The position numbers and the translations under genes are program-made. Positions 1-64,000 of a stretch of 64,000 nt of DNA are shown here, piece after piece (positions within the stretch are counted from its first letter, which is position 1; each line of letters starts with the position of its first letter). Origin of the DNA: Ruminococcus sp. FMBCY1 (GTDB lineage: Bacteria > Bacillota > Clostridia > Oscillospirales > Acutalibacteraceae). A model generated the notes under the pieces. That model was given only the letters and a program-made list of their open reading frames with translations. It ran no database searches and was not told where the DNA came from. The stretch spans positions 2,046,001 to 2,110,000 of the forward strand of contig NZ_CP074197.1 in assembly GCF_023921805.1 (NCBI RefSeq), in the 5' to 3' direction.

Positions 1-2
1 TC

Positions 3-80
3 AAAAAAGAAGTGCAAAAGCAAATATCAAACATTGAAGATGCACTGATAAACGGAGAAACAATTGACAATCTATTGTGA
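3..80 (+). CDS. C-terminal end of an unidentified gene (partial)
   Basis: An open frame enters from the left edge and stops at TGA 78-80, leaving 25 residues that end in INGETIDNLL. The start lies outside the window. By position, before a tail tape measure gene, it may belong to the prophage morphogenesis operon, but the fragment is too short to assign. Confidence 0.45.
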   Translation, partial: KKEVQKQISNIEDALINGETIDNLL

Positions 81-127
81 AATTTGTATAATATTGTTAA
101 AGTTATATTATTTCACGAGGTGGTACT

Positions 128-700
128 ATGAAAAAGACTTTATGTTTTCTTATCTTGTCATTGTTTGCAATCAACTGCACAGCTTGCTCAAGTAATGTTA
201 ATAATTCAAATCCTACTTTTGAAAATGTTACGCAAATAACATCTCCTGCTTCTAAAGCAGTTGAGGAAACTACTCTTGAACCTGAAACAACACAAAGTGA
301 TGTTTTATCTACATTAAGTGAAGACGACCTCATTCAAAGTATTGTGTCTGATTTTACGATAGATGGTGTAAATTTTACATATAAAAAATGCAGCGACAAT
401 CTATACTTGGTTAATTCGGATAATGACAAGATTGATATAGATATTGCTCTGCTTAAACTTGATAATAAAATTTCAGTAGATTATATTAATGTAATTTTAT
501 CGACTGAAAGTACTGATGATATTTGTTACAAAGCACTTGTAAGAATGTTAAAGTCTGATATTTTCGGTTTAAGTTTACAGGAACAAATGGATATACTTGT
601 TAATTATAAAACAGGTAAGGTATCTTTTGAAAATGGGACTTTATCTATATCAGAAGCTCAAAAAGATAATATTAGAGTAATTGATTTTAATTTTAAATGA
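128..700 (+). CDS. Predicted lipoprotein inside the prophage tail region
   Basis: This encodes a 190-residue exported protein of unknown function. Residues 1-20 form a lipoprotein signal (MKK, hydrophobic core, then NCTAC), with Cys20 as the likely lipidated residue. Residues 21-60 are a Ser/Thr/Glu-rich linker, and the rest is a globular acidic domain. The start is supported by GAGGTGG a few bases upstream. The stop codon overlaps the next gene by 4 bp. Tail operons do not need a lipoprotein, so this may be a cargo gene such as a superinfection-exclusion lipoprotein. That is inference from position only; no family was recognised. Confidence 0.75.
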   Translation: MKKTLCFLILSLFAINCTACSSNVNNSNPTFENVTQITSPASKAVEETTLEPETTQSDVLSTLSEDDLIQSIVSDFTIDGVNFTYKKCSDNLYLVNSDNDKIDIDIALLKLDNKISVDYINVILSTESTDDICYKALVRMLKSDIFGLSLQEQMDILVNYKTGKVSFENGTLSISEAQKDNIRVIDFNFK

Positions 701-858
701 TGAAAAATAAATCAAAAGTAAAATGCCCCTACTGTGGTTATGAAATGCCCATATACTTTGACAAATCGTCAAGGTGTAGGGGCATTTTTGTATGCTGCAA
801 AGGGCGAAACTGTAAGAAACAGTTTGAAATCGTAATAAACGATAACAAAAATAAATAA
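697..858 (+). CDS. Small cysteine-rich (zinc ribbon-like) phage protein
   Basis: This 53-codon frame starts at ATG 697, overlapping the lipoprotein stop (ATGA), and ends at TAA 856-858. It contains CPYC near the N-terminus and CCKGRNC near the C-terminus, a spacing consistent with one four-Cys zinc ribbon of the small Com-like type found in phages. ATG codons occur at both 697 and 700. It lies directly before the tape measure gene. A strong inverted repeat lies within the reading frame, so some of this DNA may also act as an RNA element. Confidence 0.6.
   Translation: MMKNKSKVKCPYCGYEMPIYFDKSSRCRGIFVCCKGRNCKKQFEIVINDNKNK
721..789 (+). repeat. Long inverted repeat with inner hairpin and T-run
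   Basis: A 12-bp perfect stem pairs AAATGCCCCTAC (721-732) with GTAGGGGCATTT (776-787) and is followed by a T-run. The loop contains a second small stem, TTGAC/GTCAA (758-762 with 768-772). It lies inside the small Cys-rich ORF and upstream of the tape measure gene. It could attenuate transcription into the tail genes or block ribosomes. Confidence 0.55.
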
Positions 859-914
859 GGTCAAGTAGAGCCATTATGTGCCGATGACCTCAACACTAAA
901 GGGTGGTGAGTAAT

Positions 915-3900
915 TTGGCATATGATGGCTCTATTAAAATTGATACAAAAATAGATACAAGCGGCTTTAAGGGCGGTATTGATAAAATAAAATCAATCGC
1001 TCAAGCGGGTGTATCTGCTGTAACAGCAACGCTTGCAGGCATTACAGCCGCACTCGGTGCAGGAGCAACCGCAGCGGCAACAGTCGGCTCGTCATTTGAG
1101 GCTGCTATGTCAAAAGTATCTGCAATCAGCGGTGCAACAGGTGATTCATTGCAAAGCCTGACTGACAAGGCAAAAGAAATGGGTGCAAAAACAAAGTTCT
1201 CTGCATCCGAGTCGGCAGCAGCTTTACAATATATGGCTATGGCAGGCTGGGACACAGAGTCAATGCTCAATGGTATTGACGGTATTATGAACCTTGCCGC
1301 CGCTGATGGTTTGGACTTAGCAACAACCTCGGATATTGTAACAGACGCACTTACAGCGTTTAACCTAAAAGCATCAGACAGCACACACTTTGCAGATGTA
1401 CTTGCCAAAGCCTCATCAAGTGCAAATACTAATGTATCTATGCTTGGTGAAAGTTTTAAATATGTTGCTCCTCTTGCCGGCACAATGGGCTACTCTGTCG
1501 AAGATGTTTCCCTTGCCCTCGGTCTTATGGCTAATGCAAGTGTCAAGGGCAGTATGGCAGGCACAAGCCTTAAAACTGCTCTTTCTAACCTTGCATCTCC
1601 AACGGAAGATATGGCTAATGTAATGACACAGTATGGCATATCTATCTCCGATACCGAGGGTAACGCTTTGCCTCTTATAGATGTAATGAAACAGCTTAGA
1701 GAGAAGTTTAGCGGATTGAGCGAAACCGAACAGGCTGCTACAGCAAGCATTCTCTTTGGTAAAGAAGCAATGAGCGGTATGCTTGCGATTATCAACGCAA
1801 GCGACAGCGACTTTGACAACCTTACTCAGAACATCAACAACGCTGACGGTGCGGCTGCGGCAATGGCTGATACTATGCAGGATAACCTGCAAGGTCAAAT
1901 TACTATTCTTAAATCAGGACTTGAGGGCTTAGGCATTGAAATTTATGAGGGTATGTCAGAACCCTTGCAAGAAGCAGCTGTCGAGGCACAAAACTATGTA
2001 AACCGCTTGACTGAGGCTTTCAAAAACGGCGGACTGTCGGAAATGATTGAAGAGGCAGGCTCTATTTTTGGAGAGCTTGCAGTAAAAGCGGCTGAGGCTG
2101 CACCTGAAATGCTGAATGCCGCTGTTGACTTTTTGCAGGCTTTTGTTGACGGTATAGCAAACAATGCCGATAAACTTGCAAAGTCTGCTGTTAATATAAT
2201 TCAGACTTTAATAACAAGCGTTATCGAACACGCACATGACTTAATCAAAGCCGCAAAGGTTATTGTTTCGGAACTCGTTGATAATCTTAATAAGCTGTTG
2301 CCTAAAGAACTTCAAGCACCCGTTAAAGAGGCTGTAAACACTATTAAAAAGTCGTTTGAAAACGGCGGTCTTAAAAAGGCTATTGAAAGCGTGAAAAACA
2401 TTGTAGTCAACTTAGGTAAGGCTTTTACAAATGTAGCAAAGGTAGTGTTACCGCCTTTGTCTAAAGCAATTGATTTTCTTGCTGATAATTCAGAGGTGCT
2501 GTTAGGTGTAATAACTTCTGTATACGCAGCATTCAAATCATATTCGATAATATCAACAGTTACAGCATTGCTTACTACCCATACGGCAGCGGTAACCGCA
2601 GAAAGTCTTGCTGAGGCAGCTGCACTAAATACTATAACCTTAAAACAAATAGCAGTAGGTGCATTAACAGGAGAGATTACACTTGCCACTGCGGCTCAAT
2701 ATGCGTGGAACTTAGCTATGAATCTGAATCCGATAGGCATAGTAATCACTGCAGTAGCCGCTCTTGCAGCAGGAATAGCAGCTTTGAATTTATGTGTTGA
2801 GCAAGAAACATCATCTGAGCAACTTCTTGCAGAATCGTATGAGGGAATAGCTGAAGCTTATGCTAATGTTGCTGATGGTGCAACAAATTATATTAACAGC
2901 CTTTCGCAGTCCGGAGATGCACTCGAAGGATTTAATGATGCTATCATTATTTCAAATGAAAGACAGTCTGAATTAACTCAAAAAATGGATGAAGTACAGA
3001 CTGAAATTACGGAAATAGCTCGACACGCCAAAGAAGAACGAACAAGTCTGACTGAGGAAGAAATTCAAAGACTTGATGATTTATTCGCAAAGCAAAAGGA
3101 GCTTGCAGATGAACAGCTAAAGGTTCAGGAAGCTTATCAGGGTGTTGTTAAGGATATGGCTAAAGATTTAGCCGCAAACCACGATTTATCACTTGAAGAA
3201 TATGAGGCTTATTCAAGTGAATATACTGCAACAGCAGAGCAAACGAGAGATGATACTGTTAAAGCTGCTGAACAACAAAAAATCAATTGGCTTGCAGAAA
3301 AAAGAGCTTTAATTGGTACTGATGAGCAATATACAGATGAATGGTATAACCAACAGCGAGAAGCCGCCAACAAAGACTATGATGCTGCAGTTGCCGAAGC
3401 TAATACACTTTGTTCCGAAACTCTTAAGATTTTACAAGATGGATATAAAGATAGAGCTGATGGTTTAAAAACTTATTCCGAAAATCAAAAAAAGTATAAT
3501 GAAGATATTGCAAGAGAAAACAAAAGAAGTAACGACAACCTTGTAGCACTTGAGCAAGCTAAGCAGGCTGAAATTAAAAAAGAATATGATTCAGGCGGTT
3601 GCGATACATTACTTATTGAGCAAAAATATGACCAATTAATTGCAAATGAGTATTCGCAACATAATAAAAAATTGGCTGATATAAATGATAAATTCACAAA
3701 ATCATTTGATACAAATCAACAGGAACAGCTTTCAACTTGGTTAGCTATGCTATCTCAAACAGAACTATACGGCGGCAAAATCTCAGATGAAGATAAAAAA
3801 GTTGTTGAAGATATTATTAACAATTATGACCAATTGCCTCCTGAATGCCAAGAGACTATGGATGAAGCTATGCAGGGAATGATTAACGGAATAAAAGAAA

Positions 3901-4358
3901 GATCACCTGAGCTATATGCAAGTGCTTCATCGGTCGCTGATAATATTCTTGCAATTTTCAAAAAGAAGTGGGATATACACTCTCCGTCCAAAGTGTTCCG
4001 CAAAATTTTTAAGTACACTCTTGAGGGTGGCGAAAACGGACTTGAAGATGAAGCACCAAAACTTTATAAGCAAGCCGATGATGTGGCGTCAAAATTTACC
4101 GAACGCTTGCAGTCGGGCGTGTCAGCTAACGGCTTGGTGTCGAAAATGCGTGCTGCCGTAGCAGAAGGTAAAAGCTTTGTAGCAGAACAGCTTACAGCTA
4201 ATGTGGTGCATACGGTCGATATGCAAAATGCTGATAAACAAAAAGTAGTGCTACAAGGCAACATAGTAAATCATCTTGAGGTTGACGGCAGAGAGTTTGC
4301 AGTTGCAACAGCTCCGTATATGTCGGAGGAATTAGCATGGGAGGGTAACAATCTATGA
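915..4358 (+). CDS. Phage tail tape measure protein
   Basis: This is the length-determining protein of a long phage tail, about 1147 residues. The N-terminal MAYDGSIKIDTKIDTSGF and the following domain (roughly residues 60-340, with GSSFEAAMSKVSAISGAT and SVKGSMAGTSLKTALSNL) are typical of the TP901-type tape measure core. Hydrophobic helices lie around residues 510-640, followed by a long charged coiled-coil region. I chose TTG 915 because GGGTGGTGAG sits at the right distance before it; the in-frame GTG codons at 903 and 906 lack an upstream ribosome site. The stop overlaps the next gene by 4 bp (ATGA). Confidence 0.93.
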   Translation: MAYDGSIKIDTKIDTSGFKGGIDKIKSIAQAGVSAVTATLAGITAALGAGATAAATVGSSFEAAMSKVSAISGATGDSLQSLTDKAKEMGAKTKFSASESAAALQYMAMAGWDTESMLNGIDGIMNLAAADGLDLATTSDIVTDALTAFNLKASDSTHFADVLAKASSSANTNVSMLGESFKYVAPLAGTMGYSVEDVSLALGLMANASVKGSMAGTSLKTALSNLASPTEDMANVMTQYGISISDTEGNALPLIDVMKQLREKFSGLSETEQAATASILFGKEAMSGMLAIINASDSDFDNLTQNINNADGAAAAMADTMQDNLQGQITILKSGLEGLGIEIYEGMSEPLQEAAVEAQNYVNRLTEAFKNGGLSEMIEEAGSIFGELAVKAAEAAPEMLNAAVDFLQAFVDGIANNADKLAKSAVNIIQTLITSVIEHAHDLIKAAKVIVSELVDNLNKLLPKELQAPVKEAVNTIKKSFENGGLKKAIESVKNIVVNLGKAFTNVAKVVLPPLSKAIDFLADNSEVLLGVITSVYAAFKSYSIISTVTALLTTHTAAVTAESLAEAAALNTITLKQIAVGALTGEITLATAAQYAWNLAMNLNPIGIVITAVAALAAGIAALNLCVEQETSSEQLLAESYEGIAEAYANVADGATNYINSLSQSGDALEGFNDAIIISNERQSELTQKMDEVQTEITEIARHAKEERTSLTEEEIQRLDDLFAKQKELADEQLKVQEAYQGVVKDMAKDLAANHDLSLEEYEAYSSEYTATAEQTRDDTVKAAEQQKINWLAEKRALIGTDEQYTDEWYNQQREAANKDYDAAVAEANTLCSETLKILQDGYKDRADGLKTYSENQKKYNEDIARENKRSNDNLVALEQAKQAEIKKEYDSGGCDTLLIEQKYDQLIANEYSQHNKKLADINDKFTKSFDTNQQEQLSTWLAMLSQTELYGGKISDEDKKVVEDIINNYDQLPPECQETMDEAMQGMINGIKERSPELYASASSVADNILAIFKKKWDIHSPSKVFRKIFKYTLEGGENGLEDEAPKLYKQADDVASKFTERLQSGVSANGLVSKMRAAVAEGKSFVAEQLTANVVHTVDMQNADKQKVVLQGNIVNHLEVDGREFAVATAPYMSEELAWEGNNL

Positions 4359-5083
4359 CAGAGATGTCCGTAAATAACATTGATATTTCTAATTACAGTG
4401 CAAGACTGCTTAGCTATGCTGTAAGCGGTACAACGCTTACAAATAATGTTTCAGCTAATACTAATCTTGTCAAAATGCCTGCACTGTATTCAACCGAATA
4501 CGGAACAAGAACGCTGACTGTTACTCTTACATTCTTTCCTTGCTTGGACGGTTGTTCTGCAAAAGGAACAGAGATTACGGACAGATACGCAGCTGCGACC
4601 GATAATATTGCAAGGTTTGAGGCAGAACTAATCGGTAAAACAGTTGAAATAGCTTTGCCGGACGGATACATATACACTTCAATTGTTACTTCAATCTCCG
4701 CTGCTACATTTGACAGCAGCGGAGAACACGATGTTACATACATATTTATGGCTGTCCGTCACAAGCCGACAATCACCGCAACGGTTGCCCCAAACGGTAA
4801 AATATATTGTCAGTCAACTACTCCCTGTAAGTTTAAGCTTAAGGTGACATTACCCGAGCAAAGCTCATTGCTTTCAATTATGGGAATAGTTGTTATTAAT
4901 ATTTCGGCAAATACACCGTTAGTTCTTGACGGTGAGCTTGGTTTAATTACGCTCGGCGGAGTTAATAAGTTCCTTGACAGCACCTTAATTGATTTTCCTT
5001 TGCTTTATCCCGGAACTAATACAATAAGCTGTAATAATTCTCAGTCTGATATTCAGGTAATTTACACGCCTGTTTATGTGTGA
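4355..5083 (+). CDS. Phage distal tail protein (Dit-like)
   Basis: This 242-residue protein is predicted to form the tail-tip hub ring that joins the tail tube to the baseplate. It lies between tape measure and tail-associated genes, the usual Dit position in siphophages of Gram-positive hosts. The N-terminal part (NNIDISNYSARLLSYAVSG, then a domain with YSTEYGTRTLTVTLTFF) resembles phage tail family proteins. It overlaps the tape measure stop by 4 bp. The assignment rests mainly on gene order and general resemblance. Confidence 0.75.
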   Translation: MTEMSVNNIDISNYSARLLSYAVSGTTLTNNVSANTNLVKMPALYSTEYGTRTLTVTLTFFPCLDGCSAKGTEITDRYAAATDNIARFEAELIGKTVEIALPDGYIYTSIVTSISAATFDSSGEHDVTYIFMAVRHKPTITATVAPNGKIYCQSTTPCKFKLKVTLPEQSSLLSIMGIVVINISANTPLVLDGELGLITLGGVNKFLDSTLIDFPLLYPGTNTISCNNSQSDIQVIYTPVYV

Positions 5084-5099
5084 TTTAAGGGGTGTTTAA

Positions 5100-6842
5100 A
5101 TGGTTTTAAAAATCTTTTACAACAATGATGTAAAGCTGTTTACAGATATTGATAGCACCTTTTGCGTTACAAAAACCTACGGCGGTATGATGAGCCTGCA
5201 ATTTGACATATCGCCTAAGCACAGCTTGTATAAATATTTTGCTTTGGACGGTGAGGTTGAATACGATAATCAGAGATATTTGATTAAAAGTATTCACGAA
5301 CGCAAAACGGTTTCAACGATTGTCTGCGAGCTTAATCTTGATGACCTTCGTGCAGATATGTTTACAAGCTTTAACAAGACTACAGAGAGCTTTCATAACA
5401 TATGTACTGAAATACTTTCCAATACCGACTGGAGTGTTAAAAACGATACCCTTGTAAGCAAGCGTTGCAGCTTCGATCTTAGCGATGTAACTGTGCTTGA
5501 TATTTTAAACCAATGTACCAATTCCACAAGCTACGGCAATGTGTATGAGTACAATACAAAGCAAAAAACGATAACTCTTATAAAGCCCGAAAACAACACC
5601 GAGCCGAAAGGAGTGTATTTTACCGACGAATTAAATCTCACAGACTTAAACTACAAAGGCAGCTCTTCAGGCTTGGTTACAAGACTGTATGCCTACGGCA
5701 AGGACGGCTTATCTATTGCAAGCGTTAATAACGGCTGTGAGTACATTGAAAATCACACCTACACAGACAAAGTAATCAGTTATGTTTGGCGTGATGAACG
5801 ATACACAGACCCTCAGTCGCTTTTAGATGACGGTGTTGTCAAGCTTGCGAATATGGCTGAACCCGAGCAGTCATACACCTGTAAGGTTATCGACCTTGCC
5901 AAAGCTCAGCCGGAGATTTATAAGGAAATTCTATCCTACAGTCTGTATGATGTAGTAACTTTGGTTGACCGTAACCGCAACAGAAAAAGAAACTACCGGA
6001 TAGTAGAGATTAAAGAATTTCCTGCAAATCCGCTGCTTAATACTGTTTCCCTATCTTCAATAGCGGCAAAGCTCACAGGTAAATTAACCACGATAAATAA
6101 TCGCATTACAGAGCTTAACGCTCAACAGCTACACGATAGAACTAAAGTAAATGAAATCAAGCAAGATTTAGACACAACTGTTCTCCATGTGTCTGAATCT
6201 TGGGCAAGCTCTGTTAATGAATCATTGTTTACTCAGACCGCAGAGGGACTTTTTCTCGAAGTCAATAAAGTTGTTGGCACAAATCGTTGGAGTACGCTTT
6301 TACAGCAATCGGCAGAAGATGTGCGAATTGCTTGGAACAACATATCCGAGTACATAAAGTTTGAAAATGCACAGCTTAATATTTATAACATATCAGATAA
6401 AAAGCTGATGTCACTTAATCAGTATGGACAAGACTTTTATTACAATGATAATGAAGTCGGCTCGATTGGTACAAACTCATATTTAAACGATGACAGCAAA
6501 CGAGGCTTAGCTTTTGACCTCAATTCAAATAGTGCGTATATGACATGGGCATATATGAGTTCTGACGATGCAGAAGCATTCACTATGAAACTAACATATA
6601 CTGCTCAAAAGCTTTCTGACGATTACGAAAAAGACCAACTTCATACCGGGTGTGATCTTAATTTACATAACAATTATTTACGCAAAGCAGTTTTGAGCGA
6701 TTGGAAATTTGAGGGCGGTTCTATTAGCGGGACTTTTAAAGGTTACTATGTTACATCGTTCAGAAGTGACGGTACAGCAAATACATGGAAAGAATTTACG
6801 CTGACATTCAAAAACGGAATTTTACAAAAAGCAACTTGGTAG
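5100..6842 (+). CDS. Phage tail-associated / minor structural protein (Tal-like)
   Basis: This 580-residue baseplate protein begins with the fold typical of phage minor structural proteins (VLKIFYNNDVKLFTDIDS, about residues 1-340). That domain forms the tail-tip hub and sometimes carries an endopeptidase. A helical linker (about 345-375, KLTTINNRITELNAQQLHD) leads to a C-terminal region resembling carbohydrate-binding tail proteins. A ribosome site (AAGGGGTG) precedes the ATG. No peptidase active site could be recognised, so enzymatic activity is not claimed. Confidence 0.82.
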   Translation: MVLKIFYNNDVKLFTDIDSTFCVTKTYGGMMSLQFDISPKHSLYKYFALDGEVEYDNQRYLIKSIHERKTVSTIVCELNLDDLRADMFTSFNKTTESFHNICTEILSNTDWSVKNDTLVSKRCSFDLSDVTVLDILNQCTNSTSYGNVYEYNTKQKTITLIKPENNTEPKGVYFTDELNLTDLNYKGSSSGLVTRLYAYGKDGLSIASVNNGCEYIENHTYTDKVISYVWRDERYTDPQSLLDDGVVKLANMAEPEQSYTCKVIDLAKAQPEIYKEILSYSLYDVVTLVDRNRNRKRNYRIVEIKEFPANPLLNTVSLSSIAAKLTGKLTTINNRITELNAQQLHDRTKVNEIKQDLDTTVLHVSESWASSVNESLFTQTAEGLFLEVNKVVGTNRWSTLLQQSAEDVRIAWNNISEYIKFENAQLNIYNISDKKLMSLNQYGQDFYYNDNEVGSIGTNSYLNDDSKRGLAFDLNSNSAYMTWAYMSSDDAEAFTMKLTYTAQKLSDDYEKDQLHTGCDLNLHNNYLRKAVLSDWKFEGGSISGTFKGYYVTSFRSDGTANTWKEFTLTFKNGILQKATW

Positions 6843-6851
6843 GAGGTTATT

Positions 6852-6977
6852 ATGAAATTTATCACAGAAGAAAAAACAGTTTGTGAAAACGATAAGGATA
6901 AAGCTCCTGCTGAATCCGAAGTCATTTTTGCAGAAGAAACAGGAGGCAATGATGAACATACAGCATTACAAACTTAA
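6852..6977 (+). CDS. Small acidic ORF overlapping the BppU-like gene
   Basis: A 41-codon frame begins at ATG 6852 with a near-ideal AGGAGG just upstream (6841-6846) and ends at TAA 6975-6977. The product is acidic and has no recognised motif. The last 29 bp overlap the start of the baseplate gene, whose own AGGAGG (6941-6946) lies inside this ORF. Translational coupling of the two is likely, and similarly small ORFs are common in tail-fibre regions. Confidence 0.55.
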   Translation: MKFITEEKTVCENDKDKAPAESEVIFAEETGGNDEHTALQT

Positions 6978-8172
6978 TTTAGACCTGCTCAAAAATACAT
7001 CAACTTCGGTTTTATACAGTCATCAATTAGACAAAAAATCAAGATTTATTGATGTAACACTTACAGCTAATGATGCAGAAGTTACCCTTGACAGTACAAT
7101 GACTGCTGTTCTTAACGCTGTAACTAATAATGTTATAGTTGCAGAGTCTCAAAATTGCACAATATCAGATAATGTAATCGTTGTTGAGCTTACCGATAAA
7201 GTCTTATCTTTGCCGGGCGTGACTAAATGTGAGGTTGTGCTGTCTGACAGCAGCGGAGCTGTTATTACAGCACAGCATTTTATTGTTAAAATCACTGAAA
7301 AAGCTATTAATAGCAAGTCAAAATATGAACCAGCAGGTAGTACGCTCGCAACAAAAGATGACATAAACACTGCAATCAAAAAAGTAAAAGATGAAGTACT
7401 TACAAAAGCTGATAAGGCGGATACTCTTGCCGGTTACGGAATTACCGATGCTTACGATAAAACATATCTGAATAAGGCATTACTCCGTAAACTTGACGCA
7501 ATGCCATTTGATACCGCACCTAAAGAGAATAGTCCTAACTATATCACAAGTGGCACGGTATACAATAGTGTTAATACTATTAATAAACGTATTGATAACA
7601 AAGTTAATACTCTTAATCAAAGTATTAATAAAAAAGCTGATAAAGCAACTACTTTGGAAGGCTACGGAATTACCGATGCTTATGATAAAACATATATAAA
7701 CAGATCGTTAAACCTTAAGCTCGACAAAATGCCATTTGATACCGCACCTAAAGAGAAAAGTCCTAACTATATCACAAGCGGTACCTTATATAACAGTGTT
7801 AATACTCTTAATCAAAGTATTGCAAAAAAATATGATAGCTCAAATTTCGAGAGCGGTACAGGAGAATTATCTCCGGCGCAGGCGATTTATGACGGCAACG
7901 AGGCCGGTTTTAACTATGTGAAAAACGACAAGGTGGTTACGGTGTCGGTAAATATTACAAAACTTGTTGCGGATAAATCGTATATTCAGATGGCAGGCTT
8001 GCCTTTCCCTGCAAAAAACGAAAGTCGATTTTCGAGTATTGCTGTGTACTCAACTACAAATAAGCTGAGAAATATCCGTCTTGACGGCTCATGGCTTTAC
8101 ATCAGCTCGCCAACGGATAAATTTGCAGAGGACGAGAAAATCAATTTTACAATTACATATATCAGACAGTAG
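6949..8172 (+). CDS. BppU-like baseplate / receptor-binding protein with duplicated module
   Basis: About 407 residues. Residues 1-125 resemble the N-terminal domain of phage baseplate upper proteins (BppU), a beta-sandwich that docks on the tail tip. Two near-identical modules follow, each with GYGITDAYDKTY and MPFDTAPKE.SPNYITSGT, joined by asparagine-rich heptad-like stretches that suggest a trimeric stalk. The C-terminal ~110 residues may be a receptor-binding head. Start ATG 6949 (or 6952) follows AGGAGG at 6941-6946; an upstream in-frame GTG at 6883 lacks a ribosome site. Confidence 0.8.
   Translation: MMNIQHYKLNLDLLKNTSTSVLYSHQLDKKSRFIDVTLTANDAEVTLDSTMTAVLNAVTNNVIVAESQNCTISDNVIVVELTDKVLSLPGVTKCEVVLSDSSGAVITAQHFIVKITEKAINSKSKYEPAGSTLATKDDINTAIKKVKDEVLTKADKADTLAGYGITDAYDKTYLNKALLRKLDAMPFDTAPKENSPNYITSGTVYNSVNTINKRIDNKVNTLNQSINKKADKATTLEGYGITDAYDKTYINRSLNLKLDKMPFDTAPKEKSPNYITSGTLYNSVNTLNQSIAKKYDSSNFESGTGELSPAQAIYDGNEAGFNYVKNDKVVTVSVNITKLVADKSYIQMAGLPFPAKNESRFSSIAVYSTTNKLRNIRLDGSWLYISSPTDKFAEDEKINFTITYIRQ
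7405..7828 (+). repeat. Two tandem in-frame modules in the baseplate gene
   Basis: Unit 1 (about 7405-7632) and unit 2 (about 7633-7828) share long identical DNA blocks, including the stretch encoding MPFDTAPKE and SPNYITSG. Unit 1 has an extra short insert before the next AAAGCTGATAA. The high identity suggests a recent duplication, or module exchange by recombination. Confidence 0.85.
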
Positions 8173-8183
8173 GAGGTAATTCT

Positions 8184-8396
8184 ATGGAACTTAAAGAAAA
8201 AATCACACTCGATATGCTTACAAAAGACAGTGTAAGCGTATTAAGACAGAAGTTTGTTGTTATCGACGGCACAGAAATGCAGGTCGGCGGCAATGTTCGA
8301 AACGCATATACAAATTGCGAGAGTGACAGAGAGATTTTAAAGGAACAGCTCAGCGAGGAGTACTACAACGCTATTATGGCAGTTTGGGAGGGTTGA
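8184..8396 (+). CDS. Small phage protein of unknown function
   Basis: This 70-residue acidic protein lies between the baseplate gene and the endolysin. AGGAGG precedes the ATG. The C-terminus (LKEQLSEEYYNAIMAVWEG) is amphipathic and may oligomerise. The position is the one often occupied by small XkdX-like or tail-fibre accessory proteins in clostridial phages, but no named family was recognised. Confidence 0.65.
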   Translation: MELKEKITLDMLTKDSVSVLRQKFVVIDGTEMQVGGNVRNAYTNCESDREILKEQLSEEYYNAIMAVWEG

Positions 8397-8398
8397 TT

Positions 8399-9424
8399 AT
8401 GGCAAAAGTAACTTGTGTTGATATTTCAGAATTTCAGCAAGGCATTAATTTTAACAAAATGAAAAATGACGGTATAAAAGCGGTCATTATAAGAGCAGGC
8501 TATGGCAGAGAAGCAAGTCAGAAAGACAGTATGTTTGAAAGCCACTACTACAACGCAAAAACCGCTGGTATGAAAATCGGTGTTTACTGGTACAGCTATG
8601 CCGACAGCGTTAGTGATGCTGAAAAAGAGGCAAAGACCTGCCTTGAATGCATTAATAACAAATCTCTTGATATGCCGATTTATTATGATTTGGAAGATAA
8701 TTCACAAACTAAACTCGGCAAAGCAAAACTTACAGAAATTGCGGAACGCTTTTGCGAAACGATCAAGAAAAGTAACTACAGAGCAGGTGTATATGCCAAT
8801 CTGAATTGGTTTAACAACTATCTTGATTATGATAAATTGAAGAGAAAATACAGTATTTGGCTTGCACAGTACAATGACAAAGCAGAGATTGACTGTGATA
8901 TTTGGCAGAATAGTTCAACAGGTCGTGTTAATGGATACAACGGCAGGCTTGATACTAACATTGTGTATGATGAGAGTCTTTTTAATTGTGCTGATAAGAA
9001 CACATCAGAAAAGCCAACGCTGACTTATCGTGTATTTGCTGATCACAAATGGTACAGCGAAGTAAAAGGTCTTAGCAACATAGCAGGAAGAAGCAAGCAG
9101 GCGATTTCTGCTATTGCTCTTAAGGTATCAAGAGGTAAAATTCGCTATCGTGTGCACTTGCTCAACGGTGACTGGTTGCCTTGGGTAACAGGTTACAACA
9201 TCAATGATAATCGAAACGGATTTGCAGGCATCAAGGAAAAAGTCATTGATGCCGTACAGGTCGAGTTTAGCGGCGTGAGCGACTTCAAGGCTACATACAG
9301 AGTGCGTAAGCAGGGTGCAGGCTTTTGGGATTGGCAGCATAATACAGAAAAAGACAGTAATCAGGACGGTTACGCAGGACTTCTCGGCACTAAAATTGAC
9401 GGTGTGCAGATTACTTTGACATAA
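8399..9424 (+). CDS. Phage endolysin, glycoside hydrolase family 25 lysozyme
   Basis: This 341-residue muramidase cleaves the N-acetylmuramic acid to N-acetylglucosamine bond of peptidoglycan. The GH25 domain covers about residues 1-200, with catalytic acids in VDIS (Asp8) and YYDLED (Asp97 and Glu99). The C-terminal ~130 residues contain two tryptophan-bearing repeats (HLLNGDWLPWVTGYN and KQGAGFWDWQHN) resembling clostridial hydrophobic wall-binding repeats. ATG 8399 follows GGAGGG; an upstream in-frame TTG has no spacing for a ribosome site. It precedes the holin, as in a lysis cassette. Confidence 0.93.
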   Translation: MAKVTCVDISEFQQGINFNKMKNDGIKAVIIRAGYGREASQKDSMFESHYYNAKTAGMKIGVYWYSYADSVSDAEKEAKTCLECINNKSLDMPIYYDLEDNSQTKLGKAKLTEIAERFCETIKKSNYRAGVYANLNWFNNYLDYDKLKRKYSIWLAQYNDKAEIDCDIWQNSSTGRVNGYNGRLDTNIVYDESLFNCADKNTSEKPTLTYRVFADHKWYSEVKGLSNIAGRSKQAISAIALKVSRGKIRYRVHLLNGDWLPWVTGYNINDNRNGFAGIKEKVIDAVQVEFSGVSDFKATYRVRKQGAGFWDWQHNTEKDSNQDGYAGLLGTKIDGVQITLT

Positions 9425-9442
9425 TTTTGGAGGTAAAATATT

Positions 9443-9712
9443 ATGACAAATGCAAATTTTATTAAACTTGCAGTATCAGAGGTAAACAAGTATGTGTTAA
9501 ATCATTTAGATAAGTCAGATGATACACCTGATTTTGACACTTTTGTGGTGTGGTCGTGTAAGACTTTGCAAAACCACAAATGCCTTATCAGCACAACATT
9601 ACACGACGGGATGTATTACGAATGCACGTACAATGGTGACAAAGGCGAAATGTATCTTGACGCATATAAAAAGTTTGAAAACAAAAAAATTATTTGCGAA
9701 AGTGAGGAATAA
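9443..9712 (+). CDS. DUF6275-like phage protein
   Basis: This 89-residue protein has a conserved core, FVVWSCKTLQNHKCLIST then DGMYYECTYNGDKGEMYLD, which matches my memory of the small DUF6275 family of clostridial and lactobacillal phages. Its function is unknown. GGAGGT precedes the ATG. It lies within the endolysin-holin interval. Confidence 0.75.
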   Translation: MTNANFIKLAVSEVNKYVLNHLDKSDDTPDFDTFVVWSCKTLQNHKCLISTTLHDGMYYECTYNGDKGEMYLDAYKKFENKKIICESEE

Positions 9713-9717
9713 TTATT

Positions 9718-9972
9718 ATGATTTTAGCAGAAACAATTAACGGTATGGTGAGTGAGGACTACAAGGAAAGATTTATTGCAGAATATCAGCAGTTAGTAAT
9801 CCGTTATAAGGGATTGAAGAAAATGCTTGATAATTGGGATAAGGGAGAACTATCTTTCGTTCCGACTTGTCCACGCAGCACATATAATATGCAGATTAAA
9901 TCAATGGCAGACTATATTGCCGTACTTGAGGCGAGGGCGGTTATGGAAGGTATCAATTTGTGGGAGGTATAA
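9718..9972 (+). CDS. Small phage protein, crAss001_48-related family
   Basis: This 84-residue helical protein has the pattern DYKERFIAEYQQL.IRYKGLKKML followed by FVPTCPRSTYNMQ. It resembles a widespread family of small gut-phage proteins named after a crAss001 gene product. No function is known. It is 5 bp downstream of the DUF6275 gene and 4 bp upstream of the holin, so it is almost certainly co-transcribed with them. Confidence 0.7.
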   Translation: MILAETINGMVSEDYKERFIAEYQQLVIRYKGLKKMLDNWDKGELSFVPTCPRSTYNMQIKSMADYIAVLEARAVMEGINLWEV

Positions 9973-9976
9973 AACA

Positions 9977-10180
9977 ATGAAAGACAATTTTAAAAAATGG
10001 ATAAAAGCTGCTGCCGTGCGTGCTATTAAGACTGTTGCTCAAACAGCTATTGCAACCATTGGCACAACAGCAATGATAAGAGAGGTTGATTGGGCAGTTG
10101 TATTGTCAACCAGTGCGTTGGCAGGTGTTCTATCTGTCCTTACAAGTATAGCAGGCTTGCCGGAGGTCGAGAGCAAATAA
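9977..10180 (+). CDS. Phage holin, r1t type
   Basis: This 67-residue membrane protein is predicted to form lesions that release the endolysin. A basic N-terminus (KDNFKKWIKAAAVRAIKT) leads into two hydrophobic segments (about residues 19-34 and 40-61) separated by a charged turn, and it ends in LPEVESK. This layout resembles the Lactococcus phage r1t holin family. ATG 9977 is preceded by GGAGGT. Here the holin follows the endolysin by about 550 bp, with two small genes between them. Confidence 0.85.
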   Translation: MKDNFKKWIKAAAVRAIKTVAQTAIATIGTTAMIREVDWAVVLSTSALAGVLSVLTSIAGLPEVESK

Positions 10181-10234
10181 ATTATTTTTCCCTTCATAAT
10201 AATGCCCCAAACATTAATATTATGGAGGTACAAA

Positions 10235-10999
10235 ATGAAAAGTTTTATAGGCTGGATAGGTGGCAAAAGTCATCTGAAAAATCAAATCATTTCGCTTATT
10301 CCTGCTGAGTGCGAGCGTTACATAGAGGTATGCGGCGGAGCAGGCTGGGTGCTTTTTGGAAAAAATAAAATCAAAGGTCAAATGGAAGTGTTCAATGATA
10401 TTGACGGTGATTTGATTAATCTTTATCGTCAAATTAAGTATAATTGTTCACAATTGCAGTCTGAAATTGACTGGCTTCAATCCCGTGAATTATTTAATCA
10501 GTATCGCTATGAGATTGAAAATAAAATTGAGCTGTCTGACTTACAGAGAGCAGCCCGGTACTTATATCTTATAAAGTGCAGCTTTGACAGTAATCGAAGT
10601 TCGTTTGCTACAGCTGCGAAAACGATAATCAACATAATTGATGATCTTCCTGCTTATCAAGCAAGGCTGAAAAATGTTATAATAGAAAACAGGGATTTTG
10701 AATCACTTATTAAAACATATGACCGTGAAAAAGCTGTGTTCTATATAGATCCGCCATATGTAGCCTCAGAACGCTATTATAACAAAAAATATGTAAGCTT
10801 TAATAATGGTGACCATATCCGTTTAAATGCCGTTTTAAAGGCGATTAAAGGGCGTTTTATACTATCTTATAATGATTGTGATTTTATCAGAAATCTTTAC
10901 AAAGATTATAACATTAGAAACATAAGCAGGCATAACTTACTGCCTGTAACAAATGAAAATCGTGCAGAATTCAAAGAAGTTATAATAACAAATTACTAA
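10235..10999 (+). CDS. Phage DNA adenine methyltransferase (Dam / D12 class)
   Basis: This 254-residue enzyme is predicted to transfer a methyl group from S-adenosylmethionine to the N6 of adenine. It carries the N-terminal FIGWIGGKSHL motif, EVCGGAGWVLF (cofactor binding), and the catalytic YIDPPY (DPPY at residues 172-175). ATG 10235 follows GGAGGT. No cognate restriction gene is in view, so it is probably an orphan phage methylase protecting phage DNA or affecting regulation. GATC specificity is plausible for the class but not shown. Its stop overlaps a TTACTAA/TTAGTAA palindrome. Confidence 0.9.
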   Translation: MKSFIGWIGGKSHLKNQIISLIPAECERYIEVCGGAGWVLFGKNKIKGQMEVFNDIDGDLINLYRQIKYNCSQLQSEIDWLQSRELFNQYRYEIENKIELSDLQRAARYLYLIKCSFDSNRSSFATAAKTIINIIDDLPAYQARLKNVIIENRDFESLIKTYDREKAVFYIDPPYVASERYYNKKYVSFNNGDHIRLNAVLKAIKGRFILSYNDCDFIRNLYKDYNIRNISRHNLLPVTNENRAEFKEVIITNY

Positions 11000-11029
11000 A
11001 TTAGTAATAATATTACATATTTATGTAAA

Positions 11030-11070
11030 TAATAACGCTTTAAGGTATTATGTTACTTGGGGCGTTATTA
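11030..11070 (+). promoter_or_regulatory. Hairpin reaching the start codon of the HTH gene
   Basis: A perfect 9-bp stem pairs TAATAACGC (11030-11038) with GCGTTATTA (11062-11070). The last base is the A of the regulator's ATG. In RNA this would hold the weak ribosome site next to the start codon; in DNA it could be an operator. Confidence 0.5.
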
Positions 11071-11339
11071 TGATTAAGATCCATTTATCTACTATTCTTG
11101 GCAAATATCGCATGACACAAGCAGAATTGGCGAGGAAAACAGGTATCAGACCTGCAACTATCTGCGACATTTATAATGAAATGTGTGATAGAATTAATCT
11201 TGAACATTTGGATAGAATATGCGAGGTTCTGAACTGTGATATTTCAGAATTGCTCGAATATCAACCAAATAAGATTAAAAAAACAGGTAAAGATCTTATT
11301 GTAGAAGCAAATGGAAACAGAAAAATGAATAAAAAATGA
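11070..11339 (+). CDS. Small XRE/Cro-type HTH transcription regulator
   Basis: This 89-residue protein is almost entirely one Cro/C1-type helix-turn-helix: LGKYRMTQAELARKTGIRPATICDIYN, then LDRICEVLNCDISELLEY. The last 25 residues form a basic tail. It probably acts as a phage repressor or Cro-like switch, although its place after the lysis genes and methylase is unusual. A strong terminator follows within a few bases, so it is the last gene of this plus-strand prophage unit. Confidence 0.88.
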   Translation: MIKIHLSTILGKYRMTQAELARKTGIRPATICDIYNEMCDRINLEHLDRICEVLNCDISELLEYQPNKIKKTGKDLIVEANGNRKMNKK

Positions 11340-11340
11340 A

Positions 11341-11382
11341 AATACCCACGCAGATTTGGATTTTCTGCGTGGGTATTTTTTT
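11341..11382 (+). terminator. Strong rho-independent terminator ending the prophage unit
   Basis: A 13-bp perfect stem (ATACCCACGCAGA with TCTGCGTGGGTAT) is followed by seven T's. It lies directly after the HTH gene stop. Confidence 0.93.
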
Positions 11383-11511
11383 GCAACATTATACATTTTT
11401 ACAAAAACGCACTTTTTGTATTTTATGCGAAAAGTTTTTTCATTTTGTGCGAAAAGCAACATTTATTTTTTAAATGCTTTGTTGCATCACTTTTTGTTTC
11501 TGTTTTGAATA

Positions 11512-11684
11512 GGTTTTATTATAAATGTTGGGGTAACAATAATAAATTCCGGTTTAACGCACAGATTAAGCTAAATAATTAAAAAAATAGGTCAAGCCTT
11601 TTTAAAGGTTGACCAAACTTTTATAATTTCTTGACTAAGTATTTCGCAAAACCATACTTCACTCCAACTATAATATGTGAAGTC
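11512..11684. mobile_element. Decayed ISL3-like ends (possible MITE)
   Basis: Bases 11512-11539 match, with only a few mismatches, the right terminal repeat of the complete ISL3 element at 38.2-39.6 kb; the shared core is ATAAATGTTGGGGTAACAA. A weaker inverted copy (ACTCCAACTATAATATG) ends near 11684. No transposase lies between them. The right end of this remnant is uncertain. Confidence 0.5.
11550..11656. repeat. Short, degenerate copy of the hairpin repeat family
   Basis: GGTTTAACGC (left) and GCAAAACCATA (right) resemble the terminal repeats of the 430-bp element. The interior holds a GGTCAAGCC...GGTTGACC hairpin followed by AAACTTTTATAAT, the same motif as in the larger copies. It is nested in the ISL3-like remnant. 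Confidence 0.55.
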
Positions 11685-11719
11685 ATTTTTTATCTCAATT
11701 TTACAGACAAAACAAAGCG

Positions 11720-11741
11720 GCCGCCATCGCAAGATGACGGC
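11720..11741. other. GC-rich hairpin with GCAA loop
   Basis: GCCGCCATC and GATGACGGC pair with one mismatch around a GCAA tetraloop. There is no T-run, so it is not a clear terminator. The rest of 11385-11848 holds no gene I can support. Confidence 0.45.
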
Positions 11742-11848
11742 TGATGAATTTTAAGCATTTATATTTTGACAGTATTCATTTATTTTGCAACTTAATAAGT
11801 AGAAAAACAATACTGTTTATATTTTAGAAACAGAACCCAAAATTTCTG

Positions 11849-12083
11849 TTAAGCATCGTTACTTTCCAAAAATCCATCTACATAAGCGTTAAACAGCTCT
11901 TCGCTTAATGAAAGTCTTAAAAGTTTTGTACCCTGAACCGCAAAATAGAAGGTGTCTTTATCTGTTATTGCTTTAAATAATGACTCTGTATTGTGCCAAT
12001 GCAACATTAGCAATGTTTTCCTTTAAAGTCTTATTATTTATTTCATTCTTTTCCTTAGGCGGTTTTTCCTTAAATAAACCCAT
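11849..12083 (-). pseudogene. Frameshifted small gene of unknown function
   Basis: On the minus strand a frame starts at 12083 after AAAGGAA and reads MGLFKEKPPKEKNEINNKTL, stopping after 36 codons. A second frame, shifted by one base, continues as NTESLFKAITDKDTFYFAVQ to a stop at 11849-11851. Read together they make one protein of about 78 residues with a coherent hydrophobic pattern. The downstream piece also has its own ATG with an AAGGA sequence nearby, so two coupled ORFs cannot be excluded. Confidence 0.5.
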
Positions 12084-12158
12084 TGCATATTTCCTTTTCG
12101 TTAATAAAAATGAATTTATCAAACTGACAAATGTAGATTTATAAAAAACTGTTGATAA

Positions 12159-13634
12159 TTATTTCTTTTCCTCTGCCATTTCCTTAATAATGTCGGCAAC
12201 AAGTTCACGCTCATCCATATGGTATTTTACGCCTTTGATTTCCTGATAGTCCTCATGACCTTTGCCCGCAAGAACGATAATATCGCCGTCCTGTGCGTTT
12301 TCCATACAATATCTTATTGCGTCCTTACGATTAGGAACAACTACATATTTACCGTCTGTCTTTGCAAGACCTGTCTTGATGTCCTCGATAATATCCATAA
12401 CATCTTCAAAACGGGAGTTATCCTCTGTGATTACGGAGAGGTCGGAAAGTCTGCCCGAAGTTTCGCCCATTTCGTATCTTCTCACCTTTGGACGGTTGCC
12501 GCCTGCGCCAAACATTGTAATAAGGCGGTTAGGTTTATAAAGTCGGAGTGTTGAAAGCACATTTTCCATAGAAAGTGCGTTATGAGCGTAATCTATTATA
12601 AGCGAATAGTTGCCCGGTACGGGTACAGGTTCAACTCTGCCTTTAACCTTTGCTTTGTGAAGACCCTCGACAATAGCTTTGTCGGGAATATCAAAGAAAG
12701 ATACGGCACTGATTGCGGCAAGCGCATTATAAACATTAAATTTACCGGGGATATTTACATCAAGAGAAAGTTTCTTTTTTCCGCTTAATTCAAAGTGAAC
12801 GCCGATAAATCCGTTTTCAAATAATAAATGTTCATCAGACGCAACAAAGTCGGCTTTATTTGAGAAACCGAATGTTACAGGTTTTTCAACTGCAAGTTTT
12901 GTGATTTCGGTAAATTTTTCATCGTCAATATTTCCGGCAGAGTGTCTGCACTGTCCGAAAAGCAGACTTTTACAGTAAAGATATTCAGCCATATCCTTAT
13001 GTTCAACACCGCCGATATGGTCGTGTGAAAAGTTTGTAAATATGCCTACATCAAATGTAATATCAGCAAGTCTGTAATGCTTTAAGCCGATTGAGCTTGC
13101 CTCAATAACCATAGCTTTACAGCCGCACTCAAGCATATCGTGCATAGCTTTTTGAATTTCGTATGATTCCGGGGTTGTGTTGTCTGTTTTTACAACTTTT
13201 CCGTCATATAAAATACCGAGAGTGCCGATTGTGCCTGTTTTGATTCCTGCACATTCAAGAATAGATGCAATCATGGCGGTTGTGGTTGTTTTGCCTTTTG
13301 TACCTGTAATTGCAATGGTCTTTAGTTTTTCGGCGGGTCTGCCAAAAAACTCGGCGCTGATATACGCAAGTGCTTTTCGTGTGTTTTCCACTTTAATAAC
13401 CGCAACATTCTTCGGCACATCGAATGAAAGGTCATCACTTATTATAAGGGCAGCGGCGCCTTTTTCAACAGCGGATTGCGCATACTTGTGACCGTCGGAT
13501 GTGTATCCCTTAAGACATACGAAAGCTGTACCGTCGGTAACTTTTCGGGAATCATATATAATATCGGTTATTTCGGGATTGCCGTCATTTATTACGGTAT
13601 ATTCAATGTTTGCAAGTAAATTACTTAGTTTCAT
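12159..13634 (-). CDS. murE: UDP-N-acetylmuramyl tripeptide synthase (MurE family)
   Basis: This 491-residue cytoplasmic ligase adds the third residue to UDP-MurNAc-L-Ala-D-Glu using ATP. The P-loop GTKGKTTTT is at residues 111-119, the central domain has the likely carbamylated lysine in YCKSLLF (Lys222), and the C-terminal domain has IIDYAHNALSMENVL and GAGGNRPKVRR. The substrate motif is DNSR (405-408) rather than the DNPR of meso-diaminopimelate enzymes, so the amino acid added is uncertain. GGAGTG precedes the ATG. It stands alone, outside a cell-wall (dcw) cluster, and may be a second MurE. Confidence 0.88.
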   Translation of the reverse strand: MKLSNLLANIEYTVINDGNPEITDIIYDSRKVTDGTAFVCLKGYTSDGHKYAQSAVEKGAAALIISDDLSFDVPKNVAVIKVENTRKALAYISAEFFGRPAEKLKTIAITGTKGKTTTTAMIASILECAGIKTGTIGTLGILYDGKVVKTDNTTPESYEIQKAMHDMLECGCKAMVIEASSIGLKHYRLADITFDVGIFTNFSHDHIGGVEHKDMAEYLYCKSLLFGQCRHSAGNIDDEKFTEITKLAVEKPVTFGFSNKADFVASDEHLLFENGFIGVHFELSGKKKLSLDVNIPGKFNVYNALAAISAVSFFDIPDKAIVEGLHKAKVKGRVEPVPVPGNYSLIIDYAHNALSMENVLSTLRLYKPNRLITMFGAGGNRPKVRRYEMGETSGRLSDLSVITEDNSRFEDVMDIIEDIKTGLAKTDGKYVVVPNRKDAIRYCMENAQDGDIIVLAGKGHEDYQEIKGVKYHMDERELVADIIKEMAEEKK

Positions 13635-13672
13635 AATAAATTCACTCCGTTTTTAGTTGTGATTACTATTAC

Positions 13673-13701
13673 ATTATAACAATTCAGGGAAAATAATACA
13701 A
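13673..13701 (-). promoter_or_regulatory. Predicted promoter of the murE paralogue
   Basis: On the minus strand, TTGTAT (13701-13696) and TATAAT (13678-13673) are separated by 17 bp, about 40 bp upstream of the start codon. Confidence 0.55.
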
Positions 13702-14014
13702 CAATAATAATGAATTTTTTTGGAGTGTGTTTATTGTGCGAAAAGGCTTATTTTATCTGTTGGTGAAAATTACCTAAAAAGCACCTATGTAAACGAAAAT
13801 ATGTGCATTTAGCTGATAAGAAACGAATTTAAGTAATTTACGAAAATAAAACGATAATCTCCAAATGAACAAGTTGCACAAAGATAATATTGTTATTATT
13901 AACAAAAAGCCAGAGATAATTTTGTAAATAAAATCAAAATTTCAAAATTTAACTTGCAAAATGTACAAAAATAATTTAAAGTTTTAACACTCTGTATAAA
14001 AAGTACAAAGGTAG
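13702..14014. other. AT-rich non-coding interval
   Basis: About 310 bp between the divergent murE and maltodextrin-operon promoters. I see no ORF with a ribosome site, no strong hairpin and no recognisable operator, only AT-rich sequence. Confidence 0.5.
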
Positions 14015-14043
14015 TTGCAATTTGTATGATTTTTTGGTATCAT
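14015..14043 (+). promoter_or_regulatory. Predicted promoter of the maltodextrin transport operon
   Basis: TTGCAA (14015-14020) and TATCAT (14038-14043) have a 17-bp spacer. A small GGACAG/CTGTCC hairpin (14057-14073) follows in the ~85-nt leader. No convincing catabolite (cre) site was seen. Confidence 0.5.
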
Positions 14044-14128
14044 AAATGTAGTGAAAGGACAGAGGGACTGTCCTCACATCATTCAAACGGAATGAAAGTT
14101 TATATTTTATGAAAGAAGGAAATATCCG

Positions 14129-15418
14129 ATGAAAAAGATTTTTGCCGTTCTTTTGGCAAGTATGATGGCTGCTACAGCACTTGTTGGCTGCGGCGGTTCA
14201 GGTGACAGCAGTACAGCTTCAAAAACAGAATCAAATGGTAACGGTGCTTCTGCAACAAGCAGCGACTTTGGTGACGAAGACAACATTACACTTAAAGTAT
14301 GGGCTCCTGATAAGGCAGTTTCTACTTTTGAAAAAGAGTGCGAAGCATTCAAGGCTCTTTATCCGGACAAGAAGATTGATATTACAGTAGTTGCTCAGAC
14401 TGAGAAAGATGCTGCTACAAACCTTCTTAACGATGCCTCAGCTGCTGCCGATGTATTCGGTTTCGCAAGTGACCAGCTCAACAAGCTTCAGACAGCAGGC
14501 GTTATTGCACAGGCTGCTTATGCTGATGATATTTCTAAGAGAGACACAGCAGAGTCAGTTTCAGCTGCAACACTCGACGGTAAGATTTACGCTTATCCGG
14601 AAACAGGTGATAACGGTTACTACCTCGTATATGATAAGTCAGTAGTTTCTGACGAGCAGGCAGGCAGATTTGAGGATGTCCTCGAAGCTTGTAAGGCCGG
14701 AGGTAAGAAGTTCATCATGAACGCAGGTGACGGCTACTACGCATGTATGTTCACATTCACAGGCGGTCTTAAGACCGATGGCCTTGAGGATGACGGCATT
14801 ACTCAGAAGTACACAGATTATGATGAGGCCGAGGTAGTTTCAACACTCCAGGCTTTCTCAAAGCTTATACACGACTATAAGGGTACATTCCAGTCACTTT
14901 CAACAGACGCTATTTCTTCCGGTTTCGCACAGAAGTCTTGCGGTGCCGGTATCGACGGTTCTTGGAACACAGTTTCTAACAAGGAAGCTCTTGGCGACAA
15001 CTTCGGTGCAGCTAAGCTCCCAACAATCGATGTAAACGGCGAAGCTAAGCAGATAATTTCAATGCTCGGTTACAAGCTCGTCGGTGTAAACGCATCTTCT
15101 AAGTTCCCGCGTTCAGCTCAGATCCTTGCTAACTATCTCACAGGCGAAGAGTGCCAGAGAGAAAGAGCTACAGAGCTCGGTTGGGGTCCTTCAAACCAGA
15201 CTGTAAACGGTGAAGAAGTTGTTACAGGCAGTGCAGTACTTACAGCTATTGCTGAGCAGGGTAAGTTCGCTGTACCACAGGTAAGTATAGCTTCAACATT
15301 CTGGGATCCAAATGCAAACCTCGGTAACAAGCTCATTGCTGACGAAACAGATCCTTCAAACGCTGACTTCTTCAAGCAGTTACTCACAGACACAATCGCA
15401 AACGTAAGAGACGAATAA
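14129..15418 (+). CDS. malE: Maltodextrin-type sugar-binding lipoprotein of an ABC transporter
   Basis: This 429-residue extracellular solute-binding protein has lipobox LVGC (Cys21) and a Ser/Thr/Gly-rich linker to about residue 48. The MalE-like domain opens with ITLKVWAPDKAVSTFEKECEAF and includes TLDGKIYAYPETGDNGYYLVYDK and GIDGSWNTVSNKEALG. It probably delivers malto-oligosaccharides to the two permeases downstream; substrate is inferred from family and from the amylase gene nearby. Its codons are biased (CTT, CTC, AAG), as in a highly expressed gene. A hairpin follows the stop, a common way to keep binding-protein mRNA in excess. Confidence 0.88.
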   Translation: MKKIFAVLLASMMAATALVGCGGSGDSSTASKTESNGNGASATSSDFGDEDNITLKVWAPDKAVSTFEKECEAFKALYPDKKIDITVVAQTEKDAATNLLNDASAAADVFGFASDQLNKLQTAGVIAQAAYADDISKRDTAESVSAATLDGKIYAYPETGDNGYYLVYDKSVVSDEQAGRFEDVLEACKAGGKKFIMNAGDGYYACMFTFTGGLKTDGLEDDGITQKYTDYDEAEVVSTLQAFSKLIHDYKGTFQSLSTDAISSGFAQKSCGAGIDGSWNTVSNKEALGDNFGAAKLPTIDVNGEAKQIISMLGYKLVGVNASSKFPRSAQILANYLTGEECQRERATELGWGPSNQTVNGEEVVTGSAVLTAIAEQGKFAVPQVSIASTFWDPNANLGNKLIADETDPSNADFFKQLLTDTIANVRDE

Positions 15419-15452
15419 TTTTAGTTTTCAAAATAAATCTTCTCATACTCGT

Positions 15453-15478
15453 GGGGCTCTCAAGTAGCTGAGAGCCCC
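15453..15478 (+). terminator. Stable hairpin after the binding-protein gene
   Basis: A perfect 10-bp stem, GGGGCTCTCA / TGAGAGCCCC, has a 6-nt loop and no real T-run. It more likely stabilises the binding-protein mRNA, or partly terminates, than acts as a full terminator, since the permease genes follow in the same direction. Confidence 0.6.
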
Positions 15479-15492
15479 ATTGAGTGAAAACT

Positions 15493-15591
15493 CGTTATCA
15501 ATGTCGCAGACATTGTAATTAATTTACACCAAACTACTAATGTATTTATGATGCTAATTGATAACGCAGAATATATTATTAGTTTGGTGTA
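15493..15591 (+). promoter_or_regulatory. Interleaved inverted repeats before the first permease gene
   Basis: CGTTATCAAT (15493-15502) is complementary to ATTGATAACG (15557-15566), and TACACCAAACTA (15525-15536) is complementary to TAGTTTGGTGTA (15580-15591). The pairs interleave (a, b, a', b'), so they form either a pseudoknot or alternative folds. A further 7-bp hairpin, CAATGTC-GCA-GACATTG (15499-15515), competes with the first arm. The element ends about 33 nt before the malF start. Confidence 0.6.
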
Positions 15592-15624
15592 GGTTTTGCA
15601 AACTATTTTAAGGAGAGCTTATTA

Positions 15625-17139
15625 ATGAAATATATTGATTATGTACAGCTTAATCCTTTCCAGAAGTTTGCCTATAATGCTAAAAACTTTTTCAAAGCTT
15701 TGCCAGGTAAAGTGGCAGGCTTTTTTAAAGCATTAGGAAATGCTATTGTGAAGTTTTTTCTTGGCATTGGCAAGGGATTTGCTAATTACGGCAAAACCTT
15801 TGTAAACGGAGATATTATGACAAAGCTTTCTTACCTTATTTTCGGCCTTGGTGACATTTCAAAAGGTAAGTACTATAAGGGTATTTTATTCTTCCTTTCA
15901 GAAGTTTTGTACATTCTCTATATGGTATTCTTTGGTTGGGGTTACATTTCCAAGTTTGGTTCGCTTGGTACTGTTGAGACTCACACAGAGATGGACGGCA
16001 TTTTCCCTGTAACTGTTTACGGTGATAACTCAATGCTTATCCTCCTTTATTCTGTACTTACCATTGTAATTACAGTAGTTGTATTTGCCATTTACATAGC
16101 AAATATAAAAGATGCTTACAAGCATCAGCTTCTTGTTGCAGCAGGCAAAAAGCCAACTTCATTAAGAACTGATATCAAGGAATTCCTTGACGGTAAGTAT
16201 CACATTACACTTTTGTCTTTCCCTGTACTGATGATTGGTATTTTCCAGATTCTTCCACTCATCTTTATGATACTTATAGCATTCACAAACTATGACCTTC
16301 AGCATATGCCTCCGGGAACATTGTTCCACTGGGTTGGTTTCCAAAACTTTACATCTGTATTTGATGTAGCTAACTCTGCAACAAGAGCTACAACATTCGT
16401 AGAACTTGCTAAGTGGACACTTGTTTGGGCTGTTTGCGCTACTTTTACAAACTACATCCTTGGTATGATTATTGCTCTTATGATCAACAAAAAGGGTATT
16501 AAGTTCAAGGCTTTGTGGAGAACTCTCTTTGTTATTGCAATCGCTGTACCACAGTTTGTATCACTTCTTCTTATGAATCAGATGCTCCAGACTGACGGTG
16601 CATTTAATGTATTACTTACAGATATTAGCAGATTGTTTAATCCTGATGCCGCGGTGGTGGAAATTCAGTGGCTTAACACTGACCCTAACATCGCTAAGAT
16701 AGTAGTTATCATTGTAAACCTTTGGGTAGGTATTCCTTACACAATTCTTTCAATGTCAGGTATTCTTATGAATATTCCTGAAGACCTCTACGAATCAGCC
16801 CGTATTGACGGTGCAGGCCCTGTAAAAACATTTACAAGCATTACACTTCCTTACATGCTCTTCGTAACAACACCACAGCTTATTACTCAGTTCGTTGGCA
16901 ACATCAATAACTTTAACGTTATCTACCTCCTCACAGGCGGTGGTCCAACAACGGAGAAATTCTATCAGGCAGGTTATACAGATATCCTCGTAACATGGTT
17001 GTTCAAACTTACTATGAACTCTTCTGACTACAACCTTGCTGCGGCGATCGGTATCATTGTATTTATTATCTGCGCTGTACTTTCACTTATTGTATTTAAC
17101 TCATCTAAATCTGCAAAAGACGAGGAGGCGTTCTCATGA
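15625..17139 (+). CDS. malF: Maltodextrin ABC transporter permease (MalF type)
   Basis: This 504-residue inner-membrane protein is predicted to form half of the translocation channel. An unusually long N-terminal region (about residues 1-180) has amphipathic helices and three hydrophobic segments. The core of about six helices begins near residue 190 and carries the EAA loop ESARIDGAGPVKTFTSITLPY that docks the ATPase. AAGGAG precedes the ATG. The stop overlaps the next permease by 4 bp. Function as a partner of the upstream lipoprotein is inferred from order. Confidence 0.9.
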   Translation: MKYIDYVQLNPFQKFAYNAKNFFKALPGKVAGFFKALGNAIVKFFLGIGKGFANYGKTFVNGDIMTKLSYLIFGLGDISKGKYYKGILFFLSEVLYILYMVFFGWGYISKFGSLGTVETHTEMDGIFPVTVYGDNSMLILLYSVLTIVITVVVFAIYIANIKDAYKHQLLVAAGKKPTSLRTDIKEFLDGKYHITLLSFPVLMIGIFQILPLIFMILIAFTNYDLQHMPPGTLFHWVGFQNFTSVFDVANSATRATTFVELAKWTLVWAVCATFTNYILGMIIALMINKKGIKFKALWRTLFVIAIAVPQFVSLLLMNQMLQTDGAFNVLLTDISRLFNPDAAVVEIQWLNTDPNIAKIVVIIVNLWVGIPYTILSMSGILMNIPEDLYESARIDGAGPVKTFTSITLPYMLFVTTPQLITQFVGNINNFNVIYLLTGGGPTTEKFYQAGYTDILVTWLFKLTMNSSDYNLAAAIGIIVFIICAVLSLIVFNSSKSAKDEEAFS

Positions 17140-17990
17140 TAAAAAGCTACAAACTCAGAAGAGGTTTGGCAAATACTTTTATCTACATAATCCTCGCTAT
17201 TCTCGGATTTATTTGGATTTGCCCATTCATCTATCTTTTAATGCACTCGTTCCGTGCAGAAGGTGTTACTGTAGTAAACTATCTCATTCCTCGTGAATGG
17301 ACTTTCCAGAACTACATTGACCTTTTTACAAGCCACGGTACACTTAACTTTACAAAATGGTTTATAAACACATTTGTTGTTGCATGCTTTAGCTGCGTAA
17401 TTTCTACAATTTCTGTACTTATGGTAAGTTACGCATTCAGCCGTTTAAGATTTAAATCCCGTAAAAAGTTTATCAATGTTGGTATGATTCTCGGTATGTT
17501 CCCCGGATTTATGACAATGATTGCTATCTATTACCTCTTAAAGGCAATGGGTCTTACACAGACACTCGTAGCACTTGTAATTTGTTACAGTGCCGGTGCA
17601 GGTCTTGGTTATCAGATTTCAAAGGGCTTCTTTGATACAATTCCAAGAGCTCTTGACGAGGCGGCAACTATTGACGGTGCAACTAAGAACCAGATTTTCT
17701 GGAAGATTATTCTTCCTATGTCAAAACCAATCGTAGTTTATACAGTTCTTACATCATTCATTGGACCTTGGACAGACTTTATTCTTGCTAAGATCATCAT
17801 GGGTGATAAGCGTGATTACTACACTGTTGCAATCGGTTTGCAGCTTATGGTTGACCTTGACTTTAAGACACAGTACTACAAGCAGTTCCTTGCAGGTTCA
17901 GTAGTAGTTGCTGTTCCGATTACCCTCCTCTTCCTTAAGATGCAGAAGTATTATGTCGAAGGTGTAACAGCCGGCGGCGTAAAGGGTTAA
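17136..17990 (+). CDS. malG: Maltodextrin ABC transporter permease (MalG type)
   Basis: This 284-residue membrane protein is the second channel subunit. It has about six transmembrane helices and the EAA loop DEAATIDGATKNQIFWKIIL, and ends in VEGVTAGGVKG, a C-terminus usual for MalG-type subunits. It overlaps the upstream permease by ATGA, indicating translational coupling. No ATP-binding gene follows; a terminator and a repeat separate it from the amylase gene. The likely ATPase is the MsmK/UgpC-type gene at 57.5 kb. Confidence 0.92.
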   Translation: MIKSYKLRRGLANTFIYIILAILGFIWICPFIYLLMHSFRAEGVTVVNYLIPREWTFQNYIDLFTSHGTLNFTKWFINTFVVACFSCVISTISVLMVSYAFSRLRFKSRKKFINVGMILGMFPGFMTMIAIYYLLKAMGLTQTLVALVICYSAGAGLGYQISKGFFDTIPRALDEAATIDGATKNQIFWKIILPMSKPIVVYTVLTSFIGPWTDFILAKIIMGDKRDYYTVAIGLQLMVDLDFKTQYYKQFLAGSVVVAVPITLLFLKMQKYYVEGVTAGGVKG

Positions 17991-18010
17991 TCTTTATTTG
18001 CACATTTTTG

Positions 18011-18040
18011 GGTGGCAGTCTTTGGCTGCCATCCTTTTTA
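18011..18040 (+). terminator. Terminator after the permease genes
   Basis: GGTGGCAG pairs with CTGCCATCC around a short loop, followed by TTTTTA. It lies 20 bp after the second permease stop. Confidence 0.8.
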
Positions 18041-18053
18041 GTTAAGTTTTAAA

Positions 18054-18197
18054 TTATGGCTTGCAGCATAGTTAAGATTAAAAAAATTAAAATTTAGGTC
18101 AAGCCTTTTTAGGCTTGTGTGTGTTTTACACATACCTATAATCTTTGCAAAGTTTGACCGAACTTTTATGATTGATGAAATATTTTGCAAACCATAA
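18054..18197. repeat. Short copy of the hairpin repeat family
   Basis: A 144-bp element bounded by ATTATGGCTTGCA and TGCAAACCATAAT (one mismatch as inverted repeats). Inside are a CAAGCCT-TTTT-AGGCTTG hairpin and TTTGACCGAACTTTTAT, motifs shared with the copies at 11.6, 28.8 and 58.7 kb. It lies between the transporter terminator and the amylase gene. Confidence 0.65.
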
Positions 18198-18264
18198 TAT
18201 TTATAGCCTATAAAGAATACATTTCAATTCTTACTTAACTTTATTGATTTTATAAGGAGGATTT

Positions 18265-19938
18265 ATGAAAAAATTTTTTACACTTTTACTTATTGCTTCA
18301 ATTTCTACAAGTGCAATTCTTGCAGGCTGCGGTACTAAAGAATATGATGATCCGGTAAATACACTTACAGCCACAGCATCAACCGATAAATACCGTAACT
18401 ATTATCAGATTTTTGTTAATTCATTTGCAGATTCAAACGGTGATCAAGTTGGTGATTTGCAAGGTATTATTGATAATCTTGATTATCTTAATGACGGAGA
18501 TCCAAATACAGGCAATGACCTTGGTGTTGACGGTATATGGCTAACACCTATAATGCCTTCGCCGTCATATCATAAATATGATGTAACCGATTATTACAAT
18601 ATTGACCCTGATTTCGGCACACTTGAAACTTTTGACAAACTTGTTTCAGAATGTCATAAGCGTGGTATTAACATCATACTTGACCTTGTGTTAAATCATG
18701 CATCTTCACAGCATCCTTATTATTTAAAGGCTGTCGAAGAGGTGGAAGATGGCAATCTTGACGGTTATGCACAGTATTTTGAAATTCATCCCACTTCATA
18801 TTTTGATTCTGATACACAGACAAATTATTTGTCACACGCAATGGCTTGTGAGGCTAATTTTACTGAGGAAATGCCTGAATGGAATTTAAATTCTGAAAAA
18901 ACAAGAGAAGAATTTGCAAAAATTACAAAATTCTGGCTTGACAGAGGTGTTGACGGTTTCAGACTTGACGCCGTAAAATATTTTTCTAATAAATCCACCG
19001 ACGGCACGGAATTTTTGAACTGGTTCTGTGATAAATGTAAGGAAACAAATCCTGATGTTTATGTAGTAGGTGAAAACTGGGACGATGATTCAAAGATTCA
19101 GGAAATCTTTAAGTCGGGAATTGACAGTCAGTTTGCATTTAAATTCTCACAGTCAAGTGGTACACTTACAACCGAGGTCATAGCACAGCGTGGTACGGCT
19201 ATCGCTAAAAAGGTAATGAAGTATAACGATAAGATGTACAACAATAACGAGAATTACATTCCGACAATGTTCCTGTCAAATCACGATATGGTGAGAAGCG
19301 GTAACTCGCTTGAACCTAAGGGTCTTAGTTATGAGAAAATGGCAGCCTCAGTGTATATGTTGTTCCCGGGCAATCCATTTATATATTACGGCGAGGAAAT
19401 CGGAATTACTGCTCCAAATACAACTTCCGATTCGGCTTATCGTACACCGATGATATTTGACAGCAATAATTTGCCGAATATTTGGGTAAACGGTGTAGGT
19501 GATGTTGCGAAAGATACTAAATACGGCGGCGCTAAGCAACAGCAGGCTGACCCCAATTCTTTACTTAGCTTTTACAGCAGAATTATAAAAATCAAAAATC
19601 AAAACCCTGAGATTGCTCGTGGCAAAATTACAGGACTTCAAACCTTTGACAATACTGCAATTTGTGCTTACTATGTTGAGTATAACGGCACAAAGCTGAT
19701 GATTATTCATAATATGAATGCCGAAGAAAGTGCGGAACTTACTATTACAGACGATATGATAACGAATCCTGAAATCAGAGCAGAACTTGTTGCAAGTTTC
19801 CCTGTGGATAAGGATGGTGCATTTACTTCGACAGAAGATGAAAATGCCGTTTATCAGCACACAGCTATAAAAGAAGGTGTGCTTACAATGCCTGCACAGT
19901 CAACGGTAATTTTAAAGACAGCAGAAAATTCAAAATAA
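18265..19938 (+). CDS. Cell-surface alpha-amylase family (GH13) lipoprotein
   Basis: This 557-residue lipoprotein (lipobox ILAGC, Cys22) is anchored outside the membrane and predicted to hydrolyse alpha-glucan links. The GH13 barrel has all conserved regions: DLVLNH (140-145), GFRLDAVK with nucleophile Asp235, VVGENWDD with acid/base Glu270, and FLSNHDM with Asp341. The C-terminal ~90 residues form the usual beta domain. GGAGG precedes the ATG. Next to a maltodextrin transporter, it likely trims starch oligosaccharides for uptake; alpha-amylase versus alpha-1,6-glucosidase activity is not decidable by eye. It has no dockerin. Confidence 0.9.
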   Translation: MKKFFTLLLIASISTSAILAGCGTKEYDDPVNTLTATASTDKYRNYYQIFVNSFADSNGDQVGDLQGIIDNLDYLNDGDPNTGNDLGVDGIWLTPIMPSPSYHKYDVTDYYNIDPDFGTLETFDKLVSECHKRGINIILDLVLNHASSQHPYYLKAVEEVEDGNLDGYAQYFEIHPTSYFDSDTQTNYLSHAMACEANFTEEMPEWNLNSEKTREEFAKITKFWLDRGVDGFRLDAVKYFSNKSTDGTEFLNWFCDKCKETNPDVYVVGENWDDDSKIQEIFKSGIDSQFAFKFSQSSGTLTTEVIAQRGTAIAKKVMKYNDKMYNNNENYIPTMFLSNHDMVRSGNSLEPKGLSYEKMAASVYMLFPGNPFIYYGEEIGITAPNTTSDSAYRTPMIFDSNNLPNIWVNGVGDVAKDTKYGGAKQQQADPNSLLSFYSRIIKIKNQNPEIARGKITGLQTFDNTAICAYYVEYNGTKLMIIHNMNAEESAELTITDDMITNPEIRAELVASFPVDKDGAFTSTEDENAVYQHTAIKEGVLTMPAQSTVILKTAENSK

Positions 19939-19950
19939 TTTTGAATTTTC
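19924..19950 (+). terminator. AT-rich palindrome at the amylase stop codon
   Basis: A 27-base near-perfect palindrome (13-bp arms, GAAAATTCAAAAT and complement) spans the amylase stop. There is no T-run, so its termination strength is doubtful. Confidence 0.4.
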
Positions 19951-19972
19951 GCTTTAAAGTGCTAAAATGCTA

Positions 19973-20001
19973 TTGACATTTAAAAAATTCCGCTATATAA
20001 T
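19973..20001 (+). promoter_or_regulatory. Promoter of the trp operon
   Basis: Consensus TTGACA (19973-19978) and TATAAT (19996-20001) with a 17-bp spacer. Transcription would begin near 20008 and run through the T-box leader. Confidence 0.85.
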
Positions 20002-20014
20002 AGTATTAATTTAT

Positions 20015-20282
20015 AAGATAAACCATTGAGCAAGAGTAGTAAGATTAATCGGCGCTTTCAGAGAGTCGGCGGTTGGTGTGAGCCGATAGTTGAGATTTTT
20101 CCGAATGGACTTGTGAGGGCGGACCGAAAGAGTATTCGAGTAGTTTCCGACGGAGCCTGACCGTTACAGCAGGAGGCATATGTCAGTATGCTGTATGAGC
20201 GGGCGGAATTTCCGTCAATTTGGGTGGTACCACAGAAGTCGTTTCAGACCTTTGTCCCTTAGTTGGGGCAAAGGTCTTTTTG
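20015..20282 (+). promoter_or_regulatory. T-box riboswitch (tryptophan) with terminator
   Basis: The leader RNA carries the T-box core TGGGTGGTACCAC (20221-20233) and a terminator (20246-20282: GACCTTTG/CAAAGGTC then T's). The bulge sequence overlaps the 5' arm of the competing antiterminator. Stem I includes the AGAGTAGTAAGA-type motif near 20028 and GAATGGAC, in which TGG (20106-20108) is the probable specifier codon, read by uncharged tRNA-Trp. Uncharged tRNA would stabilise antitermination and switch on trpE and the genes downstream. The specifier choice is inference supported by the downstream genes. Confidence 0.93.
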
Positions 20283-20310
20283 TTTATAAAAAATATAAAG
20301 GGTGAGAAAA

Positions 20311-21771
20311 ATGATTAAACCGTCTTATGATGAGGTAATGGCAATTAAGGATGAATACGATGTTATCCCTGTATACAAGGAAGTTTACGCCGATTCTGTC
20401 ACACCGATTACTTTGTTAAGAAAAATTCTTCAAAAGTCAGACAAGTGCTTTCTTCTTGAAAGTATCGAGGGCGGTGTAAAGTGGGGCAGATATTCGTTTA
20501 TCGGCTGTAATCCTAAGGCAAGACTTGTTTATAAAAACGGAGTTCTCACCATTACAGGCGAGGGTGAGGCTGCAATTAAAACCGCCAAGCCATACGAAGA
20601 AATTCGAAAATATATGAAAAATTACAAAAATCCTCGTTTTGAAGATTTGCCGCCGTTTACAGGAGGGCTTGTAGGATATTACGGATATGCTATGATTGCA
20701 GTCAGCGAACCGATTTTGAAAATACAGGAAAGCGAAACCAATGATTTTGATTTAATGCTTTTTGATAAAATTATTGCATACGATCATCTTCGTGAAAAAA
20801 TGACAGTCATAGTAAATATGAAAACTTATGACCCTGAAAGACAGTATGAGCAGGCTGTAAACGATATAAACGAAATTATCAATACAATTACAGCCCCTGC
20901 TCCGCTTGCAAAGCTTGAAAGCGATAAAAATGTGGAATTTACAAGCACATACACAGAAGAAGAATTTTGCGATATGGTTAATAAAACCAAGGAATATATT
21001 TTTGACGGCGATATTTTTCAGTGTGTTGTATCCCGCAGATTTGAAACCGAGTACAAAGGTTCGCTTTTAAATGCATACAGAGTATTGAGAATTACAAACC
21101 CATCGCCTTATATGGTATATATGAATATTGAGGGCGATGAGATTATAAGTACATCACCTGAAACTTTGGTTAAACTTCAGAACGGTGTGCTTAATACATT
21201 CCCGATTGCAGGTTCAAGACCGAGAGGCGCTACAAAAGAGGAAGATGACGCACTTGCCGATGAGCTTATTAATGACGAAAAAGAGCTTGCAGAGCACAAT
21301 ATGCTTGTTGACCTCGGAAGAAACGATATAGGTAAAATTTCAAAATTCAATTCTGTAAAGGTTACTTCATATCAGCAGATTTTAAGATATTCAAAGATAA
21401 TGCACATTTGCAGTGAGGTAGAGGGTGAGCTTAAAGACGGACTTGACGCTTTTGATGCGGTTGAGTCGCTTCTTCCGGCAGGCACACTTTCGGGAGCACC
21501 GAAAATCAGAGCTTGTCAGATTATAGACGAACTTGAAAAAACACCTCGCGGGGTATATGGCGGTGCGCTCGGATATGTTGATTTTAACGGAAATCTTGAT
21601 ACTTGTATCGCAATAAGAATGGCAGTTAAAAAAGGAAATAAGGTTTATGTTCAGGCAGGTGCGGGAATTGTTGCAGACAGCGACCCTAAGTCGGAGTATC
21701 TTGAAACCTACAACAAGGCACTTGCGGTAATAAATGCAGTTAAAAATGCAGGAGAGGTTGAAGCTATATGA
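20311..21771 (+). CDS. trpE: Anthranilate synthase component I
   Basis: This 486-residue enzyme converts chorismate to anthranilate using ammonia from TrpG. The tryptophan feedback motif LLES is at residues 48-51. The catalytic domain includes STSPETLVKL, GSRPRGATKEED, ELAEHNMLVDLGRND and GTLSGAPKIRACQII. ATG 20311 is chosen over the in-frame GTG 20302 because AAAGGGTGAG overlaps the latter. It is the first gene of the T-box controlled operon and overlaps trpG by ATGA. Confidence 0.96.
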   Translation: MIKPSYDEVMAIKDEYDVIPVYKEVYADSVTPITLLRKILQKSDKCFLLESIEGGVKWGRYSFIGCNPKARLVYKNGVLTITGEGEAAIKTAKPYEEIRKYMKNYKNPRFEDLPPFTGGLVGYYGYAMIAVSEPILKIQESETNDFDLMLFDKIIAYDHLREKMTVIVNMKTYDPERQYEQAVNDINEIINTITAPAPLAKLESDKNVEFTSTYTEEEFCDMVNKTKEYIFDGDIFQCVVSRRFETEYKGSLLNAYRVLRITNPSPYMVYMNIEGDEIISTSPETLVKLQNGVLNTFPIAGSRPRGATKEEDDALADELINDEKELAEHNMLVDLGRNDIGKISKFNSVKVTSYQQILRYSKIMHICSEVEGELKDGLDAFDAVESLLPAGTLSGAPKIRACQIIDELEKTPRGVYGGALGYVDFNGNLDTCIAIRMAVKKGNKVYVQAGAGIVADSDPKSEYLETYNKALAVINAVKNAGEVEAI

Positions 21772-22334
21772 TTTTATTTATAGATAATTACGACAGCTTT
21801 ACTTATAATCTTGTACAGTACTGCGGAAGTATTAATCCCGATATAAAGGTAGTAAGAAATGACGAAATAACGGTAGATGAAATCAGAAAACTTAATCCTA
21901 CCCACATTATTCTTTCTCCGGGTCCGGGTTATCCAAAGGACGCAGGCATTTGTGAAGATGTTATAAGAGAGCTTAAAGGCGAGTATCCGATACTCGGTAT
22001 TTGCCTCGGACATCAGGCAATATGCGAGGTATTCGGCGCAGAAATTACAAGAGCAATAAAACTTATGCACGGCAAAAAGAGTAATATTAATATTGACAAC
22101 AGTTGTAAGATTTTTGCCGATTTGCCCAAGGTAGTTGACGGTGCGAGATACCATTCTTTGATTGCAAAAAAGGATACCGTTCCCGATGAGCTTATAGTTA
22201 CGGCAGAGGACGATATGGGCGAGGTTATGGCAGTTCGCCACAGAGATTACGAAATTTACGGATTACAGTTCCACCCGGAGTCGATACTGACTTCTCACGG
22301 TATGGAAATGATAAAGAATTTTATTAATATATGA
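21768..22334 (+). CDS. trpG: Anthranilate synthase glutamine amidotransferase
   Basis: This 188-residue class I amidotransferase supplies ammonia to TrpE. The nucleophile Cys79 is in LGICLGHQAI and the His169/Glu171 pair is in FHPESIL. SPGPGYPKDAG forms the oxyanion-side loop. It overlaps trpE by 4 bp and is not fused to trpD. A copy in the trp operon argues for TrpG, although such proteins can also serve folate synthesis. Confidence 0.95.
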   Translation: MILFIDNYDSFTYNLVQYCGSINPDIKVVRNDEITVDEIRKLNPTHIILSPGPGYPKDAGICEDVIRELKGEYPILGICLGHQAICEVFGAEITRAIKLMHGKKSNINIDNSCKIFADLPKVVDGARYHSLIAKKDTVPDELIVTAEDDMGEVMAVRHRDYEIYGLQFHPESILTSHGMEMIKNFINI

Positions 22335-22365
22335 TTACGGATAACACATAGAAAGGGTGACAGAA

Positions 22366-23376
22366 ATGATTAAGGAAGCAATAAAAAAGGTAGTAAACGG
22401 TAATAACTTAACTTATGATGAGGCAACAGCCGTAATGAACGAAATGATGAGCGGTACAGCCACTCAAGCACAGACAGCGGCATTTTTGACAGCACTCAAA
22501 ATTAAGGGTGAAACCATTGACGAAATTACAGCTTGCGCAACCGTAATGCGTGACAAGGCACTTCATGTTAAAAGAGATACCGATGTACTCGACATTGTAG
22601 GCACAGGCGGCGACGGAACAGGTACTTTTAATATTTCTACAACAGCGGCTTTTGTAGTTGCAGCCGCAGGAATTTCTGTTGCGAAGCACGGCAACCGTTC
22701 AATGTCAAGTAAGAGCGGTGCGGCAGATTGTCTGGAGGCTCTTGGAGTTAATCTTACAATAAGTCCGGAAAAAAGTGAAGAAATCCTTAAAAATACAGGT
22801 ATTTGCTTTATGTTTGCACAAAGCTACCATTCATCAATGCGATTTGTCGGCCCTGTAAGAAAAGATATAGGAATCAGAAATATTTTTAATGTTTTAGGAC
22901 CTCTTACAAACCCTGCTTTTGCAAACTTGCAGGTAACAGGTGTGTATTCAGAGGCGCTCGTTGAACCGATTGCAAGAGTATTTGCAAACCTTGGCGTAAA
23001 GCGCGGATATGTATTCTACGGTACAGACGGTATGGACGAAGTAACCGTTACTGCTCCTACAAAGGTTTGTGAAATCAACAACGGTAAATTCAGCTCATAC
23101 GAAATTACTCCGGAACAGTTCGGTATGCCGACATACAGCAGTGCAGACCTTGCAGGCGGTGACGGCAAAGAGAATGCGGAGATTACAAAGCAGATTTTAA
23201 AAGGCGAGTTAAAGGGAGCAAAGAGAGATATTGTATTGCTTAATTCGGCTCTCGGTATTTGCGCAGGCGGTAAGGCAGAGAATATTGCCGAGGGTATCCG
23301 TCTTGCAGAAACTCTTATTGACAGTGGCAAGGCTTATGAAAAACTTGAGCAGTTTGTAAAGGCTACTAATGAATAA
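22366..23376 (+). CDS. trpD: Anthranilate phosphoribosyltransferase
   Basis: This 336-residue enzyme joins anthranilate to phosphoribosyl pyrophosphate. Diagnostic motifs are DIVGTGGDGTGTFNIST, KHGNRSMSSKSGAAD and the helix KSEEILKNTGICFMFAQ. ATG 22366 follows AAAGGGTGAC; an in-frame GTG at 22357 overlaps that ribosome site. It lies 31 bp after trpG, and its stop precedes trpC by 10 bp. Confidence 0.96.
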   Translation: MIKEAIKKVVNGNNLTYDEATAVMNEMMSGTATQAQTAAFLTALKIKGETIDEITACATVMRDKALHVKRDTDVLDIVGTGGDGTGTFNISTTAAFVVAAAGISVAKHGNRSMSSKSGAADCLEALGVNLTISPEKSEEILKNTGICFMFAQSYHSSMRFVGPVRKDIGIRNIFNVLGPLTNPAFANLQVTGVYSEALVEPIARVFANLGVKRGYVFYGTDGMDEVTVTAPTKVCEINNGKFSSYEITPEQFGMPTYSSADLAGGDGKENAEITKQILKGELKGAKRDIVLLNSALGICAGGKAENIAEGIRLAETLIDSGKAYEKLEQFVKATNE

Positions 23377-23386
23377 CGGTGATATT

Positions 23387-24172
23387 ATGATACTTGAAAC
23401 AATAGCACAGGCAAACCGAGAAAGATATGCGGAAATTGAAAAACAAATTCCGCTTGAGGAGATAAAAAACAAAGCGCTTTCAATGAACATTACCGATGAA
23501 TTTCCTTTTGAAAAGGCGCTTGCAAAGGACGGTAGCTCTTATATCTGCGAGGTAAAGAAAGCATCTCCGTCTAAAGGAATAATTGCAGAGGATTTCCCGT
23601 ATGTGCAGATTGCAAAGGATTATGAAAACGCAGGAGCGTCTGCGATATCCGTACTTACAGAACCGCAGTGGTTTAAAGGTGAAAATAAATATTTGCAGGA
23701 AATATCACAGAATGTAAAAATTCCGCTTTTGCGTAAGGATTTTACAGTTTGTGAGTATCAGATATATGAGGCTAAAGTAATCGGAGCGTCTGCGGTGCTT
23801 TTGATTTGTGCGTTGCTCGATACCGAAACAATCAGAAAATGGATTGAAATTTGTGATTCACTCGGACTTTCAGCTTTGGTAGAGGCACATACAGAGGAAG
23901 AAGTGAAGTCGGCATTAGACGCAGGGGCAAGAGTAATCGGCGTAAATAACCGAAATTTAAAGGACTTTACGGTTGACCTCACAACCTGCACAAGATTGAG
24001 AAAACTTGTACCAAAGGAAGTTTTATTTGTCGGCGAAAGCGGAATAAAAACAGCCGAAGATGTGCAGGAGCTTAGAGAAGCAGGAGTAAACGGACTGCTT
24101 ATTGGCGAAACTCTTATGAGAAATGCCGATAAAAAGAAAGCACTTGAAGAACTTAACGGTGATAAGTTATAA
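23387..24172 (+). CDS. trpC: Indole-3-glycerol phosphate synthase
   Basis: This 261-residue TIM barrel closes the indole ring of CdRP. Motifs include ICEVKKASPSKGII, ISVLTEPQWFKG, PLLRKDFTV, LVEAHTEEEV, VIGVNNRNLKDF and GESGIKTAEDV. ATG 23387 has GGTGAT ahead; an upstream ATG at 23369 overlaps trpD and lacks a ribosome site. No phosphoribosylanthranilate isomerase domain is fused, and trpF, usually next, is absent. Confidence 0.95.
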   Translation: MILETIAQANRERYAEIEKQIPLEEIKNKALSMNITDEFPFEKALAKDGSSYICEVKKASPSKGIIAEDFPYVQIAKDYENAGASAISVLTEPQWFKGENKYLQEISQNVKIPLLRKDFTVCEYQIYEAKVIGASAVLLICALLDTETIRKWIEICDSLGLSALVEAHTEEEVKSALDAGARVIGVNNRNLKDFTVDLTTCTRLRKLVPKEVLFVGESGIKTAEDVQELREAGVNGLLIGETLMRNADKKKALEELNGDKL

Positions 24173-24204
24173 ATATATAAGGTATTAGAAAAGGAGATAA
24201 ATCA

Positions 24205-25389
24205 ATGTCGAAGGGTAAGTTTGGTATTCACGGTGGACAGTTTGTTCCCGAAACTTTAATGAATGCCGTTAATGAATTTGAAGAAGCATATGAAAAATAT
24301 AAAAACGATCCGGAGTTTGTCGCAGAGCTTGACACACTTATGCGTGAGTATGCCGGCAGACCGTCACTTCTCTATTATGCGGAGAAAATGACAAAGGATT
24401 TAGGCGGTGCTAAGATTTATTTAAAGCGTGAGGACTTAAATCATACGGGTTCACACAAACTCAATAACTGTCTTGGTCAGTGCTTGCTTGCCAAAAAGAT
24501 GGGCAAAACAAGAGTAATTGCAGAAACAGGCGCAGGTCAGCACGGTGTTGCAACAGCAACTGTTGCCGCACTTATGGGACTTGAGTGTGAGATTTTTATG
24601 GGCAAAGAGGATACAATCCGTCAGGCTCTTAATGTATACAGAATGAAACTTCTCGGCGCAAAGGTAAATGCCGTTGAAACAGGCACAATGACTCTTAAAG
24701 ACGCCGTAAACGAGGCTATGCGTGAGTGGACTAACAGAGTTGACGATACTCACTATGTACTCGGTTCGGTAATGGGCCCGCATCCGTTCCCAATGGTTGT
24801 AAGAGATTTCCAGAGCGTAATCGGTAAGGAAATCAAAGCACAGCTCCTTGAAAAAGAGGGCAGACTTCCTGATGTGGTTATGGCTTGCGTTGGCGGCGGC
24901 AGTAATGCTATGGGCGCATTTTATGACTTTATCGGTGATGAGAGCGTACAGCTTATCGGTTGTGAGGCAGCGGGTCTTGGCGTTGATAATCCGAAGAATG
25001 CCGCAACAATCGCAAACGGTACACTCGGTATTTTCCATGGTATGAAATCATATTTCTGTCAGGATAAGTACGGTCAGATTGCACCTGTATACTCAATTTC
25101 AGCAGGTCTTGATTACCCGGGTATCGGTCCTGAACATGCTAACTTAAGCGATACAGGCAGAGCAAAATATGTGCCTGTTACCGATGAAGAGGCAGTAAGC
25201 GCATTTGAGTATCTTTCACGCACAGAGGGTATTATACCTGCTATTGAGAGCGCACACGCTGTTGCACACTGCATTAAACTTGCTCCTACAATGAGCAAAG
25301 ACAGCATTATTGTTGTAAATCTTTCGGGCAGAGGCGATAAGGATGTTGCCGCTATTGCAAGATACAGAGGGGAGAATATTTATGAGTAA
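24205..25389 (+). CDS. trpB: Tryptophan synthase beta subunit
   Basis: This 394-residue PLP enzyme joins indole and serine. PLP-binding Lys85 is in HTGSHKLNN, with [12 protein letters not shown] and the phosphate-binding GGGSNAMG. Its length and sequence match the TrpB1 type that works with TrpA. AAGGAGAT precedes the ATG. The trpA start lies inside its last codons. Confidence 0.97.
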
Positions 25390-26152
25390 GATTAAAGATG
25401 CCTTCAAAAACGGCAAGGCTTTTATTCCGTTTGTAACCGCAGGAGATCCTGACCTTGAAACTACCGAAAAACTCCTTATAGGTATGAGCGAAAACGGCGC
25501 AGATATCATAGAAATCGGTATACCTTTTTCAGACCCGATTGCCGAGGGTGTTGTAATTCAGGAGGCTGACCTCCGTTCTTTGGCGGCAGGTACTACAACC
25601 GATAAGATTTTTGATATGGTAAAGAGAATTCGTCCGCAGATTAAGGCGGCTCTTGCCGTAATGACATATATGAACCCTATTTTTGTTTACGGTACAGACG
25701 CATTTATGGCAAAGTGCGCAGAGTGCGGTATTTCCGCCGTAATCGTTCCGGATGTTCCTTTTGAGGAAAAGGCAGAGTTACAGCCTTATTGTGATAAGCA
25801 CGGTGTAGAGCTTGTTTCGCTTATTGCACCGACTTCACACGACAGAATTAAAACCATTGCCAAAGAAGCGCAGGGCTTTGTATATTGTGTTTCTTCAATG
25901 GGTGTAACAGGTGTAAGAAAAGAGATTACAACAAATATTGGCGAAATGGTTGACCTTGTTCGTTCTGTAAGCGATACCCCGTGTGCGGTAGGTTTTGGTA
26001 TTTCAACTCCGGAGCAGGCAAAGCATATGTCACAGTATGCAGACGGTGTAATAGTAGGTTCCGCAATTGTAAAAATCGTTGCTAAGTACGGCAAAGAATG
26101 TGTTGAGCCTGTTTGCGAGTATGTAAAGCAGATGAAAGAGGCAATGCAGTAA
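25382..26152 (+). CDS. trpA: Tryptophan synthase alpha subunit
   Basis: This 256-residue TIM barrel cleaves indole-3-glycerol phosphate to indole. Catalytic Glu44 is in [11 protein letters not shown]. The second catalytic acid (Asp60 in E. coli TrpA) aligns with Glu55 in DPIAEG. Later motifs are YVSSMGVTG-like [13 protein letters not shown] and [14 protein letters not shown] 25382 overlaps trpB by 8 bp. Its stop shares a base with the next start codon (TAATG). Confidence 0.95.
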
Positions 26153-26877
26153 TGAGTAGTGTTGACGAACTTCAGAAAGTGATTGATGACAGCCATAGGA
26201 TAGTTTTCTTTGGCGGTGCGGGGGTATCTACAGAGAGCGGTATTCCCGATTTCAGAAGTGTGGACGGACTTTATAATCAAAAGTACGATTATCCGCCCGA
26301 AACCATACTAAGCCATACATTCTTTGTAAAAAAGACAGAGGAGTTTTATCGCTTTTACAGAGATAAAATGCTTTGTCTTGACAAAAAGCCGAATAAGGCT
26401 CATTATAAACTTGCTGAGCTTGAAAAAGCAGGAAAACTCAGCGCAGTAGTTACTCAAAATATTGACGGACTGCATCAGGCGGCAGGCAGTAAGAGAGTGT
26501 ATGAACTGCACGGAAGTGTGTTGAGAAATTATTGTATGAAGTGCGGTAAATCATATACTGCCGAGTTTATTAAAGAGAGCAACGGTATTCCAAAATGCGA
26601 ATGTTCGGGAATCATCAAGCCTGATGTTGTGCTGTATGAAGAGGGACTTGACGATAAAACAGTAAACGGTGCGGTTAATGCCATTGCGAATGCAGATACA
26701 CTGATTATTGCAGGCACAAGCCTCACGGTTTATCCTGCCGCAGGTATGGTGAGATATTTTAAAGGAAATAAACTTGTACTGATAAATCGTGATGCAACGC
26801 CAATGGACAGCGCCGCCGACCTTGTTTTTCATGAAAAGGTCGGAGAGCTGCTCGATAAAATTAAAGTCAATATATAA
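26152..26877 (+). CDS. Sir2-type NAD-dependent protein deacylase
   Basis: This 241-residue sirtuin removes acyl groups from lysines using NAD. GGAGVSTESGIPDFRS (21-36) binds NAD, TQNIDGLHQ (101-109) and His120 in ELHGS form the active site, and Cys128, 131, 149 and 151 form the zinc site. The start codon overlaps the trpA stop, so it is translated with the trp operon, an unusual location. The stop codon falls in the first bases of a half-copy of the hairpin repeat. Confidence 0.94.
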   Translation: MSSVDELQKVIDDSHRIVFFGGAGVSTESGIPDFRSVDGLYNQKYDYPPETILSHTFFVKKTEEFYRFYRDKMLCLDKKPNKAHYKLAELEKAGKLSAVVTQNIDGLHQAAGSKRVYELHGSVLRNYCMKCGKSYTAEFIKESNGIPKCECSGIIKPDVVLYEEGLDDKTVNGAVNAIANADTLIIAGTSLTVYPAAGMVRYFKGNKLVLINRDATPMDSAADLVFHEKVGELLDKIKVNI

Positions 26878-26967
26878 AAGTTTGGTCAACCTTTTCAAAG
26901 GTTGTGGGTGTGGGCAAAGCCCACAAATACTTTCAGTTTACGCAATCTAACGATAGCCAAACAAATA
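26872..26967. repeat. Half copy of the 430-bp hairpin repeat
   Basis: From TATAAAAGTTTGGTC to AGCCAAACA this matches the left half of the copy at 28.8 kb, including the stem CAACCTTT/AAAGGTTG and TGTGGGCAAAGCCCACA. The G-C pair of the larger copies (CGACC/GGTCG) is A-T here, a compensatory change. The other half is missing. Confidence 0.75.
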
Positions 26968-27017
26968 GGCGTAAGTATCTGCGAGAGCAATAAAAGAAAA
27001 TATACTTCATTTACATA

Positions 27018-27041
27018 GGGGCTGTTTTTTACAGCTCCTTT
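27018..27041. terminator. Weak hairpin between convergent genes
   Basis: GGGGCTG-TTTTTTA-CAGCTCC is an imperfect 7-bp stem between sir2 and spmB, with a short T-run. It may terminate one or both genes. Confidence 0.35.
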
Positions 27042-27555
27042 AGCTTTGCCCGAAAATTAGTCTTACGGTCAGCACGCTCATCACTGCGGCGGTGAAATCG
27101 GCAAGCAAAGCGGCAACAAGGGTATGGCGGATTTTTTTTACCTTAATACTGCCAAAATACATTGCCACAGCGTAAAATGTGGTTTCGGATGATCCTGCAA
27201 GTACAGAAGCTACCCTGCCTGCAAAACTGTCAGGGCCGCAATCTTCATACAAAGCGGTCAACAAAGCTGTTGAACCACTGCCCGATACAGGTCTTAAGAG
27301 AACCATTGGTACAATTTCTTTTGGAAAGCCTAAAAAATCTGCGGCAGGGGAGATAAAGTTACATATAACATCTATTGCACCGCTCGAACGCAGTAAATCT
27401 ACCGCAAACACCAATCCGATTATAGTAGGTGCAATTGTGTACAGAACTTTTACGCCCTCTCGAACTCCTTTAATAAACAAATCGAAAACAGGCACTCGTT
27501 TTATCAGCCCGTACAATACCACAACGGTCGCAAATAGAGGCATTATAATAGCCAT
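27040..27555 (-). CDS. spmB: Spore maturation protein B
   Basis: This 171-residue membrane protein has about four hydrophobic segments. LLRPVSGSGSTALLTALYEDCGPDSF and AGSSETTFYAVAMYFGS are hallmarks of the SpmB nucleoside-recognition (gate) family. In Bacillus, SpmA and SpmB are needed for dehydration of the spore core. It starts 5 bp after spmA on the minus strand. Confidence 0.93.
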   Translation of the reverse strand: MAIIMPLFATVVVLYGLIKRVPVFDLFIKGVREGVKVLYTIAPTIIGLVFAVDLLRSSGAIDVICNFISPAADFLGFPKEIVPMVLLRPVSGSGSTALLTALYEDCGPDSFAGRVASVLAGSSETTFYAVAMYFGSIKVKKIRHTLVAALLADFTAAVMSVLTVRLIFGQS

Positions 27556-27559
27556 AATT

Positions 27560-28141
27560 TCACCTCGCTTTTTTCAGATTTAGTGTACAGGCAACTGTAA
27601 GGGCCACAGTGAGAGCGGTTGCCGAGCTTATCCAAATGGCTGTTATAACCTCAAACGGAGCATTACTTCCGTAGCTTTGTCGAAGTGTGGCAAGGGTAGT
27701 AGGCAAAAGCTGCAGAGAGGCGGTATTGAGCACAACAAAAATGACCATTTCATTGCTTGCCGTATCGGAACAGTTGTTTAGTCTGTTAAGTTCTCCCATA
27801 GCTTTAAGACCAAACGGAGTGGCGGCATTGCCAAGTCCTAACAGGTTTGCGCTTATGTTCATAGTAATGCTTTTAAAAGCCTCGCTGTTTTTATCAAGCT
27901 TTGGAAAAAGCGGTCTCAAAAGAGGCGCAAAAATTTTTGAAATAAGTGCGGTAAAGCCGCTTTCTTCTGCTATTTTCATTATTCCTGACCATAGGCATAG
28001 GATGCCTGCCATTGTCAAGAGAAGTTTTATTGATGACGAGCCGCTTTCTATAAGGGCTGTAGACAGTGATTCGGTATTACCGAGTAAAATTGCCGACAAC
28101 ACACTGACAATTATCAGACCTGCCCACACATAACCAAGCAT
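27560..28141 (-). CDS. spmA: Spore maturation protein A
   Basis: This 193-residue membrane protein of the nucleoside-recognition/gate family has several transmembrane helices, and NISANLLGLGNAATPFGLKAM is a strongly conserved SpmA block. It is first in the spmAB pair and probably expressed in the forespore or mother cell during sporulation. AGGTGAAATAA lies before the start. Confidence 0.94.
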   Translation of the reverse strand: MLGYVWAGLIIVSVLSAILLGNTESLSTALIESGSSSIKLLLTMAGILCLWSGIMKIAEESGFTALISKIFAPLLRPLFPKLDKNSEAFKSITMNISANLLGLGNAATPFGLKAMGELNRLNNCSDTASNEMVIFVVLNTASLQLLPTTLATLRQSYGSNAPFEVITAIWISSATALTVALTVACTLNLKKAR

Positions 28142-28244
28142 TTATTTCACCTAACTTCCAAAAATCTAAATATAATATCATAAATAAAGCAAATATGACA
28201 AAATCCGTTACAAAATTGTATTTACAATTCTTATTTGGTAATTA

Positions 28245-28273
28245 TTGACATATTAACCGTAAAATGGTATAAT
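28245..28273 (+). promoter_or_regulatory. Promoter of the AbrB-type regulator
   Basis: TTGACA (28245-28250) and TATAAT (28268-28273) with a 17-bp spacer; the leader to the start codon is about 88 nt. Confidence 0.8.
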
Positions 28274-28367
28274 GATACAGCGATGAAAATTGTCAACCTG
28301 TAACTTCGGTTAAGGTTTACAATTAAAAAATACGCACAGAAAACTGTTCAGATAAGGAGATGATATA

Positions 28368-28604
28368 ATGATATTTACTAATTTCAGAGAAATTGACGGA
28401 GCTGGCAGAATTGTAATTTCAAAGGATATTCGCAATCATCTTAATATCAAAGCGGGCGATATGCTGCATATCGAGGCTGACAATGATTGCATTACAATAA
28501 AAAAAGCAGAAGAAAAATGCATTTTCTGCAATTCGTCCGAAAATCTGAAATGTCTTAAGGGCAAATTTATATGCTCAAATTGTATCAATGCACTTAATAA
28601 TTAA
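28368..28604 (+). CDS. AbrB/SpoVT-type regulator with C-terminal zinc knuckle
   Basis: This 78-residue DNA-binding protein has a swapped-hairpin AbrB domain at residues 5-47 (FREIDGAGRIVISKDIRNHL, then IKAGDMLHIEAD). The C-terminal CIFC...CSNC (Cys51, 54, 69, 72) probably binds zinc, a layout common in clostridial AbrB-like proteins. It may regulate stationary-phase or sporulation genes; targets are unknown. It has its own promoter and terminator. Confidence 0.88.
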   Translation: MIFTNFREIDGAGRIVISKDIRNHLNIKAGDMLHIEADNDCITIKKAEEKCIFCNSSENLKCLKGKFICSNCINALNN

Positions 28605-28626
28605 TTATTATTAAAAAAGGGTAGGG

Positions 28627-28665
28627 CACACCGACGGTTAATTTAAACTGTCGGTGTGATTTTTG
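28627..28665 (+). terminator. Terminator after the AbrB-type gene
   Basis: CACACCGACGGTT pairs with AACTGTCGGTGTG (one mismatch), followed by TTTTT. Confidence 0.9.
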
Positions 28666-28760
28666 TTCTTATAAAATATATATGCAATTATTTGATTTTA
28701 TGAGTGTGCGTTAAATATTATTGCAATTATAGATTTAATTTTTGGGATATTCTTGATATA

Positions 28761-29190
28761 TTATGGTTTAGCGGAACAAATCAGAAAAGCAATTATAAAA
28801 GTTTGGTCGACCTTTTCAAAGGTCGTGGGTGTGGGCAAAGCCCACAAATACTTTCCGTTATGCAATCTAACGATAGCCAAACAGCTCGCTGTTGGGCGGC
28901 ATGAACACAACGGCGAAAGCCCTTAAATGCGATAGCAACAAAAAGCCATTCATTAAACAATAAATAAGCAAATTCTTTTCTAAAAGGCTGTCGCCTGTTT
29001 TAACAAACTTAGTTTTAGCACGCAAACAGCGTGGCTGTTTGCGCCTGATAAATTGTTCTATCGGAAGATTTTATGGGCGCTGCCCAAACCCGCAATTTTT
29101 GAAAAAATTGAGTAAACTTTTTTGTTTTTTGGAGGATAATTTAGCGTTAGCTAAATTTCAATGCCCGACCGACACTCCGCTAAAACATAA
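28761..29190 (+). repeat. 430-bp hairpin-rich element with terminal inverted repeats (copy 1)
   Basis: The ends are TTATGGTTTAGCGGA (28761) and TCCGCTAAAACATAA (29190). Inside is a row of hairpins: CGACCTTT/AAAGGTCG, TGTGGGCAAAGCCCACA, AACAGC/GCTGTT, GCAAACAGC/GCTGTTTGC, TGGGCGCTGCCCA, CAATTTTT/AAAAATTG and AATTTAGC/GCTAAATT. No ORF with a ribosome site is present. It is the inverted counterpart of 58721-59156. No clear target duplication was found. Confidence 0.85.
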
Positions 29191-29208
29191 TTTATTGAAA
29201 ATTTTGAC

Positions 29209-29240
29209 AAAAAAAGTGCCCTGCATATGGCAAGGCACTT
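29209..29240 (-). terminator. Terminator of the acidic membrane protein gene
   Basis: Read on the minus strand, AAGTGCC pairs with GGCACTT, followed by a T-run. It lies 12 bp beyond the gene's stop. Confidence 0.8.
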
Positions 29241-29252
29241 AAGTTTTAACAA

Positions 29253-29609
29253 TTATTCTTCTGTATTTTCGCACTGTACCGGCTTTTCGGTTGATTCGGC
29301 AGTTTTTTCTGTAACAGTTTCTTCTGTCTTTTCTTCTGCTTTCTCTTCAACCTTTTCCTCTGCGACAGGTGCGGATTCTTTGGGTTCTTCAGCTTTTGGT
29401 TCTTCTGCGGTTTCGGGAGCTTTTGTTTCTTCGGCTTCATTTGCAAGTTCCGCAATATCGTCGCCGTCAAGGCACAGGTCAAGCTCTTCAAGGAGCATTG
29501 CGTTTTGTTTTTTCTTGTGCTGTTTTATAGCAAACACGGTAGCTGATACTGCTACAAGTGCGCCAAGTGCACCGGCTGCGGCGCAAATTAATTTTTTATT
29601 ATCATCCAT
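29253..29609 (-). CDS. Small membrane-anchored Glu/Ala-rich protein
   Basis: This 118-residue protein has one transmembrane segment near the N-terminus (LICAAAGALGALVAVSATVF, about 7-26), then a basic stretch (KQHKKK) and a long disordered tail of Glu, Lys, Pro and Thr repeats. ATG 29609 has GAGGTG at good spacing; an ATG 13 codons upstream lacks a ribosome site. Function is unknown. It is monocistronic between two terminators. Confidence 0.75.
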   Translation of the reverse strand: MDDNKKLICAAAGALGALVAVSATVFAIKQHKKKQNAMLLEELDLCLDGDDIAELANEAEETKAPETAEEPKAEEPKESAPVAEEKVEEKAEEKTEETVTEKTAESTEKPVQCENTEE

Positions 29610-29662
29610 ATTAAACACCTCATCAATTATGTTTTTATTTTTGTTCAATAATTATTCAAAAT

Positions 29663-29702
29663 AAAAATGCTTATTAAAATGAATTATCACTTTAATAAGC
29701 AT
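29663..29702 (-). terminator. Terminator of the aromatic amino acid operon
   Basis: On the minus strand ATGCTTATTAAA pairs with TTTAATAAGCAT and is followed by TTTTTATTTT. It lies about 125 bp beyond the pheA stop. Confidence 0.85.
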
Positions 29703-29828
29703 ATTATATCATAAATTTTATGCAATGCAATACTTAATTTGCAAAATTTGTCAATAAATTTTGAGCGTTTTGCACATAATCAAAACGTTCTGTCGATTAA
29801 TATACAAAAACTAAAAATATATTTATAA

Positions 29829-30968
29829 TCATTTTGAATATTCGCAATAGTTTCCCAAAAAGCTGAATTCAGGCATTTCCGCACTTAACTGTGCTATAAG
29901 GTCTGTAACCTCTTTACTGCTTACATTGCCTGAAAAATCAAGGTAAAACAGGTATTCAAACCCCTCGTCACTGCTTGGGCGTGGGCGAGATTCAATTTTC
30001 GTAAGGTTAAGACCGAGAGAATTAAATCTGCAAAGTAAGCCGTAAAGCGAGCCCGTAACATGAGGAAGTGAGAAACAAAGGCTGATTTTGTTTGAATCGG
30101 GTGTGATGAACAGCTTTTTGGAAATAACAATAAATCTTGTTGTGTTTTTATCGTTATCCTGCAAATGATTGTCAAGCACTTTTAAACCGTATTCCTCTGC
30201 CGCCTTGTATGAGCAGATAGCCGCAACATTAAGGCGCTTTTCCTTTGCCACATCACGAGCGGCAATTGCTGTATTTGAACATGGTGTAGAGTCAAAATTA
30301 TTTTTTGCAATGTAGTCTGCACACTGTGAAAGTGACTGCGGATGCGACCATACCTTTTCAATATCCGAAAACTCTGCCTGTTTTAAACCTCCAAGACAGT
30401 AATCAATAGGCAAATCAAGTGCGCCGACAATGTAAAAACGGTGCTTAAGTATTAGGTCATATACGGCAGAAACCGAGCCTGCGTTTGAGTTTTCAACAGG
30501 AAGTACGCCGAATGTAATTTCTCCTTTATCAACTGCGTCAAAAACATCACCGAAAGACTTATAGCAATGTGCCTCCGCATCGGGGAACAGGCGTATTGTT
30601 GCCTCGTGACCGTTAGCGCCTTTAATGCCCTGATAACCGACTTTAACATTGGTTTTCGGTATCTCGGTTTCAACATTGCTGATAACCTCTTTTATATCTG
30701 CACCACTGCCGACAATATTATGTTGTAAAGCTCTTGAAAGCTCCATAATATTTGAGTAAAGCAGTCTTGCGTATGAACCGTACTCGCCGCCACGCTCTTC
30801 GATAGCGTCAAGAATTTCGTTTTCTCTTGCCTGATTCAGAACAGGAATATTGTTGGCTTTTTTGTAATTACCTACCTCTTTGGCACAATCCATTCTCTTT
30901 TTGAAAAGTTCAATAATCTGTTCATCTATACTGTCAATTTCAGTTCTGATTTCTGAAAGATTTCTCAT
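29829..30968 (-). CDS. pheA: Bifunctional chorismate mutase / prephenate dehydratase
   Basis: This 379-residue protein makes phenylpyruvate from chorismate. Chorismate mutase (AroQ type) spans about residues 1-90 (LSEIRTEIDSIDEQIIELFKKR). Prephenate dehydratase spans about 105-285, with GYQGIKGANGHEAT, LPVENSNAGSV and the catalytic NTTRF. A C-terminal ACT domain (LPHVTGSLYGLLCRF, then LTKIESRP) gives phenylalanine feedback. ATG 30968 follows AAGGATG. It is the last gene of the aro cluster. Confidence 0.95.
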   Translation of the reverse strand: MRNLSEIRTEIDSIDEQIIELFKKRMDCAKEVGNYKKANNIPVLNQARENEILDAIEERGGEYGSYARLLYSNIMELSRALQHNIVGSGADIKEVISNVETEIPKTNVKVGYQGIKGANGHEATIRLFPDAEAHCYKSFGDVFDAVDKGEITFGVLPVENSNAGSVSAVYDLILKHRFYIVGALDLPIDYCLGGLKQAEFSDIEKVWSHPQSLSQCADYIAKNNFDSTPCSNTAIAARDVAKEKRLNVAAICSYKAAEEYGLKVLDNHLQDNDKNTTRFIVISKKLFITPDSNKISLCFSLPHVTGSLYGLLCRFNSLGLNLTKIESRPRPSSDEGFEYLFYLDFSGNVSSKEVTDLIAQLSAEMPEFSFLGNYCEYSK

Positions 30969-30982
30969 TTTATTCATCCTTA

Positions 30983-32053
30983 TTATAAAAGATTTAATAT
31001 AGCAACGGCTGTGACAGCCTCAATAACAGGCACGGCTCTCGGTACAATACACGGGTCGTGTCTGCCGTTTATAACAAGTTTTGCATTTTCTTTTTTCTGC
31101 AAATCGACTGTGTCCTGTTCTTTAGAAATAGACGGAGTAGGCTTTACTCCTGCTTTGAATATAACAGGCATACCGTTTGTGATACCGCCGAGAATACCGC
31201 CGCAGTTGTTGGTTTTTGTTACAACTTTGCCGTCTTTGTATTCAAAAGGATCATTGGACTGTGAGCCACGCATTTTAGAGAGTTCAAAGCCTTTGCCGAA
31301 TTCAATGCCCTTTATTGCAGGCACACCGAAAACAGCTTTTGCGATTACACCCTCAACACCCTCAAACATCGGCTCGCCTATGCCTGCCTCAATTCCGCTT
31401 ACGGCACATTCGATTGTACCGCCGATACTGTCCTGAGCAAGTCTTGCCGATTCAACTTCTGCACGCATTTTTTCTTCGACCGAATCGTCAATAAGTGCAA
31501 AAGAGCTGTTGTTTAATTTATTTATAAGTTTGTCGTCAATAGAAACAGGGTTAAAAGATTTGTCGTTTACATTGCCGATGCTTGCAATATGAGCGGCAAT
31601 TTTAATACCTTTTTCTTCAAGAATCTGACGGCAGATTGCACCCGCAAAAACTATAGGAGCGGTAAGTCTGCCCGAAAAATGACCGCCGCCGCGAATATCG
31701 TTGCTTGCGTTATATTTAACATAAGCCGTGTAGTCGCTGTGACCCGGACGAGGACAATTGAGAAGATTGCCGTAGTCGCCGCTTTTTGTGTTTGTATTTT
31801 CAATTACCGCACATAACGGTGCGCCTGTAAGAGTATCTCCAAGCATACCGGAAAGTACCTTTGGCAGGTCGCTTTCTTTGCGTGGGGTTGCGGTTTTGTC
31901 TTTGCCGGGAGCTCGTCTTGACATCTGAACAAGCACTTTGTCCATATCAATTTTTACGCCGGCAGGAAGTCCGTCGATTACAACTCCTATACCGTTGCCG
32001 TGGCTTTCGCCAAAGACAGAAATTTTTATTTTTTCACCGTAGGTCGAGGACAT
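30983..32053 (-). CDS. aroC: Chorismate synthase
   Basis: This 356-residue FMN-dependent enzyme converts EPSP to chorismate. Signature stretches are GESHGNGIGVVIDG, RPGHSDYTAYVKYN, DIRGGGHFSGRLTAP and MRGSQSNDPF. Its start lies inside the end of aroA (20-bp overlap), so translation is coupled. Confidence 0.96.
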   Translation of the reverse strand: MSSTYGEKIKISVFGESHGNGIGVVIDGLPAGVKIDMDKVLVQMSRRAPGKDKTATPRKESDLPKVLSGMLGDTLTGAPLCAVIENTNTKSGDYGNLLNCPRPGHSDYTAYVKYNASNDIRGGGHFSGRLTAPIVFAGAICRQILEEKGIKIAAHIASIGNVNDKSFNPVSIDDKLINKLNNSSFALIDDSVEEKMRAEVESARLAQDSIGGTIECAVSGIEAGIGEPMFEGVEGVIAKAVFGVPAIKGIEFGKGFELSKMRGSQSNDPFEYKDGKVVTKTNNCGGILGGITNGMPVIFKAGVKPTPSISKEQDTVDLQKKENAKLVINGRHDPCIVPRAVPVIEAVTAVAILNLL

Positions 32054-33305
32054 TTGCCTTTCCTCCTATGCTGTTATAGTCTATATAAAAATCGGGGTAG
32101 CTTTTGTTAATGCTCATTGCAAAAGTGGCGGTTATATCTTCATCACTTCTTGCGGCGCAAACAGCGGCAGACATAACGATTCTGTGATCGTTGTAGCCGT
32201 TTACATTTCCTCCTTTAAGAGAAGAAACCCCTGTGATTTCAAGTCCGTCCGAAAGTTCCTTTACTTTGCCGCCGAGATTATTCAGCAATTCGGCGGTGGC
32301 TTTAAGTCGGTCACATTCTTTTATTCTTAATCTTTCGGCATTGATAATCTTTGTCGTGCCCTCTGCAAATGCCGCACATACCGAAAGTACGGGAACAAGG
32401 TCGGGAATTTGAGATGCGTCAATGGTGATTGCCTTTAATTCCCCTTTTTCAACAGTTACTTCGTTGTCAAGCTGAGTAACTTTAGCGCCGAATCGGGTAA
32501 GAATTTCAGCGCATTTCTTGTCGCCCTGCGTGGAATCCTTTGCAACTCCCTTTACGGTTACTTTACCGCTGACAGCGCCGAGTACCATAAAGAAAGCCGC
32601 CTGTGACCAGTCACCGTCTGTTGTATAGTCGCAAGTCTTATATGATTGACCGCCTTTAATATGCCAGCCTTTTTCTGTGGCTTGAATATTCACACCAAAT
32701 TGTTTCATTGTGCGGATAGTCATTGCAATGTAGCCAACGCTTTCAAGCGGGGAAGTGAGTACAATTTCGCTGTCACCCTCAAGAATCGGCAGAGCAAGCA
32801 AAAGTCCTGTGATGAACTGTGAGCTTACATTGCCGGGAATTTCAAAAATTCCGCTTTTCAGCTGACCTTTGATTTCAAGGGGAAGTCCTCCCTCGGTTTT
32901 GCAGACGGTACCCGCCTTTGGCAAAGCCTCTGTAAATATTCCGATAGGGCGTTGCGGAAGTTTGCCTTTGCCCACAAATGTTGCGTTAATATTGCCGACA
33001 GCGGCAATCGGAATAAAAAATCTTAATGTACTGCCGCTTTCTCCGCAATCAAGCAAAGCGGTTTTGTTTTTATACATATTTGTGCCGTCAACTGTGAGAA
33101 CATTGTTTTCAAGTACAGCGTCAGCGCCAAGTGCTTTAATACAGCCGATAGTTGCCTTAATATCGTTTGAAAGGGCAACGGGAGAAATTCTGCTTACTCC
33201 GTTTGCCATGGCTGCGCAGATTATGGCTCTGTGAACATCACTCTTTGACGGCGGTACATTTACAGTTCCGTTTGGAACAAACGGGCTGAATTTTACATCA
33301 GACAT
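32034..33305 (-). CDS. aroA: 3-phosphoshikimate 1-carboxyvinyltransferase (EPSP synthase)
   Basis: This 423-residue enzyme joins shikimate 3-phosphate and phosphoenolpyruvate. It has VPPSKSDVHRAIICAAM, LDCGESGSTLRFFIPIA and the C-terminal NDHRIVMSAAVCAAR. The N-terminal PSKSDVHR differs slightly from the usual PSKSxxHR with Asp and Val in the middle. ATG 33305 follows GGAGGATAC; further upstream in-frame codons belong to spacer DNA. Confidence 0.95.
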   Translation of the reverse strand: MSDVKFSPFVPNGTVNVPPSKSDVHRAIICAAMANGVSRISPVALSNDIKATIGCIKALGADAVLENNVLTVDGTNMYKNKTALLDCGESGSTLRFFIPIAAVGNINATFVGKGKLPQRPIGIFTEALPKAGTVCKTEGGLPLEIKGQLKSGIFEIPGNVSSQFITGLLLALPILEGDSEIVLTSPLESVGYIAMTIRTMKQFGVNIQATEKGWHIKGGQSYKTCDYTTDGDWSQAAFFMVLGAVSGKVTVKGVAKDSTQGDKKCAEILTRFGAKVTQLDNEVTVEKGELKAITIDASQIPDLVPVLSVCAAFAEGTTKIINAERLRIKECDRLKATAELLNNLGGKVKELSDGLEITGVSSLKGGNVNGYNDHRIVMSAAVCAARSDEDITATFAMSINKSYPDFYIDYNSIGGKANVLDLR

Positions 33306-33318
33306 ATGTATCCTCCAA

Positions 33319-34368
33319 TCAGGTTGTGATAAAGTCGCAGAGATTGGCAAGTTCAACTTTCTTTGTAAAGCTGTCGCCTATTTTTGTTAAAAGTACAAGG
33401 TCAATTGAGCTGCCTGCTGTCTTTTTATCGCCTTTTGCAGCCTGTGCCATCTGCTCAAAGGTAGATTTATCTGTAGTCGGCAGACCGTATTTTTTGCAAA
33501 GCGCACAAATTTTGTCGGCTGTGCCTTTTTCGGTAATTCCGTGTTTTTCACCTGCTTTTGTAATAAGCACCATACCGATTGCGACAGCCATTCCGTGGCT
33601 TATGCCTTTAAAGTTATAGATTTTTTCAATAGCGTGTCCGAGAGTGTGACCGAAGTTTAAGAGCTTTCTTTCGCCTGCCTCTTTTTCGTCACGGTTTACA
33701 ACATCACGCTTTATTGAAACGCAGATTTCGATAATATCTTCAATATGCTCAAGTGCATTTTGATTTTCAAGATTTTCAAAGAGTTTTTCGTCTTTAATGC
33801 AGCCGTATTTTATAACTTCACCCATACCGTCGCAAATATAATCATCGGTAAGGGTTTTGAGCGTGTCGGGGTCAATCAATACGGCAATAGGCTGATGAAA
33901 TGCGCCGACAAGGTTTTTGCCCTGCGGTAAATCAACGCCTGTTTTTCCGCCTACAGATGAATCAACCTGTGAAAGGAGAGAGGTAGGAATCTGAATGAAA
34001 TCAATTCCACGCAGATAGCTTGCAGCGGCAAAGCCTGCCATATCGCCCACAACACCGCCGCCGAGAGCTACAACAATATCTTTTCTTGTCATAGAAAATT
34101 CCGCAAGTGTGTTGTACATTTCCGCAATAGAGCCGAGGTGCTTTTGCTCTTCACCTGCTTTAAAAATATGTGTTGCAACTTTAAATCCCCCTTTTTCAAG
34201 AGAATTTTTCACTCTGTCCATATAAAGCGGAGCAACATTGCTGTCTGAAATTATAGTAACCTTTTCTGCCTTTGAAAGAGCCTTTGCGTATTCGCCGCAT
34301 TTGTCAAGTATTCCTCTTTCAATGCAAATATCATACGGCTTGCCCGTATCTACTCTGACTGTTCTCAT
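33319..34368 (-). CDS. aroB: 3-dehydroquinate synthase
   Basis: This 349-residue NAD- and metal-dependent enzyme cyclises DAHP. GGGVVGDMAGFAAASYLRG binds NAD, and the metal site includes KLLNFGHTLGHAIEKI and GISHGMAVAIGM. ATG 34368 follows GAGGTG; the in-frame TTG 12 bp upstream overlaps that ribosome site. It is 13 bp upstream of aroA. Confidence 0.96.
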   Translation of the reverse strand: MRTVRVDTGKPYDICIERGILDKCGEYAKALSKAEKVTIISDSNVAPLYMDRVKNSLEKGGFKVATHIFKAGEEQKHLGSIAEMYNTLAEFSMTRKDIVVALGGGVVGDMAGFAAASYLRGIDFIQIPTSLLSQVDSSVGGKTGVDLPQGKNLVGAFHQPIAVLIDPDTLKTLTDDYICDGMGEVIKYGCIKDEKLFENLENQNALEHIEDIIEICVSIKRDVVNRDEKEAGERKLLNFGHTLGHAIEKIYNFKGISHGMAVAIGMVLITKAGEKHGITEKGTADKICALCKKYGLPTTDKSTFEQMAQAAKGDKKTAGSSIDLVLLTKIGDSFTKKVELANLCDFITT

Positions 34369-34382
34369 AATGCACCTCAATT

Positions 34383-35213
34383 CTATTCGCCGAGAGCAGT
34401 TTTTACCTTGTGTCCCTGCTCCAATAATTCTGCAAGAGTTTCTCTGTCTTCTGCTTTGATTGCGTCTTTAATTTTTGTAATATTGTCAATGAGTATGTCA
34501 AGCTCGGTAATAAGCGGTTCACGATTCTCAAGGAAAAGTTCGCTCCAAAGTTGTGAATTGATATTTGCAACTCGTGACACATCACGATAACTGCCGGCTG
34601 AAAATCCCTTATGATTTGGACAGCACGGACTCATTACATAAGAACAAGCCAACACATGGGGGAGCTGTGAGGTGAATGCAATCATTCTGTCGTGTTCTTC
34701 GGGAGTGGTAATTTTAACTGTGCCAAAACCGATTTTTCTTGCAAGATTGGCAAGAATTTCAATTTTATCCTCAGGTGCTCCGCACGGAGTAATTATGTAG
34801 CTTGCGTTCTTATACAGGTCAGCCTCCGAAACATCAAATCCGTTGGTTTCTTTGCCTGCCATTGGGTGACTGCCAATGAATACAAAGCCGTATTTTTTTG
34901 AAAGAGCAGAAAGACTTGGGCAAATTGCTCGCTTAATTCCCGAACTGTCGGTTACAATAGCGCCGCTTTTTATATAGCTGCCGTATTTTTCTATGAAATC
35001 TACCGCAGCCTGCGGATAAAGTGCCAAAATTATAATATCACATTCACCGAGGCTTTCGGGAGTACCGATTTTGTCGATTGCGCCCGCCTCAAGTGCCTTT
35101 TCTGCTGTTGCCTGCGTTCTGTTAATACCGATTACAAAGTTGTCGGTATATTTTTTTATAGCCTTGCAAAAGCTGCCGCCTATAATACCAAGACCGATAA
35201 CGGCAATGTTCAT
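34383..35213 (-). CDS. tyrA: Prephenate dehydrogenase
   Basis: This 276-residue NAD-dependent enzyme makes 4-hydroxyphenylpyruvate for tyrosine. The Rossmann motif is at the N-terminus (AVIGLGIIGGSF), followed by SSGIKRAICPSL, FIGSHPMAGKETNGF and TSQLPHVLACSYV. It has no fused mutase or ACT domain. GGAGGC precedes the ATG. Arogenate specificity cannot be excluded by eye. Confidence 0.93.
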   Translation of the reverse strand: MNIAVIGLGIIGGSFCKAIKKYTDNFVIGINRTQATAEKALEAGAIDKIGTPESLGECDIIILALYPQAAVDFIEKYGSYIKSGAIVTDSSGIKRAICPSLSALSKKYGFVFIGSHPMAGKETNGFDVSEADLYKNASYIITPCGAPEDKIEILANLARKIGFGTVKITTPEEHDRMIAFTSQLPHVLACSYVMSPCCPNHKGFSAGSYRDVSRVANINSQLWSELFLENREPLITELDILIDNITKIKDAIKAEDRETLAELLEQGHKVKTALGE

Positions 35214-35248
35214 TTTTCAGTGCCTCCGAATAAATATATAAAATAAAA

Positions 35249-36271
35249 TTATTTGCTGTTGATTTTGTCAATTGAGCTTTTGAGTGCAAATACTTTCTTT
35301 GCAACCTTATCAAACTGTTCGGGTGTGAGTGACTGCGCACCGTCCGAAAGAGCGTGCGGCGGGTCATTATGAACCTCAATGATAAGACCGTCTGCGCCTG
35401 CGGCAACTGCCGCCATTGCAAGCGGCTCAACAAGCCATGACTTGCCTGCTGCGTGGCTTGGATCAACGATTACAGGAAGATGTGAAAGAGCCTTTACAAC
35501 AGGAATTGCGGAAATATCAAGTGTATTTCTTGTAAATGTTTCGTATGTTCTTATGCCTCTCTCACAAAGAATAACCTTGTCGTTACCGCCTGCCATAATG
35601 TACTCGGCACTCATAAGCCATTCTTCAATGGTAGCGGAAAGACCTCTCTTTAAAAGAATAGGTTTGTCAATCTTGCCAAGTTCTTTTAAAAGCTCAAAGT
35701 TCTGCATATTTCTTGCGCCAACCTGAATAATGTCAACATTCTCGAACATATCAATGTGAGATGCTCTCATAATTTCGGTAACAATAGGAAGTCCTGTCTC
35801 TTTTCTTGCAATCTTTAAGAGGTCAAGACCTTCTGCTTTTAAGCCCTGGAAAGCGTACGGTGAGGTTCTCGGCTTGAATGCGCCGCCTCTTAAGAATGTT
35901 GCGCCCGATGCCTTTACGCTCTTTGCAATATCGACAATTTGAGTTTCGCTTTCAACTGAGCATGGACCTGCCATAATGTGCAGACTGCCGCCGCCGATTG
36001 TTATATCATCATTGATTTTGATTTTTGTATCGTCCGGGTGGAACTTTCTGTTAGCCTTTTTGTACGGTTCCTGAACTCTCTTAACATTTTCTACAATGTC
36101 TTGAGCGTCAATGTAGTCCATATCAATTTTAGTAGTGTCGCCGATAAGTCCGAGAACTGTTGAATGCACACCTTCCCATTTATTTACTTTTACATTGTAT
36201 TCCTCTTTGAGCATATTTGTAAAATTCATAATCTGCTCGGGTGAGGCTGACGGTTTTAATACAATAATCAT
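35249..36271 (-). CDS. aroF: 3-deoxy-7-phosphoheptulonate (DAHP) synthase
   Basis: This 340-residue enzyme catalyses the first step of the shikimate pathway. An N-terminal ferredoxin/ACT-like regulatory domain (about 1-70) precedes the barrel, with MAGPCSVES, FKPRTSPYAFQGL, QVGARNMQNFELL, LLKRGLSATIEEW and DPSHAAGKSW. This is the Thermotoga/Bacillus type, in which the small domain mediates feedback. It has its own strong promoter inside the cluster, overlapped by two palindromes. Confidence 0.95.
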   Translation of the reverse strand: MIIVLKPSASPEQIMNFTNMLKEEYNVKVNKWEGVHSTVLGLIGDTTKIDMDYIDAQDIVENVKRVQEPYKKANRKFHPDDTKIKINDDITIGGGSLHIMAGPCSVESETQIVDIAKSVKASGATFLRGGAFKPRTSPYAFQGLKAEGLDLLKIARKETGLPIVTEIMRASHIDMFENVDIIQVGARNMQNFELLKELGKIDKPILLKRGLSATIEEWLMSAEYIMAGGNDKVILCERGIRTYETFTRNTLDISAIPVVKALSHLPVIVDPSHAAGKSWLVEPLAMAAVAAGADGLIIEVHNDPPHALSDGAQSLTPEQFDKVAKKVFALKSSIDKINSK

Positions 36272-36314
36272 TTTTTAAACTATCCTTTCATTCCCATTTA
36301 AATAATTTATACAT

Positions 36315-36351
36315 ATTTTACCACTTTAAAGTGTTACAGTCAACCCTGTAA
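36315..36351 (-). promoter_or_regulatory. aroF promoter with two overlapping palindromes
   Basis: On the minus strand, TTGACT (36343-36338) and TAAAAT (36320-36315) have a 17-bp spacer. A perfect palindrome CACTTTAAAGTG (36322-36333) fills the spacer, and TTACAG-N6-CTGTAA (36334-36351) covers the -35 box. This looks like an operator for a dimeric repressor. Confidence 0.6.
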
Positions 36352-36360
36352 TATGCGTAA

Positions 36361-36873
36361 TTATTTTTCTTGCGTATCAATAGCGTTAAGGATTGCATAT
36401 GCTGTTTTGAGCGGAGTGCTTTTGCCGCTCACCGTTATGTCAGCGGCAGAAAGATATATCGGAAGTCGCTTTTCATAAAGCTGACGCATTGCTTCATCCT
36501 TGTCGGGACGCTGTAAAAGCGGTCTTGTTGTATCGTTTTTAAGTCTTTGTTTTATAATGTCAAGCGGAACATCGAGCAGAACTATTTTGTCCTTTCCTCT
36601 GAAAGCGTCAATATTTCTTTGGAAAGTAAAAGCACCTCCGCCGGAGGCAATTACAAGTCCTTTTGTATCTGCAAGCTCCAAACAAGCCTCGTGCTCCATA
36701 TCTCTGAAACGGTTTTCACCGTATTTTTCAAAGATTTCGGATACTTTCATTCCTGCCTTTTCTTCAATGTAAGAGTCCATATCAACGAACTTTCTGCCTG
36801 ACTTACGGGCAAGATTTCTGCCGACGGTTGTTTTTCCGCAACCCATAAAGCCACATAAAACTATATTGTCCAA
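36361..36873 (-). CDS. aroK: Shikimate kinase
   Basis: This 170-residue ATP-dependent kinase phosphorylates shikimate at the 3-hydroxyl. Walker A is GFMGCGKTTVG, shikimate binding includes DMDSYIEEKAG and RDMEHEA, GGGAF is conserved, and the lid carries RPLLQ. I chose TTG 36873 because GGAGGG lies at good spacing; the in-frame TTG at 36888 would sit on that ribosome site. It is the second gene of the cluster. Confidence 0.93.
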   Translation of the reverse strand: MDNIVLCGFMGCGKTTVGRNLARKSGRKFVDMDSYIEEKAGMKVSEIFEKYGENRFRDMEHEACLELADTKGLVIASGGGAFTFQRNIDAFRGKDKIVLLDVPLDIIKQRLKNDTTRPLLQRPDKDEAMRQLYEKRLPIYLSAADITVSGKSTPLKTAYAILNAIDTQEK

Positions 36874-36891
36874 TCTTAGGCCCTCCAAAAA

Positions 36892-37734
36892 TTATCTGTT
36901 CTTTAACTCGTCAGACGCTGCAATGCATATCTTTTCGATTTCGGCGGGGTCATAAACGGAGCCGTCCCATATTTCGTGTGAAACAACAGCCTGCCATACA
37001 AGCATAGACATACCGCCGACAGCGTTTGAACCGTTTGCTTTTGCTTTTTGGATAAGTACGGTTTCGAGCGGATTATATACTGCGTCAAAAACATTTTTGC
37101 ATTTTGCGATAACTTCATCGCTTACGGGCTGATTTTCAACATTAGGGAACATTCCTATAGGAGTTGCGTTGATAAGTACATCAATGTCGCCGTTAAGCTC
37201 ACTGATAAGACAGTATGACGGTTGAGAACCGATAACAGTGCTCTTAATTTCTTCGCAAAGTTTCTTTGCAATTTCGACATCTTCCAATCTTACTGCAAAA
37301 AGAACGGGAATGTTTTTGAGAACAACCTCATAAGCCATTGTTCTTGCAACGCCGCCGCAGCCTAAAATTACAACTCTGCCGTTTAATTTGATTTTTGCCG
37401 CATCAAGAGCCTTTAAAAATCCGTCGGGATCTGTGGTGTAGCCTTTTGCTGTGTAATCTCTGTTGTCAACAGTGTTTACACTGCCGTACATATTTGCTTT
37501 TTCATCAATTTCATCAAGATACTGAATAATATTCTGCTTGTGAGGAATTGTAATGTTATAGCCGCTCAATTTAGATAAAATGTGGTCGTATTCATATCCG
37601 AGACTTTCCGGAGCAACATCAAGTTTTGTATAAACGGCGTCGATTCCTGCAAGCTCAAACAATTTTGTATGTATAAAAGGTGACATAGTATGTCCGATAG
37701 GATGACCGATTACTGCATATTTTTTAGTACTCAT
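36892..37734 (-). CDS. aroE: Shikimate dehydrogenase
   Basis: This 280-residue NADPH-dependent enzyme reduces 3-dehydroshikimate. N-terminal substrate motifs are IGHPIGHTMSPFIH and NITIPHKQNI, with YGSVNTVDN; the Rossmann domain has VILGCGGVARTMA and INATPIGMFP. It is the first gene of the minus-strand cluster, divergent from acpP. AGGGGGT lies before the ATG. Confidence 0.95.
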   Translation of the reverse strand: MSTKKYAVIGHPIGHTMSPFIHTKLFELAGIDAVYTKLDVAPESLGYEYDHILSKLSGYNITIPHKQNIIQYLDEIDEKANMYGSVNTVDNRDYTAKGYTTDPDGFLKALDAAKIKLNGRVVILGCGGVARTMAYEVVLKNIPVLFAVRLEDVEIAKKLCEEIKSTVIGSQPSYCLISELNGDIDVLINATPIGMFPNVENQPVSDEVIAKCKNVFDAVYNPLETVLIQKAKANGSNAVGGMSMLVWQAVVSHEIWDGSVYDPAEIEKICIAASDELKNR

Positions 37735-37790
37735 AAAAATATACCCCCTAAAAAAATTTTTGGTAAAAATAGAAAAATTTTAAAATTCTA

Positions 37791-37819
37791 TTGACAAAAG
37801 AATAAATAAACAATAATAT
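37791..37819 (+). promoter_or_regulatory. Predicted acpP promoter
   Basis: TTGACA (37791-37796) and TAATAT (37814-37819) with a 17-bp spacer, in the aroE-acpP divergent interval. A promoter for aroE probably overlaps it but is less clear. Confidence 0.6.
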
Positions 37820-37854
37820 AATCTAAGAAGCAAACCGATTACTCGATTGCTTAT

Positions 37855-37900
37855 TCCATTGTAGCATAAAATATGTACTTTTGTCCATAATTACAATGGA
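37855..37900 (+). other. Hairpin in the acpP leader
   Basis: A perfect 9-bp stem, TCCATTGTA (37855-37863) with TACAATGGA (37892-37900), has a 28-nt loop. It lies about 35 nt before the acpP start, with no T-run. Confidence 0.45.
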
Positions 37901-37936
37901 TACATTAAATATTTTTTTATTATGGGAGGAATTCCA

Positions 37937-38164
37937 ATGGTATTGGAAAAAGTTAAGGCAATTCTTGCTGAGCAGTTCGATGTTGAAGAAGATAAGGTAA
38001 CAGCTGATACAGATTTACAGGAAGATCTCGGTGCTGATTCACTTGATGTAGTAGATTTACTTATGTCAATTGAAGACGAGTTCGGTGTAGAAGTTCCCGA
38101 TGATGAGATTGAGAACATCAAGACTGTTGGTTCACTTGTTTCTTACATTGAGGCAAATGCATAA
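37937..38164 (+). CDS. acpP: Acyl carrier protein
   Basis: This 75-residue acidic carrier takes the growing fatty acyl chain on phosphopantetheine. The attachment site is Ser35 in [13 protein letters not shown] 37937 follows GGGAGGAAT; an in-frame ATG 15 bp upstream overlaps this ribosome site. It stands alone rather than in a fab operon. Confidence 0.95.
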
Positions 38165-38179
38165 TTGAATTAAAAACTT

Positions 38180-38208
38180 GAGGTCAGGCGGTTTGTCTGA
38201 CCTCTTTT
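38180..38208 (+). terminator. acpP terminator
   Basis: GAGGTCAG pairs with CTGACCTC, then TTTT. The IS target site begins just 3 bp further on. Confidence 0.88.
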
Positions 38209-38210
38209 AC

Positions 38211-39622
38211 TTTTTATAGGCTCTATGTCAATAGTTGGGGTAAACCCGAAAAAGAAGAATTGAAACGAACAAGCGATAGTAAATCAAGCTATCGCTTGTT
38301 TTTGCATTTGGTGAGAAAACATATGTAAAATACGGTTACGGAAACGCTTAAAATTTCTGTAACCATAAGCATTACGCTTAAGTACCTTAATCTTGTTGTT
38401 GCAGCCTTCGGTAAAACCGTTGGTGATAGCAGAAGAAAAAGAATTCAGAATACCTGGAAGCCAATTGAGCATAGAGTTAGCACATTTTACAAATTGTGCA
38501 ATACCACAGTCTAAAGCAGAATTTATCCAATCAGAAAAAGCTGTTTTTGCAGACTGTCGGTCTTTGCAATCAAGGATTTTAAGGAAATCCTCTTTGTAAA
38601 AATGAGCAGTAGAAAGAGTTGGAGAAGTAAAAAGCATAACATTTACCTGTTGTTTTTGTTCGTCAGAAAGGAGGTCAAATCTTTTTAGTAAAAGCTGTCT
38701 TGATTGCTTGAAGTATCTGCGATGAGATTTGCTGAATTTCTTTTGTTCCTGCTTACGAACAGCCTCAAAAGCCCAGATAACTTGCCGTATCCAATGGTAT
38801 TTATCAACAATCTGTGAGGCATTTTTAAACCACACAGAAGAAATATTAGAGTAGGGTTTCCACATATCACTGACAAAAAACTGAACCTTGTCACGCTGTG
38901 ACTTATCAAAATGGTTAAAATACTCAGTTAGGAAATGCGCATATCTTTTTGGAAGAATGTCCAAAACAACCTTGTTGACAGGATCGGTGAGAATACATTG
39001 ATACTTTTCACTGTTCGTATTGCCTTTAAATTCATCAATAGAAATAGCAGATGGGAGCTTTTTAGGAGCGTAGGAAACTAAATCAAAAACCCTGATTACG
39101 GAGCTTACAGAGAGGTTAACCTCTCTTGCAACGCTTGAAAAAGAAACTTCATTTCTCAATTTGTCAATGATATACAAAGACAATCTGTTAGTCATACGAT
39201 GATAACGAGGGAGGAAATCGACATTTTCAGGGAAACGCTTGCCACAGGAGCAACGATATCGACGCTTATAAAGATGAATAAAGATGTGCTTGCCAAAGGC
39301 AGGAATATCCTTTATAGGCTGTTCACGATAATCGTGAACCTTATCAGTTAAATTGCCACAGCAAGGACATTTGTGAGGTTTTCGTTTTAACCGGCAGTTA
39401 ATATGGATTGAATTATCAATTTCTTCAATTTTTTCTATATCAACATCTTGCAATCCTAAGAGTTTTTCGGTAAAATATTTGTAGAGCATATTTGTTCCTC
39501 CGTTTCTGGTTTCTAGTCAATTCCATTTTAACGGATTTTAGACAAATATGCTCTACTTTTTTTAAAATTATTTTTGTAGGATCTATTTGTTACCCCAACA
39601 TTTATTATAGAGCCTTTTTATA
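38211..39622 (-). mobile_element. Complete ISL3-family insertion sequence with target duplication
   Basis: The element covers 38219-39614. The left end GGCTCTATGTCAATAGTTGG and right end (inverted) GGCTCTATAATAAATGTTGG match closely over about 25 bp. Both sides are flanked by the 8-bp duplication TTTTTATA (38211-38218 and 39615-39622), the size expected for ISL3. It holds one intact transposase gene on the minus strand and sits between acpP and proS without breaking either. Confidence 0.95.
38284..39489 (-). CDS. ISL3-family transposase
   Basis: This 401-residue enzyme appears intact. The N-terminal zinc-binding region contains CPCC...YRCSCGKRF, then a helix-turn-helix (SVAREVNLSVSSVIRVF). 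The catalytic acids are probably those in SIDEFKG, FFVSDMWKPY and TNGFTEGCNNKIK, and the RYHRM and KRNAYGYRNF blocks are typical of ISL3. The gene fills its IS almost completely. Confidence 0.95.
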   Translation of the reverse strand: MLYKYFTEKLLGLQDVDIEKIEEIDNSIHINCRLKRKPHKCPCCGNLTDKVHDYREQPIKDIPAFGKHIFIHLYKRRYRCSCGKRFPENVDFLPRYHRMTNRLSLYIIDKLRNEVSFSSVAREVNLSVSSVIRVFDLVSYAPKKLPSAISIDEFKGNTNSEKYQCILTDPVNKVVLDILPKRYAHFLTEYFNHFDKSQRDKVQFFVSDMWKPYSNISSVWFKNASQIVDKYHWIRQVIWAFEAVRKQEQKKFSKSHRRYFKQSRQLLLKRFDLLSDEQKQQVNVMLFTSPTLSTAHFYKEDFLKILDCKDRQSAKTAFSDWINSALDCGIAQFVKCANSMLNWLPGILNSFSSAITNGFTEGCNNKIKVLKRNAYGYRNFKRFRNRILHMFSHQMQKQAIA

Positions 39623-39641
39623 ATAAAAATAATGTCGGTAC

Positions 39642-39669
39642 TTGCAAAAAAAATTAATTATAGTATAAT
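39642..39669 (+). promoter_or_regulatory. Predicted proS promoter
   Basis: TTGCAA (39642-39647) and TATAAT (39664-39669), 16-bp spacer, just outside the right end of the IS. No T-box leader is seen. Confidence 0.6.
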
Positions 39670-39715
39670 AGAAATGTTATAATACACGAATATTTCTTAA
39701 GTTGGAGGAATGAAA

Positions 39716-41155
39716 ATGGCAGACAACAAAAAAATGGTTGAAGCTATTACAAGCAGAGATGAAGACTTTGCTAAATGGTACACTGACATTGTAAAAAAAG
39801 CCGAGCTTGTTGATTATTCAGGCGTTAAGGGATGTATGGTTATCCGTCCTTACGGTTATGCTATTTGGGAGAATATACAGGCTGACCTTGACAGAAGATT
39901 TAAAGAAACAGGTCACGAAAATGTGTATATGCCTATGTTTATCCCTGAAAGCCTTTTACAGAAAGAAAAGGATCATGTAGAGGGTTTTGCACCTGAATGT
40001 GCATGGGTAACTGTAGGCGGCAGTGAAAAACTTAACGAGCGCCTTTGTGTTCGCCCTACTTCGGAAACTCTTTTCTGCGAACATTATCAGAAAATTATCA
40101 ACACATACAGAGATCTTCCAAAACTCTACAATCAGTGGTGCAGTGTTGTAAGATGGGAAAAAACAACCCGTCCTTTCCTCAGAACTTCCGAATTCCTTTG
40201 GCAGGAAGGTCACACAATGCATGCAACGGCAGAAGAGGCAAAGGAAGAAACACTCCGTATGCTCCATGTTTACGAGGCATTCTATAAAGAAATTCTTGCT
40301 ATTCCGGCTGTAATCGGCAGAAAGACAGAGAAAGAAAAGTTTGCCGGTGCAGAAGAAACCTATACAATTGAGCCGATGATGCACAACGGTGTTGCTCTCC
40401 AGGGCGGTACATCACACTACTTTGGCGATGGCTTTGCAAAGAGCTTTGGCATTACATTTACAGGCAAAGACAATAAGCAGCATTATCCGCACCAGACATC
40501 ATGGGGTGTGTCAACAAGAATGATCGGTGCTATCATTATGGTTCACAGCGATGATGACGGTCTTGTGCTCCCGCCGAGAATTTCACCTGTACAGGTTGTA
40601 ATTATTCCTGTTGCACAGCATAAGGAGGGCGTACTTGATAAGGCTTACGAACTTAAGGCAGAGCTTACAAAGCGTTTCAGAACTAAACTTGACGACAGCG
40701 ACCACGCACCGGGCTGGAAGTTTGCTGAGTATGAGATGAAAGGCGTGCCTGTAAGAGTTGAGATTGGCCCTAAGGATATAGAAAAGGGTCAGTGCGTAGT
40801 TGTAAGAAGAGATACCCGTGAGAAGTATTTTGTACCGCTTGAGGGACTTTCCGATTATATTGCAGAGCTTCTTGATACAATTCATAACGATATGTATGAA
40901 AGAGCACGCAAGAATACAGAAGAAAAAACATTTACAGCAACAAACTTTGACGAATTTGTTGATACCGCCAAGAATCACCCGGGCTTTATTAAGGCTATGT
41001 GGTGCGGCGACAGCGCTTGTGAAGATAAACTCAAGGATGCTACAGGCGGTGTTAAGAGCCGTTGTATTCCTTTTGTCGAGGAGCACATCAGCGATGTTTG
41101 TGTATGCTGCGGCAAACCTGCTAAGCACCAGGTTTATTGGGGCAAGCAGTATTAA
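39716..41155 (+). CDS. proS: Prolyl-tRNA synthetase (archaeal/eukaryal type, ProS type 3)
   Basis: This 479-residue class II synthetase charges tRNA-Pro. Motif 2 is around [23 protein letters not shown], motif 3 near [15 protein letters not shown]. It lacks the editing insertion of the bacterial type and ends with a zinc-like domain ([16 protein letters not shown]) and a C-terminal Tyr. This form is common in Firmicutes gut lineages. ATG 39716 is correctly spaced from GGAGG; ATG 39710 is too close. Confidence 0.95.
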
Positions 41156-41195
41156 TTGATTTTATATTTGAAATGTATAAGGAGGTGCTGAGGCT

Positions 41196-42128
41196 ATGCC
41201 GATTAAGGTTCAGAGCAATTTGCCTGCAATAAAGGTGCTTGAGTCTGAGAATATTTTTGTTATGCCAAACGAAATAGCGATAAAGCAGGATATTCGTCCG
41301 CTTAAGATTATTATTTTAAACCTGATGCCGACAAAAATTACAACCGAAACCCAGCTTCTAAGACTTTTGGGCAACAGTCCTCTACAGGTTGACATTGAGC
41401 TTTTGCAGATGGCATCGCATACATCAAAAAACACCTCACCTCATCACCTGACTACTTTTTATAAAACCTTTGACCAAATAAAGGATGAAACCTTTGACGG
41501 TATGATAATCACGGGCGCACCGGTTGAACAGCTTGAGTTTGAAGATGTTGACTATTGGGAAGAGCTTTGCAAGATTATGGAATGGTCAAAGCACAATGTT
41601 TATTCCACACTCCACATTTGTTGGGGTGCGCAGGCGGGTTTGTATTATCATTACGGTATCCAAAAGCATAAACTTAAGGAAAAGTTAAGCGGTATTTATA
41701 ATCATACGATTTTAGACCCGCATCATCCGCTTATGCGTGGCTTTGACGATACTTTCTGTATTCCTCATTCAAGATATACGGGAGTAAGGGAAGATGATAT
41801 ACGCAGAAACAGCGCACTTGAAATCCTTGCAGTGTCAGAGCTTGCGGGAGTGGCTATAGTTACCAATAAATCCGGCAGACAGGTATTTGTAATGGGACAC
41901 GCCGAGTATGACAGAGATACCCTTGCAAGCGAGTATTTTCGTGATGAGAACAAGGGAATCAATCCGAAAGTTCCGTACAATTACTTTCCGAATGACGATG
42001 CGTCGCTCACACCGCCAATGGTGTGGAGAAGTAACGCAACATTGCTTTTTACAAATTGGCTTAACTATTATGTATATCAGGCAACACCGTACGATTTACA
42101 GGACTTGCTTGAAAAATATCCGCATTAA
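41196..42128 (+). CDS. metA: Homoserine O-acyltransferase (probably acetyl-CoA-dependent)
   Basis: This 310-residue enzyme activates homoserine for methionine synthesis. The catalytic Cys142 is in HICWGAQAG, with His235 and Glu237 in GHAEYD. Residue 111 is Glu (GAPVE), the residue reported to favour acetyl-CoA over succinyl-CoA in this family, so acetylation is inferred despite the common name. AGGAGGTG precedes the ATG. There is no SAM riboswitch in the 40-bp gap after proS, and the two genes may be co-transcribed. Confidence 0.93.
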
Positions 42129-42140
42129 ACTAAAAACCAT

Positions 42141-42169
42141 GAGCAGTTCATTTTGGACTGCTCTTTTTG
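42141..42169 (+). terminator. metA terminator
   Basis: GAGCAGT pairs with ACTGCTC, then TTTTT. Confidence 0.88.
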
Positions 42170-42187
42170 TATGCTTATAAATATCTG

Positions 42188-42254
42188 TTGACAAATACGA
42201 ATAAATTGATATAATAGTATTAGTTAATTAGATAATTAACTAATTAACTAATAC
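42188..42254 (+). promoter_or_regulatory. sdpR-sdpI promoter with palindromic operator
   Basis: TTGACA (42188-42193) and TATAAT (42210-42215), spacer 16 bp. Directly downstream, 42219-42254 repeats TTAGTTAATTA and its inverse TAATTAACTAA several times. This is a likely autoregulatory operator for the ArsR-type repressor. Confidence 0.7.
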
Positions 42255-42272
42255 ATAAAAGGGGTGATTTTT

Positions 42273-42539
42273 ATGGGAGATGTATGGAAAGCTTTGGCTG
42301 ACCCTACAAGGCGAAAAATACTTAAACTTTTAAAAAAGGATAGTTTAAATGCCGGAGAAATTGCTGCGGAATTTAATATGACCAAACCATCAATAAGTAA
42401 TCATCTCAGTATTTTAAAGCAAGCTGACCTTGTGGATTCAGAAAAAATAGGTCAAAATGTAATTTATTCGTTGAAAACAAGCGTATTGGAAGATATGTTA
42501 AAAATGTTGTCCGATTTAACAGGCAGAGAGGATAAATAA
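42273..42539 (+). CDS. ArsR-family repressor (SdpR-like)
   Basis: This 88-residue winged-helix protein has LADPTRRKILKLLKKDSLNAGEI, recognition helix TKPSISNHLSILKQADLV and a beta wing. No metal-binding Cys pair is present, which fits the SdpR subgroup. It is directly followed (1 bp) by the SdpI-like membrane gene, mirroring the Bacillus sdpRI operon. AAGGGGTG precedes ATG 42273; an ATG 9 bp upstream is badly spaced. Confidence 0.88.
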   Translation: MGDVWKALADPTRRKILKLLKKDSLNAGEIAAEFNMTKPSISNHLSILKQADLVDSEKIGQNVIYSLKTSVLEDMLKMLSDLTGREDK

Positions 42540-42540
42540 T

Positions 42541-43221
42541 ATGAAAAAATATATTTTGTTAATTATATCATTGATTAATATTGCTGTAACAGGTGTTTTT
42601 ATTGCTTTTAATCCAAATGAAGAGTTGCCCTCACATTATAATGTTAATGGGATTGCAGATGCCTATTCATCAAAATGGATGCTTTTATTTATTCCGAGTA
42701 TTCTTGTATTGTTTTCAATTATATATGCGATTTACGCAAAGGTTAAAGAAAATGATGAAAACTATAAGTCGTACCGAAAATATGCCGTAAGATGTATAGT
42801 ATCAATTTTTGCTTTTTTGTTTTTATTTTTTTGGATGCTGATTGCACTGATATTGCAAAATAAAGTAAATATAGATAATCTGTTTTTACCGTTAATTTGT
42901 ATTTTTATGGGCTGTATGTTTGTTTATTTATTCAATTTAATGCCTAAAATAAAGCAAAATTCTTTGCTTGGCATACGAACAAACGCCACATTGAGCAGTA
43001 AATCCGTTTGGAAAAAAGTACATCGCTTTGCAGCTTATTTTGGAGTGATGTGTGGAATTGCAGTAATAATATTAGGCATAATTTCATTATTCATAATAAA
43101 TATAAGTAATGTATTGTTCTTTATATCAATTATTATAGTATTGGTAAGCGCAATAGTTCCTGCAATATACGGAGAAATAATATATTCAAAGGAAAGAACA
43201 TCAAATAATTACATAGAATAA
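42541..43221 (+). CDS. SdpI-like immunity / signal membrane protein
   Basis: This 226-residue membrane protein has about six helices. The N-terminal part contains PSHYNVNGIADAYSSKW (DUF1648-like), and the C-terminal part contains NSLLGIRTNATLSSKSVWKKVH, a conserved SdpI block. In Bacillus, SdpI protects against the SdpC toxin and holds SdpR at the membrane. No sdpABC toxin genes are nearby, so this may be a defensive orphan. Confidence 0.87.
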   Translation: MKKYILLIISLINIAVTGVFIAFNPNEELPSHYNVNGIADAYSSKWMLLFIPSILVLFSIIYAIYAKVKENDENYKSYRKYAVRCIVSIFAFLFLFFWMLIALILQNKVNIDNLFLPLICIFMGCMFVYLFNLMPKIKQNSLLGIRTNATLSSKSVWKKVHRFAAYFGVMCGIAVIILGIISLFIINISNVLFFISIIIVLVSAIVPAIYGEIIYSKERTSNNYIE

Positions 43222-43230
43222 ACATTATAA

Positions 43231-43271
43231 AATCCCGATAAGGCAAAAAATTCACCTTATCGGGATTTTTA
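43231..43271. terminator. Bidirectional terminator between sdpI-like gene and sigF
   Basis: AATCCCGATAAGG pairs perfectly with CCTTATCGGGATT. T-runs are present on both strands. Confidence 0.9.
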
Positions 43272-43294
43272 CAATTTACAAGACAGTTGCAGAG

Positions 43295-43978
43295 CTAAAC
43301 GCTCATTTTTTCTCGTATGAGGGCAAGAATTTTGCGTTCTCTGCGGCTGATCTGCACCTGCGTCATTGCAAGGCAGTCGGCGGTTTGTGATTGGGTTTTA
43401 TTCTGAAAATAGCGCAGATGTATAATCTTTCTGTCACGCTCATCAAGTTCGGCAATTGCATCATTAAGGCTCAACCGTTCGGTGATTTCTTCTTGCGAAT
43501 CGCTTACGGGTATGTCTATTCGGGAATTTCCCTCATCATCATAATCGGCATTAAGGGATAGGGGAGAAGAGCCGGCAGAAAGCGCCTCGCAAATCTTATC
43601 TTCACTTACATTCAAAGCCTGCGAAAGCTCGGTAACGCTCATTTCTCTGCCGTTGTTTTTTTCGTACTCGGTATTAAGTCTGCAAATTTTCATTGAAAGT
43701 TCCTTAAGAGTGCGACTAACCCGTACAGAACCTCCGTCACGAAATATACGCTTGATTTCTCCCAATATAACCGGTACGGCATAGGTAGAGAATTTTAGTC
43801 CACGGCTTTCGTCAAAACGCTCTACGGCTTTTGCAAGTCCCAAACAACCTGCCGAAAACAGTTCTTCGTATTCCACTCCTTTGCCTGTAAAATGCTTACA
43901 GCAGGAATGGACAAGTCCCATATGCTTTTGTGCGAGAGAGTTTTTATCCCCGATAATATCACCACGGCTTTCCGACAT
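43295..43978 (-). CDS. sigF: RNA polymerase sigma-F factor for early forespore genes
   Basis: This 227-residue sigma factor is released in the forespore to start compartment-specific transcription. Region 2 is GVEYEELFSAGCLGLAKAVERFDESRGLKFSTYAVPVILGEIKR; only the family pattern is cited here. Region 3 and a region 4 helix-turn-helix (NKTQSQTADCLAMTQVQISR) follow. It is last in the spoIIA operon, 5 bp after spoIIAB. Confidence 0.95.
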   Translation of the reverse strand: MSESRGDIIGDKNSLAQKHMGLVHSCCKHFTGKGVEYEELFSAGCLGLAKAVERFDESRGLKFSTYAVPVILGEIKRIFRDGGSVRVSRTLKELSMKICRLNTEYEKNNGREMSVTELSQALNVSEDKICEALSAGSSPLSLNADYDDEGNSRIDIPVSDSQEEITERLSLNDAIAELDERDRKIIHLRYFQNKTQSQTADCLAMTQVQISRRERKILALIREKMSV

Positions 43979-43983
43979 ACCGT

Positions 43984-44436
43984 TTAACGACCTCTTGAAA
44001 GGAATCTGCCCGATGAAATGACTTTTTCAAGCGTAACGGCAGTGCCTTTTCCGACAGTGGATTTGACTTTTACTTTGTCGCAAAAGCTCTGCATAACCGC
44101 AAAGCCAAGACCTGCTCTGTCTTCTTCGGGAGCGGTGGTAAAGAGCGGTTCCATTGCCTTTTCAATGTCTGCAATGCCGCAGCCTTTGTCACGAATTTTT
44201 ATTACTACTTTGTTGTTTTCGTAAATTTTTCCGTTTATGTAGACAGTTCCGCTTTCTCTGCGGTAGCCATGCACAATGCAATTTGTTACAGCCTCGGAAA
44301 CTGCGGTTTTTATGTCTGAAAGTTCGGCAACGGTTGGATCAAGACCGATGACGAATGCAGAAACCGCACTTCGGGCAAAAGCCTCGTTACTGCTTTTTGA
44401 CGGAAAGCTAAGGCTCATTTCGTTTATTAAATTCAT
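43984..44436 (-). CDS. spoIIAB: Anti-sigma-F factor and kinase
   Basis: This 150-residue GHKL-fold kinase binds and inhibits sigma-F and phosphorylates SpoIIAA. The N box is AVTNCIVHGY, followed by IKIRDKGCGIADIEKAMEPL and the G box DRAGLGFAVM. Its start overlaps the spoIIAA stop by 4 bp. Confidence 0.95.
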   Translation of the reverse strand: MNLINEMSLSFPSKSSNEAFARSAVSAFVIGLDPTVAELSDIKTAVSEAVTNCIVHGYRRESGTVYINGKIYENNKVVIKIRDKGCGIADIEKAMEPLFTTAPEEDRAGLGFAVMQSFCDKVKVKSTVGKGTAVTLEKVISSGRFLSRGR

Positions 44437-44735
44437 CTCAGCACCCCCAATCCCTCAAGCCCGGAAAGAGCAAACAGCCTGTACATATTTTCGGGTATGT
44501 TAATTACCCTGACAGAACCTCCGAGTAATTTCATCTGGCGGTATCTTCCGAGTACAAGACCGATTCCTGAGCTGTCCATAAACGATACCCCGGAAAAGTC
44601 AAGGTTTAACAGCTTTGGCTTAATTGATTCACAGATTCCGTCAAGCTTTGTGCGTATTCTTGCGGCAGAGTCATGGTCAAGTTCACCCTCAATGAACGCT
44701 GTCAGCACATTGTTTTCAAATTTTGTTTTGAGCAT
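44433..44735 (-). CDS. spoIIAA: Anti-sigma-F factor antagonist
   Basis: This 100-residue STAS protein frees sigma-F by binding SpoIIAB when unphosphorylated. The phosphorylatable serine lies in VSFMDSSGIGLVLGRY. ATG 44735 has AAAGGATG at good spacing; the ATG 9 bp upstream overlaps it. It is the first gene of spoIIA. Confidence 0.94.
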   Translation of the reverse strand: MLKTKFENNVLTAFIEGELDHDSAARIRTKLDGICESIKPKLLNLDFSGVSFMDSSGIGLVLGRYRQMKLLGGSVRVINIPENMYRLFALSGLEGLGVLR

Positions 44736-44772
44736 TTTAAACATCCTTTTTACTGAAAATTCAGCTCGCTAT

Positions 44773-44791
44773 TTTGCCTTATAAAGGCAAA
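44773..44791 (-). promoter_or_regulatory. Palindrome upstream of spoIIA
   Basis: TTTGCCTT-ATA-AAGGCAAA is a perfect 8-bp inverted repeat in the spoIIA leader/promoter region. No clear sigma-H promoter could be fixed by eye. Confidence 0.4.
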
Positions 44792-44792
44792 T

Positions 44793-44830
44793 AAAAACTC
44801 CATAACTATATAATAATAGATATGGAGTGA
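44793..44830 (-). terminator. Terminator of the HAD phosphatase gene
   Basis: On the minus strand ACTCCATA pairs with TATGGAGT and is followed by TTTTTATTT, separating this gene from spoIIA. Confidence 0.8.
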
Positions 44831-44860
44831 AAATTTTGTTTTATTATGTTGCAGATAAAA

Positions 44861-45574
44861 TTATTTGTTAAGTGTGGTCAGATAATTATAAAAATCCTCA
44901 AAACTTCCGTTTTTGTATGATGAATAATCCTTATCATTACGGTTTATAATGCAGTCGGTAATTAAAAATGTGTCAAAACCGAGTTCGGCGGAGCACAAAT
45001 CTTCGTCAACATCATTGCCGACCATAAGGCTTTCTTTTGGAGAAATGCTGCATTTTTCGCATAAATCTTTAAAATACAGAAGATTGGGTTTACAGCTTGA
45101 CGAGTTGTCATAAACGGTAATATATTCAAAATCTTCGGGATTAAGTCCTGCCCATTCAAGTCTTTTATATGTAGCCGGCTTAGGAAAAATCGGGTTTGTT
45201 GCGGCAATTACTTTGTATCCGTTTTCTTTTGCAAAATCAACACATTTTTTTGCATAAGGATTAACGAAGGTTGCGGTCTTTGCGGCGACAAATTCATTAT
45301 TATAATAATCGGTAAACATATCTTCGTATTTAATAAGGTCAACACCACTTACTTTTGCGGCGGCTTTCCAAAACACATCTCTGTTAAGTGCGGAACCGTC
45401 GTTTTTAGCCATGGCGCCAAGCCCTGCCATTATAGAATCGGTAAGCGCTTTCGGCTCGATTTTAAGTACAGGTATCATTTTTTCGCAGAGTGAACCAAAA
45501 TAATATTTAACAAATTCGTGAACATCCATAGGTAAAAGTGTGCCGTCAACATCAAATAAAATATTTTTGTACAT
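44861..45574 (-). CDS. HAD-superfamily hydrolase
   Basis: This 237-residue phosphatase-like protein has motif I NILFDVDGTLLP, motif II ATNPIF (Thr), a motif III lysine in SSCKPNLLYF, and motif IV MVGNDVDEDLCS. A helical cap lies between about residues 15 and 110. Substrate is unknown. ATG 45574 is seven bases after GGAGGT; two earlier in-frame starts are too near. It is divergent from a 2-hydroxyacid dehydrogenase gene. Confidence 0.88.
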   Translation of the reverse strand: MYKNILFDVDGTLLPMDVHEFVKYYFGSLCEKMIPVLKIEPKALTDSIMAGLGAMAKNDGSALNRDVFWKAAAKVSGVDLIKYEDMFTDYYNNEFVAAKTATFVNPYAKKCVDFAKENGYKVIAATNPIFPKPATYKRLEWAGLNPEDFEYITVYDNSSSCKPNLLYFKDLCEKCSISPKESLMVGNDVDEDLCSAELGFDTFLITDCIINRNDKDYSSYKNGSFEDFYNYLTTLNK

Positions 45575-45592
45575 AGTCATACCTCCACAATA

Positions 45593-45643
45593 ATTATACA
45601 TTTTTTGTCAAATGATTGCAAGATTAAAAAAATTGTGTATAAT
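45593..45643. promoter_or_regulatory. Divergent promoters sharing one -35 hexamer
   Basis: The self-complementary TTGCAA (45616-45621) can act as -35 in both directions. To the right it is 16 bp from TATAAT (45638-45643); to the left it is 17 bp from a minus-strand TATAAT (45598-45593). The two flanking genes could not be fully transcribed at once. Confidence 0.6.
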
Positions 45644-45682
45644 AAAATTAGATTTTTAACTTATAAAAACGGAGGTAACAGT

Positions 45683-46630
45683 ATGAAAATTGTACTGACG
45701 GACGCACAAACTGTTGTGGATAATCTTGTACCTGCCGACCGACTTTCACAGTTCGGCGAAGTGGTGCAGTACGGACTTCTCACATATGATGAGGTCGCAG
45801 AAAAGATTGCGGACGCAGATATGGTTATCTGCAACAAAACCCGACTTGACGAGGGTTCATTAAAACTTGCAAAGAATTTAAAATATATCGGACTTTTTGC
45901 CACAGGATACAATAACATTGATATAGAATATTGCAGAAAGCACGGTATTACAGTCTGCAATGCGGGTTCGTATTCCACAAATGCCGTTGCACAGCATACT
46001 TTTGCATTAATTTTGGAGCATTACAGCAAGGTACGTGAATATGCAAAATTTGTTGCCGACGGTCAATGGAAAAGGAGCAAGACTTTTTCGCCGTTTGTAT
46101 ATCCGCTAAACGAGCTTGCAGGAAAAACAATAGGTATTGTAGGATTTGGAAGTATCGGAAGTGCGGTTGCAAAAATTGCGCAGGCATTTGAAATGAAAGT
46201 CCTTACGTATAATCGTTCCGAAAAACAGGCTGACGGAGTGGAGTTTGTAAGTTTTGACGAGTTGCTTGAAAGGAGCGACATTGTAACGGTTCATTGCCCG
46301 CTTAACAGCGATTCGGATAAAATGTTTGGCAAAGAGCAGTTTGCAAAAATGAAAAACAATGCATTGTTTGTGAATACCGCAAGGGGTGGAGTAATGGCAG
46401 AGAACGACCTTTACGATGCGTTGCAGAATGATATTATCGGCGGAGCGGCAGTAGATACCTTGGTTGTTGAGCCTATGGAGGAGGACTGTATTTTAATGCA
46501 GGCAAAGAATTGCATTATAACTCCTCACATCGCATGGGCGCCCGTTGAGACAAGGGAAAGATTGATGAATATTGTTGCAGACAATATCGGTTCATTTATA
46601 AACGGCACTCCTAAGAATGTTGTAAGTTGA
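45683..46630 (+). CDS. D-2-hydroxyacid dehydrogenase (glycerate dehydrogenase-like)
   Basis: This 315-residue NAD-dependent enzyme interconverts a 2-oxoacid and its D-hydroxyacid. The Rossmann motif GIVGFGSIGSAVAKIA is followed by the catalytic Arg in NTARGGVMAE, Glu in VVEPMEED and His in TPHIAWAP. ATG 45683 follows GGAGGT. It overlaps no neighbour and is 7 bp before an HD-domain gene, so the two are probably co-transcribed. Hydroxypyruvate/glycerate is a likely but unproven substrate. Confidence 0.9.
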   Translation: MKIVLTDAQTVVDNLVPADRLSQFGEVVQYGLLTYDEVAEKIADADMVICNKTRLDEGSLKLAKNLKYIGLFATGYNNIDIEYCRKHGITVCNAGSYSTNAVAQHTFALILEHYSKVREYAKFVADGQWKRSKTFSPFVYPLNELAGKTIGIVGFGSIGSAVAKIAQAFEMKVLTYNRSEKQADGVEFVSFDELLERSDIVTVHCPLNSDSDKMFGKEQFAKMKNNALFVNTARGGVMAENDLYDALQNDIIGGAAVDTLVVEPMEEDCILMQAKNCIITPHIAWAPVETRERLMNIVADNIGSFINGTPKNVVS

Positions 46631-46637
46631 GGTAATT

Positions 46638-47246
46638 ATGGACGAAAGGCTTAAAAAGCAATTTGACTTTATAAAGGAAATTGACAAGGAAAAATTCATA
46701 CAGCGTCAGACATTGCTTACAGGCGGAGAGCGCAAGGAAAACGATGCCGAGCACGCATGGCATATGGCGCTTATGACCGTGCTTTTGAGTGAGTATGCCA
46801 ACGAAAAAATAGATGTTTTAAAAACGGTTACAATGCTTTTACTGCACGATATTGTGGAGATTGACGCAGGAGATACCTATTGTTATGACGAAGAGGGCAA
46901 GAAAACTCAACACGAAAGGGAACAGAAAGCGGCAGACAGAATTTTCGGACTTTTGCCCGACGACCAGTGCGAAAAGCTTAAAAATCTTTGGATTGAATTT
47001 GAAAATGCCGAAACAGCCGAGGCAAAATTTGCCCATACTATGGACAATGTTCAGCCCGTAATGCTGAATGACGCAACAGACGGTAAGATGTGGGCAGAGA
47101 GAAAAATAAAATTAAGCCAGGTGCTTGGCAGGCAAAAGAACACCCCAAAAGGTTCTGAAATTTTGGCGGAATATTCTTACAACAATTTTATAAAGCCGAA
47201 TGTCGAAAAAGGCAGATTAATTGACGATACACAAAAAGATAGCTGA
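46638..47246 (+). CDS. HD-domain phosphohydrolase (YfbR/HDDC2-like)
   Basis: This 202-residue protein has metal ligands in ENDAEHAWHMALM, LLLHDIVEIDAGDT and a later Asp in HTMDNVQPVML. These match the HD family that includes 5'-deoxynucleotidases. It is likely to act on nucleoside monophosphates, but substrate is inferred. It starts 7 bp after the dehydrogenase stop (GAGGTAATT ribosome site). Confidence 0.87.
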   Translation: MDERLKKQFDFIKEIDKEKFIQRQTLLTGGERKENDAEHAWHMALMTVLLSEYANEKIDVLKTVTMLLLHDIVEIDAGDTYCYDEEGKKTQHEREQKAADRIFGLLPDDQCEKLKNLWIEFENAETAEAKFAHTMDNVQPVMLNDATDGKMWAERKIKLSQVLGRQKNTPKGSEILAEYSYNNFIKPNVEKGRLIDDTQKDS

Positions 47247-47275
47247 AAACCCCGTTCTTATCAGCGCTTTTATAA

Positions 47276-47304
47276 TTGAATTTTGTCGCTTGTTGTGATA
47301 TAAT
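47276..47304 (+). promoter_or_regulatory. Predicted promoter of the YoaK-like gene
   Basis: TTGAAT (47276-47281) and TATAAT (47299-47304), 17-bp spacer. Confidence 0.5.
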
Positions 47305-47337
47305 TATGAGCGAAAAACTAATAAAAGGGCGATAATC

Positions 47338-48051
47338 GTGGAGAAAAATGTTAAAAAAGAAGCGTGGCTACACTTTTGTGTAAGCTCAATCGGCGGATTT
47401 ATGGGTGCGTACGCAATCATAAATCATTGCGACCTGCTTGCCTCATCGCAAACATCAAATATGATACATATTGTACATAATTTGTTTGAGCCGGAACATT
47501 CTTTATTAATTTATATGGTGCTTGCCGCTTTGGTGTATGCTTGCGGTAATGTGACATATGTGTTGCTCCACAAATTTATAAAACTTGATACAAAAATAAT
47601 AAGTCTTGGTTTGACATCGGTTACTTTTATACTTGTAAGCGTGCTTAATTTTGTAGAAAATGCGTACCTTGCAATGCTGCCGCTGTTTTTTGCCGCTCCT
47701 ATTCAATGGAACGCTTACGCAGGCGATGCGGGATATGGCAGTTCAACAATTTTTTCGACTAATAATATAAGACAAACGGTAACATCGCTTACATCTTATC
47801 TTATTGACGGCGACATAAAGATGAAACGCAAAGCGCAGTTTTTCGGAATGACATTGCTTTTCTTCCATATAGGCGTTGCTCTTGCAAGCGTGGCTGAAAT
47901 TTTTTGGGCAAGGGAGAGCATATGGTTAGGATTTTTACCGCTTGCAGTGTCAGTTGTGTGCTGTATGTGGTACAAAGAGGTAAAGGTATTTTCTTTCGGC
48001 AAAAAGTCGGAAGCCTTAGAATCCATTGTTGAGGAACAAGTTAATATTTAA
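47338..48051 (+). CDS. YoaK / DUF1275 family membrane protein
   Basis: This 237-residue protein has about six hydrophobic segments. The N-terminal SSIGGFMGAYAIINHCDLLASSQTSNMIHI corresponds to the conserved GGFxDA...TGN region of DUF1275; here quoted only in outline. FSTNNIRQTVTSLTSYL is also typical. It may be a transporter, but function is unknown. The start is GTG 47338 after AAAGGGCGA. Confidence 0.82.
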   Translation: MEKNVKKEAWLHFCVSSIGGFMGAYAIINHCDLLASSQTSNMIHIVHNLFEPEHSLLIYMVLAALVYACGNVTYVLLHKFIKLDTKIISLGLTSVTFILVSVLNFVENAYLAMLPLFFAAPIQWNAYAGDAGYGSSTIFSTNNIRQTVTSLTSYLIDGDIKMKRKAQFFGMTLLFFHIGVALASVAEIFWARESIWLGFLPLAVSVVCCMWYKEVKVFSFGKKSEALESIVEEQVNI

Positions 48052-48069
48052 TTATAATAATCTATAAAA

Positions 48070-48101
48070 AAGCCTTGCAGGATTTTGCCTGCAAGGCTTT
48101 T
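48070..48101 (+). terminator. Terminator after the YoaK-like gene
   Basis: AAGCCTTGCAGG pairs perfectly with CCTGCAAGGCTT and is followed by TT. It faces the convergent dockerin pseudogene and may serve both. Confidence 0.88.
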
Positions 48102-48118
48102 GTTGTGTGCAGATAAGC

Positions 48119-48685
48119 TTATGAATTTGCAATGAGTTGTTGTATATCTGTTACATCAAGCACATCTATTATGCCGTTCTGATTGTAGTCGGCAAGCATT
48201 TTTTGCTCATCGGAAAAATCTTTAGATTGAGAAATATACATTTGTAATTCCGTTACATCATTAACTGATATTTTTCCGTCTGAATTTAGATCGCCTAATA
48301 AACTGTCTAAAGTGATTTCTTTTCCAATATTATAATTAGTATCGTTGCCATTTATGAATCGGCTTATTTGAATTGCATCAGCAACATCAATAAGTTCATC
48401 ATTATTTACATCTGCAATTCTTTTATCAATGTAATTACCGGTAGCGAGATATTGCATTAATAGTTCGACATCTTCCATGGTGATGTAACCGTCATAATTA
48501 ATATCTCCTATTATTGATTTTGCATAATTCATATTTACAATCATATATTTTTTATCAGACGATACATTGTTATCTGATGATATTACAATGTAATATCAAC
48601 CGTTTGGCAAAGTAAATGAACAGTCGGCAGTTTCTATATTTTCTTTTGATAATACCAATTCGTCAGTATGTGATTTGCTCGGCGG
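48119..48685 (-). pseudogene. Broken dockerin-containing protein (C-terminal remnant)
   Basis: The intact 3' part (48119-48544) encodes four calcium-loop repeats, such as GDINYDGYITMEDVELLMQY and GDLNSDGKISVNDVTELQMY. These form two type I dockerin-like modules that would bind a cohesin. In the same frame upstream a TGA (48596-48598) interrupts FTLPNG-stop-YYIVISSDN, where TGG would restore a Trp. The frame continues to 48685 with no signal peptide or catalytic domain. The remaining ATG at 48544 has no good ribosome site. This is probably the decayed tail of a secreted enzyme. Confidence 0.8.
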
Positions 48686-48764
48686 CTACAGAGAATTATC
48701 GGCAAAACAACAAAACATAGCTTTGGGAGTGATTTTAGGCTTGCTCAATTCCGAAAAAAATTAA

Positions 48765-48800
48765 GGTCATATCTGCTGTATTTGCAGATATGACCTGTTT
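48765..48800. terminator. Bidirectional terminator downstream of mgtE
   Basis: GGTCATATCTGC pairs perfectly with GCAGATATGACC. T-runs occur on both strands. Confidence 0.9.
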
Positions 48801-48801
48801 T

Positions 48802-50172
48802 TTAAATATGAAGAATTGTTGTTGCAATTCCAAAGTAAATTAAAAGTGATAAGGCGTCGCAAATTGTGGTGATGAGCGGAGATGCCATTACGGCAGGGTC
48901 AACACCGATTTTGTGTGCGACCATAGGCAAGAACGAACCTATGAGTTTTGCCATTATAATAGTTCCGATAAGTGTAAGCGAAACTACAAGTCCGATAAAA
49001 AGGGCGTTTTCTTTGCCGTTTAAATCGAATATCATCAATTTTATAAAATTTGCGGCGGCAAGAGTGACACCGCAAAGGATAGATACTCTAAACTCTTTCC
49101 ACAATACCTTGACTGCATTGCAGAATTTGATTTCACCAAGCGACAGAGCACGGATAACCGATACCGAAGCCTGCGAACCGGCGTTACCGCCTGTACCTGT
49201 AATCATCGGAATAAATGACGAAAGCACGATTACGCTCGCAAGCGCAGATTCAAAATGAGATATGATAGCACTTGTAAATGTGGCTGAAAGCATAAGTACA
49301 AGCAGCCACGGAATACGCTTTTTGTAAATTCCGAAAACACTTGTTTTCATATAAGGCTTATCGGAAGGCATTACGGCAGCCATTTTTTCAATATCCTCGG
49401 TTGCCTCTTCCTGCAATACATCAATAGCATCGTCGATTGTTACAATGCCGACAAGTCTGTTTTCGGTATCTACAACGGGGAGCGCAAGAAAATTATAGTT
49501 AGAAAACATCTGCGCTACTTTCTCCTGGTCGTCAAGAGTGTTTACACAAATTACATTTTCTTCCATTATCTCCGAAACAATAACATCATCGTCAGATAAA
49601 AGCAGATCCTTTACGCTTGTAATACCGATAAGTTTTGAGTTGTCATCCGTAACATAACAAATGTAGATAGTTTCTTTATCTACACCTGTTCGTCTGATTC
49701 TTTTTATAGATTGCTCGGCTGTCATTTCGGGACGAAGTACAATGTACTCGGTTGTCATAATTGAGCCTGCACTGTCCTCGGGATATTTGAGCAGTTCGTT
49801 AACAGTTTTTCTTGTATCCTTGTCTGCTTGCTTTAAAATTCGCTTAACAACATTTGCGGGCATTTCCTCAACAAGGTCAACCACATCGTCAATAAAAAGC
49901 TCGTCAACAACTTCTTTAAGCTCTGTATCGCTGAATCCGTGAATCAAGAGCTTTTGAGTTTCGTCATCCATTTCCACAAATGTTTCGGCGGCAAGCTCTT
50001 TCGGCAAAATTCTGAAAAGCAGAGGAGTTTTTTCGTCCTGCAGCTCTTCAAATATAGTAGCAATATCGTATGGCTTAAGGGTGACAAGAATATCTCTTAG
50101 AGTGTTAAACTTTTTTTCTTCAAGCAGCACTCTGATAGTTTCGGTTATACCAACCTTAACTGTTTCCATCAT
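48802..50172 (-). CDS. mgtE: Magnesium transporter MgtE
   Basis: This 456-residue inner-membrane Mg2+ channel has an N-terminal helical domain (about 1-130), two CBS domains (about 135-255) sensing Mg2+, and about five membrane helices from about 285. PMITGTGGNAGSQASVSVIRAL near the pore is diagnostic. AAGGAGGAAAG precedes the ATG. Transcription probably starts near 50371, giving a ~200-nt leader with a small ORF and a terminator. Confidence 0.96.
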   Translation of the reverse strand: MMETVKVGITETIRVLLEEKKFNTLRDILVTLKPYDIATIFEELQDEKTPLLFRILPKELAAETFVEMDDETQKLLIHGFSDTELKEVVDELFIDDVVDLVEEMPANVVKRILKQADKDTRKTVNELLKYPEDSAGSIMTTEYIVLRPEMTAEQSIKRIRRTGVDKETIYICYVTDDNSKLIGITSVKDLLLSDDDVIVSEIMEENVICVNTLDDQEKVAQMFSNYNFLALPVVDTENRLVGIVTIDDAIDVLQEEATEDIEKMAAVMPSDKPYMKTSVFGIYKKRIPWLLVLMLSATFTSAIISHFESALASVIVLSSFIPMITGTGGNAGSQASVSVIRALSLGEIKFCNAVKVLWKEFRVSILCGVTLAAANFIKLMIFDLNGKENALFIGLVVSLTLIGTIIMAKLIGSFLPMVAHKIGVDPAVMASPLITTICDALSLLIYFGIATTILHI

Positions 50173-50221
50173 CTTTCCTCCTTCAGCTGTTTAGGGAGTA
50201 AAGACGAGCACCATATTCAGT

Positions 50222-50317
50222 TTATATATTGAGCGACAAAAAATGAACGCAATAGCGGTCATTTCGTTTGTTGCAACTTCGCCCAGGTACTGCGCCTTTA
50301 TTACCGTCTGCGTCCAT
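50222..50317 (-). CDS. Leader ORF of mgtE, 31 codons
   Basis: In the mgtE leader an ORF starts at ATG 50317 with GGGGTG eight bases upstream and ends at TAA 50224-50222. The peptide begins MDADGNKGAVPGR, is acidic at its start, and ends HFLSLNI. The terminator hairpin lies inside its second half. Position, ribosome site and overlap suggest a regulatory leader peptide. Expression is not shown. Confidence 0.6.
   Translation of the reverse strand: MDADGNKGAVPGRSCNKRNDRYCVHFLSLNI
50238..50263 (-). terminator. Attenuator terminator in the mgtE leader
   Basis: On the minus strand AATGACCGC pairs with GCGTTCATT (one mismatch) around TATT and runs into TTTTTT. A competing 7-bp pairing joins GGACGCA at the leader ORF start (50315-50309) to TGCGTTC (50251-50245), the 3' arm. 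Confidence 0.7.
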
Positions 50318-50377
50318 TAATTTTTCACCCCAAATTCTTAAGATAATATTATCGGGATATAAATCCCATACATATTT

Positions 50378-50406
50378 ATTTTAGTTTATTTTGTATTTAT
50401 TGTCAA
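50378..50406 (-). promoter_or_regulatory. mgtE promoter
   Basis: On the minus strand TTGACA (50406-50401) and TAAAAT (50383-50378) with a 17-bp spacer. Confidence 0.75.
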
Positions 50407-50461
50407 TGAATTTTTGAATAAATATTATAGCTTTTTTGTTATTGACGATAGACCTTAAATG

Positions 50462-50490
50462 TTGACATTTGATGTGCGAAATAGTATAAT
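50462..50490 (+). promoter_or_regulatory. Promoter of the zinc-ribbon membrane protein gene
   Basis: TTGACA (50462-50467) and TATAAT (50485-50490), 17-bp spacer. Confidence 0.8.
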
Positions 50491-50550
50491 TTATGTGATA
50501 AATATGTGAAAGTACAAATGTTTGTCTAAATTTTGAAAGGAGGATAACAA

Positions 50551-51990
50551 ATGATTTGTCCTAATTGTAACAAAGAAATTAAAGATGACAGTAAATTTTG
50601 CATTTTTTGTGGTGCAAATGTTCAATCACAGAGTAATGCCCGAAATGATGCACAAAACAATGCACAGAGTGTTCAGCCGCAGTATAATCAACCGCAGCAG
50701 AGTGTTTCGGCACAATCGCAAAACCCACAGTTTCAGCCTAATAATTTTCAGCCTGCAGGTGTTAATCAGGGAGTTTTCGTTCAACCTGCAAAGCCTAAAA
50801 AGCCGATGAATAAAAAGTTGCTTTTTGGTATTATAGGCGGCGCTTGTGCGTTATTAATCATTATTATTGTATCCTTGGTTCTCGTTGCTAATCATAAAAC
50901 TAAAATTAATCTTAGTGATTATATCAAAGTAAGTTATGACGGATACGACGCATACGGTACAGCTTCAGCAGAGTTTGATTACGATAAGTATTTAGATGAT
51001 CTGATGAAGGCGTCATCTTCGTTTAAAAAAGCCTATAATTCGGATATTACATGTAAAAAACTCTATGATTCGGATATTACATGGAGTTCGATTGACGATT
51101 ATTATGATGCGGTAGATATTGACTACGATCTTGATAAAACAAGCGGTCTTTCAAACGGTGATACGGTAACGGTAAATTTTGAATATGACAATGATGCCGC
51201 AGCACAATACAAGATTGAGTATGTTGGCGAATCGAAAGAATATACTGTTGAGGGACTTAAAGAAACCAAGAAAATAGACCCATTTGAGGGTGTTACAGTT
51301 GAATTTTCAGGTACATCACCAAATGTATATGCCAAAGTAGTAAACAATTCAAAAGACGAGGTATATGAGAACATTTATTATGACCTTAGCAAAAGCTACG
51401 ATATAAAAATCGGCGATACAATTACTGTTACAGTAAGCAATGACCCGGAGTATTTTGTTGAGGCTTACGGTTGTGTATTTACTTCAACCACAAAGGACTT
51501 TAAGTGTACCGCTGTTGATCAATATGTGTCAAAGACGGCAGATATTAAAGAAGATACACTTAATGCTATGAAAAAGCAGACAGAAGATGTTATCAATGCA
51601 TATTTTGCAGGTGAAAATAAGTATATCGGTGTGTCTGATTTGAAATTTGAAGGTACATACTTCCTTTATACAAAAGATGAAAACGGCTGGAACTGGGACG
51701 GCAATAACCAGATTTACATTATCTACAGCGGTAAGGTAAAGAGCGTTGAGGATAAAAAGGCGTTTGACGAAACCACTGTTTATTTCCCTGTTAGATTTAA
51801 AGACATTATGCAGTATGCTGACGGAACACAGAATGTTGACTTGAACAACACTTCCATTTCAGGTGAAACCAATCTTGAGTATCATTACAGAAATGTTTAC
51901 GGTTATACCAACAAGGGCGATATGTACAAAGAACTTGTTGAGTCACAGAAAGCTGATTATACCGAGGAAATCACCGATGGACTTAAGTAA
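50551..51990 (+). CDS. Zinc-ribbon membrane-anchored protein of unknown function
   Basis: This 479-residue protein has an N-terminal zinc ribbon (MICPNCNKEIKDDSKFCIFC), an Asn/Gln-rich linker (about 28-85), one membrane helix (about 90-112), and a long extracytoplasmic region with DYIKVSYDGYDAYGTASAEFD and beta-rich repeats. A short internal duplication occurs (YNSDITCKK / YDSDITWSS). This architecture is common in Ruminococcus and related clostridia, perhaps in envelope sensing, but no role is established. GGAGGAT precedes the ATG. Confidence 0.8.
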   Translation: MICPNCNKEIKDDSKFCIFCGANVQSQSNARNDAQNNAQSVQPQYNQPQQSVSAQSQNPQFQPNNFQPAGVNQGVFVQPAKPKKPMNKKLLFGIIGGACALLIIIIVSLVLVANHKTKINLSDYIKVSYDGYDAYGTASAEFDYDKYLDDLMKASSSFKKAYNSDITCKKLYDSDITWSSIDDYYDAVDIDYDLDKTSGLSNGDTVTVNFEYDNDAAAQYKIEYVGESKEYTVEGLKETKKIDPFEGVTVEFSGTSPNVYAKVVNNSKDEVYENIYYDLSKSYDIKIGDTITVTVSNDPEYFVEAYGCVFTSTTKDFKCTAVDQYVSKTADIKEDTLNAMKKQTEDVINAYFAGENKYIGVSDLKFEGTYFLYTKDENGWNWDGNNQIYIIYSGKVKSVEDKKAFDETTVYFPVRFKDIMQYADGTQNVDLNNTSISGETNLEYHYRNVYGYTNKGDMYKELVESQKADYTEEITDGLK

Positions 51991-52005
51991 TTGAGAAAAA
52001 ATATA

Positions 52006-52036
52006 AAACGAGGCTTACCGCAAGCCTCGTTTTTTA
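52006..52036 (+). terminator. Terminator of the zinc-ribbon protein gene
   Basis: AACGAGGCTT pairs with AAGCCTCGTT, then T's. Confidence 0.9.
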
Positions 52037-52065
52037 ATGCAAAACAACAAATATTGCATAGCTTA

Positions 52066-52093
52066 TTGATTTTTTATGAATTTTAGTTATAAT
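52066..52093 (+). promoter_or_regulatory. Predicted promoter of the membrane protein gene
   Basis: TTGATT (52066-52071) and TATAAT (52088-52093), 16-bp spacer, 37 bp before the start codon. Confidence 0.5.
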
Positions 52094-52130
52094 AGAATGA
52101 GTGTTACAATATATTATTACGGAGGTTATT

Positions 52131-52718
52131 ATGAACGGTTTGGTTAAAAAATATTTACCCTATGGTGTGGTAATTCTTTTGATTTATATGCTCGTGCCGA
52201 TTATCTTTATTTCAAAATCTTTGCAGGGATTTTCGACAGTGGCATATTATTTTATTTTCCCGGCAACTGCAATAGTGTGCGCTGCAATGTATTGTTCAAA
52301 GTACGGAATGGACTTTTTGTTTACACTTATAGCTCCTGTCGTATTCATTCCGAGTATGCTTATTTATAACGGCGGTTTCCACCTTACAAACATAATTCTT
52401 TTGGTTGCTTACCTTATTTCGGGTATTTTCGGCTTGTTTGTCGGCGATATTGCTTTTGGCGATAAGCGTAAAAAAGCAGAGGCAGAGGCAGAGGCGGAAG
52501 CAGAGGAAAGATTGCTTGCGGCTAAGCGCAGAAACGAAGAATTTGTAAATGAAAAGGCTGCCGAGGCAGAAGCACCGAAAGCTGTAGAAACAACATACGA
52601 TTTAAATGATGATGACGATGATTTTGATTACAGTAAATACGCTTCCACCGATAAGGTAACCGATGAAAGCGAAATCGATGATATATTAAATGAATTTGGT
52701 TCTTCAAAAAATAATTAA
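52131..52718 (+). CDS. Membrane protein with acidic coiled-coil tail
   Basis: This 195-residue protein has about four transmembrane segments (about 10-28, 35-55, 60-80, 88-108), followed by an Ala/Glu-rich helix (KKAEAEAEAEAEERLLAAKRR) and an acidic tail (DLNDDDDDFDYSKY). The function is unknown. ATG 52131 follows GGAGGT. Its end overlaps the convergent methyltransferase gene by 4 bp. Confidence 0.75.
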   Translation: MNGLVKKYLPYGVVILLIYMLVPIIFISKSLQGFSTVAYYFIFPATAIVCAAMYCSKYGMDFLFTLIAPVVFIPSMLIYNGGFHLTNIILLVAYLISGIFGLFVGDIAFGDKRKKAEAEAEAEAEERLLAAKRRNEEFVNEKAAEAEAPKAVETTYDLNDDDDDFDYSKYASTDKVTDESEIDDILNEFGSSKNN

Positions 52719-53764
52719 ATGCAATAGAGATTAGTATCCCATGCAGGAATGTACGGATGATGCCGCAAATATATTTTGTATTCAGGATTTATTCCCGAAA
52801 TCAAAAGCGGCAGTCTGAAAATATCTTCAAATCTGTGATACGCTGAAAAGTTGAGCTTTGGCTTAAACATTTTCAGCGTATTTTTCATGCCCAAAATTGT
52901 TTCAAAGTCAGCGCCCTCAACATCTGCTTTTACATATGTTGCCGCCCGCCCGCACAAAATTGTATCAACGGCGGCAACGGGAGTTTTTGTGTTGCTTTCG
53001 TTTACTATGGCACTGTTACGGCCTGCCTTGTTGTTAAAACAAAGAGTGGTGTTGTGACTGTACGCACCGAGCTGCCAGAGTTCAAGATTTTTCATTTCCG
53101 AGCAATGCGCCTGTAATTTACTGTAGTTTTTGGCATTCGGTTCAAGTGCGGTAATAAATTTGTATTTGCCGTTTGTGTAATGCAAAAATTCGTCTACCGT
53201 ATCTCCGTTGTATGCGCCGAGGTCAACATAGGTTTCGTTTTCACCGAGCGACAGGAGAGAGAAAGCCTCGTCTTTATCGGTTGTAATTCCGTCAAGCAGA
53301 GAGAGTTCTCCTGTTTTGTAAAATTCAAGAATGTTGTCAAAAACTTTTACTGATAAATCATCTGCAAGCAAATTTCGGGCACTTGTTATGCTTCCTTTAT
53401 TTTTTTCTGCAAATTCTTCGTCAAAAAGAATATCGCCGAATGCGGGTACACTCGGAACAACGACCTTATGCTTTTTGGCAATTTCAAAAATATTTTGCAT
53501 AACATCGGGCAGTTGAGTGGCAAAGCAAAGTGCAATTATAAAATCTGAATACTCATTTTCAAAGTCACTTAGCTTTTTTACCGTGAATTCGTGAAAACTC
53601 TGACCTCTTACAAAATCATCGCTTGCCATAACTCCGCTTGCGGTTATTCCGTATTTTTTAAAAGCGGACAGAACTTTGTCTGCGCCGTCACCCATTCCGT
53701 AAAGAATAATCGGTAAATCGGAATTTTTAAGATAATTCCATATATAATCTTTATTGATTTCCAT
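52715..53764 (-). CDS. FkbM-family methyltransferase
   Basis: This 349-residue protein has a C-terminal FkbM SAM-binding domain: TYVDLGAYNGDTVDEFLHY, then FITALEPNAKNYSKL and YVKADVEGADFETILGM. The N-terminal ~150 residues form a Rossmann-like domain (LPIILYGMGDGADKVLSAF) found in sugar/nucleotide-modifying relatives. It may methylate a surface glycan. ATG 53764 follows AGGTGA; a longer upstream frame overlaps ychF and is unlikely. A hairpin separates it from ychF. Confidence 0.83.
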   Translation of the reverse strand: MEINKDYIWNYLKNSDLPIILYGMGDGADKVLSAFKKYGITASGVMASDDFVRGQSFHEFTVKKLSDFENEYSDFIIALCFATQLPDVMQNIFEIAKKHKVVVPSVPAFGDILFDEEFAEKNKGSITSARNLLADDLSVKVFDNILEFYKTGELSLLDGITTDKDEAFSLLSLGENETYVDLGAYNGDTVDEFLHYTNGKYKFITALEPNAKNYSKLQAHCSEMKNLELWQLGAYSHNTTLCFNNKAGRNSAIVNESNTKTPVAAVDTILCGRAATYVKADVEGADFETILGMKNTLKMFKPKLNFSAYHRFEDIFRLPLLISGINPEYKIYLRHHPYIPAWDTNLYCI

Positions 53765-53775
53765 TGTTTCACCTA

Positions 53776-53804
53776 CAACAAAGCCACCGCAAAAAACGGT
53801 GGCT
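53776..53804 (-). terminator. Terminator after ychF
   Basis: AGCCACCG pairs with CGGTGGCT around T-rich loop and runs into TTTG on the minus strand. Confidence 0.7.
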
Positions 53805-53835
53805 GAATTTTTATAATTAATAAGAGAATGAGCAA

Positions 53836-54930
53836 TTATACATTGAATCTGAAAAGAACTACATCTCCGTCTTTCATAACATATTCTTTGCCCTCGCTGC
53901 GAACAAGACCTTTTTCTTTTGCTGCCGACATACTTCCGCAAGCAATGAGGTCGTCATAAGCAATTACTTCGGCACGAATAAATCCACGCTCAAAGTCGGT
54001 GTGAATCTTACCTGCCGCCTGCGGAGCTTTTGTACCTTTTTTGATTGTCCAGGCTCTTACCTCCTGTTTGCCGGCTGTAAGGTAAGAAATAAGACCGAGA
54101 AGTGAGTAGCACTCGCTGATAAGCCTGTCAAGACCGCTCTGTTCAAGTCCCATATCGGAAAGGAAAAGTTCTTTTTCTTCTTTATCCATCTCTACGATTT
54201 CAGCCTCAATTTCAGCGCAGATAGGGAGAACGCCTGCTTTTTCTTCGGCGGCAATTTTCTGAACTGCCTTGTAACCCTCGTTAGAATCAAGACCGTTTGA
54301 AAAATCATCTTCGCTCATATTTGCGGCATAAATTACAGGCTTGGTTGTGAGCAATGCAACATCAGAAAGCAAAAGAGCCTCATCTTCGTTACACTCAACA
54401 CTTCTTGCGGGTTTGCCTGCCTCGAGTGTCTCAAGCACACGCTTGTAGAAATCAATATCTTTCTGATATTTTTTGTCGCCCTTAAGCATTTTCTGCGTTC
54501 TGTCGATTTTACGCTCAAGCATTTCTACATCCGATAAAATAAGCTCAAGGTTGATTGTTTCAATATCTCTTGCAGGGTCAATAGAACCCTCAACATGAAT
54601 GATGTCATCGTTTTCAAAACAACGAACAACATGAACGATAGCGTCACACTCACGAATATTTGAAAGGAACTTGTTGCCAAGGCCCTCACCCTTTGACGCA
54701 CCCTTTACAAGGCCTGCAATGTCAACAAATTCGATTGATGCGGGGGTATATTTGTCCGGATCATACATTTCCGCAAGCTTGTCAAGACGCTTGTCCGGAA
54801 CAGCTACAACGCCTACATTCGGCTCGATTGTACAGAACGGATAGTTTGCACTTTGAGCACCTGCATTTGTGATTGCGTTAAAAAGTGTGCTTTTACCGAC
54901 ATTCGGTAAACCTACAATGCCTAATTTCAT
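53836..54930 (-). CDS. ychF: Ribosome-associated ATPase YchF
   Basis: This 364-residue Obg-family protein hydrolyses ATP and associates with ribosomes. The P-loop is GLPNVGKST, with DIAGLVKGASKGEGLGNKFL and the helical insert about 130-200. A C-terminal TGS domain (RAWTIKKGTKAPQAAGKIHT, then DGDVVLFRFNV) completes the family. GAGGAGT precedes the ATG. Confidence 0.95.
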   Translation of the reverse strand: MKLGIVGLPNVGKSTLFNAITNAGAQSANYPFCTIEPNVGVVAVPDKRLDKLAEMYDPDKYTPASIEFVDIAGLVKGASKGEGLGNKFLSNIRECDAIVHVVRCFENDDIIHVEGSIDPARDIETINLELILSDVEMLERKIDRTQKMLKGDKKYQKDIDFYKRVLETLEAGKPARSVECNEDEALLLSDVALLTTKPVIYAANMSEDDFSNGLDSNEGYKAVQKIAAEEKAGVLPICAEIEAEIVEMDKEEKELFLSDMGLEQSGLDRLISECYSLLGLISYLTAGKQEVRAWTIKKGTKAPQAAGKIHTDFERGFIRAEVIAYDDLIACGSMSAAKEKGLVRSEGKEYVMKDGDVVLFRFNV

Positions 54931-54948
54931 TATCTTTTACTCCTCAAA

Positions 54949-54975
54949 ATTGATTGGCATACTTGCCTAATCAAT
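54949..54975 (-). other. Hairpin in the ychF leader
   Basis: ATTGATTGGCA and TGCC(T)AATCAAT form a near-perfect stem with a 4-nt loop and one bulged base just upstream of the ychF ribosome site. It may affect translation. Confidence 0.45.
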
Positions 54976-55045
54976 ATTTTTATTGTATCATAATAATAAG
55001 TATATCACAATTTTTCGTGATAGACAACAGGGAAAGGTGATTATT

Positions 55046-55432
55046 ATGGAAGAAAAAACTCTCACTAAAACAATAAAAGTAGAAGAAGAGCAGCTTGCGG
55101 TGTCTATGGGCAGCGGCGGACTTGCCGTACTTGCTACTCCCGCAGTGGTTGCTCTTATGGAAAATGCGGCTTTTGAACTGTGCGAAGAAATTTTAAATAA
55201 TGACGAACTTACAACAGTAGGTACAGCAATTTCTATAGAACACACAAGTCCTACTCCTCTCGGCGCAGAGATTTCCGCTACAGCCGTATTAAAAGAAAAT
55301 GACGGCAGATTCTTTAATTTTGAAGTAAGCGCAAGTGACGCAAAAGGAATTATTGCAAAGGGAACTCACACAAGAGTGAGCGTAAAGGCTGAAAAATTCC
55401 AGAAAAAGGCGGATGAAAAGTTTAATGGTTAA
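55046..55432 (+). CDS. Hotdog-fold thioesterase (FlK-like)
   Basis: This 128-residue protein is predicted to hydrolyse an acyl-CoA. The hotdog helix region (VVALMENAAFELCEEIL) is followed by TAISIEHTSPTPLGAEI and a C-terminal strand with KGTHTRVSV. These match the fluoroacetyl-CoA thioesterase-like family common in Firmicutes; the true substrate is unknown. ATG 55046 follows AAAGGTGA. It overlaps the downstream HAD gene by 8 bp. Confidence 0.85.
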   Translation: MEEKTLTKTIKVEEEQLAVSMGSGGLAVLATPAVVALMENAAFELCEEILNNDELTTVGTAISIEHTSPTPLGAEISATAVLKENDGRFFNFEVSASDAKGIIAKGTHTRVSVKAEKFQKKADEKFNG

Positions 55433-56081
55433 GCACGATTACATACTTTTTGACCTTGACGGCACTATCAGTAAAAGTGCCGACGGTATAAAATATTCTC
55501 TCGAAAATGCAATAAAACAAATGGGAAAACCCGTGCCCGATCTTAGCGATTACACATTGTATATAGGTCCGCCGTTAATTGATACATTTTTGAATATCTG
55601 CCACTTTTCTCAAGAGGAAAGTCTGCGTGGCGTAGAGGTTTACAGAGATATTTATAATACAGAAGGTAAATTTGTAAACAAAGCTTATGACGGAATTGAA
55701 GAACTGCTTAAAAAAATCAAAACTGACGGAAAGAAGATTGCGGTTTGTTCGTCTAAATATGAATTGTTTGCCAAAGAGATTATTGAAATTCTCGGACTTT
55801 CACAGTATTTTGACGCAGTGTGCGGTTCTACGCTTGACGGCAGCCGAAAAGATAAAAAAGATTTGATTCCGTATGCACTTAATTCTCTCGGTACAAGTCT
55901 TGAAAAAGACAGGGAAAACGCTGTGATTATCGGCGATACCTACTTTGATACCAAAGGCGCTGTTCAGACGGGGATTGATTTTGTCGGCGCAAGCTACGGC
56001 TACGGCGATATTGAACAGATGAAGAAAGAGGGCGGAAAAGTTTTTGCCGACACTCCTCTTGAAATTTATAATCTTATTTAA
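55425..56081 (+). CDS. HAD-superfamily phosphatase (phosphoglycolate phosphatase-like)
   Basis: This 218-residue protein has motif I ILFDLDGTISKSADGI, a four-helix cap, motif II AVCSSKYELFA, motif III lysine in GSRKDKKDLI and motif IV VIIGDTYFDTKGA. It resembles PGP/PpaX-like enzymes. ATG 55425 has GGATG upstream; ATG 55413 is an alternative. It overlaps the thioesterase gene. Confidence 0.88.
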   Translation: MVKHDYILFDLDGTISKSADGIKYSLENAIKQMGKPVPDLSDYTLYIGPPLIDTFLNICHFSQEESLRGVEVYRDIYNTEGKFVNKAYDGIEELLKKIKTDGKKIAVCSSKYELFAKEIIEILGLSQYFDAVCGSTLDGSRKDKKDLIPYALNSLGTSLEKDRENAVIIGDTYFDTKGAVQTGIDFVGASYGYGDIEQMKKEGGKVFADTPLEIYNLI

Positions 56082-56135
56082 TGCAATTTGCGCACACAGC
56101 TTTCATATACATATAAAGTATATGGAGGTTTTGAA

Positions 56136-56582
56136 ATGTTTGTTTTACGATTTAAAAAGAAACGATTTATTGTAGCATTAATTGTTGTTTTGGCAGTGAT
56201 TACCGTATTTATAATTCTTATAAACGCAGATTTCACACATGTGGAAGATTATGCGGAATTTAATTCTGAAAACTATTCGCTAAAGGCTGACAGCAGTGAT
56301 GACAGAATAAAATTTTTTCAACAGTTGGGAATAAATGCGGTTGACGAATCAGTTGATGAGGTAATTATTCCGCAGGATTTTAACAGCGTATATGAAAAGT
56401 ATAACGAAATTCAGAAAAAATCCGTATTTGATTTGAGCAATTATGCGGGTAAGCCCGCAAAACGCTATACATACAGTATTGATGACGGAAAAAAGGCTGT
56501 TATACTCGTTTATAAAAACCGAATTATCGGCGGTCACATAACAAGCGGCGTATACGGAGAAGATTATCTGCCTTTGTTTTAG
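56136..56582 (+). CDS. DUF4830-like membrane-anchored protein
   Basis: This 148-residue protein has one N-terminal membrane helix (about 10-31) after a basic start (RFKKKRF). The extracytoplasmic part includes RIKFFQQLGINAVDESVDEVIIPQDF and YNEIQKKSVFDLSNYAGK, which resemble DUF4830. Function is unknown. ATG 56136 follows GGAGGT. The next gene starts 17 bp downstream. Confidence 0.75.
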   Translation: MFVLRFKKKRFIVALIVVLAVITVFIILINADFTHVEDYAEFNSENYSLKADSSDDRIKFFQQLGINAVDESVDEVIIPQDFNSVYEKYNEIQKKSVFDLSNYAGKPAKRYTYSIDDGKKAVILVYKNRIIGGHITSGVYGEDYLPLF

Positions 56583-56599
56583 GCAGAAAGGAAGGTAAA

Positions 56600-57325
56600 A
56601 TGGACAGACTTGATAAAATTTTGGTTTCTCAAAATGTCGGCAGTCGCAAAGAAGTACAAAAACTTATAAAAGACGGTGCAGTATGCGTAAACGGAGAATG
56701 TATCAAACAGCCGCAACACAAAGTAGATGCTGTGGCTGATGACATTACCGTCGGCGGACAACCTCTTTTGTACAGCAAATATGTTTATATAATGATGAAC
56801 AAACCTGCCGGAGTTCTATCCGCAAGCAACGATAAAAGAGCGAAAACCGTAATAGACCTTTTGCCTGAGGAGTTTCAGCGCCCCGGCTTATTCCCGGCAG
56901 GCAGATTGGACAAGGATACCGAGGGACTTCTTATTATTACAAATGACGGGGAATTTGCGCACAATATGCTTTCGCCGAAAAAACATGTCGAGAAAAAGTA
57001 CATAGCACAGCTTGACGGTGAAATTACCGAAGAAATGATAAGTGATTTTGAAAATGGTATTGTATTTGCCGACGGAACACGCTGTATGCCGGCAAAACTT
57101 GAAATTTCCGGCGAAAATCCGGATAAAACGACCGCAATTGTAACGATTTGCGAGGGTAAATTCCACCAGGTAAAGAAAATGTTTGCGGTATGTGGAAAAA
57201 ATGTTGTGCACCTTAAACGAATATCAATCGGCGATTTGTATTTGGATAGCAATTTGCATATAGGAGAGACTAAAATGTTATCGGAATTAGACAAAATGTC
57301 AATCTTTATGGGCAATATGCACTAA
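56600..57325 (+). CDS. RsuA/RluB-family pseudouridine synthase
   Basis: This 241-residue rRNA-modifying enzyme has an S4 RNA-binding domain (LDKILVSQNVGSRKEVQKLI) and catalytic Asp in AGRLDKDTEGLLIITNDG. A motif EGKFHQVKKMFAVCGKNVVHLKR lies near the C-terminus. Length and motif fit RsuA (16S U516) best, but substrate cannot be set by eye. GGAAGG precedes the ATG. Confidence 0.9.
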   Translation: MDRLDKILVSQNVGSRKEVQKLIKDGAVCVNGECIKQPQHKVDAVADDITVGGQPLLYSKYVYIMMNKPAGVLSASNDKRAKTVIDLLPEEFQRPGLFPAGRLDKDTEGLLIITNDGEFAHNMLSPKKHVEKKYIAQLDGEITEEMISDFENGIVFADGTRCMPAKLEISGENPDKTTAIVTICEGKFHQVKKMFAVCGKNVVHLKRISIGDLYLDSNLHIGETKMLSELDKMSIFMGNMH

Positions 57326-57370
57326 AATCAGGCAGTATTTTTTAACTAGTCGCTGAATTAAATAAAATAA

Positions 57371-57401
57371 TGACTAAAATTTTAGTCAAAATCAGTATAG
57401 T
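57371..57401 (+). promoter_or_regulatory. 18-bp perfect palindrome upstream of the sugar ABC ATPase
   Basis: TGACTAAAATTTTAGTCA (57371-57388) is a perfect palindrome. A possible -10 TATAGT lies at 57396-57401, so a dimeric regulator bound here would cover the -35 region. The start codon is at 57512. The same sequence was not seen before the malE or amylase genes. Confidence 0.5.
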
Positions 57402-57511
57402 AAAAAAACAGCAAAAGTGATATATTATTAACTGTAATAAAGCAAAACAGTATTTTCTTTGATATAGATTTTCGGATTTTTGCTTCATCGGATTATTGGA
57501 GGTTTATAAAA

Positions 57512-58630
57512 ATGGCAAATGTATCTTTAAGACACATCTATAAAATCTATGACGGTGGCGTTACAGCCGTAACAGATTTTAACCTTGAAATTGCAGACAA
57601 GGAATTTATTATTCTCGTTGGACCGTCAGGTTGCGGTAAGTCAACTACACTTCGTATGATCGCAGGTCTTGAGGATATCTCAAAGGGTGAACTTTACATC
57701 GGCGATATGCTCGCTAACGATGTTGCACCTAAGGACAGAGATATTGCAATGGTATTCCAGAACTATGCTCTTTATCCGCATATGACTGTATATGATAATA
57801 TGGCTTTCGGTCTTAAGCTCCGTAAAACTCCTAAGGACGAGATTAAGAGAAGAGTAGAAGAGGCAGCTCGTATCCTCGGTATTGAGCAGTATCTCGACAG
57901 AAAGCCAAAGGCTCTTTCAGGTGGTCAGAGACAGCGTGTTGCTCTTGGCCGTGCTATCGTTCGTGACCCTAAGGTATTCTTACTTGACGAGCCGCTTTCT
58001 AACCTTGACGCTAAGCTCCGTGCTCAGATGAGAACAGAGATTTCTAAGCTTTACCAGAGACTCGGTACAACATTCATCTATGTAACTCATGACCAGACAG
58101 AGGCTATGACAATGGGTACAAGAATTGTTGTTATGAAGGACGGCTTCATTCAGCAGGTTGATACTCCACAGCATCTCTATGACAAGCCATGCAATATGTT
58201 CGTAGCAGGCTTTATCGGTTCACCGCAGATGAACTTTATCGACGCTACACTTAAGAAGGTTGGTTCAGAGTATGCACTTTGCTTTGACAAGTATCAGATT
58301 ATCGTTCCTTCTGAAAAGACAAAGGGCGGCGTGCTTGATCCATATGTAGGCAAGGAAGTTGTATTCGGTATTCGTCCTGAGCATGTTCACGATGAGCCTG
58401 AGTTCCTCGCTAAGTGCGCAAGCGACAACGGCGTTGTTGATTGTAATGTTGATGTTACAGAGCTTATGGGTGCTGAGATTTACCTTTATGTAAATATCGG
58501 CGGTATCCCTGTAACTGCAAGAGTTGAGCCTACTTCAACCGCTAAGCCGGGTGACAGCATTAAGGCTGCTTTTGAGCTTGATAAGATCCACATCTTCGAT
58601 AAAGAAACAGAGCGTACAATCATTAACTGA
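57512..58630 (+). CDS. msmK: Sugar ABC transporter ATP-binding protein (MsmK/UgpC type)
   Basis: This 372-residue ATPase has Walker A VGPSGCGKSTTL, signature LSGGQRQRVALGRA, Walker B VFLLDEPLSNLDAKLR and switch His in VTHDQTEAMT. A C-terminal TOBE/OB domain (about 235-372) includes VFGIRPEHVHDEP. Such ATPases serve several carbohydrate importers. It probably energises the maltodextrin permeases 40 kb away, which lack an ATPase. Like malE it uses codons typical of strong expression. A promoter-associated palindrome lies upstream. Confidence 0.93.
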   Translation: MANVSLRHIYKIYDGGVTAVTDFNLEIADKEFIILVGPSGCGKSTTLRMIAGLEDISKGELYIGDMLANDVAPKDRDIAMVFQNYALYPHMTVYDNMAFGLKLRKTPKDEIKRRVEEAARILGIEQYLDRKPKALSGGQRQRVALGRAIVRDPKVFLLDEPLSNLDAKLRAQMRTEISKLYQRLGTTFIYVTHDQTEAMTMGTRIVVMKDGFIQQVDTPQHLYDKPCNMFVAGFIGSPQMNFIDATLKKVGSEYALCFDKYQIIVPSEKTKGGVLDPYVGKEVVFGIRPEHVHDEPEFLAKCASDNGVVDCNVDVTELMGAEIYLYVNIGGIPVTARVEPTSTAKPGDSIKAAFELDKIHIFDKETERTIIN

Positions 58631-58649
58631 TTTTAATATGTACTTATTT

Positions 58650-58682
58650 AAGGCGGAGCGCATTGTGCTCCGCCTTAGTTTG
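58650..58682 (+). terminator. Terminator after the sugar ABC ATPase
   Basis: AAGGCGGAGC pairs perfectly with GCTCCGCCTT and is followed by a T-rich stretch. Confidence 0.85.
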
Positions 58683-58720
58683 CTTTTAGAGTTCTTGTTC
58701 TTTATCAAAATTGAGATAAA

Positions 58721-59156
58721 TTATGGTTTAGCGGAGTGTCGGTCGGGCATTGAAAATTAGCTAACGCTAAATTATCAGCAAAAGAACAAAAAAGTTTACT
58801 CAATTTTTTCAAAAATTGCGGGTTTGGGCAGCGCCCATAAAATCTTCCGATACAACAATTTATCAGGCGCAAACAGCCACGCTGTTTGCGTGCTAAAACT
58901 AAGTTTGTTAAAACAGGCGACAGCCTTTAGAAAAGAAATAATTAACTTTTTTCATTATATAACGAATGTCTTTTATTGTTGCTTTCGCATTTAAAGGCTA
59001 AAGCCGTTGCGTTCAAGCCGCCAAACAGCTTGCTGTTTGGCTATCGTCAGATTGCGTAAGCTGAAAGTATTTGTGGGCTTTGCCCACACCCACGACCTTT
59101 GAAAAGGTCGACCAAACTTTTATAATTAATTGGCAAATCAATTTGCTAAACTATAA
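58721..59156 (-). repeat. 430-bp hairpin-rich element with terminal inverted repeats (copy 2)
   Basis: This is the inverted counterpart of 28761-29190, with long identical blocks and a variable centre. The ends are TTATGGTTTAGCGGA and TTTGCTAAACTATAA (imperfect inverted repeats). Hairpins such as GCAAACAGC/GCTGTTTGC, GCCAAACAGC/GCTGTTTGGC and TGTGGGCTTTGCCCACA are retained. It contains no gene. Confidence 0.88.
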
Positions 59157-59303
59157 TTTTCACGACTTCTGATGAAAAACGGTTTTTTATGGCAAATTAC
59201 TAAAAAGTAAAGGTTAAATTTGTTTAATATTGTTATCAATTTTGTAACCTTTTGCCGATTATGCAAAATCTATAAAAAAAATAAAGAAATTTGAAAATAG
59301 AGG

Positions 59304-59332
59304 TTGATTTTTTTCTCGTTTTTGTGTAATAT
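59304..59332 (+). promoter_or_regulatory. Predicted promoter of the PucR-type regulator
   Basis: TTGATT (59304-59309) and TAATAT (59327-59332) with a 17-bp spacer. It would give a ~200-nt AU-rich leader in which I see no clear riboswitch. Confidence 0.5.
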
Positions 59333-59535
59333 GTATATAAGAGATATATTGTATTTTAAATATATTAATTCATTAGGCTCTTATTATAAGAATTTTTGCT
59401 AGAAAGGCTTGTTTTGCAAAAATTACAGGTGTTATGCATTTTGTATATGTTTGCAGCTAAGGTCAAAGCAAAATACAGCCTGAATAATATGCTTACAATT
59501 ATATGAATATTTGCTTAGAAAAAGAGGTAAATAAA

Positions 59536-60621
59536 ATGTCAAACAGATTATTCCAGGGTATTGTTCACCAGATGAAAGATGCAATTGACAGAACAATAGG
59601 CGTTATTGACGAAACTTCTGTTGTTATAGCTTGTTCAGAGCTCGGCAAAATCGGTGAGGTAAACGAAAGCGTAAATTCAGAAACCTTAAGTTCAACAGCT
59701 CCTTTTGTAATCAACGGCTATACATATAAGTCATTTGGCAGCAACGCTAAGTATGATTACGCTGTATTTGTACAGGGTACAGATGAGTATGCTCAGAAGT
59801 ACGCACAGCTACTTTCTGTTTCTTTTGCAAGCATTAAGCAGTATTATGACGAGAAATATGACCGTTCAAACTTTATTAAGAATGTAATTCTCGACAACAT
59901 TCTTCCGGGCGATATCTATCTTAAGGCAAGAGAACTTCACTTTAACAGCGAAGTTTCAAGAGTTTGTCTTCTTATCAAAATCGTTTCAAAAACAGATGTT
60001 TCTGCATACGATATTATTCAGAATCTTTTCCCGGACAAGTCAAAGGACTTTGTTATCAATATTAATGAGTACGAAATTGCACTCGTAAAAGAGATTAAGG
60101 CGGATACAGAGAGCCGTGACCTTGAAAAGCTTGCAAGCTCTATTTCAGACACACTTTCAAGTGAATTCTACACCCACTGCGTTGTAGGTATAGGTACAAC
60201 GGTAACAGGTATTAAGGACCTTGCCCGTTCATTTAAAGAAGCACAGAGCGCACTTGAGGTTGCAAAGGTATTTGATACAGAGCGTACAATAGTAAGCTAT
60301 GATAACCTCGGTATTGCCCGTCTTATCTATCAGCTTCCAACAACTCTTTGTGAAATGTTCTTAAAGGAAGTTTTCAAGCGTGGTTCAATCGAGAGTCTCG
60401 ACCAGGAAACACTCTTTACAATTCAGCGTTTCTTTGAAAACAACCTCAATGTTTCTGAAACATCAAGAAAACTTTTTGTTCACAGAAATACACTTGTTTA
60501 CAGACTTGAAAAAATTAAGAAACTTACAGGTCTTGACCTTCGTGAATTTGAGGACGCTATCGTATTTAAGGTAGCTCTTATGGTTAAAAAATACCTTAAC
60601 GCAAGTCCTGCAAAGTATTGA
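59536..60621 (+). CDS. PucR/CdaR-type transcription regulator
   Basis: This 361-residue protein has a C-terminal helix-turn-helix typical of the PucR family (FFENNLNVSETSRKLFVHRN, then LVYRLEKIKKLTGLDLR, about residues 305-350). A GGDEF-like central domain precedes it (SSEFYTHCVVGIGTTVTGIK, AQSALEVAKVFDTERTIVSY), and the N-terminal ~120 residues may sense a ligand. ATG 59536 has AGAGGT well placed. It stands alone; targets may include neighbouring sugar or envelope genes, but this is inference. Confidence 0.85.
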   Translation: MSNRLFQGIVHQMKDAIDRTIGVIDETSVVIACSELGKIGEVNESVNSETLSSTAPFVINGYTYKSFGSNAKYDYAVFVQGTDEYAQKYAQLLSVSFASIKQYYDEKYDRSNFIKNVILDNILPGDIYLKARELHFNSEVSRVCLLIKIVSKTDVSAYDIIQNLFPDKSKDFVININEYEIALVKEIKADTESRDLEKLASSISDTLSSEFYTHCVVGIGTTVTGIKDLARSFKEAQSALEVAKVFDTERTIVSYDNLGIARLIYQLPTTLCEMFLKEVFKRGSIESLDQETLFTIQRFFENNLNVSETSRKLFVHRNTLVYRLEKIKKLTGLDLREFEDAIVFKVALMVKKYLNASPAKY

Positions 60622-60642
60622 TTGAGTGAATTTAATATGGCT

Positions 60643-60678
60643 CTGCACTGCCGATTTTTCGGTAGTGCAGGCCATTTT
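60643..60678 (+). terminator. Terminator after the PucR-type gene
   Basis: CTGCACTGCCGA pairs with TCGGTAGTGCAG (one mismatch), then GCCATTTT. Confidence 0.75.
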
Positions 60679-60695
60679 GACTTTTTAGAATTAAC

Positions 60696-60725
60696 TTGTC
60701 AAAATATTACAAAATATTGTATTAT
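60696..60725 (+). promoter_or_regulatory. Predicted ftsEX promoter
   Basis: TTGTCA (60696-60701) and TATTAT (60720-60725) with an 18-bp spacer. Confidence 0.45.
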
Positions 60726-60777
60726 ATAACGCAAAATATACAGAATAAGTGTGTATTTTGTAATAAAGGTGAAATTT

Positions 60778-61560
60778 ATGATAGATTTTAACAATGTATC
60801 TAAAACCTATCCGAATGGCACTCATGCGCTTTATGATGTTTCTATACATATAGACAAGGGCGAGTTTGCTTTTATAGTAGGTGCGTCCGGAGCAGGTAAA
60901 AGTACGTTTTTAAAACTGATTATGCACGAGGAAACTCCGTCGTCAGGTGAAATAATCGTGAATAATCTTAATATAACAAAAATGCGTCGCAGAAAAGTTC
61001 CGTATCTTCGTCGTCATATGGGTATTGTATTTCAGGACTTCAGACTGATAGATAAGATGAATGTCTTTGACAATGTAGCTTTTGCAATGAGAGCAATCGG
61101 AGCGAGCGCATCATCAATTAAAAAACGAGTTCCGTACATTCTTGAGCTTGTCGGACTAAAAAATAAAATGAAAAACAAGCCAAGTGAGCTTTCGGGCGGT
61201 GAGCAGCAGCGTGTCAGCCTTGCAAGAGCATTGGTAAATAATCCTGAAATTATCATTGCCGATGAGCCGACAGGTAATGTTGACCCTGAAATGTCACATG
61301 ATATTATTCAACTTTTGAGTGAAATTAACGATATGGGTACAACTGTACTTGTTGTTACTCACGAACACGAACTTGTAAGACAGTTTAACAAGCGTGTAAT
61401 TGTAATTGACCACGGCAGAGTAAAGAGCGACACTAAAAATCCCGAAGCTGCACTTGCATATGATGCGCAGTATGAGGATATTGACGAAATTATTGAGGGT
61501 ATTGCCCTTAACAAAGAAACAAAAGAAAACTTTGTTGACAACGATGTCGTTCCAGACTAA
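60778..61560 (+). CDS. ftsE: Cell division ATP-binding protein FtsE
   Basis: This 260-residue ABC ATPase works with FtsX at the division site to activate a peptidoglycan hydrolase. Walker A is VGASGAGKSTFLK, signature LSGGEQQRVSLARALV, Walker B IIIADEPTGNVDP. A C-terminal acidic extension (about 228-260) is longer than in E. coli FtsE. ATG 60778 follows AAAGGTGA. ftsX starts 17 bp after its stop. Confidence 0.95.
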   Translation: MIDFNNVSKTYPNGTHALYDVSIHIDKGEFAFIVGASGAGKSTFLKLIMHEETPSSGEIIVNNLNITKMRRRKVPYLRRHMGIVFQDFRLIDKMNVFDNVAFAMRAIGASASSIKKRVPYILELVGLKNKMKNKPSELSGGEQQRVSLARALVNNPEIIIADEPTGNVDPEMSHDIIQLLSEINDMGTTVLVVTHEHELVRQFNKRVIVIDHGRVKSDTKNPEAALAYDAQYEDIDEIIEGIALNKETKENFVDNDVVPD

Positions 61561-61577
61561 AAAGAAAGGAACATAAT

Positions 61578-62477
61578 ATGAGTGGCTTTGGCTATTTAAT
61601 AAGAGAAGGTTTCAGAAGTATATGGAGCAACCGAATTATGAGTATTGCTTCGATATGCGTTCTTGTAAGCTGTCTTGTGCTTACAGGTGCGGCTGAACTT
61701 ATTTCGGTAAACATAGAAAAGGAAGTTGACTCTGTGGGAAAAACCAATGAAACAACCGTTTACATCAAGGACGGAGCATCTGACCTTGAGGCGGTTTACA
61801 TTGGCAAAAACCTTGAGAAACTTGATAATATTACCTCTGTAAGATTTTACCCGAAGGAAGATGCAATCAACGAATTTAAAGATTCACTTCCGGAAGCTGT
61901 ATTTGAAAATGTAAACGGCGACAACAACCCGTTGCCCGATGCATATATAATTGCAATGGACGATTTGTCAAAGTACGACCAAACTATTGACGCAATTTTA
62001 AAGGTTGACGGTGTTGATTCTATCAACAACCGCAGTGAGCTTGCGAGAAAACTTACCGATATAAGCAATCTTGTGAGCTACATAAGTCTTGCGATAGTTG
62101 TTGCACTTACGATTATTTCTCTGTTTATCATTGCAAATACAATCAGAACAACAATGTATTCAAGACGATTTGAGATAAGTATTATGAAGTCTGTCGGCGC
62201 AACCAATGCTTTTGTTCGACTGCCGTTTGTAGTCGAGGGTATGGTTCTCGGTTTTATTTCAGCCATTATCGGTACAGGCGTACTTTATGTGGTATATGAA
62301 GGCGTAATGTCGGCAGTAAATTCATTTGTAAAAATTTCCACTATTCCGTTCTCGGATGTTTATCTGCAGGTTGGCGGTATATTTATTGTTGCAGGTGTGG
62401 TTATCGGTGCATTCGGCAGCTTTATTTCAATGCGTAAGTATCTGAAGATGGAAGGAAACGAAATTCTCGGCTGGTAA
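61578..62477 (+). CDS. ftsX: Cell division protein FtsX
   Basis: This 299-residue membrane protein has an N-terminal helix (about 20-42), a large extracellular loop (about 43-165, including VRFYPKEDAINEFKDSLPEA), and three more helices from about 168, with KSVGATNAFVRLPFVVEG between two. The outer loop binds and activates the hydrolase encoded next. AAGAAAGGA lies before the ATG. Confidence 0.95.
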   Translation: MSGFGYLIREGFRSIWSNRIMSIASICVLVSCLVLTGAAELISVNIEKEVDSVGKTNETTVYIKDGASDLEAVYIGKNLEKLDNITSVRFYPKEDAINEFKDSLPEAVFENVNGDNNPLPDAYIIAMDDLSKYDQTIDAILKVDGVDSINNRSELARKLTDISNLVSYISLAIVVALTIISLFIIANTIRTTMYSRRFEISIMKSVGATNAFVRLPFVVEGMVLGFISAIIGTGVLYVVYEGVMSAVNSFVKISTIPFSDVYLQVGGIFIVAGVVIGAFGSFISMRKYLKMEGNEILGW

Positions 62478-62496
62478 TAACAAAGGAGTATATTTA

Positions 62497-63825
62497 ATGC
62501 GAATTTCTAAAAAAAGATTCAAAGCAGTGCTTTGTGCAATTCTCAGTATGTGTATTTTTGCATATTCGGCTTATCCTGTATTTGCTGAGGAGCAGGCTGC
62601 ACAAGAGGCATCAACTGAGCAAACTCAGGCAACCACTATTGATCCTAACGATATTGACGCACTTGAGAACAGAAGACAGGAACTTCAGGCTCAGAGCGAT
62701 AAATATCAGCAAATTCTTGAAAAAACAAAAGAAAATATTGCAGATCAGGAAGAATATGTTAATGCGCTTGTAAGCAAGGTGCAGGTTCTCGACGATAAAA
62801 TCGAACTCAGCCATCAGAGCATTAATGAGCTTAACGGCAAAATTCAGGACAAGCAGACAGCTATTGATAACGCTAATAAGAGCATTGAAAATCAGATGAA
62901 TACTCTCCGCAACAGACTCAGAAATATTTATATGGCAGGCAATACAACTGACCTTGAAATTATTTTCGGAGCAAAGAGCTTTTCTGATTTTCTTGATAAA
63001 ATGGAGCTTGTAGAGGCACTCTCTGATTACGATAATAATCTTATCAATTCAATTAAGGGCGACCTTGAGAATATTTCTAAAGAAAAGGCAGAACTTGAAA
63101 AGGATATGGATTCACTCGAGGCAGAAGAGGCAAGCCTTGAAAGCGACCAGCAGGAGCTTAACAAAATTCTTGAAGAGAATAAAGAACTTTTGGCAGGACT
63201 TTATAAGACAAGCGATAAGGCGACAAGCGAAATCCAGAACGGCGCACTTGAAAGTGATGATATAGAAAAGGCTATTTCTAATTATTACGCTGAAAAGGCA
63301 AGACTTGAGGCAGAGCGTGCCGAGCAGGAAAGAAATAATAATTCAAACAGCGGTGGCTCATCAAGCGGCACTGTTCACGATGACCTTGAGGTTTCACCGT
63401 CAGGCTTTGTATGGCCTTGCCCGGGCTATTACTATCTTACTTCCGAATGGAACGAGGACAGAGGCTCTTATAACCACGGTGCAATTGATATAGCAGACTC
63501 AGGAATTATGGGAGCGGATGTTGTTGCCGCAAAAGAAGGCGTAGTAATTGATTCTTACAACGGTTGTTATCACAACTGGGGTAAAGACGGTTCATGCGGT
63601 TGCGGCGGCGGTTACGGCAACTATGTAATGATTGCTCATGACGGCGGTAAGATGACTGTTTACGGTCATCTCTCCACAACTATGGTTTATACGGGTCAGC
63701 ATGTATATCAGGGACAAGTTATCGGCTTTGTAGGTTCTACAGGTCATTCAACAGGTGCCCACCTTCACTTTGAAACAAGATTGAACGGTGTAAAATATAA
63801 CCCAATGACAGAATATCAATCATAA
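62497..63825 (+). CDS. Secreted M23 peptidase / murein hydrolase activator (EnvC-like)
   Basis: This 442-residue exported protein has a signal peptide (about 1-30, VFAEEQ), a long coiled coil (about 50-270), a Ser/Gly linker and an M23 LytM domain (about 305-440). The zinc ligands His and Asp are in YNHGAIDIAD, and the HLH motif is in TGAHLHFET. An intact metal site suggests it is itself an endopeptidase. It follows ftsEX, whose outer loop probably controls it, as with EnvC and PcsB. An insertion CYHNWGKDGSCGCGGGYGN lies in the catalytic domain. Confidence 0.93.
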   Translation: MRISKKRFKAVLCAILSMCIFAYSAYPVFAEEQAAQEASTEQTQATTIDPNDIDALENRRQELQAQSDKYQQILEKTKENIADQEEYVNALVSKVQVLDDKIELSHQSINELNGKIQDKQTAIDNANKSIENQMNTLRNRLRNIYMAGNTTDLEIIFGAKSFSDFLDKMELVEALSDYDNNLINSIKGDLENISKEKAELEKDMDSLEAEEASLESDQQELNKILEENKELLAGLYKTSDKATSEIQNGALESDDIEKAISNYYAEKARLEAERAEQERNNNSNSGGSSSGTVHDDLEVSPSGFVWPCPGYYYLTSEWNEDRGSYNHGAIDIADSGIMGADVVAAKEGVVIDSYNGCYHNWGKDGSCGCGGGYGNYVMIAHDGGKMTVYGHLSTTMVYTGQHVYQGQVIGFVGSTGHSTGAHLHFETRLNGVKYNPMTEYQS

Positions 63826-63840
63826 TTAATAATTAAAATT

Positions 63841-63887
63841 AATCCCTTTGCATATACTTTATAAAAAGTTATGCGGAGGGATTTTTT
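63841..63887 (+). terminator. Terminator-like hairpin containing the next gene's ribosome site
   Basis: AATCCCTTTGCATA pairs with TATGCGGAGGGATT (two mismatches) and leads into six T's. GCGGAGGG, in the 3' arm, is also the ribosome site of ATG 63888. Confidence 0.6.
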
Positions 63888-64000
63888 ATGCTTACGGCAC
63901 TGACTGTTAAAAAGCACGAACGAAGAAAAGGAATGAAAGGTTTAGTTGACAGACTTAAGCGTGACAGAGCGGTAGTACAGGTGAAAAGAGCAAGAGGTGT
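63888..64000 (+). CDS. Start of an unidentified gene (partial)
   Basis: An open frame from ATG 63888 runs off the right edge after 37 codons, beginning MLTALTVKKHERRKGMKGL. The visible part is strongly basic. The ATG has GGAGGG seven bases before it, within a terminator-like hairpin. The function cannot be judged from this fragment. Confidence 0.5.
   Translation, partial: MLTALTVKKHERRKGMKGLVDRLKRDRAVVQVKRARG

Follow-up and report, generated by a model that had tools for sequence, protein, structure and literature searches.

Sensing of Mg2+ through early abortion of the ribosome has been described for enterobacteria, and the work of Chadani et al. from 2017 is said to concern the destabilisation of ribosomes. 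The enterobacterial MgtL/mgtA and CorL/corA leaders, in the parts of the papers drawn on here, contain a uORF with an early acidic residue and the motif EPDP, and their output is Rho-dependent termination (PMC11282234, PMC11552253); for mgtL, early ribosome drop-off is reported as the ON condition (PMC11282234). The Salmonella uORF MgtQ, which precedes mgtB and lies between two genes of an operon, has 8 codons with Asp at codon 2 and Glu at codon 5. According to the excerpted account, its acidic codons destabilise the ribosome, loss of its start codon lowers expression, and the transporter ribosome-binding site (RBS) is shut in a stem that gives way to an alternative one, releasing the RBS, once the uORF start is occupied (PMC8092293). 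Two RNA elements of other kinds are also relevant. In Mycobacterium tuberculosis, an M-box is followed by a highly conserved small ORF, uORF2, which is M-box-controlled in the portion of the report cited (PMC12810186). The mgtE motif SRC-65-1 is described, in the section at hand, as exclusive to Thioalkalivibrio; the Shine-Dalgarno sequence (SD) and AUG of the associated ORF lie in its large P4 stem (PMC11109978).

The mgtE leader of Ruminococcus sp. FMBCY1 analysed here resembles MgtQ, as that system is excerpted, in having a short uORF, an acidic codon 2 and a transporter RBS apparently shut by an upstream element. It departs from the alternative stem 2:3 of MgtQ in that uORF codons 4-17 are predicted to pair with a segment termed b'c and the arm a' with the arm t; the peptide is 20-45 aa long, and the element precedes mgtE or mgtA and occurs in Clostridia and their relatives. 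With MgtL and CorL, in the parts of those papers considered, it shares a leader uORF upstream of a Mg2+ transporter gene and the early acidic residue; unlike them, its peptides lack EPDP and its conserved output would be the covering of the transporter RBS. Judged from the sequences, the switch would operate in the manner of MgtL and MgtQ, but its wiring appears to differ from that of both, with the uORF's own codons serving as the putative antisequestor. The M-box riboswitch (RF00380) has the same target genes and either replaces the uORF element or stands in series with it. The latter arrangement is akin to the M. tuberculosis case, where M-box and conserved uORF also follow each other in one leader, and the cited portion of that account does not describe an acidic-start abortion switch (PMC12810186). 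What is shared with SRC-65-1 is a candidate structured RNA upstream of mgtE in which a stem contains SD and AUG; going by the excerpted description of that motif, which does not mention a leader uORF, its distribution is different (PMC11109978). No description of an mgtE leader uORF switch was found in the open-licence literature searched.

We propose, with somewhat better than even credence, that translation of mgtE, and elsewhere of mgtA, is set by a ribosome-read RNA switch acting through the leader uORF, a reading drawn from sequence comparison and folding. The window, by which we mean the whole stretch of 64,000 nucleotides analysed, has the following leader features upstream of mgtE.

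50406-50378, minus strand: promoter-like TTGACA-17-TAAAAT (11 of 12 consensus matches; by consensus match only)
50354..50367, minus strand: 5' hairpin GGGATTTATATCCC at the putative transcript start (sequence and folding)
50331-50326, minus strand: uORF SD, GGGGTG (sequence)
50317-50222, minus strand: uORF of 31 codons, starting MDADGNKGAVPGRS, full peptide MDADGNKGAVPGRSCNKRNDRYCVHFLSLNI (start conserved in frame)
50318-50309, minus strand: arm a, AATGGACGCA, spanning the uORF start codon (pairing tests, sequence)
50285..50306, minus strand: segment m, uORF +12..+33, codons 4-11, putative 5' strand of the long helix (pairing tests)
50264-50241, minus strand: hairpin AAATGACCGC/GCGTTCATTT inside the uORF, then six T (sequence)
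50255..50264, minus strand: arm t, AAATGACCGC, 5' arm of the local hairpin (pairing tests, sequence)
50251-50242, minus strand: arm a', TGCGTTCATT, common to a:a' and t:a' (pairing tests, sequence)
50243-50238, minus strand: U-tract 3' of the hairpin, which may act as an intrinsic terminator in the window's clade (sequence)
50194..50213, minus strand: segment b'c, TGGTGCTCGTCTTTACTCCC, putative 3' strand of the long helix (duplex with m predicted at -19.8 kcal/mol)
50195..50206, minus strand: anti-SD element c, CGTCTTTACTCC (pairing tests, sequence)
50172..50181, minus strand: mgtE ribosome site c', GGAGGAAAGA (duplex with c predicted at -15.9 kcal/mol)
48802..50172, minus strand: mgtE, Mg2+ transporter, 456 aa (TIGR00400, 494 bits, cut-off 232.75)

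A sequence-only reading had earlier pointed to this leader. All the elements it named are present on the minus strand, with correct letters and coordinates. Its observation is confirmed and its interpretation partly supported, and the conserved element is larger than it described. The leader of about 200 nt with a uORF and a GGGGTG ribosome site that it predicted agrees with the position of the promoter-like site, from which we infer a transcript start at about 50371. The leader folds better than its shuffles (z -2.76; 1 of 200 shuffles as good), and it matched no family in an Rfam scan, even at E up to 10, nor the M-box covariance model RF00380. A second in-frame ATG directly follows the first at the start of mgtE, and in relatives the 5' strand of the long helix extends to about codon 17 (segment b). 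Several neighbouring features deserve a record of their own. A perfect TTGACA-17-TATAAT (12/12) at 50462-50490 on the plus strand faces the divergent ORF 50551-51990, and a 141-aa ORF downstream of mgtE (48119-48544, minus strand) has what we take to be three dockerin-like repeats. Farther away, a T-box leader (20017-20262, plus strand; RF00230, 115 bits) stands just before ORFs 20302-21771, 21768-22334 and 22357-23376, presumably trpE, trpG and trpD.

The conservation of the leader emerged through mgtE orthologues and not through DNA similarity of the leader. A DNA similarity search with the leader in 150 family genomes gave five short, chance-like matches in four other genomes, neither near mgtE nor within a leader, and these were discarded. 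Orthologues of mgtE were found in 82 of 100 genomes of the genus; a second locus set consisted of the best 80 of at least 579 contig matches to mgtE, R. bromii included. A pattern for an SD-led uORF recovered a relative in 144 of 160 mgtE loci (75/80 in the genus set and 69/80 in the contig set), which answers the call of the sequence-only reading for conservation upstream of mgtE; since the pattern demands GAY at codon 2, the Asp2 count there is not independent. The SD-like sequence is likewise a requirement of the pattern, and it is visible in the aligned rows of the relatives. The 144 loci represent 129 distinct sequences, and one further uORF (L093) was recognised by eye. Six of the 15 loci without a uORF (L084, L090, L091, L098, L101 and L110) carry an M-box; at the other nine, one of which (L060) has little upstream sequence, no substitute element was found.

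The peptides begin with the consensus MDAG[S/G]S[T/S/N]GT..GRS, in which indels keep the frame, and the consensus codons are ATG GAC GCN GGN AGT AGT ACC GGC ACN ... GGN CGA AGT. De-duplication at 93% of the uORF start left 95 or 96 rows. In alignment A1 (59 of 95 prepared uORF rows), internal gaps are multiples of three; GGNCGA, in the de-duplicated rows holding it (82 of 96), stands 30, 33, 36 or 39 nt from the ATG; and a stop before codon 14 occurs in none of 96 rows in frame 0, as against 19 and 63 rows in frames 1 and 2. In-frame gaps, GGNCGA spacing and the open frame 0 together indicate that the frame is under selection at the uORF start. In the 96 rows the third position is the most variable one at codons 3, 4 and 9, though not at codons 6 and 7. 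The C-terminal part of the peptide shows no conservation among relatives, and the peptides measure 20-45 aa. As to the idea of an acidic, Pro-containing peptide, the acidic residue found generally is Asp2, while a second acidic residue at codons 3-8 occurs in 28/96 and Pro at codons 5-14 in 57/96. The Arg of the conserved Gly-Arg is CGA in 115 of 117 distinct uORFs (codon 13 in the window, 50281-50279). Pairing with b' may account for part of this near-invariance.

The genes downstream connect the uORF with Mg2+. R1, a sequence-only model of the uORF start, was applied with E <= 0.001 as cut-off and strict filtering, at the cost of weak matches, and it matched 27 other genomes of 391 in the class and 7 others of 398 in the phylum, 34 in total; the own genome has one convincing match, two weak ones (E 0.18 and 0.28) having been set aside. 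The gene downstream is mgtE in 29 of the 34 (23 class, 6 phylum) and the Mg2+ P-type ATPase gene mgtA in three (L190 and L193 in the class, L224 in the phylum). The remaining matches, L196 and L198, lie upstream of an elongation-factor-like gene and were excluded as chance; going by sequence and gene order, they presumably correspond to the 3' end of rpsG. At the Mg2+ genes, codon 2 of the R1 matches is Asp in 30, Glu in one and Asn in one.

Leaders of mgtA were fetched one each from 20 of the 25 genomes with a match among 291 searched. They contain 14 SD-led uORFs, 11 of which have Asp or Glu at codon 2 and are spread over 10 of the 20 leaders, L211 and L212 being near-duplicates; shuffled mgtA leaders gave 16 acidic uORFs among 226, or 0.32 expected per 20 leaders and at most 2. 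Two more uORFs, in the near-identical L199 and L200, begin MSDE. R1 itself matched none of the 20 mgtA leaders. The recurrence of an acidic codon 2 without the R1 sequence, the mgtE and mgtA targets, and the relations with the M-box thus tie the uORF to Mg2+. The MgtL-like idea of the earlier reading is strengthened by the acidic codon 2 in mgtA leaders and by the occurrence of the element before two unrelated Mg2+ transporter genes. In mgtA leaders L203 and L208, the uORF stop codon overlaps the mgtA SD, a coupling tighter than at mgtE.

The M-box was found in none of 60 genus genomes searched, with positive controls recovered, and it occupies the place of the uORF at six mgtE loci. M-box and uORF stand in series at 10 loci (L078, L190, L193, L195, L199, L203, L205, L206, L208 and L224); codon 2 at L195 is Asn in place of Asp. 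The Rfam scan of mgtA leaders covered 16 of the 20 fetched. Where an M-box and an acidic-start uORF occupy one leader, two presumptive Mg2+ sensors precede one transporter gene.

Pairing was evaluated in those 140 of the 144 loci whose uORF lies 100-300 nt from mgtE and whose upstream sequence suffices; de-duplication left 83 leaders, of which 82 were long enough for the tests after a'; dinucleotide shuffles served as the reference. The uORF start pairs with downstream sequence at a mean z of -2.54 (53 leaders below -2, none above +1); in 82 of 83 the segment it pairs with starts within the uORF itself. The complementarity of the shared 3' hairpin arm to the uORF start, TGCGTTCATT versus AATGGACGCA, which the sequence-only reading had noticed, thus goes beyond chance; the own-versus-swapped comparison for a:a' gave t -10.0. 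The same comparison in 82 leaders gave t -7.8 for SD:c, -7.5 for m (+10..+33) and -5.8 for b (+25..+51), each pairing better with the element of its own species than swapped segments do. No pairing of arm a with the region after a' was found (t +1.2, 82 leaders); this negative control also disposes of arm a as an antisequestor. For t with a', the local fold gives a mean z of -1.39 in 83 leaders (34 below -2, 5 above +1).

The sequence-only reading had proposed a search for covarying stems, and the outcome varied with stem and alignment. Alignments A3 and A4 took 20 and 11 of the 35 A2 rows, A5 took 12 of 15, and A6 all 16. Across 20 genus members, 91.3% of the t:a' cells are paired and 7 show a double change (0/500 shuffles), while neither the pairs changed on both sides (55/500) nor the pair types (65/500) exceed the shuffles. 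In the same members a:a' is paired in 98.3% of cells, has no double change and is nearly fixed on its 5' side, which is coding, so that this stem cannot covary. The long helix in A5 (12 sequences) has 24 pairs with 91.8% of cells paired and 8 pairs with a compensating change against 1.9 expected (0/500 shuffles), while A6 (16 sequences), with 89.4% of its cells paired, gives a mixed picture of covariation (double-change cells 4/500, pairs changed on both sides 32/500, pair types 484/500), the slid controls favouring these structures because each was drawn from one member. Covariation of c:SD in A6 is moderate (cells paired 35/500, pairs with a double change 14/500).

Among the M-box/mgtA-type leaders, 13 of 14 were measured (L202 is without a gene start), and 4 of the 13 have no room for the test of the long helix. 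The helix recurs with other letters in L190, L193, L195, L199, L205 and L224 (z -2.6 to -5.3) and was not seen in L206, L209 and L211 (z +0.6 to +1.1), three of the nine mgtA-type leaders in which it was measured. The stem a:a' gives z -1.1 to -5.3 in all 13, and SD:c a negative z in 9 and a positive one in 4. Taken together, these comparisons indicate that the conserved output is an upstream element covering the mgtE ribosome site, with a rival helix formed between that element and uORF codons 4-17.

The proposed switch would use four helices, which sequence comparison supports along with the in-frame uORF start. In a:a', the uORF SD and AUG would be paired with the uORF's own 3' end, which could alternatively lie in the local hairpin t:a'; in c:SD, the anti-SD element c would be paired with the mgtE ribosome site, and pairing of uORF codons 4-17 with b'c in mb:b'c would release that site. 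Since mb:b'c encloses t:a', crosses a:a' and competes with c:SD, the helices fall into two sets, a closed set of a:a' and c:SD and an open set of mb:b'c and t:a'. A ribosome held or lost in the first codons, where codon 2 is acidic, would with re-initiation keep arm a occupied; with arm a occupied and codons 5 onward free, the open set would form and mgtE would be ON. A ribosome that reads on would melt the long helix and leave mgtE closed. Low Mg2+ would destabilise ribosomes on acidic starts, so that scarcity of Mg2+ would raise mgtE. The t:a' hairpin of the window's clade, with its U-tract, may also terminate transcription.

Ribosome progress thus probably decides how much transporter is made, and the suggestion of the earlier reading that it arbitrates between competing folds is plausible. 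The Mg2+ response and its direction we infer, the rise at low Mg2+ from the nature of the target gene. The acidic codon 2, together with the MgtQ and MgtL reports, suggests by analogy that early holding or loss of the ribosome at low Mg2+ would turn the transporter ON. Folding with a masked ribosome agrees weakly with this direction and does not settle it: in 24 of 83 leaders, masking the start leaves the mgtE SD more accessible than masking the middle does, and the reverse holds in 4, while start against none gave 17 up and 17 down of 83, with no effect in the window.

Forced folds of the naked RNA, which place the closed set below the open one in 61 of 83 leaders, speak for the switch model. 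Several observations count against it. Among them are the limits of covariation given above for a:a', t:a', c:SD and the long helix in A6, the small effect of the masked ribosome, and the mgtA-type leaders in which the long helix is missing or SD:c has a positive z. In the window the open set, at -37.3 kcal/mol, lies 7.8 kcal/mol above the closed one at -45.1 kcal/mol. What is general in the uORF peptides is a single acidic residue, and according to the excerpted EttA paper a di-acidic motif by itself may not suffice in E. coli. The preference for CGA is not accounted for by drop-off at codon 2.

It should be noted that transcription attenuation could be the main output in this species, the hairpin 50264-50241 terminating, the uORF-start helix preventing this and the ribosome choosing between them. 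The six T after the hairpin speak for it, as does the retention of both a:a' and t:a'. So does the U-tract: in the window's clade, whose uORFs are of the MDADGNKG type, 20 of 28 leaders show six or more T among the 9 nt that follow a', 5 of the 28 being mis-registered by the pattern and duplicates being kept in all U-tract counts. Most relatives that keep both stems, however, lack the U-tract, which occurs in 3 of 35 leaders in the rest of the genus against a background of 482 of 3601 9-mers; the opposition of terminator and antiterminator put forward in the sequence-only reading is therefore not the conserved output. Moreover, the a:a' helix ends at the same U-tract, which makes the antiterminator label for a:a' uncertain, and a consensus terminator scan returned 0 terminator-like sites, a negative attributed to a mismatch in the stem. 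Termination in the window's clade is plausible from its sequences; as the main output in this species, attenuation seems to us unlikely. Marginally less unlikely is an arrest peptide, MDAG..GT..GRS, which would stall the ribosome at a defined codon near GRS (CGA AGT), with Mg2+ or a different signal as the trigger, the stalled ribosome setting the fold. A conserved start of about 14 residues and the CGA retained in 115 of 117 would suit it, whereas GRS is missing in L066, L079, L088, L105 and L115, the mgtA leaders retain the acidic start with a different remainder, and a ribosome at codons 12-14 would cover the strand required by the open set.

The many conserved nucleotides, the two-state fold and the presence of an M-box in the same place in relatives could also be those of a riboswitch binding Mg2+ or another ligand, in which the uORF is incidental. 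Against this stand the in-frame indels and open frame, the recurrence of an acidic codon 2 in leaders without the uORF-start sequence, and the Rfam scans, which matched nothing in the window leader and, among the relatives scanned, nothing at the uORF; we regard it as improbable. A conserved start rich in Gly, Ser and Thr could suggest that the uORF senses an amino acid through tRNA charging. We hardly credit this: there is no run of a single amino acid, and 32 of the 34 R1 matches precede Mg2+ transporter genes, the other two being chance.

Returning to the ribosome-read switch, its broader form would be a widespread, undescribed Mg2+ switch in Clostridia and neighbouring classes, in which the ribosome is the sensor, an acidic-start uORF aborts or pauses it at low Mg2+ and uORF codons 4-17 free the transporter ribosome site, independent of MgtL and MgtQ in origin, serving mgtE and mgtA, and replacing or following the M-box; to this we give an even chance. 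It would be an apparently independent system with the same kind of targets and the same acidic codon 2 as in enterobacteria, present in many clostridial genomes, including those of the genus of R. bromii, and constituting a two-state RNA with sharp mutational predictions. The leaders in series would make M-box and uORF comparable as sensors within one transcript. If true, this would suggest that the ribosome has been employed repeatedly in evolution as a gauge of Mg2+.
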